Shown in pieces: positions 1 through 64,000 of a DNA stretch of 64,000 nt. The stretch lies in contig JBAIAA010001638.1 of the NCBI GenBank assembly GCA_037893245.1, positions 18,923-82,922 of the forward strand, given 5' to 3'. Under the pieces are notes generated by a model. It was not told the origin of the DNA, searched no databases, and was given only the letters and a program-made list of their open reading frames with translations. Origin of the DNA: Crossaster papposus. Taxonomy: Eukaryota; Echinodermata; Asteroidea; Velatida; Solasteridae. How positions within the stretch are numbered: the stretch's first letter is position 1; each line of letters starts with the position of its first letter. Both the position numbers and the translations under genes were made by a program.

Positions 1-448
1 ACAAATCGACAATGATGGATGCTTTCAGCTGATGAAATTTTAAAGCAAGCATTTCATGAGGAACCGCGATAAATTGAAGCTTTGAAACTACTGTTAGCAA
101 AAAACATTTCTTTGTGATATCAGGAAAAAAACCAGAAATGTTGCATATTAAAATATGAGAATAGATGTATGCCATCAATAAGCCTTACTTACAAAACCTA
201 CCAAATAAAAAAAAAATTGTTTAATTTTTTTTTCTTTGTTTGATGCTCGTTAAAGGGAATTTGAACTCCTCATAAAAAACACCAAAATGACCAAATTATC
301 ACAAAATACTCTACTGGACTGTTAGGGAATGACGGGCTACTCTGAAGCATTCTGTAAAATCATGGCTCCTTTTAATAGTCAAAATAAATTATTTGGGGTA
401 TTCAGTTTACCATAATGCCTTTAAGATCGGTTGCTCTTTTAAAGTTAA

Positions 449-786
449 AGGTAGGATACACCATTGGTAATTGCTTGAATTATCAGGAATAGGTGGATTT
501 GGTGGGTTGTATTTTATAGTGAATAGCATTTAACTGACCTGTCCGAAGTTTTACAATCATGGATGCTGAGAAAAGCAAGAAAATGGCGTTCGTTTTTAAC
601 AAGCATAGGGCTGTAGTTCTTATGTTGTGATTTTGTTCAAATAAAATTCAATTTTTCGGCCCAATTGCAGGATATCTAGTGAAATAATTTTGCTGGATGC
701 CTACAATCATTATATTAATTCAAATAAGTAAGAATTGTTTTTATAATTCGGTATTAATTTTGTTTGATATCTGGTGTATCCTACCT
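449..786 (+). mobile_element. MITE family A, complete copy with TTAA target duplication
   Basis: A 338-bp non-coding element is bounded by perfect 14-bp terminal inverted repeats (AGGTAGGATACACC at the left, its complement at the right). It is flanked on both sides by TTAA (445-448 and 787-790). TTAA duplication is the hallmark of piggyBac-type transposition. The interior is shared with the copy at 9767-10145 (opposite orientation) and with partial copies at 28231-28440 and 54215-54345. No transposase is encoded, so this is a non-autonomous element. Confidence 0.85.
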
Positions 787-1231
787 TTAATAATTATCTG
801 TGTCCCAAAGGGGAAAAGGTTTATGCTGTTACAATGACTTGTGTGCTCGGACATGAATCAGTTAAGTAGGCCTGCCAGGTATATTTCACTTTCTGATCCT
901 TATGCACAGGCAAATGAGCAATAGCCAAAACACTGGCTTTATATAAACCAAACGCATACAACCACTGGCATTCAGCCTTGTGAACAGATTAAAATCAGTG
1001 GTTTGTATTTATGTCAGTGGTCTGGATCCTGTTTGAGTTGCAAAGGATTATAGGTGACTCGTGTCTGGTAGATTTATACATCCCTTTCTGGTATGCCCCC
1101 TTTCCCTGTGCTTAATTCAGTCTTATGTTTCCATGGCTGAACAACTCGAAATGTTCTGTTGTTGTGTGTTTGTTTGTTTTTTATTTTTCCTTCCTGCAAA
1201 CTGCTTTCTGGCTAGATTGACCTGAAATTAA

Positions 1232-1480
1232 GACGTTCGCGCCGGAGGATGCATATACACGCAAATTTTTCCCCAGATTCAAAACGGATGAGGCATAAAC
1301 AAGTCATGAGCATGGCTAACAATGTCTGTCAGCAGCGAGCAAGGCCGGAAATGCTTGGGTGTGCTTCCCGGTACCATCGGCCTGAACCCGCCTCGGATCG
1401 AGTCCGCCTCGGATCGAGTTTTGTTAAAAATAATCATGTGCCTCGGCTCGGTGATGTTAAAATCATCCCGGCGCAAACTG
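1232..1480. mobile_element. MITE family B, diverged copy
   Basis: A palindromic element of about 249 bp. The left end has GTTCGCGCCGG after a TTAA (1228-1231); the right end has the complementary CCGGCGCAAACT. The interior matches the five other copies (8588, 20927, 26960, 39670, 62832). Motifs shared with those copies include one around CCTCGGATCGAGT and one around AAAACGGATGA. An internal 14-bp stretch, GCCTCGGATCGAGT, is duplicated at about 1391-1420. The right-hand TTAA has decayed. Confidence 0.75.
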
Positions 1481-2874
1481 AATAACAATGACAGTGGTAT
1501 AAGAAACAAACAAAACGGGCATACGGGGTGAAGCACAAAGGAGGGATAAATAGAGGACAGTCCAATGTTCAAGCGAAGGGCAATAGATAAATGTTTCCTT
1601 GGGTGTGTGAACATTCATAGTTGAAATGGATTCAGCACTCTTAAGGTTAAAGACATTGTTGACGTGCACATGTACATTAATGTAGGTGTACAAACCCTTG
1701 AACCAATTAAGCAGGAAATTTTCCTCAACAAGTTTATATGCCAAGCAGAAATCAGCAGAGAACCAGTTGCAAGCAATAATCCACTGACTATTTAACTGGT
1801 AACCTGCTGCGAAAAGCATAAAATGTTGGCACAGTGATCAGCTTTGGATTTTCTCGGCACATGTTCAACACCTTACATTCCGTCCTAAAAACGGCACAGA
1901 TTCCTGAAGGATGAAACACGATCCTGACTGTGTGAGATGCGGACAGAGGGTAACATTGTCAAATTGTCCATTTTACCCTCCGCAACAGTAAGATCTACAG
2001 GCCCAAGCTTCTAGCGGAGGATTTAACACCGTGAACTTTGACAATCGCGTACGGTAACTTTTTGACAATATTAAGTCCAATGCGAACGCGGCTTTAGTCA
2101 ATCTTTGCACTTTACACTCGGCCAAATTAACCCCAGAGTGAGGGAGAGAGTGAGTCTCCTTTCTTGAATTTGATATTAGGCTTGAGTGGCTGGCTGGGAA
2201 CAGAAGACCTTCCCGGAATGGGCCGTTTGAATTGAGATTAGTAGTTACAAGTGCTCACATGCGAGGCGATCCAAAGCGATCCGATTTGATTCCAACTCTC
2301 ATCATGCATTTGAAATGCATTACACAGAGAAGTGGCCTTTTTACGTAGGTGGCAAAGCACATTTAAGAAAGACATGGATGATGAGTTAATGTGTGGTTTT
2401 GATTAAATGCCATAGAAAAAGGTTTCACCACCCCACCCCCAACACGTTTTTGCAAGATATATGATTCTGCATTTGAAATTAAATAAACCTCTTCACTTTG
2501 GCTCAATTTCATTTTAGCTAAAAACATGGGAGCTAATTCAATTTTGAACCATAAAATATAAATTCAATAAGGTCTAGAAAAAATAAAGTGTATATTACTT
2601 CAAAACATGTTTTCAAATGGTACAGTTCCAGCCAGTCATATTTGGGCGTACAAAAGTATAAAATAATGCAATCAAATCTCTTATTTTGCTTTTAAAACTT
2701 TAAGCTATTAACAGTTTGTGTGCCTAATTTTTGTTCAGTCAGGTAAAACATTGACAGTGTACATTGTTAGTAGATTGTGGCAGTTTTTTCGTTTTCACAA
2801 AAATATGTAGTTTAACGATCGTTTTGAGATAATTTCTGTAAATTTTCTCTCCTTTTTTTTTTTCTTCTCCTTGA

Positions 2875-5849
<2,975 letters not shown>

Positions 5850-6110
5850 CATATATCATGTTATATCTGTACATAATATAAATATATATACATACGTATG
5901 AAATACATAACAAATATTTGTTTTTTCCTCACAATAGTTATAAGTATTATTAAATCCAGGTGCATATATATGGTCACCGTTTATTGAAACAGAGGATTCG
6001 GTTTTGTTTTTTTAAATGTTAAAATGTGTGCAAGCAGCAGGATTTTCAAAACATTGCGATGGAACATTTCTGTATAAGGAAAGCGGATCGTATGTAAACC
6101 TCTGTTGATA

Positions 6111-6541
6111 TATATGACCTGTCATCACAAAATGAGCGTAAAGTCGCACGGAGTGATTTCCCAGTACGGCCAGTCAAAGTCAAAATTTGAAGGGGTGGTC
6201 GATTTTGAGATTATATGGTTTGTTTAAAGACTAAATCCCCAACAATCAATTCCCAATTTTTCAGGACGATCAGATAAAAACAAAATTAGTTTTTGAGACA
6301 ATTTTGACTATGCCTTTCTATGCCTTTCACACAATTTCTCGCAAGAAATGCCCGTTTTCTCATAATCTCTGTATTAAGACTCTAGACTAAAAAAGAAAAA
6401 TTAAAAAAAATATTGAGTATCAAACCTCCAAGTGTTAAATATACTATGGAAAGCTCTGTTTCCACAGAATTTAGAAATACCCATATCTCAATTTTTGATT
6501 TTGCCGACTTTACGCTCTTTTTGTGATGACAGGTCACATAT
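6111..6541. mobile_element. Inverted-repeat element (family C, TATATGACC ends)
   Basis: A 431-bp element whose ends are long inverted repeats. The left arm begins TATATGACCTGTCATCACAA and continues GAGCGTAAAGTCG. The right arm reads CGACTTTACGCTC and then TTGTGATGACAGGTCACATA. The inner sequence is also partly complementary. It carries no open frame, so it is probably a non-autonomous DNA transposon with TA-rich ends. The palindrome at 48659-48818 has similar outermost bases (TATGTGACC...GTCACATA) and may belong to the same superfamily. Confidence 0.7.
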
Positions 6542-8587
6542 AAGTGAAAGTTCAAAAAGTATTGTAAAAGTTGGCAGGTAAATGACACCTTAACACTTTC
6601 CTCCCTGAAATGTCCACTGCCTGTGCTTTTAAAGAAAGCATTTGGACCGAGTACAAGGGTTGCAGCTTCGTGTAAAAGTGCATGGGAAAACTGATGTTCA
6701 AAGTTTGTTTCTTGCTAGCTTTCAGATGCACAGGAATATTTAGCTTACTACATATTCTGCTCAGCAGCGGTCCATTAAACTGGATCTGAGAGCTCTTGGT
6801 CTAAGCCCTACCCTGGGGGAAACGGGTTTCCCACCCCCATGACACCCATCACGTGTATAGGAAAGGTTGGTGGGTCGTTTGGGGGCTTAATGAGTTCACT
6901 CTTTCGATTGTTACACTCTTTCGATTGGTACACTCACTGTAAACCTTTATGCAAATATGGAATCACAACTCCCACTCACCATTTTTTAATGTCTCATCAA
7001 CTTAAAAAAAAATGGTGCTCAACTCGTAATACAAGTCATCCCGACGCGATTGACTTGATTGATCAGGACCCACAATAAGTGTTTGGCAGGTTCAACTCCC
7101 GTGATCATATACATGTCAATGTGGATTCTAACATTTTTCTTAAAAAAAAAAATAATAATTAAGATAGATATTTATTGTACACAATAAATTGAAACATATA
7201 ACAACTATTTATATAGCTGTTCTTAAAAGCAATCTATACATGTAAATTACGTGAATGTATTGTACCAAGCACTGTCATACATCAGTTTTGTGGAATTTTT
7301 TATTATTTTTTTTCTCCAACGTTTGATGTTTTCCCATTTGTGTGGTTCCCAGGTCTCCGTCAAACGTAAATTGTACTAGCCAGTAAAAATGTGCAGCATT
7401 TCCTTTGGGCTACTGGGAATTTTTGAGCTAAATTGTACTGCCACGAGGCAGCGCACGATTCCCACAACGATGGTACCATTAGAGTAGATTGCTGTCCGGA
7501 GTTTAGATTTGCTCATTCAAGTCACCGGCAAGATTCCATAGAGGCTTCATTGAGCACTTAGTGTTGACTGAAAAATAGAGGTGGCAGTTATAATGCAATC
7601 TTAGGCTTTCTACAAATGGGGTTTCTGCCGTCAAATTGGACTAAGTATTGTATTCTGTGGAAAGCTCAAAATGTTAAGATGTTAACATGCTTCTGAAGGA
7701 ACCTTGAAGATTTGCCTGAAGATTTCCAAGCCAAGTGTCCTTGAGAGGATTGGAGAAGGAAATAAAGATTAAAACCAGTAAAATGTGACTTTAGTTTTAT
7801 CAAATTTTGGGAAGACAAGAAATGCACCACTGTCCTTAATTTCTTCCTTGACAATTGAGCTGGGAATTAAGACAAAGTAGCGAGGTCAAGGGGGGAGAAA
7901 TCAAAGGGAGGACGCAGACAGTGAATCTACAAAACTATATGCCACTTTTTAGATTAGATTTAAAATTCCACCACTCTCGTATAGCGTGGTCCAAACGACC
8001 AAAATGTAAAAGGTCACAGAGCATTTGTGTGCAAGCCATTTATTTAACAGCCGTGCCCCACTGCTTATTCCTGAACAACACGGCATGTTCCGGAACAACA
8101 CGCCATGTTCTGAGGAATTTTTATAATGCAACAAACATGTCTTCTTCCCCTCTAACAAAAAAACATTAACAATTTCTCCATGATTTTTAGTGCTGCCTGG
8201 AGATGCAAAAGCATTAGTCTGTCTAGTGGAATAAATGTATCAATATTTTTGTCCCACTTGATAAGTGCCTGCTAGTAACCAGCGGCAAGCATTGTGTAAA
8301 TCATTCTTAGGGAGAACATTGCTCAATCTGGCAGTCTGCCAACTCAGGAGGGCACAAACTTCACAGAGCAAATTATTTGTCTACATTTGAAGACAAGTAG
8401 GCGCCGGCTTTGGGATGGTACGTTGTGATGTCAACAGAATCGTACGTCAGTACCTGATGTTTTCACAACATTTGGATTCTAGTGATTGTTACTACAAGAG
8501 GTTAACTTGAGGGGGTGGGGGGGGGGTGACTAGATTACCGTGTCAGGCTTCAACCCTACAACCTCGAAAGGCGCCTTTTTGTTTTAA

Positions 8588-8785
8588 CCAGTCCACGCCG
8601 GGATTATTTTGACATTGACCGGGCCCAGGCGCGAGATTGTTTTTCACGAACCTCAATCCAAAGCGGGTTCAGTCCGGCATCTGTGGGTAGCACACCCTGA
8701 TATTTCCGGCCTCACTCTCTGGTTGCTGGTACACATTTTGTGACGTGTTTATCCGTCATTCTAGTTTTTAGATAACCACGCGTAC
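8588..8785. mobile_element. MITE family B copy
   Basis: It starts with CCAGTCCACGCCGGGATT directly after a TTAA (8584-8587). It continues with the family interior: a GCGGGTTCAG segment, a GCACACCCTGATATTTCC segment, and GACGTGTTTATCCGTCAT. The right end has decayed around ACCACGCG. Confidence 0.7.
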
Positions 8786-9766
8786 TCTTTTGGTTGTCAA
8801 GCTTTTGTTTTTGCCTTTATTGGGTAAAAGGGGATATAAATTTTAGAGGAAGTATATTTGTGGCCACCAAGAAAAATGTAGAGGTGCAAGATGATTTATT
8901 TAAAAATATATAGCTAATATATATTAAATCATTCACGTTTTTATGCAGAAGCTAATTTGTAGATAAAAGTGTTTTACAATCTTGTATTGATACTGTATTT
9001 ATGTACTGCCCCTTAAAACAAAATGAGCTAGAGTGAGGGAGATATGTTTTAAAAATTGTTTGGAAATTTGCCAGTTTCATACATACTGCTCAATTCATCA
9101 AAACAATAAATTATACAGCAAAATCGTCAATAAAGCGTGTCTGAAAATCCTGTAATACTGAAGTATTATTTTTTTTCAATAACAAAACTCGTTCAGTGAT
9201 CATTTATCGTTCCACTTGTCTTGTTATGCAAGTGTGCTTACACGTCAGGTGAGATATATTGTTTTTTGTGCAGCGTATTTGATACGAGACATCAATTTCA
9301 TTTCAGATGTCTAAACTTGAAAGGCACAAGTATCATTTATATCTGAAGTGATGTGGACCTGTATGTATTCAGCTTTTTTAAAATTCAACTTGGCATAAAT
9401 AACGATGTGGTCCAAACTATTCAACCCCAGTCCGTGGGCTCTGGGGCCCTCCTGTGAGTGCGCTGTTCAACTTGCAACTGTACTTTCTTGATTCTCGTAT
9501 ATCAGTGGGATTGCTTTGTCTATTTGCTGACTCTATTCACTCAGAATATCATATCTATGGACTCCACAACTCTGTCTTTCTTTCCGCTGAGGAAGTACCT
9601 GTGAACGAAGCACGCAGTTCTATACGAAAAAAATGTTTGTTTGTTTTTTGGGTTTTTGTATAAGCTGAATAGAGTGCAGATTTTCAAATACATGTACATT
9701 TTAATCAAGATTTAAAAAAAAAATTAACAATTGACCTAAATATTAAAATCAGTAAAGAGCTGTTAA

Positions 9767-10145
9767 AGGTAGTATACACCATTTGCAGATATCGAAACAA
9801 TTTACTACCGAATTATTAAGAAATATCTTACTTATTTAAAAGTAAATAATGATTGTAGGCATCCAGCAAAATAAGGGCCCTAGATATCCTGTAATTGTTC
9901 CAAAAAATTGAATGGTATAAACCAAAATTCATTCTCGCCGTCCGGCGAGCGCGAAAAAACAAAGATAACATAAGAATAACTGCTCGACTCCGGTGGAAAA
10001 CAAACGCTGTTTTTCGTGCTTTTCTCGGCATCCATGAATGTAAAAATTCGGACAGGTCAGTTAAACGATATTTACTATAAAATACAACCCCCCAAATCCA
10101 CCCATTCCTGATAATTCAACAAATTACCAATGGTGTATACTACCT
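9767..10145 (-). mobile_element. MITE family A, complete copy in reverse orientation
   Basis: A 379-bp element with terminal inverted repeats AGGTAGTATACACCATT and its complement. It is flanked by TTAA at 9763-9766 and 10146-10149. The interior is the reverse complement of the element at 449-786, including the segment around GGACAGGTCAGTTAAA. It has no coding capacity. Confidence 0.85.
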
Positions 10146-11549
10146 TTAAGTGACAAAAATTTCTCAAATGAATCAAGCTAATAGAAATACTGGTTTCTTA
10201 TCTTTTTGCTAAAAATAATCGAGCGGATAAATTAAAATCGTAAACAAATACAAGCAAATAATATTTGCCAAAATATTTATCCATGACCTTATTTTATTTA
10301 AATTGTTTATGTTTTCAGAACCATTTAAGTTTTTTATTTCTCCAGTTTTGTACCTGACATTTGTGTTTAGTTTCTAGTCCTTTCACACAACCACAAATAT
10401 CTTTGTATTGACTTTCGTTTATAGTTTTGTAGCTTTAGTAATTATTTGTGCATTGCAATAAATACCAGTAACCATCTTTTTTATCTTCACCATAAAAAAA
10501 AGGATGAGACTGTGCCTCATAGGACTTACTTGCTTTAAATACCTTAAAAGGAAACCAAGCATTGCTAAGATTTGTATTTATGTAAGTGTACATGCACAGG
10601 TTGAAACCTGTCAAAATAAGTTGGTGATGTAATAATAAGTTGGTGATGTAATCCTTACAAATAAGAAATGGAAGAGAGTTGTACATTTCCGAGAAAAAAA
10701 ATTGTTCTGTTCTAGATACAGTGCAATGTGATGTACAACATACTTTTTGGTGTTTAGTTTTGGGGTTTGGTTATGAAATTCAATTCTTTATTTTAATGCA
10801 ACCGTGCAGTTCCAACATAAAAAACTTTATTTTATTGTCCGCAAATTTGCCTAAAACTGCATAAACCAGCCTTTTAAAACCAGTACCCTGACTATGGCTA
10901 AATTTTAACAGCAGGAAAAACAGAGAAAGTCTAAAATATTTGTGATGGAAATTACCAATGTCTGTCTTGTATTGTATATATTGACAGAGTTTGCAAATAA
11001 TACTATATTGATTCTCCATTTTTGTTTTGTTATTTAAAGTAGTTCATAATAGCCTTCTCTCATCTTTGAACAAATGTCTTTCTATTTAAAGCATAAACTA
11101 TACAAAAAGTAATAACTGTGTAGAGGATTTGTGCCAAATAATCTTTGATTTTTGAGTTTGGTCTTGTCAATGTAATTCCCTCTGTACAAAACTCGGTGTT
11201 TTCTAATAACAACACAAGTATTACTGACAACGGAATAGTCTTAGTTTGTTAGTTTTGTTCTTAAACAAATTCCCCCCCCCCCCCCCAACAAGGATTTATT
11301 AAATCACTTTATTTCAGTTGAGGCATTGTTATAATAAATTAGAAATCATATAATAAATGAGAAATCAGTGATATATATTGATAATAATTTGTGCGAATCC
11401 CAAATGTAATCAATCAATCAATGTCAATGTCTCATTCAATGTTTTATTGGTTGGGTAATTAGGGGGTATGCCTAGTTGGACCTAAGTTATTAGTAAGTGC
11501 CAGTTTCATGTTAATCCAGGAGGTGGTTACTCTGTTAATCAGAAGGCTA

Positions 11550-11606
11550 CCCCCCCCCCCCCCCCCCCCCCCCCAACACTACCCCCCCCCCCCCCCCCCC
11601 CCCCCC
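11550..11606. repeat. Paired poly-C tracts upstream of WDR11
   Basis: Two runs of 25 C (11550-11574 and 11582-11606) are separated by AACACTA. A third run of 16 C lies at 11271-11286. The paired runs sit about 225 bp upstream of the WDR11 start codon. Such tracts can form i-motif or G-quadruplex structures, but their length may also be affected by sequencing error. Confidence 0.8.
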
Positions 11607-11829
11607 AACAAAAAATATATATAATTATCTCGGCCCCACTATTATGGCAGCCCCGCCCACTAATGGTAATAAGTCGTGCACCCTGTCGTCAGCTGCGTAT
11701 TGGAGTGAATGGTACGTGTGAGGTGAACCGACTGTGCAAATTTATGTTGGTGAGATTGAGAATTTGATGGTTCTTTTTATCGCGGAATGATTCGATTTCA
11801 GGCTGTAGAAACGGGTATTATATACCAGC

Positions 11830-14800
11830 ATGAACATCTTTCCGAGGACAATAACTGGTGCTTTACATGGCCAAAATAAAAGTACATGTGACTGGTGAGT
11901 TTTAACGTCGTTTCTTTCTTTCGGTAATTTGTAAATTGTGAACAGACTGATGCCACACCGCGTGACTGGCAAGTTGGTTGAAAACCTTGCTCTTGCTTTG
12001 CCTTTGCTATCCGCGCGCATATGTCAGAGGAATTGTAGTGTTGCAATTATACTGAATGCATTCTATAATCTCTTAGCTTTTCCTATAAAAGTGGTAGTAA
12101 TTTTTTAATCTTGCCATACATTTTTTGAGAATTTTGGCATTTTTTCATCAGTCGAATTAACCATGGAGGAATATTCCTCCATGGTCGAACCATGGTGACG
12201 GTCGAACTGCACCGCACCGTGCAAATTTTAATGGCAACCGCCATAATTTAAATGTCATTTTATGTTATGTCAAGATTGTGTCCCCAACCTCACATACCAT
12301 CAAGATTGTATACGAATGTTTCGTGTAATGTTTTGATATATTTATCTCCTTTTTAACTACGAAAGGCCTCCTATTTTATATTTAACCAATAAAAAGCCTT
12401 GAAACGGGTGGAATTCCTTATCGACGCATTGGAGTTGTTTTGGCACCAGGATGCACCAGTGTGACATAATGAGCTACGTTGTTCACTAGTTGGCCAATTT
12501 GTATAATTTATGTTGGCTGAATTCTGATAAAGTGATAGTTATATTTGATGGTGTACTGGGGCTTAATGTTAACAACATGTTTAGAAAGTAAAATCGGTAA
12601 TTTGCGGAAATTTGCCCTTTAACTTAAACAGCCGGCTCTTTCACAAATTGATAGTTTTCACTAACTTAAGTTGTTTATTGTAACACTTAATTTCATGCAT
12701 TCATCATATTTTTATTGTCCTATTTTTTCAGGGGTTGGCAGTCATTGGTAGCGTATGGGTGTCATACGTCTGTAGTGGTGATTGACACGAAAGCTGTCCA
12801 GGTGAGGACAACGTACTTAGCAAAAAACTGCCTTTTAATTGTCAGGACAAATCTTTGAAAGAATGTAGTATTCTGCCGTCACTTCTTTGTTGGTGTGCAA
12901 AAAGTATTTTCTAAGAAAACTGGAAATGTTTCTCAGTACCAGATTGATATTTTTTTTAAAAATATTTGCAATGACTGACAATAATTGAGATAATTATGTT
13001 GAAAAAAAAGTGCTGTCGGGATTTTCTTTCCCAAATCTCGAAATTGTCCAATGCTCAACAAGTATCTCATCCTCCGATAGACAGTATTTTTCTTTCTTGG
13101 CGACTTAAAAATTTAGGTCATTCAGACACTTGAGAAGCACAAAAGCAACATTGTGAAGGTGAAATGGGCCCGCGAGAACTACCACCACACCATCGACGCT
13201 CCCTACATGCTAAGACTTGCCTCGGCTGATGCTGGAGGTCAGATTATTGTCTGGGATGTCAAAGATGCTTCAGAGAGAGCTAGCTTCAGCGAAGGAAGCA
13301 AGCCAGTCTTAGGTAACGTCAGCTAACGTTCTTTAAAAATTTGAATGACAAAAGTGAAGCAGGAATGTGTAAATAAGACATTGTCTGTGATTTGTAAGAA
13401 AGTAGTTGGAAATTACTGATCCAGGGATGTTGATGATCTGACTGATTTAAGTACCTCCCAGTGTGAAGTGGAGGCAAGCTATGAAAACAAATTGAATGGA
13501 ATTTTGTTTAAGTCGTACAACTGTCTCAGGATGCTATACATGTATGTATATATTTTCCTTTTCGTGGTTGTCTTTAACATGTCTTTCTCCCCATTTGTCC
13601 TAAGATTTGGAGTGGTTATCAACCCAAGATGCTTCCCATGATCTCCTGGTTGCCCTACATCCTCCCTACTCTATCGTTCTTTGGAATGCCGACACTGGCA
13701 TTAAGTTGTGGAAGAAGACGTTTACTGATAACATCGTCTCAATGACCTTTGACCCATTTGACTCCTCAAATCTTGCATGTAAGAAAATCTTTTAAGGCAA
13801 TTTTATATTAAGTTTGTAATTCCTAAGTTATTTTAATTTTTTTTATAGTTTTCATATAACCTGGTGCCAATTTGACGTGTCTACCTCAAAACAGATGGTA
13901 ACATTTATTTACTCATGTAGGTTTATATCGTTACATCAGATTTTAAAATTAAATTCCGCCTATGACGTTCGCATGCTTTTGGTTGTGCTTTAATACCCAT
14001 TTTCTTCTCCATTAGTGCTTGGCAACGATTGCATCTTATTCGTTAATGACTTCAGCATCAATAAATCGCCTTCCAGCAACGGTCGTAAGTTCTACATCAC
14101 CACGCCGGGTAACAGTGGTCCCAGTCCCTCTACGAGCAGCACTAACCTATCGGGTGGGGCGGACAAGAAGATTGGACACCGGTTTAGAAGGGTCCGTCTC
14201 TTGGTTGGAGACAATAAACCCAGGTACTCGTTTCTATGAAGAATTCAATCTTTGTAGTAGACTCTTGGTGTCTAAAAAAAAATTAAAACTTTTTGTCCCT
14301 TTAAAATCACTTACTGAATATTTCTTGCTGTCTTTCTAGAAGCTCTCAGCTGGGCGTGGAAGACGTAGACAACATCACTCTTAACGAGTGTCTCCAGATG
14401 AGCTACCTCCAGTCAAGGAGACAGCATCTCCTTCTAGTCTACCCTCGCGAGATTCTCATCTTAGATCTAGACATCTATCAGACAGTGGGGATGATCCCCA
14501 TGGAACGTAGTGGCAGCCCATTCCAACAGGTCTATCCTTGCAAGTAAGTGTTTCGACAGGATGACAGAATGTCATTTCTTAGATTTAAAGATCTATTATA
14601 GACTGGGGACGATCACCTTGGATCATAGCGGCATTGCGTCAACTGAAAAATCTGTCTACCTTCAGAAATTTGGGCTTCTATTTTTGCGGTCGGACATCCG
14701 TGAACCTCGTTTATTTGCCTCATAGTTTATGTAGTTTATTGTGAAGGAAAAAATTGGAAGTTATATGTATATTGTATATTGCTATTGATGGGCTGCCCCT

Positions 14801-16173
14801 TTGTGACGTCATGCCGACTTAGAGAAGTAAATAATTTGTATAATTATATCGAGCAAAACTACCTGAAAAATTGTCCAGGAACACATAAATTATTAATTTT
14901 TGGTTTTTGTTTTCACTTGAGGCAACGTGACGTTCTACTTTGTCTTCATGAGAACGGGAGCATTAGTGTTAGAGTACGTCGTCGTCCGCGATCTACTAGC
15001 CCAAACACGGCAACACCTGTCGATCAAATTGGTAACTTTGTTGGACTAACAGGTACTAATACACTAACCTTATATACTAACCAGATATACTAACCCCATG
15101 AATTCAAAATACATCTAGATATATCTGTGTTGAACACTTTTAAAGTTAAGCATTTGCTGCTTGGGCATTTGCAGCTTTTTTATAATGTGCTCACTGAGAT
15201 CTCTGCCTCATTTTCTGTAATTCCCCACTCCAGGTGGCGACTCTCTTTCTCATGACCCCCACGACGTCATCTACGACCTTCGGTGTCAATCCGACCCGCT
15301 CCGTGTCACCAAACACATGCGAGCATTCGGTCTGGCTTGCTGTATGTCCACCGAGCGTCAGGTGGGTCTACTCATGAGCGACGGGCGACTGTTGATCTGG
15401 TCACTCATGACGGTCAATCATGTCCCGAGCAGCACCACTAACGTCCACACCCAGATGGTGCTGTCACCATTGTACTCCCCCGGGGTCGTCCCTGGGGTCA
15501 CCAACAGCGACTTTGAGTTTCTGCCCCCGCTGGCCAATGGGGGCAGACAGGTATTGCCCCACCCAAAGGTAAATATCAGGGCGTTTGTCAGGGTGTTTGT
15601 CTGATATTTGCAGGTTTTGTACTTACTTTGGATAGAATGTTGTATTCTGCCGCTATTTTTGTCATCTTAGATCATCTCAATGAATATCAATAGCTACAAC
15701 AATGTTGAAAAGCCGTGATACCAGCACTAAGAAACATTTTCAATTTTGTCCGAAAATGTTGTGGACTCTGCATATACTTTGTGCACAACCGCTGTGGCGT
15801 CAAAATGCTGCATTGTTTCCTATGCTTCTAAAGTATGATTAAATAATAAATGTGCTAAATGGAACCCTCTTATTCTTCTTAAAAACAGCACACAAAATGT
15901 CTAGCTATTGTAATCTGTTAGGTTTCAGTCTGTTCAATATTTAACACTAATAAAAGAGAATATATTATTTTGACTTTCCATTGTATTGAGAAATTTTTTT
16001 TTCTAAATTTGGGAACCAGTCTTAACCCATAATCGGCTTCACATCACTCGACGTACTTATTACGTTCATGCAGTATTTTCCAAATATAAATATTTTAAAT
16101 TATACAGGTGTCGTTAAGCGACTTGATCTGTCAGACGGACATTACAGGCAACGCTAACAGCACCCAGCAGCAG

Positions 16174-16205
<32 letters not shown>

Positions 16206-19200
16206 ACAAGGGCGTGGCGTGATACTCAAGTTTGTCCTGACAGGTCTGAGTTGCGGTGTAGCATCGGTGCCAACTGTCATCCGTATGTGCCCGCCGGTGA
16301 CAACCAGGAACATACACAAATACAAGCCACTGGTTGCATTAGGTAAGAACGCTTACCTAAGAACGCTTACCTAAGAACGCTTACCTAAGAACGCTTACCT
16401 AAGAACGCTTACCTAAGAACGCTTACCTAAGAACGCTTACCTAAGAGCGCTTACCTAAGAGCGCTTACCTAAGAGCGCTTACCTAAGAGCGCTTACCTAA
16501 GAGCGCTTACCTAAGAGCGCTTACCTAAGAACGCTCACCTAAGAACGCTCACCTAAGAACGCTCAACCTAAGAACGCTTAACCTAAGAACGCTTACCTAA
16601 GAATGCTTGAAGCTTGATGACATATACAGTACCTCCATCTTGCCATCATTGAGAACAAGGAATGCAGTCGAGTCCATCATAAGTCCCCCAGTCTCAATTT
16701 TAATCATAAGCTATTCAAATGAGGTTTGGCAAAAGCATTCATTCCTGTCATTGTTCATCCAGTTACTTGTGACTGGACTTGTCAAAGGACTTGTCAAAGG
16801 ACTTGTCAAAGGACTTGTAGGGACTTGACAACAACTCTGCCAGAGTGCCAGACTAGCGAAGGATTTATACAATGCATAATGTTGTTTTTGTGTTTTAGGA
16901 TCTTCTACCGGTCTAGTTCAGGTCTACAATCTGATAACAGGAGCCCTCTGGAGGGAGTATAACATCCACACTTCCTGTATAAGGTTTGACAACTACTCCC
17001 TTTTTTTATTTGTAAAATAATTTAAGCATTAACCCCAACAGTCCTGAATCCTCCAATTTCAAAAGAGGGATTTACTAATAACTTTTAGCCCCGCCAAAAA
17101 TGAAGAGTATTTCTATTTGTTTATATTTTGTTTATATTGTTTTTATTCTACAGGGGTATTGAGTGGGTGAGCCTGACCAGTTTCCTGTCCTACAGCTATC
17201 ACAACCCGCCGAGCAATGGTTTGGTCCGCAATGAGCTATTGCTTCTTGATCTTCTGACGGGCCGTACCACTCCATTACGGGGGCACAAAGGGGACGAGGC
17301 CCCAATTGAGACTGTAAAGGTGTCGCACTTGAAGTAAGCACACATTTAAAAGTTAATTTTTGTTTTTTATCTTTTTTTTTTGCAATTTTTTAAGGAAGAA
17401 ATTTGATCCAGTTTTATTAGATGTTATGTAAATGAATTTAAGAAATCAAGGGAACAATTTTTTTTTTTAATGAAACAAATATGCATTGTAAAATTTATTA
17501 TATCATTGTTATATCATTGTTATATCATTGTTATATCAGTGTTATATCAGTGTTATATCATTGTTATATCATTGTTATATCATTGTTATATCATTGTTAT
17601 ATCAGTGTTATATCATTGTTATATCATTGTTATATCATTGTTATATCATTGTTATATCAGTGTTATATCATTGTTATATCATTGTTATATCATTGTTATA
17701 TCATTGTTATATCATTGTTATATCAGTGTTATATCATTGTTATATCAGTGTTATATCATTGTTATATCATTGTTATATCATTGTTATATCATTGTTATAT
17801 CATTGTTATATCATTGTTATATCATTGTTATATCATTGTTATATCATTGTTATATCATTGTTATATCATTGTTATATCAGTGTTATATCAGTGTTATATC
17901 ATTGTTATATCATTGTTATATCATTGTTATATCATTGTTATATCAGTGTTATATCATTGTTATATCATTGTTATATCATTGTTATATCATTGTTATATCA
18001 TTGTCATATCAGTGTTATATCATTGTTATATCATTGTTATATCATTGTTATATCATTGTTATATCATTGTTATATCATTGTTATATCATTGTTATATCAT
18101 TGTTATATCATTGTTATATCATTGTTATATCATTGTTATATCATTGTTATATCAGTGTTATATCAGTGTTATATCATTGTTATATCATTGTTATATCATT
18201 GTTATATCAGTGTTATATCAGTGTTATATCAGTGTTATATCAGTGTTATATCATTGTTATATCATTGTTATATCATTGTTATATCAGTGTTATATCAGTG
18301 TTATATCTTACTTGACCACTTTGTATAGCTAGGGTTTTCAATATTTCCTTCAGTATATGATTTGTTTTCTTCAGAATAATACTAATTGTGGAACGTGGAA
18401 TTGTTATGGTCAGTTATAACTATTATTGCTGTTTGTTTTGATTTTTAGACAGTACTTCATTGTGATGTTGAAGGAGAAACCCTTTGAGATTTGGGATTTG
18501 AAGAGTCGGACAATCCTTAGAGAGATGCCGGCTAGTTTCCCTGTCATCACTGCACTGGTAAGATAAAACCCCTGGAAGAAAATTGGTTATCGTCTTGGTC
18601 TCTTTCCGGTGTGAACAAAAAGTGTTTAAAAGTCTTGGGACCCTGCTACATTGGGCCATCAAACACTGGGGTATAAAGTGTCAATTGTGAGACGATGAAA
18701 GCTAGTTCCATTGAAGACTGCCACAGTTGAGTTTAGTTGCACTCGGTGACCACAGACTCTGAGGCAGTTTAGCCTGGAGACATTTAGCCTGGAGACATTT
18801 AGCCTGGAGACATTTAGCCTGGAGACATTTAGCCTGGAGACATTTAGCCTGGAGACATTTAGCCTGGAGACATTTAGCCTGGAGACATTTAGCCTGGAGA
18901 CATTTAGCCTGGAGACATTTGGCCTGGAGACATTTGGCCTGGAGACATTTAGCCTGATGGATCTTGTTTCACTGACCGGGCTTGTCGTTTTGACAATGTT
19001 GAATTGTTCTGCGTTTAGCATGGTTTCTAGTTAAATTCAGGGTTGAGGCGGGGGGGGGGGGGGGGGTGTTAATGTTCTTATGGTTTTCGTTACAGCAAAC
19101 AAAGAACCTTAACATTCAGAAGTCATCAATCAATTTTACATTCTCATCGTTAATTTTTTGCTGGATTTTTATGTCGCAAAGATCAGTGCTCATATCACCA

Positions 19201-22200
19201 GAGCAATCTTGTAAAATGTTTTCTCACAATCTTACAGATAGAAGTGATGGAACAATGTTTATAACGTTGCATTGTTATTGTTGAACGGCGAAACACAGTA
19301 GTGAAATGCTTGTTTTTTTGGCAGGAATGGTCTCCAACTCATCACAAGAAGCGATCAACTGTGTCCATCCAGGAGCCTGTTGGTAGCTCCTCCTTGCTGG
19401 ATGCTACAGGAAGCACCCATCACATCTTAGGTAAACAGTGATCATCATCATCCACTGATGCACTTTTGTTCCGTCTTTCCCTCCTCTTAGTCTGTCTTTA
19501 AAATCTCAGATTTTTTGTTTTTGTTTTTCGATTGAAACAAGTGTTACAGTGCTTTGTTTACTAGAGTGTAAGTGCCAAAGGAATTCAGATCCTACCACGT
19601 AGGCTCAGAGTAGCTTCATGTGGTCCTTGACGAGTCCTCTAATTCAAGCATTTTTTTGTTAAAACGTGACTTTGTTTTGCTGATAAGACTTTTTCACCAT
19701 TTGTTTAGCTTCCGCTGGTTTGCAGTTGGGGGGAAAAGGATAGAAATTTTCTTTTCTTTTGCGATGTTGGTTGAGAGTTTTGTTTGAGCATTGAAAATTT
19801 CTAAATTTGAAACTGGACTCCGGCAATAGTCATTATTTAGAGCCTCATTTAAGCAACCTCAGCTGTTATTCAACTCCAATTCATGCTCCCAAACATTTTG
19901 TTTCATCTTAGATGGCAGCGGTGATAGCAAACTGTCCCAGACTTCGGCCACCAGGGAACACTTCTTTTTTGCCGAGAGCAACCGCATGCTGCATCACTTC
20001 TGGGTGGAAGGCAGCGTGGTCAAGGAAGGAGCACGTCTTCCATCGGACAGCGGTATGGGGTCTATCACCTGCATGACGTGGAAGGGAGAGACGTTAGTTA
20101 TGGGAGATGCCGACGGGATGCTAGGAGTGTGGGATCTCAAGGCTAGAGTCTCAAGGTAAGGAAGAGACGTTAGTAAAAGGGGGTGCCGAAGAATGCTAGG
20201 GGTGTGAGATCTCAAGGCTAGAGTCTCAAGGTAAGGAAGAGACGTTGGTTATGGGAGATGCCGACGGGATGCTAGGAGTGTGGGATCTCAAGGCTAGAGT
20301 CTCAAGGTAAGGAAGAGAGGCTGGTTATAGGGGGTGCCTATGGGATGCTAGGTGTGTGGGATCTCAAGGCTAGAGTCTCCAGGTAAGGCAGAGATGTTGG
20401 TTATGGGAGATGCCGACGGGATGCTAGGTGTGTGGGATCTCAAGGCTAGAGTCTCCAGGTAAGGAAGAGACGTTGGTTATGGGAGATGCCGTCGGGATGC
20501 TAGGAGTGTGGGATCTCAAGGCTAGAGTCTCAAGGCTAGAGTCTCAAGGCTAGAGTCTCAAGGCTAGAGTCTCAAGGCTAGAGTCTCAAGGCTAGTCTCA
20601 AGGCTAGAGTCTCAAGGCTAGAGTCTCAAGGCTAGAGTCTCAAGGCTAGAGTCTCAAGGCTAGAGTCTCAAGGTAAGGGCGAGACATTGGTTATAGGAGG
20701 TGCCTATGGGATGCTAGGGTTGTGGGATCTCAATGCTTTTTACGTTTTACATTTCACTTTGTGTTCAGGAATTATCCAACTCACCGCTCCTCCATTAAGA
20801 AGGTCAAGTTTGCTCCAGGCAAGGGGAATCTGAAGATCTTGTGTCTGTGGAGCGAAGGCCTGGATATATGGGATATTAAGGAGGTAATTCTCATACAAGT
20901 TTTAAGTTAATACATTAGGCTTTACACCAGTTTGCGCCGGGATTAATTGTACATTGACCAGGCTCAGGATTGTTTTCTACGAACCTTGATCCGAGACGGG
21001 TTCAGGCCAGCATCTTATGCTAGCACACCCTGATATTTACGGCCTCGCTCACTTTGAGCCAGTTGCTCACAGATATTTCCGGCCTTAGTCGTGACGTTTT
21101 TCTTTGTCATCCGTTTTGAATTCTGGGAAAACTTTGCATGTTTACCCGTCAACCGACGCGAACTGATTAATGCCATCAATGTCTCATGTTCTCGCTGGCA
21201 AAATTATTTTTTAGAAAACAGTTTTTCTATTTACAAAACCTAATGTTGATTTATGTGCATTCCAGTTTAGACTTTGGATTTCATCAAGTTTATTGTGCAT
21301 GCAACCTCAAGAAAGAGTTTCCAGAATTGTTTTGTTGCCAAATCCCAATGTTTAGGTTCGAGGTACCAGTTCCATGAGGGTTACCAAGGAACAGACTAAG
21401 TTGATTGATGCTGACTGGGCCGCCTCCGATAAGCCGATCATTGTCAGTTCCGATGGATGTATTCGAGTCTACGACATTAAGCTCAAGACAACATGCTCTC
21501 CTATGGACTTTGCAGAATTCGCTGGTAAACTGACTAGATCTTGTATTTATTCATGTGGTGGTTTTTTTTGTGGGTAAATGGTAAATAAACGGTTAAATTT
21601 TGTATTATTTATTTTTATTTTGTTTAATCTGAAATTTTGTGCTGGTCAATATGTCTTTACATAACTTCTTTGTCCTGGTTCCCTGCTGTGCTTTATGAAG
21701 CACGTAGCTGTTGGTAACCGGTGAGAAAACCAGTAGTCTCGTCCTGAATTATTGACGAGTTCAGTGTCTCGATGGAGTAGTCAAGGTCAAAGGTTGTTCG
21801 GGATAAAATCACTATGTTACCCGAACGTGATTTCTGATTGTAATTAACATATGCATGTCGTGCGACAAGCACAATTGAAATACCGTTTTGTTCATACCGT
21901 TTTGTTCAACTACTGTGGATTAAAGCGAGGGTAGTCAATCACTCGGACTTGTTCCTAGTTAGATTGCTTTGTTATCCCTGAGACTTCAATGTTGCCATTT
22001 ATTTACCTTCTCAGACCCAGTGTTCTGCCCCTACCTACTGTCTCCTAAGGCAGCCCTAGCTATGAAGTACACCATGCAGCATCAGCCATGGAATGATGAG
22101 TACACGCTACAACTCAGCAAGGAATAGTAAGTGACTCAGTCAACAACTAACAATGACAAATACCGCAACAAAAATGACCACAAAATGTCTACAATACCGA

Positions 22201-25200
22201 CACGCTGTCGCGACCAAACTGTCTTGAAGACAACCCTAAAGTCCAGTTCATACTTAATGGGACTGACAAACTTGCCAGAGTCGAAATGTGTTTAACTTTA
22301 GCAACGTGAAAACTTTCCCTGACAACACAAATTCACATTTGCTCCTGTGCCATGTATATACCGGCCTTATGGCATAGTATATCGGGCATTTAAACATAAA
22401 CAACTTGTAAGTATTGGGCACACAAAATAACAAATTATTGACGAAGGATCTTTTTGTTAGAATCTTTTTTGGAAGATCTTTGTTAGAAGATCTTTAAATA
22501 TTACTTGTTGGGTGTATTTCTATCTAGCATATTGCGTTTTGAAGCAACTGAGACTCAAAGGTGGCACACAATTTGTTGGTTTGTTTTGGGGGTAAACGCA
22601 CTGCACTGCACGGGACTCGCGTTGGTAACAAACAGTTGGAAACTTGTTTTGTGGATTTTTGATGGTGAAAACAAGTTGAATAATTTGAGTTAACGCTCTT
22701 TGAAGTTTCCCCCCATGAATCCAAACTTATGTAATTGTTTCTCAAGTTGATCTCTCATATTAGTGGTATGCTGTTAATGATAAAAACAAATCATATTTGT
22801 TATCATTTTCTGTGTTCGCTTCTGATGTCATAATCGTCATCCTGTTTTCTAGTGTCTTTATAACCTTTCTCTTAGCAGCAGCCAAGTCCAATCGGCCCTC
22901 CCCGGCGAGGACAAGCCACGCCCCCAGTAAGAGCCAAGGCTGAGATTTGTTGAAACTAAATTCCCTCCAATATATATCTTGTTAACCAGCACTTTTTGTT
23001 TTGTTGTTTCAAATGTTTTCCAATTTTTGTATTTTGTTTTGAGTTTATTTTGTTGCAATTTTCCAGTCATCATCATCATCATGCTTTGTAGTCTTAACCT
23101 CCACCTTACACTTCTAGTAGAGCCAATTTGATACTTACTCTTTCCTTTCTAGAGGACGGTTCTTCCAAAAACTTCCCTCAAATAGTTCTTCCTCGTGCCA
23201 AGACATTTTCCTTGGCAGAACAGTGATATCGGTTTGTGTACCATTTTGAGGAGTCGCGCAGTGAAAGTGTTACCTGTTACAACGTAAACAAACATTGCTC
23301 ACTTGGTCAAAGTTCTCCAGATTTTAAGAGAAAACAACAAATTGGAGAACATTTTTATGACCAACTAGACTTTTAAAAGGGAAGCTGAAAAACAAAAATG
23401 AAGAAAACGATGAAACAAAGTAACAAAAATGTAGGATATTGACAGGAAAGCCGGAAAACTGACAATACATCATATATTTGAATATTAAAATAGATTAACA
23501 AATCAGAAACGTTTTTTTTTCATCCCGTTTTTGTCAAGAATCGGAGACTTAAACCCAAATTTGATACAAATAACAAACTCTGTTCCCCATCTCTTTCCCA
23601 TGCTGTCTTCATCCCCCACTCTTCTTCTTCCCTCTCACCCCCACCCTCTTCCCCACCGTCACGAGCAGTTTCCATGACCTTGCTTGGCTGGGCAATCCAT
23701 CAATCTCGTCCCCTGCTGTTTCGGCTGACGATGATAGTCTGGTCGATAGCTCGTTTGATTGCGAAGCGGACGAAGAACCCCAACGTTGGTAAATGCGCTG
23801 CATGATGCATCGTCGGCGAATCGCTGCCCCCTTGGCTCGCTCAGTGTCTGCATGAAATACTGCCCTCGTTGTTTGCTTCATGCACGGTCAAAATGTGAAC
23901 TTGTTATTCCGCAGACCCATCTTAAAGTCCTCCTCGGGACATTTTGGTGTTAGAGACTTCCAAACACACACAATCACCATCGGTCAAAATAACAATCCTG
24001 CCCAGTGCTGCCATCAAGTCTAAACATGCATCAAAGTGTAGTCCAAAAATGAAAGTTTGCCGAAAGGAAAAATGCCCTACATCGCCAATCCAGATTGCAT
24101 AAGCAACATTTGGAAAACAGTTTTTTTTAACTCAATCTGTAACATTTTGTGGTATAGAATAACTAGACTAGCAAGCTTCACCACATCTTGCGACCTTTTA
24201 TTTTGTGCACGCTGTCATTGTTACATTGTATTAACTCCTGTATTTAAACTACTTTGTTTGTTTGACAGAAAAACCCTACAAGGAATAAATCTCACTTACC
24301 AAATTCTTTTGTCTAACCATAAAGGGCACCCTTCACCATTAGTATGTTCATAGCTGTAAAGATGGTGGTATTTTAGATGCGTCATACTCATAGCTGTAAA
24401 GTGAAATGTGATCTTGTCAGTACTGTACCTTTGAAAAGTGCCCTTTATTGTTGGATTTTACAGGTTTTATTAGAGTTATTTAGAAATTTACAGACTTGTA
24501 ATTCATGTACTAATTTGAAGTGTTTTGTTACTTTTCCAAGTCACCTTACACGTGCATCTTGAGTCATCAATTAACTTGTTTTTGTTTATTTTCTTTTTTC
24601 TACTAACAAGGATCATTCCAACTTTGTATTAGACCAAAAAGTTCAAAATGAAATGTGGCCCGGGTTCGATTCCCGGCCCGGACCATTAGTAGAGTTCTGC
24701 GTTGGTTCTCTCCTGTGCCACGAGGGTTTTTCTCTGGGCCTTCCGGTTTTCCTCCCTCTGGAAAATCAAAGACTTTCGATCTCAGGCTGTGCTCTGTAGT
24801 CATACATGTATATAAGTCGATGTGGCTGGCTGGCGCCTTTATGCGCCAGCAGCTCAACCACGTTGTAGCCGCGTCCTTCGCAATTTAGCATCTCAGCTGC
24901 GAGTAAGGATGTTATTTCTTGTCTTCCAAAATTGGACAAGGTCTGAAGCATCGTGGAATGACCCATTAAATTGTGAATGAGTGTTATTTTAATTTTGTTT
25001 TAAAGCATCGTTTGCCTGCATGCTTGTGTTATTATTTGCTTCGAAGGTTTTGAGAGTTGATGTGTGTTACACCAATTGGCAGACCGTTGTGGCATATATT
25101 TGTGATACTTTTAAGTACATTTTAAGACGAGGATGCTAATATTATATAAAAAGATATTCTAATTTGTACAAGTTAGGAGACGTATTAGTTCATGGACATT

Positions 25201-28200
25201 GTTTAGACATTTAAGATGTGAAGAACAAAATAAGCGTTACCCTTTCCATCTGCTGTGGAAAGCATTTACGATATTGAGACAATTTCTGTTCTATCCATAA
25301 ATATTGAAACCATTTGAAAAAAATAATTACAGCAAAACTTGGGTTTTTTTTAATTTCCAGTGAAACTCCAGAAGATGAAAACTTCATCAAAAATGTCAAT
25401 GACCAGTTTGACATCATGCCAGTGAAGATAAAGAATTACCTCCCCATTTGTCCCTATGGTACGGCCCAGCGCTGCCTGCTTGCTGCACAGCTCTTTGGGG
25501 ACGAGGCAGAGACCACTTTCTGGACGGTGGCACTGCAGTATCTCAAGGCAGAGAAGGCGAGGGTGAACTGCACCGTCCATAATGTAAGAATACTAAATTG
25601 CTGAATACACACTTCAGGGAATATTTATGAAGTTACTTACTTAAATAGTATTATTAATTCTTTCTGATAATAAAACCAAGGATTCCTCGTGCCTTAGGCA
25701 CTGTAGCTCACAAGCCTGAAGAAACCTGCTGAAAAGACAAAGACAAGGTTTTGGAGATGGGAGGAAAACCCCTAGTATTGGCCCAGGCGGGATTCGAACC
25801 CGGGTCACAGCAGTGGAAAGCAAGGATAGAACCACTACGCCAACCTGACTCCCCCACTTGGCATACAGGTTTATGGCATACATTTTATGGCCTCTTAAAC
25901 AAAGACATTGATGGAATAGTTGGTAGAGCACCGGAACGGCAATCCGGTGGTTACAGGTTTTGAACCCCACTCCGAGTCAATTTCGTAGTTTTTTCTCTCT
26001 TGTCTCAGTCCACAACAGACAACCCAGGAGCAGGGTACCACTCGGATCCTTTCCAAGGTGAGGTGCCTGGTGTTCTGCCTTCTAGTAACAACAGGTCGCT
26101 ATTGATGGACACCAGGGAAGAGGAAGCGGTTACCAGCTGTTCCTGCATCAAGGAACCATTGCTGGATACCTGCTATGATATCCTGTGTGATAGCAAGTCA
26201 TATCAGGTGGGTCAAAGGTCGTCGTATTATTATTTGAAGGTCACTGAATTCTATGGGAACAGAATTTTGTATAGGAAAGACTTGAGGGGCTCTGCTATTT
26301 TGCATATTGGTGGAAATTATTTATTGGTTTTGTAATAATTAAGATAAAATTGACTTTTTGTTCTTTTGTTTGTTTTTTCTTAGAAATACCAGCTCGAGCG
26401 TTTGAGTCTTCATGATAGTAAGCGATCTACTCATGATCATACAATGAAGTGTGCCGAAAACCTTATACTTATGGGACAGGTAATTATGTGAAAATTTTTA
26501 ACGTTTTCCTGCATTTGTAATATTTTCTCTCGTTGTTGCGTATAAAACAATTAACATTTGTTTAGGCTAGTAGTTAAAATGTCTGTCATCCTATACAAAT
26601 CTTTGCTATCTTATCAATTACCTGTGTTTTTTTTCCTGAAATTTCAATATGCAAGTAATATCTGCAAAGTAGAAATTTAATATCCATGAGTCCGTAGATA
26701 CTTTAATAAGATCTGACATTCTTTTCTTTTTTTCTTGACAGTTTGACCGAGCAGTGCAGTTGTACCTGGAGACGGAAGCTGAGAACGAAAGTTACTATCT
26801 GGATTCCATCTTGGCTTGTCTGGTTGCCACGGTGAAGTCAACCGGGGCATCACAAAGCACCATTAAACTGGTCGCTACCAGTCTGATCGCTAACAACAAA
26901 CTCTCAGGTAAAACAACACTAAACCAATTATGCATTCTGTGACGTATTTGTTTACTTAAGCAGTTCGCGCCGAGGCGCGGGATTATTTTTAACGGAACTC
27001 GATCCGAGGCGTGTTCAGGCCGATTGTTCTGGGAAGCACACCCACGCATTTCCAGGCCTTGCTCGCGGCGTGTTTATGCATCATCCGTTTTGAATCTGGG
27101 GGAAACTTTGCCTGTATATACGTCCTCCGGCGTGATATGGTTAAGATAAGTAGTTTGCAGCAACACCATGTGGTAATTCTCTTTAGTGAGATGTGTGGTT
27201 CTGAAAGTGGGTTGGACTTGTCTCGACGCAGTATTGTGATGGGTGACCGGTCTTATCTTGACATGTTGGGCTTGGTTTCCGTAGGGCTTGGCTGATCTGC
27301 AGACAAATCTCATCCGCAGCAGACTTGGTACATTGTAACACCATTTCATAATAGAGCGAGGTTACAAATTTGTGTCAATGAAATTGTATTTAAACAATTC
27401 CCCTCTCCAAATGGTAGGTTCTGTATTATTTGTTTGAATCGTATTTTATGATTGGCTGTTTCATTTGATTACAGAGGGGGTTCAGCTTCTGTGTCTGATC
27501 AACAAGGGCAGTGATGCGTGTCGTTATCTGATCACCTATGGGGAGTGGAACCAGGCCGTGTGGCTCGCCAAGGTAACAAGTTTGTCATTTTGGAACTATC
27601 CCAAGCTTTTGTTACCATGAAAAAAGAAGATTTTGTCAATATTGTAATGCACAAACGATAGGAATTGTTTATGGTTTTTGTAATTTTGTAACAACTTTTT
27701 TGGTTGTGATGTAGTATATTTGAAATAGTTGGCATGAAATAGTAAAATTCCTGATTGTTTAACTGCATGTACTGTTACGGTTTGTCTTGTAGGCTACCCT
27801 ACCCTTTTCTGAATACTTTACTGTATTACGTCGTTACGTTGACTATCTCTGCTCGCCGACCATCAACCAGAAGACCAAAGCCATCTTAGTCATGCTGTCT
27901 ATGGGTCAGTTCCAGCAGGTCCTGGAGGTTCTTATGAGGTTAGTATTCTAGTCAGTACCGAGCACCAGGGATGTAGTCGAGTCCATCACAAGTCCCTGCA
28001 AGTCCCTGCAAGTCCATCACAAGTCCTTCAGTTCCAATTCAAATCACAAGCTATTCAAATCAGCTTTGACAAAAGCATTCCTTTGTCATTGTTCATCCAA
28101 TTACTTGTGACCGCCTTTATGAAGGGACTTGTGACTGGCTTCACGAAAGGACTTGTGAAAGGACTTGCAGGGACTCGACTACAACCCTGCCGAGCACACA

Positions 28201-31200
28201 CAAAACCAATGGGGTTGGTACAGACTGTAAAGGTAGTATACACCATTGATAATTGCTCAAATTACCATGAATGGGTGGATTTGGGGGGTTGTATTTTATA
28301 GTAAATATTGTTTAACTAACCTGTCCGAAGTTTTTACAATCATGAATGCCAAGAAAAGCACGAAAAACAGCGTTTGTTTTCAACTGGCGTCGAGCAGTGA
28401 TTCTGATGTTATTTGTGTTTTTTTCGCGATCAATGGTTACATATCAATGAATGTTTTTCTCTTGAAAATAAGCTGACCGCTTTGAAAATGGATCTCAATA
28501 AATCAAATTTACATCTTAAAGTTTAACATTGTACCCGGACCTGAATTGATTTGTTGTATTTGTTTTCCAGTATGCATTACTATGATCGTGCCGGCATGTT
28601 CGCTGAGGCCTGTGCAGAGTTTGACGTCTTGCCAGACACAGAAGAGATTCATATCCTTTTGAAAGAGTTTACGATGAGTTACTTTTAGTTACAATTTTAG
28701 TACAGGAAAAATACGTTTAGACCTCACACCAATTGAAAGCATTTTCATAAGGTCCCTAATAAGACTTAATAAAAGTCTTTAAAAATCCAAGTGGTGGAAA
28801 TATTACTAATTTGAATAAAGCATTAGATATTAGTTATGGGCGATTAGTTATGGGCTATTAATCATGGGCTATTAATCATGGGCTATTAATCATGGGCAAT
28901 TAATCATGGGCAAATAATCATGGGCAATTAATCATGGGCAATTAATCATGGGCTATTAATCATGGGCTATTAATCATGGGCAATTAATCATGGGCAATTA
29001 ATCATGGGCAATTAATCATGGGCAATTAATCATGGGCAATTAATCATGGGCAATTAATCATGGGCAATTAATCATGGGCAATTAATCATGGGCTATTAAT
29101 CATGGGCTATTAATCATGGGCTATTAATCATGGGCTATTAATCATGGGCTATTAATCATGGGCTATTAATCATGGGCAATTAATCATGGGCAATTAATCA
29201 TGGGCAATTAATCATGGGCAATTAATCATGGGCAATTAATCATGGGCAATTAATCATGGGCTATTAATCATGGGCTATTAATCATGGGCTATTAATCATG
29301 GGCAATTAATCATGGGCAATTAATCATGGGCAATTAATCATGGGCAATTAATCATGGGCAATTAATCATGGGCAATTAATCATGGGCAATTAATCATGGG
29401 CAATTAATCATGGGCAATTAATCATGGGCAATTAATCATGGGCAATTAATCATGGGCTATTAATCATGGGCTATTAATCATGGGCTATTAATCATGGGCT
29501 ATTAATCATGGGCAATTAATCATGGGCAATTAATCATGGGCAATTAATCATGGGCAATTAATCATGGGCAATTAATCATGGGCAATTAATCATGGGCAAT
29601 TAATCATGGGCAATTAATCATGGGCTATTAATCATGGGCTATTAATCATGGGCTATTTATCATGGGCTATTTATCATGGGCTATTTATCATGGGCTATTT
29701 ATCATGGGCTATTAATCATGGGCAATTAATCATGGGCAATTAATCATGGGCAATTAATCATGGGCTATTAATCATGGGCTATTAATCATGGGCTATTAAT
29801 CATGGGCAAATAATCATGGGCTATTAATCATGGGCTATTAATCATGGGCTATTAATCATGGGCTATTAATCATGGGCAATTAATCATGGGCAATTAATCA
29901 TGGGCAATTAATCATGGGCAATTAATCATGGGCTATTAATCATGGGCTATTAATCATGGGCTATTAATCATGGGCTATTAATCATGGGCTATTAATCATG
30001 GGCTATTAATCATGGGCTATTAATCATGGGCTATTAATCATGGGCTATTAATCATGGGCTATTAATCATGGGCTATTAATCATGGGCTATTAATCATGGG
30101 CAATTAATCATGGGCAAATTAATCATGGGCAAATTATCATGGGCTATTAATCATGGGCTATTAATCATGGGCTATTAATCATGGGCTATTAATCATGGGC
30201 TATTAATCATGGGCTATTAATCATGGGCAATTAATCATGGGCAATTAATCATGGGCAATTAATCATGGGCAATTAATCATGGGCAATTAATCATGGGCAA
30301 TTAATCATGGGCAATTAATCATGGGCAATTAATCATGGGCAATTAATCATGGGCAATTAATCATGGGATATTAATCATGGGATATTAATCATGGGATATT
30401 AATCATGGGCTATTAATCATGGGCTATTAATCATGGGCTATTAATCATGGGCAATTAATCATGGGCAATTAATCATGGGCTATTAATCATGGGCAATTAA
30501 TCATGGGCTATTAATCATGGGCTATTAATCATGGGCTATTAATCATGGGCAATTAATCATGGGCAATTAATCATGGGCAATTAATCATGGGCAATTAATC
30601 ATGGGCAATTAATCATGGGCAATTAATCATGGGCTATTAATCATGGGCTATTAATCATGGGCAATTAATCATGGGCTATTAATCATGGGCTATTAATCAT
30701 GGGCTATTAATCATGGGCTATTAATCATGGGCAATTAATCATGGGCAATTAATCATGGGCTATTAATCATGGGCTATTAATCATGGGCAATTAATCATGG
30801 GCAATTAATCATGGGCAATTAACCATGGGCAATTAATCATGGGCAATTAATCATGGGCTATTAATCATGGGCTATTAATCATGGGCTATTAATCATGGGC
30901 TATTAATCATGGGCTATTAATCATGGGCTATTAATCATGGGCTATTAATCATGGGCTATTAATCATGGGCTATTAATCATGGGCTATTAATCATGGGCTA
31001 TTAATCATGGGCAATTAATCATGGGCAATTAATCATGGGCAATTAATCATGGGCAATTAATCATGGGCTATTAATCATGGGCTATTAATCATGGGCTATT
31101 AATCATGGGCTATTAATCATGGGCTATTAATCATGGGCTATTAATCATGGGCTATTAATCATGGGCTATTAATCATGGGCTATTAATCATGGGCAATTAA

Positions 31201-33756
31201 TCATGGGCAATTAATCATGGGCTATTAATCATGGGCTATTAATCATGGGCTATTAATCATGGGCTATTAATCATGGGCAATTAATCATGGGCAATTAATC
31301 ATGGGCAATTAATCATGGGCAATTAATCATGGGCTATTAATCATGGGCTATTAATCATGGGCTATTAATCATGGGCAATTAATCATGGGCAATTAATCAT
31401 GGGCAATTAATCATGGGCTATTAATCATGGGCTATTAATCATGGGCTATTAATCATGGGCTATTAATCATGGGCTATTAATCATGGGCTATTAATCATGG
31501 GCTATTAATCATGGGCAATTAATCATGGGCAATTAATCATGGGCAATTAATCATGGGCTATTAATCATGGGCAATTAATCATGGGCTATTAATCATGGGC
31601 TATTAATCATGGGCAATTAATCATGGGCTATTAATCATGGGCTATTAATCATGGGCTATTAATCATGGGCAATTAATCATGGGCTATTAATCATGGGCTA
31701 TTAATCATGGGCTATTAATCATGGGCTATTAATCATGGGCTATTAATCATGGGCTATTAATCATGGGCAATTAACCATGGGCAATTAACCATGGGCTATG
31801 AATCCAATCATGGGCTATGAATCCAATCATGGGCTATGAATCCAATCATGGGCTATGAATCCAATCATGGGCTATGAATCCAATCATGGGCTATGAATCC
31901 AATCATGGGCTATGAATCCAATCATGGGCTATGAATCCAATCATGGGCTATGAATCCAATCATGGGCTATGAATCCAATCATGGGCTATGAATCCAATCA
32001 TGGGCTATGAATCCAATCATGGGCTATGAATCCAATCATGGGCTATGAATCCAATCATGGGCTATGAATCCAATCATGGGCTATGAATCCAATCATGGGC
32101 TATGAATCCAATCATGGGCTATGAATCCAATCATGGGCTATGAATCCAATCATGGGCTATGAATCCAATCATGGGCTATGAATCCAATCATGGGCTATGA
32201 ATCCAGTCATGGGCTATGAATCCAGTCATGGGCTATGAATCCAGTCATGGGCTATGAATCCAGTCATGGGCTATGAATCCAGTCATGGGCTATTAAACCA
32301 GTCATGGGCTATTAAACCAGTCATGGGCTATTAAACCAGTCATGGGCTATTAAACCAGTCATGGGCTATTAAACCAGTCATGGGCTATTAAACCAGTCAT
32401 GGGCTATTAATCCAGTCATGGGCTATTAATCCAGTCATGGGCTATTAATCCAGTCATGGGCTATTAATCCAGTTATGGGCTATTAATCCAATTATGGGCT
32501 ATTAATCCAATTATGGGCTATTAATCCAATTATGGGCTATTAATCCAATTATGGGCTATTAATCCAATTATGGGCTATTAATCCAATTATGGGCTATTAA
32601 TCCAATTATGGGCTATTAATCCAATTATGGGCTATTAATCCAATTATGGGCTATTAATCCAATTATGGGCTATTAATCCAATTATGGGCTATTAATCCAA
32701 TTATGGGCTATTAATCCAATTATGGGCTATTAATCCAATTATGGGCTATTAATCCAATTATGGGCTATTAATCCAATTATGGGCTATTAATCCAATTATG
32801 GGCTATTAATCCAATTATGGGCTATTAATCCAATTATGGGCTATTAATCCAATTATGGGCTATTAATCCAATTATGGGCTATTAATCCAATTATGGGCTA
32901 TTAATCCAATTATGGGCTATTAATCCAATTATGGGCTATTAATCCAATTATGGGCTATTAATCCAATTATGGGCTATTAATCCAATTATGGGCTATTAAT
33001 CCAATTATGGGCTATTAATCCAATTATGGGCTATTAATCCAATTATGGGCTATTAATCCAATTATGGGCTATTAATCCAATTATGGGCTATTAATCCAAT
33101 TATGGGCTATTAATCCAATTATGGGCTATTAATCCAATTATGGGCTATTAATCCAATTATGGGCTATTAATCCAATTATGGGCTATTAATCCAATTATGG
33201 GCTATTAATCCAATTATGGGCTATTAATCCAATTATGGGCTATTAATCCAATTATGGGCTATTAATCCAATTATGGGCTATTAATCCAATTATGGGCTAT
33301 TAATCCAATTATGGGCTATTAATCCAATTATGGGCTATTAATCCAATTTTTTTTTTTCAAAAAGTCTTATTTTAGTCAATTTTAATAAACAAAACGCAAG
33401 ACTAAACCCTTACAATTGTAAATGTTTTAAAAATGTCAAATTTTGGCCAATTTTAATAAATAAGTAAGGCTAACCTCTTACAATAAATTATGTCATAAGC
33501 AAGACTAACCCTTTAAAAAATTTCAAAAAAGTCATATTTGGGCTATTTAAAAAATGCAAGGCTAAACCCCTTTTTAATTCCAATTCTTGACCTTGACTAT
33601 TTTTTCCCCTCACGAACCCTTCTTGAGAAGGTTTACTTGGAGTATGCTCGTTTCCTTCTAGCGTTAGGCAACCGCAGAGCGTACGGCTACTACTGTAACA
33701 AAGCAGCAGAGAAGGGAAACAAAGTCAGTCAAGAACTGGAATGGATGGAAGATTAA
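11830..33756 (+). CDS. WDR11: WDR11: WD-repeat protein of Golgi/endosome tethering and ciliogenesis
   Basis: Coding exons: 11830-11894, 12732-12801, 13117-13312, 13605-13778, 14016-14223, 14340-14543, 14922-15052, 15234-15568, 16108-16342, 16899-16983, 17154-17333, 18449-18557, 19325-19430, 19912-20155, 20769-20883, 21356-21524, 22015-22126, 25361-25583, 26009-26206, 26384-26479, 26742-26907, 27475-27572, 27793-27938, 28571-28650, 33614-33756. They sum to 3888 bp (1295 codons plus stop) with every phase matching; vertebrate WDR11 is about 1224. Matches seen along the protein include RTITGALHGQNK, VKWARENYHH, LVYPREILILDLD, GIEWVSLTSFLS, FAPGKGN, SQSTIKLVATS and YGEWNQAVWLAK. In the family, WD repeats form two beta-propellers followed by an alpha-solenoid. 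WDR11 works with FAM91A1 and C17orf75 in capturing endosome-derived vesicles at the trans-Golgi, and in Hedgehog signalling and ciliogenesis. The ATG at 11830 is the only one after an in-frame stop (11806), giving a slightly shorter N-terminus than in vertebrates. Odd points: a 15-residue polyQ in exon 9, repeats next to several splice sites, and a U12-type last intron. Confidence 0.95.
12161..12184. repeat. Perfect 24-bp palindrome in WDR11 intron 1
   Basis: CCATGGAGGAATATTCCTCC plus ATGG is perfectly self-complementary with no loop. CCATGG occurs again a few bases downstream (12190-12195). It may be a relic of an inverted duplication. No regulatory role can be assigned. Confidence 0.8.
16165..16209 (+). 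repeat. CAG/CAA polyglutamine tract in WDR11 exon 9
   Basis: Fifteen consecutive glutamine codons (11 CAG and 4 CAA, mixed) lie between NANST and GRGVILKFVLTG. The corresponding part of vertebrate WDR11 is a short non-repetitive linker before the conserved FLLTGL-type segment. The tract therefore lengthens a loop rather than interrupting a propeller blade (inference). Confidence 0.9.
16343..16605 (+). repeat. 14-bp minisatellite antisense to the adjoining 5' splice site
   Basis: Beginning right at the exon 9 donor, the unit CTTACCTAAGAACG (14 bp; variants GAGCG, CTCACC and CTTAACC) is repeated 18 times, with unit starts from 16352 to 16592. The donor itself reads TTAG|GTAAG (16339-16347). 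CTTACCTAA is its exact reverse complement, so the first copy forms a 9-bp stem with an AACG loop over the splice site. Thirteen copies plus the last contain CTTACCT, which equals seven bases of the 5' end of U1 snRNA. Confidence 0.9.
16660..16838. mobile_element. Inverted-repeat element (family D), diverged copy
   Basis: The left end GCAGTCGAGTCCATCATAAG and the right end GGGACTTGACAACAACTCT are roughly inverted copies. Near the right end a small tandem of GGACTTGTCAAA occurs three times. The same element occurs at 27967-28188 with better-kept ends. It lies in WDR11 intron 9. Confidence 0.7.
17498..18307 (+). repeat. 11-bp minisatellite, about 74 copies, in WDR11 intron 11
   Basis: The unit TTATATCATTG is repeated with one common variant, TTATATCAGTG, and a single CATATC substitution. 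Because 11 is not a multiple of three and the unit has no stop in any phase, all three forward frames stay open for more than 265 codons. They encode the same 11-residue hydrophobic repeat (ISLLYHCYIIV) in different registers. There is no splice, start or conservation evidence of translation; I treat it as non-coding. Confidence 0.95.
18771..18950. repeat. 15-bp minisatellite, 12 copies, in WDR11 intron 12
   Basis: The unit AGCCTGGAGACATTT is repeated 12 times, two copies having GG for AG. On the minus strand it reads as NVSRL repeats, which is an accident of the 15-bp period. Confidence 0.95.
20156..20690 (+). repeat. Tandem copies of the WDR11 exon 14 tail with its splice donor
   Basis: The last roughly 70 bp of exon 14 plus its donor are repeated downstream with a period of about 76 bp. 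GT donors in the context CAAGGTAAGG or CCAGGTAAGG occur at 20156 (the expected one), 20231, 20307, 20383, 20459 and 20673. Between the fifth and sixth lies a 14-bp sub-array of CTAGAGTCTCAAGG (about 20515-20672, roughly 11 copies). Using any donor after the first reads AGG TAA, an immediate stop after codon 781. Confidence 0.85.
20927..21166. mobile_element. MITE family B copy in WDR11 intron 15
   Basis: About 240 bp from CCAGTTTGCGCCGGGATTAA to CCGACGCGAACTGA, followed by TTAA (21167-21170). The interior shows the family blocks GACGGGTTCAGGCC, GCACACCCTGATATTTACGG and ATCCGTTTTGAATTCTGGG. Confidence 0.8.
22876..22926 (+). CDS. Possible 51-bp cassette exon of WDR11
   Basis: A pyrimidine-rich acceptor (ATAACCTTTCTCTTAG) is followed by 51 GC-richer bases and the donor GTAAGA. 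The length is a multiple of three. Inserted between the phase-2 junction of exons 17 and 18 it keeps the frame and adds 17 residues in the stretch SSQVQSALPGEDKPRPH. Vertebrate WDR11 has a somewhat longer linker at this place, before the QRCLL motif. It could equally be a chance exon-like stretch. Confidence 0.4.
24655..24965 (+). mobile_element. tRNA-derived SINE, 5'-truncated
   Basis: A pol III B-box-like GGGTTCGATTCCC at 24661 is followed by the body GGGCCTTCCGGTTTTCCTCC. Then come a GGCTGGCGCC...GGCGCCAGC-like hairpin near 24828-24852 and a tail ending about 24965. No A box is visible. The GGTTTTCCTCCC block is shared with the minus-strand SINE at 25672-25860, so they are probably one family. 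Confidence 0.65.
25672..25860 (-). mobile_element. tRNA-derived SINE with intact A and B boxes
   Basis: Read on the minus strand, a tRNA-like head contains TGGCGTAGTGGTT (A box) and GGGTTCGAATCCC (B box). It is followed by GGGGTTTTCCTCCC and a tail reaching AAGGCACGAGGAATCC. The head does not close into a proper acceptor stem, so it is a SINE rather than a tRNA gene. It lies in WDR11 intron 18. Confidence 0.7.
25905..25980 (+). mobile_element. tRNA-like fragment next to the SINE
   Basis: AGTTGGTAGAGCACC resembles an A box and GGTTTTGAACCCC resembles a B box, with 30-odd bases between them. There is no flanking body. It is probably a second tRNA-derived element, just upstream of the exon 19 acceptor (26007-26008). 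Confidence 0.5.
26960..27140. mobile_element. MITE family B copy with TTAA on both sides
   Basis: TTAA at 26956-26959 and 27141-27144 flank a 181-bp element. It begins GCAGTTCGCGCCG, contains GATCCGAGGCGTGTTCAGGC and GCACACCCACGCATTTCC, and ends CCTCCGGCG followed by a decayed end. It lies in WDR11 intron 21. Confidence 0.8.
27967..28188. mobile_element. Inverted-repeat element (family D), better-kept copy
   Basis: The left end TGTAGTCGAGTCCATCACAA and the right end GGACTCGACTACAACCCT form an imperfect terminal inverted repeat. The interior AAATCACAAGCTATTCAAAT and GTCATTGTTCATCCA match the copy at 16660-16838. It lies in WDR11 intron 23. Confidence 0.75.
28231..28440 (+). mobile_element. 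MITE family A, 3'-truncated copy
   Basis: It begins AGGTAGTATACACCATTGAT after GTAA (a decayed TTAA) and follows the element at 449-786 through CTGTCCGAAGTTTTTACAA. It then loses similarity around 28440, so the right terminal repeat is absent. Confidence 0.75.
28834..31790 (+). repeat. 14-bp minisatellite, about 210 copies
   Basis: The unit is ATGGGCTATTAATC, with a second common form ATGGGCAATTAATC and rare forms (ATTTATC, GATATTAATC, CAAATAATC). The two main forms occur in runs of about 2-12 units, typical of repeated local block duplication. It fills the first part of the U12-type intron of WDR11. Confidence 0.95.
31791..33347 (+). repeat. 19-bp minisatellite, about 82 copies, grown out of the 14-bp array
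   Basis: The unit is lengthened by five bases (CCAAT or CCAGT inserted after AAT). It changes along the array from ATGGGCTATGAATCCAATC through ATGGGCTATTAAACCAGTC to ATGGGCTATTAATCCAATT. The last form is homogeneous over about 45 copies. The stepwise order records successive waves of expansion. The array ends at a run of T at about 33347. Confidence 0.95.
33348..33575 (-). repeat. Diverged 60-bp repeats, inverted partner of 35330-35720
   Basis: Three to four imperfect units contain GCAAGGCTAACC-type and AATTTTAATAAA segments. They are the reverse complement of the units at 35330-35720 (GGGGTTAGCCTTGCAT, TATTAAAATTGGCC). They lie just before the branch site of the U12-type intron. Confidence 0.7.
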
Positions 33757-33984
33757 AGAGGTGAATGCAAAAAGTTTAGATGGTTACATTCATTATTTAG
33801 CTACAGTATGAGCAAAAGCCGCTAAACGCCACTTCCGTGAAAAATGAGACGATATCAAGACATTGGAAGCCTTCGCTGTCTAGTAGACGATAATTAAATA
33901 CATCTAAATTTCATCTGGCGTTTAGCAGCTTTCAGTAGCAGTTACTGAAAGAAATGCAAAATTTTGTAGATTATATGTACAAAT

Positions 33985-34051
33985 AATAAATTCTGTCGGT
34001 AAAAATAGCTCAGATTTCACGATATGTACAAATACTTTTGGCAAAAATAAA
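33985..34051 (+). terminator. Candidate WDR11 polyadenylation signals
   Basis: AATAAA occurs at 33985-33990 and 34046-34051, about 230 and 290 bases after the WDR11 stop codon, and again at 34202. Which is used cannot be decided from sequence. Confidence 0.5.
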
Positions 34052-34565
34052 TATCACAAAAAGCCATTATATACATTAAAAGGACGGACTGCCATAATTA
34101 CCAATAAAGTCACATATAAAACTGAGAGGAAATGCAGCAAACTTTAAATTAATTAAAACAAAACAAGAATAATCTACACATTACCAAACTATTACAAAGG
34201 CAATAAAATAACGTATCAGTTCATTAAATTAATTGTGTAATGTTACTTTGTGGAACAATTTATTTTGATGTATTTAAAGTTATTTTCTAAGTACTAAGTG
34301 TTATTTTGTGTGGGAATCCCACCCGTGGGAGGGGAACCTATGCCCAAATTTAAAAAAATTACGTTTTGGAGATAGTCTATATTTCGGACCTCCTCCCCCC
34401 CCCCCCCCTGGGGACCCCCCTCTCCCTGGGGACCCCCCTCTCGTCCCACCCAGGACCCCTGCTCTGGACCCCTCTTAGCTGTGCTTTATATCTGGACCTC
34501 ATCCTGGATCCAACTGCCAGTTTTGTTTTTTAACTGCAAGTCCCTTTTTTACTACAAGTCATTTT

Positions 34566-34650
34566 TAATGTGGATGGCACCGCCTGGGTTGGACCCCAGG
34601 ACCTTCTGCACTGCAGTCCTAGGCTTATCCTACTGAGCTACTGGCTCTTG
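34566..34650 (-). mobile_element. tRNA-like fragment (SINE head or pseudo-tRNA)
   Basis: On the minus strand, CAGTAGCTCAGTAGGATAAG resembles an A-box/D-arm and GGGGTCCAACCCAGGC a B-box/T-arm. The acceptor stem is not convincing and the anticodon loop cannot be assigned safely, so it is not called a tRNA gene. Confidence 0.5.
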
Positions 34651-34701
34651 AAGAAAACATTCTCAGACGTTAAATATAAACCTTGGGTTGACTTAATGCC
34701 T

Positions 34702-34923
34702 CCCCAAAAATAATAGACTATCTCCCAAAAGTAATAGACTATCTCCCAAAAGTAATAGACTATCTCCCAAAAGTAATAGACTATCTCCCAAAAGTAATAG
34801 ACTATCTCCCAAAAGTAATAGACTATCTCCCAAAAGTAATAGACTATCTCCCAAAAGTAATAGACTATCTCCCAAAAGTAATAGACTATCTCCCAAAAAT
34901 AATAGACTATCTCCCAAAAATAA
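34702..34923. repeat. 21-bp minisatellite between the convergent genes
   Basis: The unit CTCCCAAAAGTAATAGACTA (plus T) is repeated about 10.5 times with minor GTAATAG/ATAATAG variation. It ends about 60 bases from the KNDC1 polyadenylation signal. The minus-strand frame of LLLGDSL repeats is a by-product of the 21-bp period. Confidence 0.95.
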
Positions 34924-34982
34924 TATCTTCAAAAAATATACCATTTCCAAAAAATATAATTCAACAATAGTATAATGTAACC

Positions 34983-34988
34983 TTTATT
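34983..34988 (-). terminator. Candidate KNDC1 polyadenylation signal
   Basis: AATAAA on the minus strand lies 56 bases beyond the KNDC1 stop codon. This implies an unusually short 3' UTR if it is the one used. Confidence 0.5.
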
Positions 34989-35043
34989 CAGACTATTTAA
35001 TTCGGGAAAATACTGAAAATTTCGGTCCATAAATCGACCAATA

Positions 35044-38000
35044 TTAATGCAGGGTTGCTCGGACTTTCTGAAATGCATTCTGCAGCCTCCTTGAGCCCTT
35101 GTCAGACTGTAACTGATGGAAGTTGGAGCTGTGTCTCGCAGCCAAGACGTGAATATCCTGATCACAGGATTCTAAGATGCGCTGGCTCAGTAGATCATAA
35201 AGCTCTCTGTTGAGGTCAAAGGTGAAGGCGTGCTCCTGGAACACTCGGATCTGGTCCACAAACTTAGCGATGGATCTGCCAAGAGAAATATGTAAAAAAT
35301 ATCTAAAATCATTCTGCCTTGTACTTATATTTAAAGTAGCTAAATTGTGACTTTTTGAAGAAAACAAAATGTAAGGCGTTAGCCTTGCATTTCTTTTTTT
35401 AAATAGCCAAATTGTGAATTGTTGAAACAATAAAATTGTAAGGGGTCAGCCTTGCATTTTTTATTAAAATTGGCCAAAATGAGACTTTTTGCAAACATTT
35501 TAAATTGTAAGGGGTTAGCCTTGCATATTTCTTTTGTTATGGCCAAATTTTGAATTTTTGATAACAATAAAATTGTAAGGGGTTACAATTTTTATTAAAA
35601 TTGGCCAAAATGTGTCTTCTTGCTAAAATGTTTAATTGTAAGCAGTTATTAAAATTGGCTTAATTGTTACAATTTAATAACAATTATAAGGGGTTAGCCT
35701 TGCATTGTTTGTTAAAATTGGCGAACAATTCTTGCTTACTGAAAATGGGCCCCCAGTTTGTATACATATTTTTAAAAAGCCACAAGACAAACTCACTTCA
35801 TCTTGGTCCATTTGTACAAGCCGTTAGCCAGCTTAAAGCCTCCAATCTCCAGTTGTTGGATATGCATCAGAAAGAGCAAGGTAGCTGGTAAGGTCGGGCA
35901 GCCATTGTGGGCGTTAGTCTTGAGGAGAGAGTCGCTATCTCCTTGAAGGAGCACCTTGCCTGCATAGAGCTCCTCGTATAGCGTGACTACCTTGGAGGGA
36001 AGATTGCGCCAAGCCTGTCATGAGGAGAGAGATGTACAAGAATTTATTGACCGCGCTATTTTGGAATTCCAACTCAAATAAAATAGATTAAACTGCTTTA
36101 ACTAGCAATAAAAAAAGTTATTCAGGGTAAGAATCCCACACACAGACAGTTAAAATTTACATGGACAAATTTACAACCACCGACTTACAGGCACTTGTCT
36201 AACGATGAGACTGTCCAGGGCATCTAAGATTTGGACGCAGGTGGCAAAGTTCCTGAGGTCGTAGCACGCCTTGGCTATGTTGATGAACTTGGATAGAACC
36301 ACTAGCTGGATCTGGAGAAAAAAATATCGTATGCAAGATGATATTTTGTTTAGAGTTTGAGCCGGGTATAGCTTGGTGAAAAGTCCAGTGCTCGAAACTA
36401 ATCTTGTTGTTTAGTTGTAATCATCTAACATTTTGCTAAAAGTGATTTGTTTTAAATTTGTTTTAAACCATGTCAATTTACCCTGAAATTGCTGAATAAA
36501 ATATCAATGCAAATTGTTTACACACCCGAGGGGGTTAGGGCCAATTAATTGATTATGGTTAATGAATAATTGATTATGGTTAATGAATAATTGATTATGG
36601 TTAATGAATAATTGATTATGGTTAATGAATAATTGATTATGGTTAATGAATAATTGATTATGGTTAATGAATAATTGATTATGGTTAATGAATAATTGAT
36701 TATGGTTAATGAATAATTGATTATGGTTAATGAATAATTGATTATGGTTAATGAATAATTGATTATGGTTAATGAATAATTGATTATGGTTAATGAATAA
36801 TTGATTATGGTTAATGAATAATTGATTATGGTTAATGAATAATTGATTATGGTTAATGAATAATTGATTATGGTTAATGAATAATTGATTATGGTTAATG
36901 AATAATTGATTATGGGTAATTAATAATTGATTATGGGTAATTAATAATTGATTATGGGTAATTAATAATTGATTATGGGTAATTAATAATTGATTATGGG
37001 TAATTAATAATTGATTATGGGTAATTAATAATTGATTATGGGTAATTAATAATTGATTATGGGTAATTAATAATTGATTCTGGGTAATTAATAATTGATT
37101 CTGGGTAATTAATAATTGATTCTGGGTAATTAATAATTGATTCTGGGTAATTAATAATTGATTCTGGGTAATTAGTAATTGATTCTGGGTAACTAGTAAT
37201 TGATTCTGGGTAACTAGTAATTGATTCTGGGTAACTAATAATTGATTCTGGTTAATTAATAATTGATTCTGGTTAATTAATAATTGATTCTGGTTAATTA
37301 ATAATTGATTCTGGTTAATTAATAATTGATTCTGGTTAATTAATAATTAATTCTGGTTAATTAATAATTAATTCTGGTTAATTAATAATTGATTCTGGTT
37401 AATTAATAATTGATTCCGATTAATTAATAATTGATTCCGATTAATTAATAATTGATTCCAATTGATAATTGATTCCAATTAATAATTGATTCCGATTATT
37501 AATTGATTCCGATTAATAATTGATTCCGAATAATAATTGATTCCGAATAATAATCGATCCCGATTAATAATCGATTCTAATTTTAATAATCGATTCTAAA
37601 TTAATAATCGATTCTAAATTAATAATCGATTCTAAATTAATGTTAATTATTACTTATTAATTATTATGGAAACGCCTTGAGCGCCAATTTGACGATGTTG
37701 GCACTATACAAGACTTTTGTTATTATTTTAAATAAAAGCTCGGCATTTAAAACCGCCCCCCAAAAAAATCAACTGGGAATGCTTTAGTTCAAAAGAACTT
37801 TTCAGAACTTCTAAACAATTTCAAGATTTTGATATATAATCTTAGGATAAAGGTTTTCAGGGTAAATCAATAAATGATTACAAGTACAAGATAGTTGAAA
37901 TGTTGTCAATTATAGAGCAACCCACCTTAGCAGAACTGCAGCTGACAATCTCAGCCGACACCCAATGCGAGACATCCTTGGCGTGATCCAACAGCGCCCT

Positions 38001-41000
38001 CACGGCTCCGTCCTCACCCAACGACGCAATGAACAGACTCGGCGTCTCATGGACATCGGGACCCGCTTGGCCTTGACCTCCAGCAGTATCGTAGTTGTTG
38101 GTGTTGACTCCTATGCCTTTGCTGCGCGAGTTGAGGTAGTGCACGGGATGGACGCAGTGGAAAAGCTCCTGGAAATGAGACCAACAATTTATTTTGTTGT
38201 CGAGGGGGAAATTAAATGAATGAGAATGAGAACATACATTTTCAAAAACTAAGACTTAAAACCATAAATGCTTTGGTTCTACTGCATGAGAAAAAAACAA
38301 GAAACCTTTCCCTAGTCTAATACCTGCTGTAGAAGTGTTAGTTGATGGGCGAGATTCAAGGAAGTATGATCACTGAGTGAGAAGCCATCTTTCTTCATGG
38401 ATCTAGCCGACAGGTAGGCACCGTCCATCTGCTTGGAGGAATCTTTCTTGGAGAGACATGACATGATGCCAGCCTTAAGTCTGCCACGCCCGGCTGTACC
38501 AAAGACGCCTTTGGAGTCTTTGGATCCTAAAACCTAGAGAAAAAAAGAAAACATGATGGACAGTTGCTGTTACTTTTAAGTTTTCTTACTGATGTTTAAT
38601 AATATCTGTTATCACGTCAGGAAAGATCTAGCCGGGATATAGGCACTTTTAATTGGCCTCCACCCTGGAGCGAAGCAATTGTAGTTAAGTGTCTTGCCCA
38701 AGGGCACAAACACCATGTGAAATCATAATATCATCATGATGTAAACAGTTTTCAAATTTGAGTTTTACCGTTTCCATTGGCAACTGGTCCCTGGTATCTT
38801 CCCTCTGCGTAGCAACCGCTAGACTGGTGCCTGGCCGGTCTTGTTGGCGTTTCTCAATCAACTGAATAAGACACTGACCGTTTGAATCCACGGGAAGAAT
38901 CTGAGGAAACAAAAATGCAAACATGAAATGCAAGATTGAATTTTTGAACCGGATACTTCTGGGTATTATTTATTTTAAGGAAAATTCCTAGAAGACAGTT
39001 GTCGTCGTCGTCGTCGTGGCAGCCGGTCGTAGTTGACCAGGCGTCTACATCTTCTTTGACAAGCTTTCTGATGTGAATGAAGTCCAATGCGGGGGCGGCA
39101 ATTATCTTCCCTACTTGAAATCATACCTTTTTGACAGCTTTCACATTGTAACTTTCATTGGGCACACAAACAATGGCAGAGACATTTACAAACCTTCTCC
39201 GAAATGAAGACACGTACATCTTGCAATAGTTGGGGGTTTGGTCTCAAGTCCCCATCAAAGAATCCTTCCACCCAGACTTGAAGAATGTCTAAGGTCCGAT
39301 TCAGGATCTTATTGCGATTTTCATTTTGCCGACTGCTCATCCTATGAACAAGAAACAAATTAAGACCACTTATTAGCGACCACACACTGAATTACATCTG
39401 AAGTTGTATTTTGTTTTTCACTAATAAATTTTTCAAAAATTTTATTTTGGGAATTTGCAGTGCTATTGTTTTCAAAAAAATATGGCCTAATTATACACGT
39501 TATGTAATGAACTTACCTCTGAGCAGAGGTGAACGTGTTGGCTATGAATTGAAGCAGTTCCTGTGATGTGGTGTAGTAGTGATAAGTGTAGAAGAAATGA
39601 TAGAGGTAGCCTTGAAGAAGGGAATGACTGCAGGCAAAATTAAAACACATTTTCTTCAGCGTTTCTTAACCAGTTCGCGCCGGGATTATTTTAACATCGC
39701 TGAGCCCACGGGCGGGATTGTTTTTAACGAAACTCGATCCGAAGCGGGTTCAGGCTGATAGTGCCGGGAAGCACACCCACGCATTTCCGACCTTGCTCGC
39801 TGCTGACATACATTTACGAACTTGAACTTGGCGTGTTTATGCGTCATCAGTTTTGAATTTGGGGAAATTTTTGCGTCTATATACGTCATCCGGCGCGAAC
39901 TGGTTAAAAAAGGGCTTCATAAGTGGTCTAAAAGCGTTATGAAAGTGTCACTGAAATCACTTCATAATTTGTATTTGTTTTTGCAGGTACCTTTATTTAT
40001 GTAATCACTCATGGAAATATATAAGGCATTAAAGAATGTGTGCTGAATTATAAAAACTTGTGTCCAATGTAAACAGGGACACAAAAAATTGAACCCGTAA
40101 TTTATGGACGGACCCTTATACATACATCAGAATTGATAGCGCAATGGTCTTGGGTTCGACACCCAATTAGTCAAATTATTTTCTAAAATTATCTTTCAAA
40201 TCAAAAGTATGAAACATAAAACACAATAACTGTAGACACCAGGAAAAAGAAATAATGATGATTTGACCGAAGAAACAATTATAACAATACGAACATCTTC
40301 CGCTCTAAAATAAATGAACTAACCGAGCATAAAGAAATGAGAAGAAACCAACAGGCTGGCCTGCCTGGAGTGACACTTTATTTCGGTTGGTCTTGAAGGC
40401 TAGCAAGGGGTTGTCATCTGTAGGTCGGAGGTCAAGGGTCATCTTTCCAGGACTGGTAACAAAAACCACAGACACGTAACTTTTGTTTAATCCAATTTTT
40501 GTTCAGGTTTTGGAAGGATTTGTTGAGAGCAAAGGCTAAAATGAATGTATTATGCTAAAGGGCGTGGGTTCAAGTCCTGCCAAATTAGCCTGGGATGTTT
40601 TTCTCACAAGATCTCAAACACTAAACAATGAATACTTTTAACATCACATCAACGAAAAAAACCAAAAAAACTAGACTAGTCTAATCAGTCCTGACCTTGT
40701 TGCCAGTGAATACAGATAGCATAGCTCCAGTCCCCACTGTTCAGCATACAGCATCTCTAAATGTCTGAGAGAAGACTCGAGGAACTCTATTCTCTTGGTC
40801 ATGTCGACGACCTGTTTGCCTACTTTGGTTGCCATGGTCTTGTTGTCAGCCCCTGGAAAGAGAAACAGTTATATAACTTGCTATAAAAATAGGAGGGGGG
40901 TGTAAATTTAGTTTTAAAAATTTGCTCTGCTACACGTAGTATTTTTTTTATAGTCTCTACAATAAAGAACTGTATCAACATTTGTCAACAATAATCATCT

Positions 41001-44000
41001 GCTTTTAAAAGAATAATTGTTAGGACGGTAGAGTACCTTTTGTTTGTTGGTTGTGGAGAAGTTTGCGGTAGAATCTTTCCGTCTTACTTCGCATTCTCTT
41101 CTCCATCATCAACTGCTGCTCAACATCCTGCAAAAGTGGGAGGGAATCCACGTGTATAAAAATGCAAGCATGATTTGATTTCATTTCTAGGCATTTTAGC
41201 TAAAGAAAGTGAAACTCCATACATAAATATTAGTCAGTAATTTAGCAACTAAAATTATTTGTGAGAACTACTTAATATAACAAAAATCCCCAAATGTTTC
41301 TGATATATAATATTAAAGGGTCTCTTTCTCAAATAAAAGACTTTTGAATGGGTAAAAACCATGATACTATCTCTATACTGTTTTGTACAATTTATACATT
41401 TCCTGATAATTATTATTTCTTTACGTGTATTTTCAATCAAACTGAAATAGACAAGTTATAAATCATTACAAATTTGCTGTTCTGATTCTGTTAAAGAAAA
41501 CAATTCTTGGGAACACATCAGCAGTTAATTGGAGACTTGGAAGAGTTAGAGTACATGTACTTACAGCAATCTTAGCATCAATGTTATGCTGCGTCCCTCT
41601 AGCCCCCGTTAACTTCTGTGTGTAAGCTGCCACGGTTGGGTCAACGCTTTCTCCTCGATACAACACCCCACTGGATAAACCACACTTCGACTCGTCCAGA
41701 GACTCACTAAAGGAGCTCATGGAAGGTAACGAGATGGTATCCGAGTTGTTGAACTGTGAGCGTGAGTTACCAGACGAGGTGCTACTGAGCGACCCCTGAC
41801 TCTCTTGGCGATTCAGGGATCTGTTGAGCATCTCACGGATCTTGCGATTGGTGGAGTCACTGGAGTCCAAGGTTGAACGATAGACTTGAGATGTTGGGGA
41901 ATTTGATAAAGAAGGCTCAAAGTGACTGGATGTCAGGGATGCATTTAAGCTGTTGTTCGGGTCGTCTTGGGAGGTCTTATCCAGGCCGAGGATGGAACTG
42001 GAGCAAAGACTGCTTGCGAGGCTGCCTCGGGATGAATTCAGATCCAAAGAAGAATTCTCAAGTAATGCACTCATATCCAGAGAATCATCAGTAGTATTCT
42101 GTAACCCATCCAGATCTTTTTTCCTTGGTGGCTTAGCTGGTCTCTGCATCATCATCCTGTTTCTGCCACTAAATTGGCCATTTGTCTCCAAATCCTTGGC
42201 AAGTTCTGGACTGTTTAATCTCAAAAGAGTATTTAGTGACTCATTCTCAGCCATGATCCCAACAGCCAGTTTCCTCTGACGTACAGGTACGTTGTTTCCT
42301 TCACTACTTTCGTTTTTCTCTAAACTATTCCCAAGCTCCATCCCTCCAGTCAGTGCTTTCCTGCATAGCTCATGGGATTCCTTACTAGCAGTAATAGGCT
42401 CATCTCTTCGTAGTGGAGACAATTTGCTCTTGCTCTCACTGGCTGAAGAATCACTCTTCAGGGTTGTCAGACTTGGTTTCAAGACTGAAGCAATAATTTG
42501 CTTCTCTCCGTCTATCCTCACATCTCTTGCCTTTTTATTTTCTGCCTGACTTGCCAAACCTTTCTCCCTCAAGTCACTCTCTTGTCTCGTCTCTGCGGTT
42601 CGTTTCCTTTCCTCAACAGCGAGACTTTTTGATCTTTCGTCAACATCATCAGCTTTACTCTTCGTCAAGGCAGATCCAGGTAATGTCGTCTTTTCTCCGG
42701 TTTGCTTGTTGTGTTTTTTGTTTTGTGTCGTGATTACTGCAGATAGTGACTTCTGTCTGTTTGGCGTATGATCCTTTCTACTTGATGTTGAGTGTCGTGG
42801 CTTCTTAGATACTGATGAACTTTAGTAGACAAAATCAATCATTAATAGCTTTCTTTTTTGCAATTTTATTTTATTTCTTTTTTCAATTGAAGTGGCTTGC
42901 ATTTTCTGTCAACAAACAATTTTGTTACGGTCGTCACAAATGAGTTCCAACATTTATGAGAAAGGACAAAACATGTCATCAGTACATGTACTTTAACTTA
43001 TGCTACAATAAAACATGTACACAAAACGATGAAATGCCAAACCCTTTCTGTGACAACACCCAAATACAGTATGCCTAAACTTTTGACAAATTTATCTGAT
43101 CTTTAATTAAAAACAACTTTGAAAAAAATCAATGTTGATGATGTTCTTAGTAAGACGCAAATGTACAAACTGTTTTACCTTTGTTTACTGCTCGTGGGCA
43201 GTTTCTGTCCGTTGACAGCTTCGTAAAGATCTCCTAGAAGTTCCTCCTCCCAGTAGAGATCGCAGAATTTCTCTGAGATGGCATTGTTAAAGGTTATGCA
43301 ACTCAGCTTACCCAGCGATGTAATGTACTCGGCTGTGATACAAAGGTGGGGCAATCAATTTTGGTTTGTTCAAGAACACACATGCCATTATTTAAGTTTT
43401 CAAATTCGCTGATGTTGACAAATGATACAGCGGTTACAATTTTGGGCTTTAAATCATGCTTAGCCGAGATCAGATGCAACCTCGGACATGTGTTTCTCGA
43501 GAAAAGCTTCAAGTTTTTAATTTAAAAAAAGGTTCACATACCCATGGCTAAGTCTTCAACACCGTTTTCCAAGTACCCATCATAGGCGAAGGCTTGTCGG
43601 ATGAGTTTGATAACCTTTTTGAGTGTTGCGTTTCCCTGCAAGGCATCTGCAAGCTGTACCTCTGATAACTTCGGTAGTTCCTCTCCGCTGGACAAGCTAT
43701 AGCGAAGATTTACCCCACTATCTCTAGACAGAGAGGACATGGAGATGGGTGATGAGACGTGATGGTTGGAGGGATTCGTGGGACGAGTGTCGTCAATGTC
43801 GTCGGTGGAATAGTTAGGCTTCTTGGAAGCATGGTTGTCGCGCGGCTTGTGACTTATGCGAGGCTTTGCAGAATGACTAGATTTGATTACTGGTTTCTTT
43901 AGAGTTTTACAGGAAATGTCTTTTGAGTCTGTTTTGTAGATTGAGAGTAAATCCTTGGGCCTCTCGCAAGATTTACTTCGTGATTTGGAATCCTGAAGTT

Positions 44001-47000
44001 TATTAACTTTATTAAGATTGTGGGACTTGCTGCAGTCGTGATTTCTCTCCCGGGCCTGATCAGGATCACTGTGAGTTGAGGTCTTGGTCGGCTTCTTGCG
44101 CATAACCTTCGGAGAGCTTTTTAAGCGGAGGGTTTCCAGAAATGAAGACTCGCTGCTCTCCGACTCGCTGGCTTTATTTAGGGCTCCTCTGGCAGGGATC
44201 CTTTTGGAAGGCGACACGAAGTGTTTCACTTTCTCGTGCCTCTTTTTCATCTGTTCACGTTTTCGTTCGGCAGTATCCCTCCGAGGTATTTCGGGAGTCA
44301 CAGGAATACAGGTGCTTTCACCATCACTGCTTACACCAGGACTTTTCAGACTAGTCCAGTAATTCTGCTTTTCTGTCTTGCTGTTTGACACGACAGTAGT
44401 TTTGTCTGTAGAGGTAGCTGGAGTTGTGTTCGGAGCTAAGCATGAATTAAGCACTTGGGCCCTGTGAGATGTAACAGTGGATGCATCACCTGGTGTAATG
44501 GTGGAATTTTCCTTGGTGGCAAGTAAACTTTGAGATATAACAGGTGACCCGTGAAAAACCACAGGGGAGCTCTGAATGTCTACGGGAAGGACGTGGAAGA
44601 GTCCAGTGGCTGGGTCCTGTTGAAGTTGGACCTTGAGGGGAAAGCTTGGGATGGCGGCCTCACTTGGTGTCGCTGCTACAGGTACGGTAGCGATGGTATT
44701 AGTAACTTGAGGCATGGTTTGAGTACTGGCTAACCTCAATGGCAACATCTGACCGAGGAGGTTGTTCTGATAAATGGCCGCAAAGGCAGGGGACTGAGTT
44801 GTTGCTGGCACAAGCTGTGGCTGATTGGCCGTGATTTCAGAAGCCTTGTGAAGATTGGCTGGCAATGTTTGGTTATTCATTGGAAAGGAGGCAATTGGTT
44901 TCACTTTGATTGGTTGGCTAGATGAGGCAGGAGCCTCTGCAATTCTTTTCATCTGTACAGATTTGGATGCTGTTTGAGATTCCAGAGATGACCTATGAGG
45001 CTTATCGATGGGAGAGAAAGCACTTTCACGACTGATTGGCGATTCCTGAACGACCTTCACCTTAGCTATCTGTACTCGAGTCTCTCCACTACTGGCCCCG
45101 TCTCTGGATACGTTCCTCTGATCAGTTTGGGAGGTGGCCTTCAATGTTATGGCGTCTGCTTCCAAAGAAATTGTCTGCTCATCAACTTTTTGTGGCTCTG
45201 GTGGTTTCAAATTTCTATATGTAGTCCTTGTATTATCATCTTCATCTTTTATGTCACTTTTACTTGATAGTTTTAATTTAATGAGCGGTGTGGGTTCCAT
45301 TGTCAAACAGGACTGTTCTTTATCATTTCTAGTATCTGCTTGTTCTGTGTAGTCCAAAGGTTTCTCCAAGCTCTGGTTAGGTTGATCTGAAGGTGATGGA
45401 CCTCTGCTGGCCATGGCATCATTTTCCAGAGACTCAAGCATATTAGGAGAAGGTGGCTGCTTTTTGGAAGCTTTCAGATCCAACTTGATTGCCTCAATGG
45501 CAGCCTTTGCTTTAGCCTTGGCCTCCTTGATGTTTGGCGAACTGGGAGATCGAGTAAGACTCTTGGTGCTGCCGGATTTATCTTCGGAGACAACAATCGG
45601 AGTAAAGTGAGTTGCAGAGAACACCAAGCTCTCCTGAGCTCGGAAGTCAGCAACGCTGCTTCGGCGATCGGCAAAAAAATCCTGTAGTTTGTTTAAATCC
45701 TGGATTGAATTGTAAGACAGGTCCGTTCTAGAGACACTTTCTGTTTTCCGCCTCGCTCGCTTAGCTGCCATACTTTTAGATCCCTTGTCAGTTTGTTGGC
45801 TCTTCCCCTCTGTGATGTTGTCAAGACTAGAGCGGCTCGATTTAGAGCTTAGGTTCGATTTACTAGAGTGATACTGGTTTATACGGAAAGCCGACGAACG
45901 CGGCTCAAACGAGTGAATTGCACCAATGCTGTGCGAGCGTAATGCCTTCTTAAACATCACAGGATGATAATCTGCTTCGGATTCCTCATCATCTAGCCAG
46001 GGATAATCCAAGATCAAATCTCCCTCCAGCATAGAGAAATCCTCCGTTCCCAGAAGAGACAAGGGCTCTGTGCTCCCCGAGTTCTCATCTCCACTTTCAT
46101 TTTCCAAGTCTCCTGACACCTCACTAGTTTCTTCACTTTTTTCTTTAGACTGCTGCTTGCAAGACTTCACAAATGTGGCCAGAGCGGAAGAGACTTTGAC
46201 TGAATTTGTAGTCGCAGAGCTCTCAATATCCATACCGTTTCCATTTGTGCACACCGCTGACACCGTTATAGCTGGGACATGTGGTTCCGTCTTGAACAAA
46301 GTGGAACCTGATGTTTCAGGATCACCGTTTTTCTTAGACCCACGCCTGTCACCAGAGTGAACACTTTCCATGGTAGAAACACTGTAATGCCTCCTCATAG
46401 CAGGGGACCTCTCATTCTCAGACATTCCTTCCCCAGCACCATTTGTGACTAGTCCAGCCCCTGACTGGCTTTCACAAGTAGAGTATATCTTCTTCAGAAT
46501 GTCTTGGGCTCGTTGCGAGAGTTTATTCAGAGCGGCCGCTGTGGGTGCCTCTCTCAGGGGCTTTTCCTCTAGAGGCTCTAAACATTTCTCATCGGCCATT
46601 TTGACAGTTTTCGTGTTCGGGCTGAGACTTCTCAGAGGGGTAGGGGAAGGGGATGCAGAGGATGAGATGTTGAAGACATCGGTGGGGCTGAGAGAATCCC
46701 AGCTCGTGCCATTGCTGAGACTGTATCTCCTGGAGAATAGCACCTGATTGGCTGTGGAAGACCGTCTTCTGTTCAGAAGCGACTCATCGTGAGCTGGGGG
46801 GGGGGGGAGAAAATAAACACAACAATCACATTAAATAAATGATACTCTCAAAATCAATGTCAGGGGTCCGAAACCAACAATATATTAATGCCAGATGGAT
46901 TCAACTGTAGTAAAATATCTTGCCCAAGAACAAAAGCACCAATAATAAATACATTGGGAATATTAAGATTGCAAGATCAAACTGGGATACCTGGCAAATC

Positions 47001-50000
47001 ATAGCAAGAATCTATAGAGATTCTCCGTCTGCTGATAGACGACAGTTGCCGACAGAGGAAAGTTGATGGGTCCTTGAGGTTTCTCTCACAGGTCTTGACG
47101 ATCTCATGGACGTCTGGTCTCTGGTCCGGATCCTCTGATGACAGCCGATTAACGAGGTCATACAACGGTTGGCTGATCTCGGCCTGGTCGTTGTTCTCAT
47201 CCGGTGGGCAATACTTGGCTGCTTCCAGGAGGGTGCGGGCCAGGGAGTAGAGGTGACCCTGAGGGGTGCCAGAGATTTGGATAAACACTCTTTAGTGAAA
47301 TAATCACCCCCACTGATTATTAATCATATAGGTATTGGGGTGGTGTGTCTATGGGACTTTTGTTTAGGTAATTGTGGGGTTATTCAGAAGGAGTTTAATA
47401 TTGTTTGGGGTTTTGTGGATGACTGGGTAAGTAGGACCGAGGCCATGTTTGAGGTCTTTGGTGAATCGCGAACAATTATTGATTGAATTGTTATGCGTCC
47501 TAAGATATCAATGACATTTATAATTCAATAAACTGTGGCACCAATTGCCAAACGTTTGACTGGTCAGAATGTGAAGGTAATTTAAAGTGACAGAATTGTT
47601 TTCATCTTTGGTTGCAATTCTAGTCACTATATACATACAACCTGCAACATTGCCATTTCAGATTATTCACTGAACAGGCAAATTTACCTGAACTCTTGAT
47701 ACAAATCTAGGAGGACCATGACACACGATGCAATACACGAGGTAATTTACACGAGGCAACTTGTTTTGGGTATTTTTTTCATGAAGAAAACTAAAATGTT
47801 AGAAATTTCCATAAACTGTTGTGAGACACTATGAACATCAAACAAAAGAAAAATGAATCAAATGTATAAACTTTTTGTTTGTGCCAGTGAGAAATGAAAA
47901 TTTGTTAACAACTATTTACAGGATTCCTTTTTTGTCTTTCTCTTAGACATCCAATCACATGCTGCCCCACAGCTAGCAAGGGAACGAAGAGTGCACTTTT
48001 GTCTGAAAAGGTCAAATGAGAAGTCTCGTTTTCTTCATTCTGAAATCAATCAAATCTGGCCCAATTCCAGACAAACATTCATTTGTGGGATGGTAAATGA
48101 TCTATCTGGTCGGGCATCCAATGGCATATTCAATTCCAGTGAAATGGAACACGGGCGGGTTTTGAAAGCTGGATAGAACTGGGTCAGCTGTAGAAGTGGT
48201 AATTTCATCCCAGGAGTCTTGTTATGATGGGGGGGGGGGGTGCAATTTCATTGAGCTGCTTAGCACAAAAAAGTCTTGCTCATCTATAAATACAGATTAC
48301 CACATAAAACTTCATCTGCCTTCCATGCTGAGCAAAAATCAGGATACCGGTCAAAAACAATATATACATCAACTGAAAACTGGGTTTGTAACCCTGTTTT
48401 TGCAAACTTTTTGAAGAAAAAAAAATACGCAAACAACAAACTAAACAAAAACACTAATAATATGAAAACAAACAGTGTTTCAAGAAAATACTTCTTCCGT
48501 CCTTAGAAGTTATTTCTAGATAGACAAGAAAAGTTTTCTTAAAATACATGTACAATAGTTTTGTAATTTTAAGAAACCTGTTTTAGGCCGTGTAAGAAAT
48601 GCTGTTGCACTATGTTTGGAGTTTCATTAAAACAAAACAAAGACAAAGGTTTTAGTAATATGTGACCCAGCACGAGTAAATGAGACACTTTGAGGCAAAA
48701 ATGAAAATTGATTTTGATTTCATCATTTAAAGCTAAACAAGCTTTAAATGATGAAATCAAAATCTCAATTTTCAATTTTGCCTCAAAGTGTCTCATTTAC
48801 TCGTGCTGAGTCACATATAAAAGATATTCACTTTTTAATGAGAAATTAAAAAAATTTAAATGCAATATTGAATTATGGATTAATCAATTGCTTTACATTA
48901 TTTGAATTTAAAGTAAAATGGAATTGTAAGGATTTAAAAAAAAGGCCTACACTGCAGACGAATGGTTTTTTTGTCAAACTATTTTTAGGGAGTGAGACAA
49001 GATAATATTTCTTGAAACAAAATTATTCTCAGAAATTAGCAGAGTATCAAAGAATGTCAAGGAAATTTATACAAGTAAAGTTGAAGGAAAATGCTGTAAA
49101 GTATTTGTGAGTACACTTAACTTTACATACCGGTACATATACTGTACATACGTGGTATGCGAGCTTGTTACTTTGTAATCCAATATCATATTTTTTTCTC
49201 AGCGCCGGACGACTTCTTCAATTGTAAAATGGGACAAGACGCCTCAAGGAAAAGAAACAATCTGACACCGTTTGTATTTTTATTTCAGGACAGAAGCCAA
49301 GGGGGGAAAAGCATCGTGTTAGAATGATCAGACAGGTACCGTACCGTACACGTACGTGTATTTGCCTTTCATCAAAGATTTTTAGCCTTTAGGTTTTCCA
49401 TTTTAACTTTCTACCCACGCAGACCAAACCATTGCTGAGATTTTTCAGAGTTTCCATTTGATTGTTTTTAATGATACACATGTATGTGACAGTCCTCCGG
49501 CAGACAAATATAAACTAACCTTTTAGCTCAACAATTGTGGCTTAGAAAATGTTGATGATTTTGGCACAAGTACCTTTGTTACTTTGTTACTTCAAGACTT
49601 GATTATTGCAACAGTTTGCTTTTTGGCTTGCCTGAGTTTGAATTCAGGAAATTACAGGTGATTCAAAATTCAGCTGCACGCCTTGTCACTAGGATGAAAA
49701 AATCTAAACTTATTACTCCAGTGCTGACAAGTTTACATTGGCTTCCAGTAAATAAGCGTGTGGAATTTAAAATTGCGTGTCTTGTTTACAAGATTATGAA
49801 GGGAATAGCTCCAGGTTATTTATGTGAATTACTAAGTGTTAAACCAAGTACACGCACTCTGCGCTCGACAACCTCTGGTGTGGTATGTTTAAAGCAGCCA
49901 CTTGGCAAAACTAAATACTATGGAGATCGATCATTCACATTATATGCCCCTCGTCTGTGGAATAGGCTTCCAGCAGCAATCCGATCTGCTGATAATTTTG

Positions 50001-53000
50001 AAATTTTTAAAGCTAATTTGAAAACTTATCTTTTTAAGCAGTACTTTTTATTACCTAATTGATAGTTTTAGATTACTTGGTGTTTTTATGATTGTTATAT
50101 ATTTGTACAGCCCTTTGGGATGTCTTTGTGACATGGAAAGCTTTTTAATAATTATTATTATTTTTATTATTATTATTACCGCGGTGAAAATGTAAACTAT
50201 TGATACTGTACAAGATATAACAACTCTGAATCAATTTTTTCATTTATATATTTGAGTAGCAAAACAAAGGTTAGGTTTGCACAAAAAATACTTTGATTCT
50301 CCACAAAGAAATGTTCTAGTAGATTCTAGAGTTACTGATTCTAGTAGTTACTGATTCTAGTAGTTACTGATTTTTGTTCAGTAATTTTCATATCCCTTCA
50401 CCAAATTAGAGCACAAAAGCCTAAACATTTCAACAATCTACATTATGTCCAACTCACCGTACATGTACCAGTACCAGTATACATGTATACTGTATTCCTA
50501 ATGTGTGTACGGGTGTGCCAAAAACCAAGTTTTTCACTCCAATCACAACAACAGAATGTGCCCAACCGAGCACTTGTTTACGAGACAAAACTCAAAACAC
50601 CAAACTCAAAAACCTGCAATGTCAAAAAAGTCAACTGAAGTGAAGTCACCAATCATTCAAGAGGGACACTTTTGCTATTTAATTTTAGCACGTACATGGC
50701 CCTAAAAAATGGTTTTTCAATTTGTTGTCAATAATTCACTTAGCATTCTTGTGTTTTAATTTTGTTGTACTATTCTAGTGTGTATTCGTCACTGTTGAAG
50801 GAATGGAAATAAATGTTCTATTGAACTGAATTGAATTGAATTGTACTAATTGCTGGAGGGCACACAAAAATACAAATATTAGTGGTTTTTTTACGACATC
50901 TACCGGTATCTGGATGCTTTATAAATGGCATCATTGAATAAATTCCACTGCAAATCACAAAGGGTCGAAAAAGCAGAGGAAAAATATAAAGAATATACAT
51001 CGGCACAGTCCAGTAATAAAATCCTATATTTAGTGCACTGTATCACAAAAAGTTGTACATAAAGTAATAAAGAAAACGTGCTGATGCATGATTTGTAGCA
51101 AATAAAAAACTCCCTGTTGATTTCACTTGATGAATACATACTAGTTTGCAGAAATGAAAATAACATCTACCCAACAAAAAGAGGTTGTGTACAAAGTCTA
51201 TGAAAATTTTCTAAATATTTCCAAACAAGATTGTTTCTCAGTCCCATATTCATGCCTTTTGATGATATATGAAGAAAAAGTTGTGTAAGGTTGCAACATT
51301 CTCTCAAAAAATGGTGCTACTTAAGACAACATGTATGTATGATTTCATGAACTCATCTTCATCATAAACCCATAGACTGGTACACTTGTGTGAGCTACAC
51401 AGATCTACACATCTAAACCACTGAAAACTCTTCCATCTGAATGTTTGTACTCACAACGGTGAAGAACTCTTCACAAACTCAAAGACCAGAACCATCGGCT
51501 TCACAAAAACATCCTTCCATTGGACATCGTATTTGTAATCCAGTAACTACTGTCAGCAAATTAAATCCGTGAAGGCGAAATAAGCCCAACAATACTAAAC
51601 GCTCCGTTGAGACGTGTCAATCCTGCCTAGTGGGCCATCACTCAAGTCCCATTGACTGAAAGCCAACAATCAACTTAACTATCTCTCTAACATCCGACTG
51701 ACAATAACACTGACTTCAACAAGCCAATCTCAGATTTCATTTCAGAATTGTCAACTGTCAACTGTCAAGTTTCACTTTTAAAGTTTTCAGATGACTCTTT
51801 TTAGAGATAGTTTAAATCGGCAAGTCTTATGTAAATTGAACCAATTGAACAATGGACAAATAACCCACAACTCATTAGGGATTCAAAGCATTTTACATTT
51901 GCATGAATATCTCTACCCACACTTCAGAGACATCTCATGCAACACTTATCCTATAAACTATTCAACCATAGAAGAATAAATAGCAGCTATAAATCCTTTG
52001 TCCATAATGCTATTGTCATACTACTTTAAGGTCTTCAATGATAAAGAAGATAGTGTTCATTTGGACACTGTTTTATTTGCATATTATTGATCCATGCTCC
52101 ATGAACCTGTCTCCTTCAGTTTATCAAGGTCTGGTTTCATACTGAAGCTATAGAGGGCAGCAGATATTTGTAGGCGTCTTGAGCACGTTGTACTACCTCT
52201 TGACAACAGAGGGTGACAAAGTAAGACAGCATCAAGATTTCATTAACAAAAATCGCATTCTAAAACCAATTCTTACTAGACCGAGTCTGAAACAGGCTTC
52301 CAGAGTTACGGCTACGTCTATTATCAGCCTGTTCATGCGTAGTTGTAATGGGCGAACACCTAGACAATAGCCATAGACAAGAGATTCGGATGCAGGCTCA
52401 ACAAAATTCACCAAGACACACGGCTCACTCTGAACAATAGAGTGCAGTCGACTAAGACATTTTTTCTCGCTCCTTTCAAAGATCCAGTCTTCAAAGTTGC
52501 AGCAAAACATGCAGTCACATTTTTCTTTCAGAATCTAAAGTCTATACAAATTCTTACACTCCCCCTAGTATTGAAAATGTGTCTTGAAAATGATGGACTC
52601 CGCACTAGCTGTTACCGACTTAACGGCGGTAATTTATTTCTCACTTTTAAAATTCTACAGAACACGAGAGTTCTTTTAAAATCCTACCTGAAGTGATGTT
52701 CCCCCCTTGGCTGTGTACTCCGGTGGTCTAAAGTTAATGTCTGCGACATCTGCAAGAAAACAGAGGACAAATTCACATTTTTCTTTAGTTTTACTGTTGA
52801 TTATTCTACATGTATGTTCGTAAACCCCTTCCCAAAAAGTTAATTACATGTATGTACAATTTTGAAAGAACAGCAAAAAAATATATTTAGTACAATTTAA
52901 GACAGAGTGGACCCCCTTTTGTCCCTCTACCATGTACATGTACGGTACATACTCCAAACTATTGTTACCTATAAACACATCCCTGTATATATCTAAAAAG

Positions 53001-54619
53001 AATTCCTAAGATTTTAGGAACACTTGTGACCAACACAAAAAGTGACCTTATAAAGAGGTTAATCCTCTAATAAGAGGATTTTGTCTTTGTTGTGTTCAGG
53101 AACCACACACACAAAAACAGTTCCATAAATGGCATTATCTCAAAATAGGCAATTTGTTCTGGATTGTATTTTTGGCAATCAGTTTTTTTTTTATATCCGA
53201 AGCACAAAAATACAACTGTAGTAATAGTTAAAATCCCCCATAGAAAGTACACCCAGGTAAAAGTGCAAGGTTTGTTTTCTATCTAATTTCAATAGGTCAA
53301 GGTATCCTAGCAACCAACGCATGATAGGACTGTGGGACCAGTGAAGCGAGGATGCACCAGTCATTGTCAGGGTTGGATATAGCCATATCGGTTGGGAGGG
53401 ATCTTGTTTTGTAATTGTGAGGGAATGCAAATTAACTGTGACTGGCAAGTTGTGAACCATGCATGTACGTACAGTACACGTACTTGTATCAGCAAGGCTG
53501 CTTAACAGGCACCTCATTAAAAAAAAAGAATCTTCTTCTAAAAGTCAGACCCCATTAGTTTGACAGATTAGGGCTACTTTAATACTTACTGCACTTTCCA
53601 CCAACTTCACCAACATTTCAACCTTCAAGGTGCCACATCCCTTTCTTTTTTCCAGACTGATTAGAACACTTAATAACAAGAGGGCATTTTGTTTCCCTAA
53701 ACTGGTTTTCCAGGCCACTGATAGCCCTCTCACTTTTGTCCGGGGATTAGGAGACTACTTATTAGACAGCATACAACAAAATATAACCCTTATCGTGAAA
53801 TCGACTTTAGAAAAGGCTCGATCACCTGGGTACATGTAGTTGTAATTACCAATCAGATAGACTTTGGAAATCAGGGAGGCAGGTCTTCTATAAAATCAAG
53901 CCAACAATTTGTCAGAAGAGATCAACTTTGGACAACAGTGCAAAGTTGCTGTTTGTACAAAGGTGGCAGAAGTGGCAAAGACTTCCAAACAATGATTCTT
54001 TTGTAAAATGACCTTCCAAGATCAATCCTGGTGATTTCCTTTTTTAAGAGAAGGAATAAAGTAAAGTTATTGCCAATGAATTATATATTAGTTGATTCAA
54101 AATGCTCAATGTTGTAAATATGCGCGCTGCATGAAAAATTCAAAGTATGCTTTAAACAAAACTGTGCACCTCTACACAGAGAATTCACAAGAAACAAAAC
54201 AACAAAAAACAAGAACAACTGCCTGAAGCCGGTTGAAAATGAATGACATTTTCTTGCTTTTTTCTCGGCATTCATGATTGTAAAACTGTGGGAAGGTCAG
54301 TTAAACTATAAAATACAACCCCCAAATCCATCCATTGCAGTACCTAGTTTAACTCGCCACACAACAATTTGTTACCTGTATCAATGAAGCACACACAACC
54401 TCCACCGTCAAATGCCAGTGTGTCTGCACTCAGACAGAGATTACTGAACTGGTCAGCAGAAGCCATCCGGAACGCATCCAATGACAAGACGCACTCCTTG
54501 CACACTGCCCACATCTCCACCTCCCTCAGACATCCTTGACGAAGATCCAAGACGTCCGTCAAGGAAACCAACTCTTCGTCTTCTTGGAGCGTGGGTAGAG
54601 GCTCAAAGAGATAACTCAT
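35044..54619 (-). CDS. KNDC1: KNDC1 (very-KIND): KIND-domain Ras guanine-nucleotide exchange factor
   Basis: Coding exons in order of translation: 54619-54376, 52749-52688, 47258-46991, 46793-43542, 43332-43179, 42819-41565, 41127-41037, 40852-40696, 40452-40324, 39627-39517, 39341-39194, 38900-38769, 38533-38324, 38168-37926, 36311-36189, 36014-35797, 35275-35044. They sum to 7029 bp (2342 codons plus stop) with all phases consistent; human KNDC1 is about 1749. The N-terminus has [22 protein letters not shown] and [12 protein letters not shown], the KIND fold (about residues 5-180), a catalytically dead kinase C-lobe. Residues about 190-1275 come from one 3.25-kb exon. After it, [14 protein letters not shown] and [16 protein letters not shown] are conserved KNDC1 features. 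RasGEF-N spans about 1850-2000 ([17 protein letters not shown]). RasGEF spans about 2065-2310 ([33 protein letters not shown]). Mammalian KNDC1 binds MAP2 and restrains dendrite growth through Ras. Only one KIND copy is seen, against two in mammals. Confidence 0.93.
35330..35720 (+). repeat. Diverged 60-bp repeats in KNDC1 intron
   Basis: Six or so imperfect units built of AATTGTAAGGGGTTAGCC, TTGCATTT and TATTAAAATTGGCCAAAA fill most of the last KNDC1 intron (35276-35796). The inverted partner array is at 33348-33575. Confidence 0.75.
36546..37655. repeat. 21-bp minisatellite with directional decay
   Basis: It starts as about 17 near-identical copies of TTGATTATGGTTAATGAATA (plus A). It shifts to TTGATTATGGGTAATTAATA, then TTGATTCTGGGTAATTAATA, then TTGATTCTGGTTAATTAATA. 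Finally it shortens to 14-18-bp units ending in ATCGATTCTAAATTAATA. The stepwise change of unit form along the array parallels that of the WDR11 intron array. Confidence 0.9.
37660..37730 (+). mobile_element. 3' tail of a non-LTR retrotransposon
   Basis: CGCCTTGAGCGCCAATTTG, GGCACTATACAAG and a TTATTATT tail are typical of the 3' ends of CR1/L2-like LINEs or SINEs that copy them. No coding part remains. Confidence 0.5.
39670..39903. mobile_element. MITE family B, best-preserved copy
   Basis: A 234-bp element begins CCAGTTCGCGCCGGGATTAT and ends CCGGCGCGAACTGG. It is flanked by TTAA at 39666-39669 and 39904-39907. The terminal repeats start with CC after TTAA, as expected for piggyBac-like elements. 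It lies in the KNDC1 intron between the exons at 39517-39627 and 40324-40452. Confidence 0.88.
40130..40175 (+). mobile_element. tRNA-like SINE fragment
   Basis: TTGATAGCGCAATGG resembles an A box and GGGTTCGACACCC a B box, but they are nearly adjacent, so the part between is deleted. It lies in a KNDC1 intron. Confidence 0.4.
40540..40620 (+). mobile_element. SINE fragment with B box
   Basis: GTGGGTTCAAGTCCTGCC has a B-box/T-arm form and is followed by a short body GGGATGTTTTTCTCACAAG. The A-box end is missing. It lies in a KNDC1 intron. Confidence 0.4.
43542..46793 (-). CDS. KNDC1: KNDC1 giant exon encoding the disordered middle region
   Basis: One 3252-bp exon, open throughout, encodes residues about 192-1275. 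It is rich in Ser, Thr, Lys and Pro, with acidic stretches (near [20 protein letters not shown]), a basic stretch ([12 protein letters not shown]) and an A/K-rich probable helix ([17 protein letters not shown]). A Ser-rich stretch ([15 protein letters not shown]) lies close to the end. Only the last 40 residues, into [14 protein letters not shown], look like a folded conserved part. The acceptor is an unusual run of 14 C before AG; the donor is GTATGT. It is preceded by the KIND-domain exons and followed by the conserved linker exon. Confidence 0.9.
48659..48818. mobile_element. Near-perfect 160-bp palindrome
   Basis: Two arms of about 75 bp are almost fully complementary around a loop of about five bases (AAACA). 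The outer ends read TATGTGACCCAGCACGAGTA and the complement of the same. The mismatches are a few substitutions and a 2-bp indel. It has the form of a foldback transposon or an inverted duplicate of one transposon end. The transcript would form a very stable hairpin inside a KNDC1 intron. Confidence 0.85.
49560..50165 (+). mobile_element. 5'-truncated non-LTR retrotransposon: end of reverse transcriptase ORF and tail
   Basis: An open frame (in frame from about 49583, stop at 50062) encodes [79 protein letters not shown] and [14 protein letters not shown]. These are the standard C-terminal motifs of CR1/L2/jockey-clade reverse transcriptase polyproteins. It continues into a short 3' UTR (TTGTACAGCCCTTTGGGATG) and an ATT-rich tail ending about 50165. 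The catalytic palm and endonuclease are missing, so it is a dead fragment, opposite in orientation to the host gene KNDC1. The intact frame suggests fairly recent insertion. Confidence 0.9.
52283..52395 (+). repeat. Dispersed repeat family E, copy 1
   Basis: AAACAGGCTTCCAGAGTTAC, CTACGTCTATTATCAGCCTG and CAATAGCCATAGACAAGAG match a second copy at 58110-58215 in the same orientation. The two ends are partly self-complementary around GTTACGGCTAC and TAGCCATAG. The class is unknown. Confidence 0.65.
54215..54345 (-). mobile_element. MITE family A fragment
   Basis: TTTTTTCTCGGCATTCATGA, AGGTCAGTTAAACTATAAAA and CCCCCAAATCCATCCATT match the interior of the copy at 9767-10145. The terminal repeat is lost. 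It ends 31 bp short of the donor of the first KNDC1 coding exon. Confidence 0.7.
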
Positions 54620-55222
54620 CTCGTTCGACTTAGTGAGGAATTTGTTTACAAAGTCTTACTCGATGTTTGCGACGTCATTTTTCCACTACCCAAGGTGTTC
54701 TCACTCTCACTGTGGTTGTGTGACATCCTTGCCCGAGTTTGGGATTGTCCTTTCTCGACAACAGATTTCCGTTTTCAGGTTTGACCAACCTTGCAAACCG
54801 TTTATCACAATTAATGTACGTTCCCCATAAACACAAAACTTGCAACTTTGAACAGACTTGAAGATTCCGTGGACGAAATCCAAACCATCACATCTGAAGT
54901 ATAGAACTCATCTCCCTTGGAATCTAGTTTTGAAGAACTTGTACTGTAATATCGTTATAGATGATAACTTCCAGCACTGTGTGGTAACAACACACCGCAG
55001 CTACAGAATTATAAAACTTGTTGCTACAATAAATGCCAACTGGTATGTAACCCACTGACGTAAAATTCCCTGAGTATTTGAAGATGATTTGGCAAAGTAA
55101 ATGCATCATACTTGACAACTTATCCTCGCATGCTGTTTATCACAACTCCTTTTCATAGTCACCAAATTGCCGATGATACTTTTTAAAACTCACAACCCTG
55201 CCACTGATTATATTGTACTTAC
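54620..55222. other. 5' flank of the KNDC1 start codon
   Basis: Upstream of the ATG at 54619 an in-frame stop lies about 40 bases away on the minus strand, so this ATG is the first available in the exon. Human KNDC1 has about 30 residues before the shared FEPLPTL motif, so a short N-terminus here is reasonable. No TATA box is obvious, and an upstream 5' UTR exon is possible. Confidence 0.5.
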
Positions 55223-56767
55223 AAAGGTTTCCAGTGAACTCTGGCCTGTAGTAACTCGACCCCAGAGGGTGAATATCCTTTTGTACAAACTCCGGCAAAC
55301 GAAGCGTGAAATTCCACCAACGCTAATAATACAGTAGCTGGCTGGGCCAAGGAAAAACACACAGGTTGGGTATATATACTCGGAGAGCATTACAAATCAG
55401 CTTTTTCAATTCTGTTGCACAACCTGCTACTATGAAATTCAACCTTTGCCTGTCATGCAGGTTGGAAATAAACCTCCGAATAGAACTGATAGAAAATTGG
55501 TTGTAGGCATAGCCAGTACTACAGATTTGTATCCTCAATACAATTTAAATTTTAGTTAATTGACAGAAACAAATTGTGTTGCATTGTATTTAATTTACAC
55601 TTTTTGCTTGCACAAGTTGCTCAAGTTCAACAATCATGGCAATTAATTGCCCAAAATAGGCTACTACATACACACCACAGAAAAATTTAGCATTTCACCA
55701 CATCTTGATCGACTTTAAATTGGTTCAGTGCGGCAGTGTCTACAGTATTTTTTTGTAATCACTTTCATTTGAATTGAAGATAAAATTACAAATGAGGAAT
55801 CCGTTTCAAACGGAATAAAACCGGATAATGGTCCTAGCTTTTTCCATCCGTAAATCAAGAGTAGTAATCACTCACGAAAGGTTCACCCGGTTCATGTTGC
55901 ATTCAAGGAGCTCCATGGTCCAACCATCTAGTCCTGACTCCTGACACTTCATATTCCGCCTGGAGAAACGAAGAAACATCCATCTCCTTGGGATGCGTTC
56001 CACTTCCACACAGTTCCAGATCCACACGACGCACCAATAAATCACGACGCTTTCTCTTTTCACTCGCTGAATTGAACGCAAAAGGGTCGAAATTCGCTAC
56101 TCCATTGAACCCATTCGTCTCAGAGTACATAGCGGTGTGATGTCTTGTTTATATGTTGCTGTTTTCATGCCTTTTCAGATGCAAATTTGATTATTTAAAG
56201 TTCTTGAAATCGATTACGAAAGATATGGAGCTTTATACTCACCGCGCTTCACTGTAAACTTTTCCACCATGTGCAACACGCCCTCTATTGATGCTCTTTT
56301 GAGTGTTGGCGATTTCGGACACACAGCGTCCACTACCGACAGAGTGCCAACGAACTGACCAACAAACGGAATGCTCATTTTTTGTTGTCGTTTTGTTCAA
56401 GAGCCAGCAATGGCCCCTTCTTATAATCGTGTGAAATTCTAAATTCTTAATAATTGTTCCCAACAGACAACTTTGAATATTTTATTTTATTCCTTTATGG
56501 ACTTTGATATTGAAATGGGGTGGTGGGCTCCTAGTCGTAGGCGCGAAGTAGGCCGGGGGTGGAGGTGGGGGTGGGGTGGGGTAGGGGGATAGACGCTGTA
56601 CCAGAATAAACATGATTCAGGTAACAATTTGCTCATTGTTATATACCTAACCCAACTACATGTACCTACCTTGTAAAGGAATATCTAAAAGAAAAATGAA
56701 ATACTTTACCCATATTTGCAAGAATGACGTGGTCAACGAAGTCGGAAATCACGTCCATTTGTTGCAT
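55223..56767 (-). CDS. Possible four-exon unrecognised reading frame upstream of KNDC1
   Basis: Candidate exons on the minus strand: 56767-56710 (starts ATG CAA CAA ATG, donor GTAAAG), 56438-56243 (donor GTGAGT), 55959-55876 (strong acceptor TTCGTTTCTCCAG, donor GTGAGT) and 55322-55223 (donor GTAAGT). Phases agree at all three junctions and give 146 open codons. Sample segments are MDVISDFVDHVILANM, GLDGWTMELLECNMN and FVCRSLYKRIFTLWG. No domain is recognised and no final exon was found. It could instead be 5' non-coding exons of KNDC1, or chance; two acceptors are weak. Confidence 0.25.
56515..56595 (+). repeat. G-rich tract
   Basis: An interrupted run of GGGGTGG, GGTGGGGGTGG-type segments capable of forming a G-quadruplex on the plus strand. 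It lies in the inferred 5' region of the minus-strand transcription unit(s). Confidence 0.6.
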
Positions 56768-58109
56768 ATCTGTCTTTGTTTGAAGCCAAGTGCTTAGCGG
56801 TATTAAATATTATATCACTTGGCCGATGAATCTGCACTCGAAAATTGAATGTCGTAGGTTCGCCTTCCTTCTACTGCTCTACGTTGAATTATGTGGCAAA
56901 GATTCTTGTTGGCTTTTTAGTCGCATCCGTTGATCGATCACGCAAGTAATAAACATGGCTGCAAACGGAACTTGGTGTGTACAAAGACCTAGAGTCAACG
57001 GGCGCGCAATATAAACCGCACGTATACCCCACAATAAAGTCTAATATTTTATAACGGCCAGCAAATGCGAATAACATTCTGTCATCTGCCAGGTTTAGTT
57101 TCTATTGGACAGTTATAGTTCTGTGGTGAATTGGGGCGTGATGAATAAATGTCGAATTTGACGGGCAACTATTAATGTCGATAACGATCAAATTTTACCT
57201 GAAAAGGTACAGGCCATATACGTGACCAAAGTTGTTTTTAGATTTGACGAGCGAAACGAACTCCAAATTTCCTTTCTGACAAATGAGGTTACAAAACGAC
57301 TTCGTTTAAAAGAGAAATTTACTGAATAAATATTTACTCTTCAGAACAATGTCATTCAGAAACGGTTGTCAACATCTATTTGTAACTCCGACTTTGATGT
57401 CCAAAACTTCAGCAAACAACCCGCGCTGCGGAAAGCGCGGCAAAAATCACGTAGTTTCGCCTATTCTCTGCGTTGTCATGGAGATGAATGGAATCGGGCG
57501 CAAATGGAAAGCAAGTTCCGATGCTAAAACATCTTGAACATGGTTAACGTAACCACTAACCCCGTAAACTTGACACAGGTGCCTACAGCCTGGGGTGACA
57601 GGAACTATATGCACGTATCAAATAATAATCTCTGGTTTTTAAGCAGACCCCAGGCGAAAAAGTAGAGCAGGATCATTAAACAAAACAGGACAAAAGTAGG
57701 ACTCTGGAGGCACAAATCTGAATAAAAGTAGAGCATTATTTTGTGGGCTTTCCGGGGCATATAGTCGATACTTCCTCATATACCCACAGCATCATAAGCC
57801 TTACTTAGAATGTTCAACAGTGAAGGAAAGCTTGAAAACCGGTATTCTGAGAACCTAAGAACCTCTGCTTACAAAATAAATTAATACAATAAATAATACC
57901 ACACGGAGACAAATCAATTCATAAAACCACATACGTTGGATTCTGTGACCTTTATCAATCTTACTTCTATGATAATAATATCATTAATTTAACAAAAATG
58001 GAGAAATTAAATCAGTAACATTATAAATGCAACAAAAACTAAGTTATTTTTCTGCTTAATATTTCTTTTACTAAAAACGAAATAAACTCGGGTAAAATTA
58101 TTACTCGTT

Positions 58110-58215
58110 ACTGTTTCCGAAACAGGCTTCCAGCTACGGCTACGACTATTGTCAGCATTTCTCCATGTAGTTATAATGGTTGCAAACCTTAACAGTAGCC
58201 GTAGACAAGAGTTTC
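58110..58215 (+). repeat. Dispersed repeat family E, copy 2
   Basis: AAACAGGCTTCCAGCTACGG, ATTGTCAGCATTTC, AACAGTAGCCGTAGACAAGA and TTTCCGATGCGGC parallel the copy at 52283-52395. Complementary CTACGGCTAC and GTAGCCGTAG segments make it a hairpin with a loop of about 55 bases. Confidence 0.65.
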
Positions 58216-60957
58216 CGATGCGGCTTAACTCTCCAGCCAGCCAAGGTAGTCTTAAAACAGATCTGCCTGTATTTCTACACCCAATAAACTGAGAAAACGG
58301 GCAACATAATCTTCCAATTAAAATGTACATTTGTGTATAATCGTTTGTATGCTACTTGTATATACTATACATTATATATGCACAAATACATTGCTTACAA
58401 AACCATCTCAATCTACTGAGAGGATTGACAGAATGGTCCATGTAATAAGCTTGGCAAAGACGTTCTAGCATAATTACAGTGACAGCTTTTGGAAAGCAGG
58501 TAACTAGGTTTTAAAAAAATGAAATGAAACTTCGAATTTAGTTCGGTTTTGTTTTTCTCTCAAAATGACAGAGAAATGAAATAAATGCGAAGATGTGTAC
58601 ATTTAACATTATAATTATAATTATAATGCTACAGCCTCATAATTTTTTTTTTTTAAAGTAATTTGTATCACTGATGTGTACACTGGGAATATGCATGTAG
58701 TCTTTGCTCAAGGCTTGATTAAGATACACTTGTTCACTGCAAATATACATGTACTGCCCAACTTTAAGTTTCAATAAGAGGCAACATTGGCGATGTCTTG
58801 AAAAAAGACCAGATAACTGAGACTGAAGGACATTCTTCCAGGTACATCGAATCTCACCAGGATTTGTGTTTTCAGTTAGGCTAGACCAATATCCACATCA
58901 ATAATACAATTTTTTTTTAGAATACAATAAACATCGAGGTGCATCGATTACACACAACTTCCCTGCATTTACTAAATTCACAGAATTGTTTTTACCTAAA
59001 TAAGAATAAAATCCCACCGATTTAATCAAACCCACTCTGAAAGATTCTGGTTTCATTTCAAGTTCACTTAAGCATAGCTAAAGGCAGGCTGTTTATCAAG
59101 TATAAAATAGCAACATCACACTTATGCAGTATGCAAATTTATACAATATGCAAATGAATCACAAAAATATAGCCGAGAATAATTCTTTTCATTCTTATCT
59201 TCCTACTTATTATCTTCTCACACACAACAATTTGCCTATTATAGATTTATAAATTCGGTTCTAGTAAATAATTTTGTGAATCAAGTTTTGATTATATACC
59301 AAGAATTATAAGCGTTAAATATTTAGGTCTTTTTTAGCTAATCTTGAACGAATATTTTGTGTTACAGTTTTTTATAATGGTTTAAATTTACATGTATGTT
59401 TAAGTATTGTTCCTCAAGAACTGTACATTGGAAATAATAATTTTTTTGTTTGAAAATGATCAAAAATTGTTGAAATTTAACCGAGCCTGTATACAAATGC
59501 CTGTCTTTTTTGTCTCATAAGAAACATTTTTTCTACTTGAATCTAAATCCTAATTCTCGCACATTCTATCTTGAAATGGGCTGGTTTTGCATAAAGCATT
59601 ATAGAGCATTTTCAGCTTTATATATTTATTTTTGGGTTGGGTGAATTTGAGAGTGCATTTAACAAGAGTTAATGTGGTACAACGACAATGCCTTACAACC
59701 GCTGAAACCAAAAGCAGAAATGTATACAACCGTTTAAAGTGGTAACAAAGTTAATTATTCTCGTGTTTTTTCTTCTAACATTTACACCAAAATGGCTAAA
59801 CCAAAAAAAAAGGCAATAATATATAATATAATAATATAATATTCATATACTAGATTTAGCCAATCTGATGCAACCAATACTAAAAAAATGATAAATATAC
59901 ATACTTGCAACATTCGCTCAACTCTTTGTTGCCGTACAAACTTTGCGCAATTATAAAAGGCATTCACAAACAAATTTCACGTTTTTATTTGTTTTTAGTT
60001 TGTTTAAGTATAAGTGCACTTTAGGCTGGGTTGGCAACCTAGAAAATCTAAAGATACTTTGACGGGATTGGTTGTTTCAGTGCAAGGTCAAAGGTGAAAG
60101 GTTACTAAAAATGATACATTCTTTGGCTTTCATGTCACACACTAATGAGTCACAAAATGCCCCAACAGAACACATTCCGAATCGGAATAAAAAATAAAAA
60201 AAATCCTAAATTCATTTTAACCCTAACCTTCCTAATTCCATCAAAATCCATCCTCCAACTTCGGCAGATTTTGGGGGGCATGGTCTTGCAATCCTGGCTC
60301 GACGCAATTCTGTTGAGTATGATAGACTTGGGCCCAAAAGCCTAAAGCACTGCTAGGGGAATCCGATTGATTTTGTTCATCGTTGAGTACTTCTATTGTC
60401 ATTACAAATCATGTGTAACAAATTCAGCAATTCATTCAATATTTGTATACTATGTGGTCGGGTAAATTTGTGATTTGAGTTGGTAGACATTTAGAAATAG
60501 GTGTGAATTTGTGAAGAGGAAAGAAGAATTGCGGTTGATGCAAAGAAATGGATAAGGAATATATTTTTTTTTTTTAAAAACGAGAAATAACAAATACAAG
60601 GCAATAGATTAAGGATTACTACGTTGACATTCAGCTACAATTTACAATTATAACATCTGAAGTATTTGAGTAAAATTTAGATACCTCCAATCAAACGATA
60701 TCGCATTATCAGACCATTTTTTTTTCTTCAATTTTTTTTAATTACTTTTTCGCACAAAACTTCCACACTGAATCACGCCAAATTTTCACAATAAAGAGCC
60801 GACACCTAATGTATACAAACATTTTGTTACATCATCCCTGCGTTGTGTATTGCAGTTATAGGCGAAAATGGGCACTTCAAATTTGTAAGACAACATTTTG
60901 GCAATAGTTATACTTACTAGACATTTATGCACAAACCACTAACCATTATTATAAAGC

Positions 60958-61086
60958 TCGGTTCATACTCGGTGCGAAAGCAGAGTACGAATTTGTGACA
61001 TTACGGCAAGTTTTTTGTGTTGCGAATTCGCAAAAGTGACGTCAAAAGCGTATCGCATTCGCTTTCGCGTGAAGTATAGACCAGCC
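60958..61086. mobile_element. Small inverted-repeat element
   Basis: The left part GGTTCATACTCGGTGCGAAA and the right part GCTTTCGCGTGAAGTATAGA plus CC are imperfectly complementary. In between are GCGAATTCGC and CGTATCGCATTCGC. It is about 129 bp with no coding capacity. A half-site (CCAGTTCATACTTAATGGG) at about 22245 in WDR11 intron 17 may be a relic of the same family. Confidence 0.5.
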
Positions 61087-61095
61087 TAGGTATAG

Positions 61096-61335
61096 GGGGT
61101 AGGTGGAGGGCGTGGAGGGCTAGGTGGACTGGGGTGGAGGGCTAGGTGGACTGGGGTGGAGGGCGGGTTTGACTGGGGTGGAGGGCGGGGTGGACTGGGG
61201 TGGAGGGCAGGGTGGACTGGGGTGGAGGGCAGGGTGGACTGGGGTGGAGGGCAGGGTGGACTGGGGTATAGGGCGGGATGGACTGGGGTAGAGGGCGGGG
61301 TGGACTGGGGTGGGGCTGGGTTGGGGATGGGGTGG
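61096..61335. repeat. 22-bp G-rich minisatellite
   Basis: The unit GGACTGGGGTGGAGGGCAGG (plus GT) is repeated about nine times with GCGGGGT and TATAGGGC variants, then decays into GGGATGGGGTGGAGATGGG. The plus strand is nearly free of C and could form stacked G-quadruplexes. Proline-rich open frames on the minus strand are artefacts of the array. Confidence 0.9.
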
Positions 61336-62075
61336 AGATGGGATGGGATAAGATGAAGGATTACAATAAAGATGAATTGGAAGAATGTGTCTACTTATAA
61401 ACAAAGACAAAAATTAATCTTTCCACCGTCAAAAATACTGTACAATATAGCTCAGCAAAAGAAATGTTTTGAAGAATTGTGTAGAAGCAAGCAAGTTGAT
61501 GTTTTAGAATGTCGGAAGAGGAAGATATACATTATACAGCAAACACATACATTGCTACAATATTGGACACCATAAAAAAACCACCAAAATGTAGATAATC
61601 ACTGGCACAATGTAGTAACAAACATTGGCACTTTTACCACCCCTCACCTCCACAATGTTGTCATTATACTTGACCATCTTATAGTCCATCTTGAGACTGT
61701 TGAAGGCAACAAAACTGCATCCTTGCTTAGCTTCTGAACAATCACAAACCTTAGCTGAACAATCTCGCAAAAAGCACCATAATCAACCATACCGACATGA
61801 TAAATATGGAATCCTGCTAGTGTTTTTTTTACGTGTGTTCTAGGCACCAGACCTGACTTAAAACACATCTTAATTCATGTCAGGTTTTCTGGATACAGGT
61901 GCCGGCTAAAATACAAGACTTAACGATGGTCAGGAGCTATGTTTTGTCATACCATTAAAAAACAGGCACCAGACTAAACACTATACAGTCGGGTGCCCAA
62001 CTCTTTGCATTTAATACCCCTAATAGTCCTCAGTCTAGATACCAGATTCCCTATTTACATGTCCAGTACCCTGGC

Positions 62076-63279
62076 TTACTTTGCATTGTTTCTAGCATCT
62101 CTCATCGGGGCACCAGACTCTGGATTGCTTGCCGTGTTTCCCTTGGCGTAGAAGCGTTCCTGGTCCATCTGTTCGCGTTTGAAGCCGTCTTCTAAATCCT
62201 GTGTCAGTAAAAAAACAAAATCAATGTATTTGTTCTATCGTACTTTTTTGTTGATGAAATCCGAAACAAATACAACAATGTGTCTTCGTCGCCCATTAAA
62301 TTGGTATGCCAAGCTTCACGGCTAAAATTAACCTTTGGTTTCAAATGTATTTAGGACCTTGAATGATTACTAGGCTACTGTGCTGGAAATACATCGAAGC
62401 AAAGGGAGCGAAGAGATAGAGAGGTGTGTTTGAGGCCAAGATTTGAGGTCGTTACCTTTTTGCGTGGTTTAAGATTATCCTTCCACTCTTTCATCTCATT
62501 GGTGTGATCCTCTTCCTTCGTCTTCAGTTTGGATGTTTCCTGCTCCATAAGTTGCTTTCGTTTCTCGTTCTAAACCCCACCGATACAAAAGATAAGTTTA
62601 AATAAAATAAGGTATAATATTAAGGTAAAAAATGACTGGATTTAAAAAAATATATTTTAAAAAATATATTGTAAAAAAACAAATCAACAAGGGGAATAGA
62701 TCTACAAAAATTAATAGCAGCAATATTTGAAGCAGGTTTTCAACATAAAGGAACGTGCACTACAAGAACATGCTAAAACTTTTTTGCCAACACAATTGTT
62801 GAACGGCTATGACATTGAAGGTTATTTTCAACCAGTTCGCGTCGAGTATTTGCAAGGATTCAAAACGGATGACGGGATAAACACGGCCAGCTTGCAGCAA
62901 CGAAGCCCGGGAAATATCAGGGGTGCTACTACCCACAGATGCCGGCCTAAACCCGACCTTGGATCAAGTGTCCGTAAAAACTATCCCAAGCCAGGACTCG
63001 GTCAATGTCAAAATAATCCCAGCGCGAACTGGTTAAAAGGACATTTCACCAACTTTGCAATAATGGTTTAACAAATCTGGTCTTATTTGATATCCTTTGG
63101 ATCTATAACAACAGTCTATTCTTGGAAGGATGGCCGGTTCCGAAGCCACTTACATGAATGGTGTGCAGTTCTTGCATCGTGTAAGAGTGACTTTGTTGGA
63201 TACCCTCAAGTTTGCGCCGGTGCTTGAGCTCCAGTTGCTCAATGTCCGCCTTGTAACGCTTATTCTCGGACCCTTGGAA
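62076..63279 (-). CDS. SLK: SLK/STK10 (LOK) family kinase, C-terminal coiled-coil exons
   Basis: Three minus-strand exons, all phase 0: 63279-63154 (126 bp), 62569-62456 (114 bp) and 62198-62076 (123 bp, stop TAA). The first encodes a charged coiled coil with YKADIEQLELKHRRKLE. The second encodes NEKRKQLMEQETSKLK followed by EMKEWKDNLKPRKK, which fits the SLK/LOK motif before the end (WKEKLRPRKK in SLK). The third has DLEDGFKREQMDQERFYAKG, like the EELARKLQEQE segment that ends SLK. The kinase domain lies beyond the right edge. These Ste20-like kinases phosphorylate ERM proteins and dimerise through the coiled-coil tail. SLK and STK10 are vertebrate duplicates, so a single ancestral gene is expected here and the symbol is only indicative. 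Confidence 0.8.
62832..63032. mobile_element. MITE family B copy in the SLK/STK10-like gene
   Basis: About 201 bp, from CCAGTTCGCGTCGAGTATTT to CAGCGCGAACTGG, followed by TTAA (63033-63036); the left TTAA has become TCAA. The interior is in reverse orientation relative to 39670-39903 (TTCAAAACGGATGACGGG, CACAGATGCCGG). It sits in the intron between the exons at 62456-62569 and 63154-63279. Confidence 0.82.
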
Positions 63280-64000
63280 CTGTAAGACAGGAAACCGTTC
63301 ACTGAAAACTAGGGTTTCCTTTACTTAGTTAGCATTCACGGTTTATGCTAATAAGGGGAATTCAAACGTCGAATGGAAATGAGGGATTTATCATTTTTTT
63401 AGTTAGCTGGAATTGATTTGCTATAGAAGAATTGTTGACTGAATTTAGTAAGGGATGTAAAAACATAAAATATCTTCCCAATCTGATTTTCAAAATATTT
63501 GAAAAAACACCAAACAAGCAGGTTTCATCAGATAAACATGCACATATGCAGGAATTTTTTAACAATCTGCATAATAATTATTTCAGACTTGGAATTTTTT
63601 TAACCCCCCCCCCCCCCCCCCTACCCCACAAAAAAAATATAATAACTTAATAAATTAAATCTTTGACAAGACTCATAGGCCATTACTGTGTGCCAACATT
63701 GACAGGATAAATAAAAAATTATATCTCAGGATAGTTGAAAACAATTTAAAAAATAAATCAGTAAAGAAAAATGCAGCAAAAGCAAATGTTACAAAATTAC
63801 CTCACCAAGTTTTTGTTGACGCTATGATTAAAATGGTCGAGTAAACTCGACATTGGTAAGGAAAGGGTTAAATAATCAGTCAGCTAACATCATAACTGAC
63901 ACAGTTTACAAACTAAAGACAATCACAGACAATCACAGACAATCACAGACAATCACAGACAATCAAAGACTAATGACGGCCAAACAACAATTCTTCTCAC
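63280..64000 (-). other. Intron of the SLK/STK10-like gene, with C-run and 10-bp array
   Basis: No exon was recognised between the acceptor at 63280 and the window end. A run of about 17 C lies near 63604-63620. The 10-bp unit ACAATCACAG is repeated five times at 63917-63970. Confidence 0.55.

What the first reader, a model, noticed from the sequence alone, without database searches (positions are those of the whole stretch)
16339..16605. Intronic array of 18 units antisense to its own 5' splice site and mimicking the U1 snRNA 5' end
Seen directly: the WDR11 exon 9 donor TTAG|GTAAG is followed, four bases later, by its exact reverse complement CTTACCTAA, and this unit then repeats every 14 bp 18 times. 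The sense pre-mRNA can therefore fold a 9-bp hairpin over the donor, with 17 more competing partners. Known: the U1 snRNA 5' end contains ACUUACCUG and reads 5' splice sites. Fourteen of the units carry CUUACCU, the same seven bases. Inference: the array could mask this donor, act as a cis decoy for other GUAAG donors, or compete with U1. It may also be only an inverted duplication of the donor that expanded. I know of no described minisatellite of this kind.
Basis: partly seen in the sequence, partly recalled or inferred. Interest (0 to 1): 0.8.

Follow-up and report, generated by a model that had tools for sequence, protein, structure and literature searches.

The report
Splice-site copies repeated inside an intron
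Just after one exon of an animal WDR11 gene, a 14-base repeat whose units mirror that exon's own splice signal occurs 18 times in each of the two assembled copies; it is predicted to fold over the splice signal, but it is most likely a repeat that grew out of the splice site rather than a purpose-built switch.

Summary
The WDR11 exon-9 donor TTAG|GTAAG (16339-16347) is followed after four bases by 18 units (16352-16605); 14 carry its exact reverse complement. The array is real and probably allelic: of 40 scored genome matches to exon 9 plus intron 9, two are full-length (100% and 98%). Both have 18 units, in different internal order.

Folding supports possible masking. Freeing the donor costs 10.9 kcal/mol with the array, 4.0 without; 13 other WDR11 donors cost 0.03-7.35 and 60 shuffled arrays at most 9.05. 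Two units suffice and the first is dispensable: redundancy, not added strength.

'U1 mimicry' is not independent evidence: any complement of a consensus donor resembles the U1 5' end. Donor-first hairpins are not enriched genome-wide (28 places against 31 for the opposite order).

Best reading: a donor-derived minisatellite, seeded by a short templated inverted duplication, passively making a donor hairpin. Closest known: donor-containing VNTRs of human ABCA7 and CBS; the antisense relation is the new variant. No RNA data were available, so no effect on splicing is shown.

The parts
16108..16342 (+). WDR11 exon 9 (235 nt, not a multiple of 3, so skipping would shift the frame); encodes a polyglutamine run and ...KYKPLVALG
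16339..16347 (+). Exon 9 donor TTAG|GTAAG ('unit 0' of the array)
16348..16351 (+). AACG loop between donor and first antisense unit
16352..16605 (+). 18-unit array, consensus CTTACCTAAGAACG; 14 units carry CTTACCTAA
16671..16840 (+). Dispersed repeat in the rest of intron 9 (38 of the 40 scored genome matches fall on it, 80-87% identity); not part of the array
   Evidence: query 551-741 = window 16658-16848; most rows 564-733
16899..16983 (+). WDR11 exon 10
20082..20673 (+). Second donor-containing array of the same gene (exon 14/intron 14): AGGTAAG at six places, five of them 75-76 bp apart, with a 14-bp array before the last

Best explanation
A donor-derived minisatellite. A short templated (fold-back) inverted duplication of the 5' splice site placed CTTACCTAA four bases after it; because TTA-NN-TAA is nearly palindromic, the copy was also a near-direct repeat of the donor (12 of 14), which let slippage or unequal exchange expand it to 18 units. 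In RNA the donor can pair with any of 14 perfect units as soon as the first has been transcribed. I expect at most a modest kinetic delay to U1 binding, tolerated by the gene, with no dedicated regulatory role. Shown: sequence, phase, two assembled copies, in-silico masking. Inferred: origin by fold-back, that the copies are alleles, tolerance, lack of selection.
For: Donor and units share phase. Exact complementarity is unlikely by chance (149 of 2,000,000) and rare by direct duplication plus 2, 3 or 4 substitutions (74, 121 and 143 of 400,000), while one templated inversion gives it at once. Short templated inverted duplications, most about 5-34 bp, are documented in yeast (PMC11724301, abstract and passages). 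An exact inverted match of 9 bases or more between an array and its flank occurs at 7 of 48 arrays in 264 kb of this genome, this one included; one is 16 bp. The two copies differ in unit order as minisatellite alleles do. The sense strand of the array holds no GT (read), so it adds no rival donors. Donor hairpins of this shape are not enriched genome-wide: 28 places against 31; after merging identical strings by eye, 18 against 22. Arrays of period 8-100 with 3 or more copies are common here: 20 in this window and 28 in 200 kb elsewhere.
Against: The hairpin is as stable as the U1-donor duplex (-9.4 against -9.6 kcal/mol), so 'no real effect' is not a safe default. Both copies hold exactly 18 units and an identical donor and first three units, while two neighbouring intron arrays differ by hundreds of bases between the copies (estimated from alignment ends), which could hint at constraint. 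No outgroup was available to see the pre-array state. Several of the seven flank matches are AT-rich or of low complexity.
Confidence: 0.68

Rival explanations
1. A working cis mask: the array is kept because it slows or regulates use of the exon 9 donor; redundancy of units buffers the mask against mutation.
For: Opening energy 10.9 against 4.0 without the array; above all 13 other WDR11 donors, above the 99th percentile of 300 random positions (9.55; their maximum was 14.3) and all 173 GTAA/GTGA sites tested (maximum 10.55); above all 120 shuffled controls. Masking reaches 9.07 at +18 nt of nascent RNA. Breaking the first unit leaves 10.8-11.0. The two copies give 10.8 and 9.8. Retention would add nine residues and then a stop.
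Against: No sign of constraint on the pairing 9-mer: two variant types fall in its 9 positions and two in the 5 linker positions (read). Other donors with arrays beside them are not masked as strongly (E14 0.03, E7 6.48). No RNA data. Plain thermodynamic folding ignores proteins and helicases.
Confidence: 0.17
2. U1 competitor or trans decoy for other GUAAG donors.
For: 14 units hold CUUACCU.
Against: The match follows automatically from being a donor complement. No Rfam match in the window at gathering score. U1 is a very abundant RNA and a single intron is not (general knowledge). The exact two-unit pattern was found only at the two WDR11 copies. The species' own U1 could not be fetched.
Confidence: 0.02
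3. Chance: an unrelated minisatellite that happens to abut a donor and to contain its complement.
For: Minisatellites are frequent in this window.
Against: Phase match of 12 of 14 with the donor and 149 of 2,000,000 for the complement.
Confidence: 0.06
4. Donors of an antisense transcript: on the minus strand the array reads TTAG|GTAAG 14 times.
For: Sequence only.
Against: The exon-side sequence is WDR11 coding on the plus strand. An antisense gene was not searched for.
Confidence: 0.02
5. A wider process in which 5' splice sites seed tandem arrays in this genome.
For: Of 6 merged non-coding arrays among 14 mapped WDR11 donors, two start within 6 bp of a donor (E7, E9) and a third spans one (E14). 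Two or more starts within 6 bp: 0.018 (intron placement) or 0.0065 (free placement).
Against: Chosen after seeing the data, one gene. If spanning counts and arrays may fall anywhere, three or more is expected (0.57); the figure 0.00087 for three used a start rule that the E14 array does not meet and is withdrawn. The E7 array is marginal (2.8 copies) and less regular in the other copy. None of 6 further donors (21525, 25584, 26058, 26908, 27573, 27939; not all remaining exons were mapped) has a TRF array within 6 bp; the nearest starts 41 bp away. A genome-wide test could not be run.
Confidence: 0.04

Closest known systems
ABCA7 intron 18 VNTR (human; PMC5954066, abstract and passages seen)
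   Same: Minisatellite immediately flanking an exon and including its splice donor; alleles vary; there length correlates with exon 19 skipping.
   Different: 25-bp unit in a C-rich region, the first two bases of the VNTR being the donor GT, in sense; here 14-bp units are reverse complements of the donor and hold no GT.
CBS 31-bp VNTR c.1444_1467+7(16_21) (human; PMC2630376, passages seen; Lievers 2001 seen only as a reference)
   Same: Tandem array over an exon end and the first 7 intron bases (my reading of the HGVS name), 16-21 copies.
   Different: Units repeat the exon-donor boundary in sense; it resembles the exon 14 array of this window more than the exon 9 array.
5' splice-site structures of MAPT exon 10 and SMN exon 7/intron 7 (review PMC7404189, passages seen)
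   Same: Local or distant pairing that hides a donor from U1 snRNP.
   Different: Described there with experimental work on single structures; here 14 equivalent partners and no experiment.
Intron gain by tandem genomic duplication (PMC4974935, title and start of abstract seen; the AGGT mechanism is recalled)
   Same: Local duplication at a splice motif.
   Different: No new intron here; the copies have lost GT.

Membership tests
Donor-containing VNTR (ABCA7/CBS kind) | Tandem array touching or including an exon's splice donor | tested here: met
   TRF 16344-16608 with donor GT at 16343
Donor-containing VNTR (ABCA7/CBS kind) | Alleles differ in the array | tested here: met
   Two assembled copies: unit order differs, unit number equal (18 and 18); variation in number itself was not seen
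Donor-containing VNTR (ABCA7/CBS kind) | Units repeat the donor in sense, offering extra donors | tested here: not met
   Units read CTTACCTAAG; no GT in the array. So it is filed as a variant, not a plain member
Donor-containing VNTR (ABCA7/CBS kind) | Length affects splicing | not testable with these tools
   No RNA data
5' splice-site masking hairpin | Predicted stem includes the donor and is stronger than controls | tested here: met
   10.9 against 4.0 kcal/mol without array; shuffles at most 9.05
5' splice-site masking hairpin | Pairing kept by evolution (compensatory changes) | tested here: inconclusive
   Two copies only, no difference in donor or first unit; no other species available
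5' splice-site masking hairpin | Disrupting it changes splicing | not testable with these tools
   Needs a minigene
U1 snRNA or U1-like RNA | Matches the U1 covariance model | tested here: not met
   0 matches of 4227 Rfam families in the window at gathering score

The most novel reading that the evidence does not exclude
A self-antisense splice-donor minisatellite that works as a redundant, copy-number-buffered lock on its own donor: any of 14 units can hide the splice site, from about 18 nt of transcription onward, so masking survives mutation or loss of single units and array change could tune intron retention of WDR11.
Probability: 0.12. Interest if true: 0.75.

Novelty: new variant of a known kind. 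Interest (0 to 1): 0.4.

Why it matters
It is a natural experiment in which a splice site and a dose of perfect antisense partners sit in the same intron. Allelic or species series of the array would test directly how far local hairpins limit U1 access in living cells. It also offers a clear case for a splice site seeding a minisatellite.

Tried and rejected
U1 mimicry as independent evidence: rejected, since it restates donor complementarity. '17 competing partners' as a strengthening: rejected; opening energy is 8.5 with one unit, 10.3 with two, 10.9 with 18. A family of such hairpins genome-wide: not found, 28 places against 31 in the opposite order; both counts are lower bounds by the tool's own note and include repeat copies (18 and 22 different strings, merged by eye). 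The tool's backward control (870 and 758) is far larger for reasons not looked into and was not used. Relation of the array to the dispersed repeat of intron 9: none seen, the repeat lies downstream. A general link between arrays and inverted flank copies: weak, 7 of 48. Length constraint: 18 and 18 units in two copies, not enough. Arrays seeded by donors in general: first figure (0.00087) withdrawn after a re-run with a fitting rule; the six arrays leave out the exonic CAG run 16165-16205 and merge the overlapping rows 20082-20535 and 20514-20673. The genome-wide test of arrays at donors could not be run. The organism was not identified. Paper searches used for novelty: (searches found 0 papers; searches list only part of their 26, 7 and 28); the library holds open-licence papers only.

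Full report
What is there. The window holds a WDR11 gene on the plus strand; exon translations joined by eye match WDR11 chains in the PDB (8xfb_D, E 3.8e-106), and exon 9 joins exon 10 without a gap, which fixes the donor at 16343. The exon 9 donor TTAG|GTAAG is followed by AACG and then by 18 units of CTTACCTAAGAACG or close variants, 16352-16605; 14 of 18 carry the exact reverse complement of the donor.

The donor is in phase with the array: TTAGGTAAGAACGC against TTACCTAAGAACGC, 12 of 14. TTA-NN-TAA is nearly palindromic, so swapping GG for CC makes the unit at once a direct and an inverted relative of the donor. A 14-mer drawn at random contains the complement in 149 of 2,000,000 trials; a direct copy with two, three or four substitutions reaches it in 74, 121 and 143 of 400,000. 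One templated inverted duplication explains the changed bases together; very short fold-back inversions, most about 5-34 bp, are described in yeast (PMC11724301, abstract and passages). That this happened here is inference.

Is it real and unique? The genome is held as 1.02 Gb in 1841 contigs. An exact 24-base two-unit pattern occurs in two contigs only (23 overlapping places). A query of the 793 bases from exon 9 to the start of exon 10 matches in full at the same two places, at 100% and 98%; the other 38 of the 40 scored matches (of 1767 candidates of the first look) are a dispersed repeat downstream of the array. The two contigs run in parallel through the compared region, at about 92-99.7% per aligned block outside the repeats (first 80 rows), so I take them as two haplotypes, not paralogues; that is inference. 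Both carry 18 units and 254 bp but in different order: 6 AACG, 6 AGCG, 1 AACG and 2 CTCACC units in the window, 3, 7, 2 and 3 in the other, followed by the same last three units; perfect complements number 14 and 13. Donor, loop and first three units are identical. Two separately assembled copies make an assembly artefact unlikely.

Folding. The minimal hairpin has -9.4 kcal/mol; the donor with the U1 5' end (recalled, unmodified) -9.6. The cost of freeing nine donor bases is 10.91 in context, against 0.03-7.35 for 13 other WDR11 donors, a 99th percentile of 9.55 for 300 random positions (maximum 14.3, so a few unrelated places are as closed) and a maximum of 10.55 for 173 GTAA/GTGA sites. Without the array it is 4.03; with one unit 8.52, two 10.28, 18 10.86; 60 dinucleotide shuffles reach at most 9.05 and 60 arrays of a shuffled unit at most 6.95; all units changed CC to GG give 3.30, and one base off in all units 3.20; a broken first unit alone still gives 10.76-10.98. 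At 25 C it is 12.6 against 5.2. Nascent RNA reaches 9.07 at +18 nt and stays between 8.56 and 11.14 after that. In a 400-nt context the preferred partner is the seventh unit (probability 0.90), not the first (0.02). The other copy gives 9.84. So the mask is strong in silico and redundant. The model knows nothing of U1 proteins, helicases or transcription-coupled loading of U1.

Function. Nothing here shows an effect on splicing. Exon 9 has 235 nt, so skipping shifts the frame; retention adds nine residues and then a stop. The exons that I read are open, which suggests that splicing proceeds. The pairing 9-mer is not visibly protected: variant types number two in its nine positions and two in the five linker positions (units). 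Donor-first hairpins AGGTAAG-N(3-25)-CTTACCT occur at 28 places genome-wide, two of them these copies, and the opposite order at 31 (18 and 22 different strings, merged by eye; lower bounds). Whether the other 26 places are at exons was not looked at, since no loci were cut. Hence no sign of a used class of such elements.

Other arrays at donors in the same gene. The E14 donor (20156) is followed by four further AGGTAAG copies 75-76 bp apart and a sixth at 20671 after a 14-bp array; six copies also stand in the other haplotype, with the last interval 30 bp longer. The first donor gives the human-like protein join; using a later one would put a TAA in frame (read). E7 (15053) is followed at +6 by 2.8 copies of ATATACTAACCAG. 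Two of six merged arrays start within 6 bp of a donor: 0.018 with placement in introns, 0.0065 with free placement. Counting the E14 array as spanning, three of six touch a donor; with free placement that is expected (0.57), with arrays confined to introns it is rare (0.00018), but the E14 array reaches into its exon and so does not fit that null. The 0.00087 had the same flaw and is withdrawn. The threshold was chosen after seeing the data, so this is a lead only; I lowered that rival from 0.05 to 0.04.

Known relatives. The ABCA7 VNTR (25-bp unit, includes the exon 18 donor; length correlates with exon 19 skipping; PMC5954066, abstract and passages) and the CBS 31-bp VNTR over an exon end and donor (PMC2630376, passages) are the same kind of object in sense orientation. 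Structures hiding donors are known for MAPT exon 10 and SMN exon 7/intron 7 (review PMC7404189, passages). An array antisense to its own donor was not seen in the listings (51 and 59 partial), in an open-licence library only.

Verdict. A true, non-random structure found in both assembled copies, best read as a minisatellite seeded from the splice donor by a templated inversion. Masking is a good, testable prediction; a regulatory role has about one chance in six.

Noticed in passing
window 20082-20673: Exon 14 end and donor AGGTAAG stand at six places (75-76-bp spacing for five, then a 14-bp TCTCAAGGCTAGAG array before the sixth): tandem real or decoy donors, like the human CBS VNTR; present in both assembled copies.
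   Followed up: partly
window 15053-15095: Donor of exon 7 is followed at +6 by 2.8 copies of a unit with TACTAAC, the yeast-like branch-point word (recalled).
   Followed up: partly
window 16165-16205: Polyglutamine run (CAG/CAA) inside WDR11 exon 9; same length in both copies with one synonymous difference.
   Followed up: partly
window 17498-18307 and 18768-18956: Intron arrays that appear to differ by roughly 570 and 860 bp between the two copies (estimated from alignment ends), unlike the exon 9 array (18 and 18 units).
   Followed up: partly
window 28828-33348: About 4.5 kb of 14-bp and then 19-bp satellite (212.6 and 82 copies) with a shared ATGGGC/TATTAATC core, downstream of open frames that I took for late WDR11 exons (not tested).
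   Followed up: no
L026 7383-7575: 43-bp array whose left edge region holds a 16-bp exact inverted match to the array; no exon annotation there.
   Followed up: no
window 16671-16840: Dispersed repeat in intron 9 with at least 38 further copies in the genome at 80-87% identity; by eye a similar stretch stands near 27970-28010.
   Followed up: no
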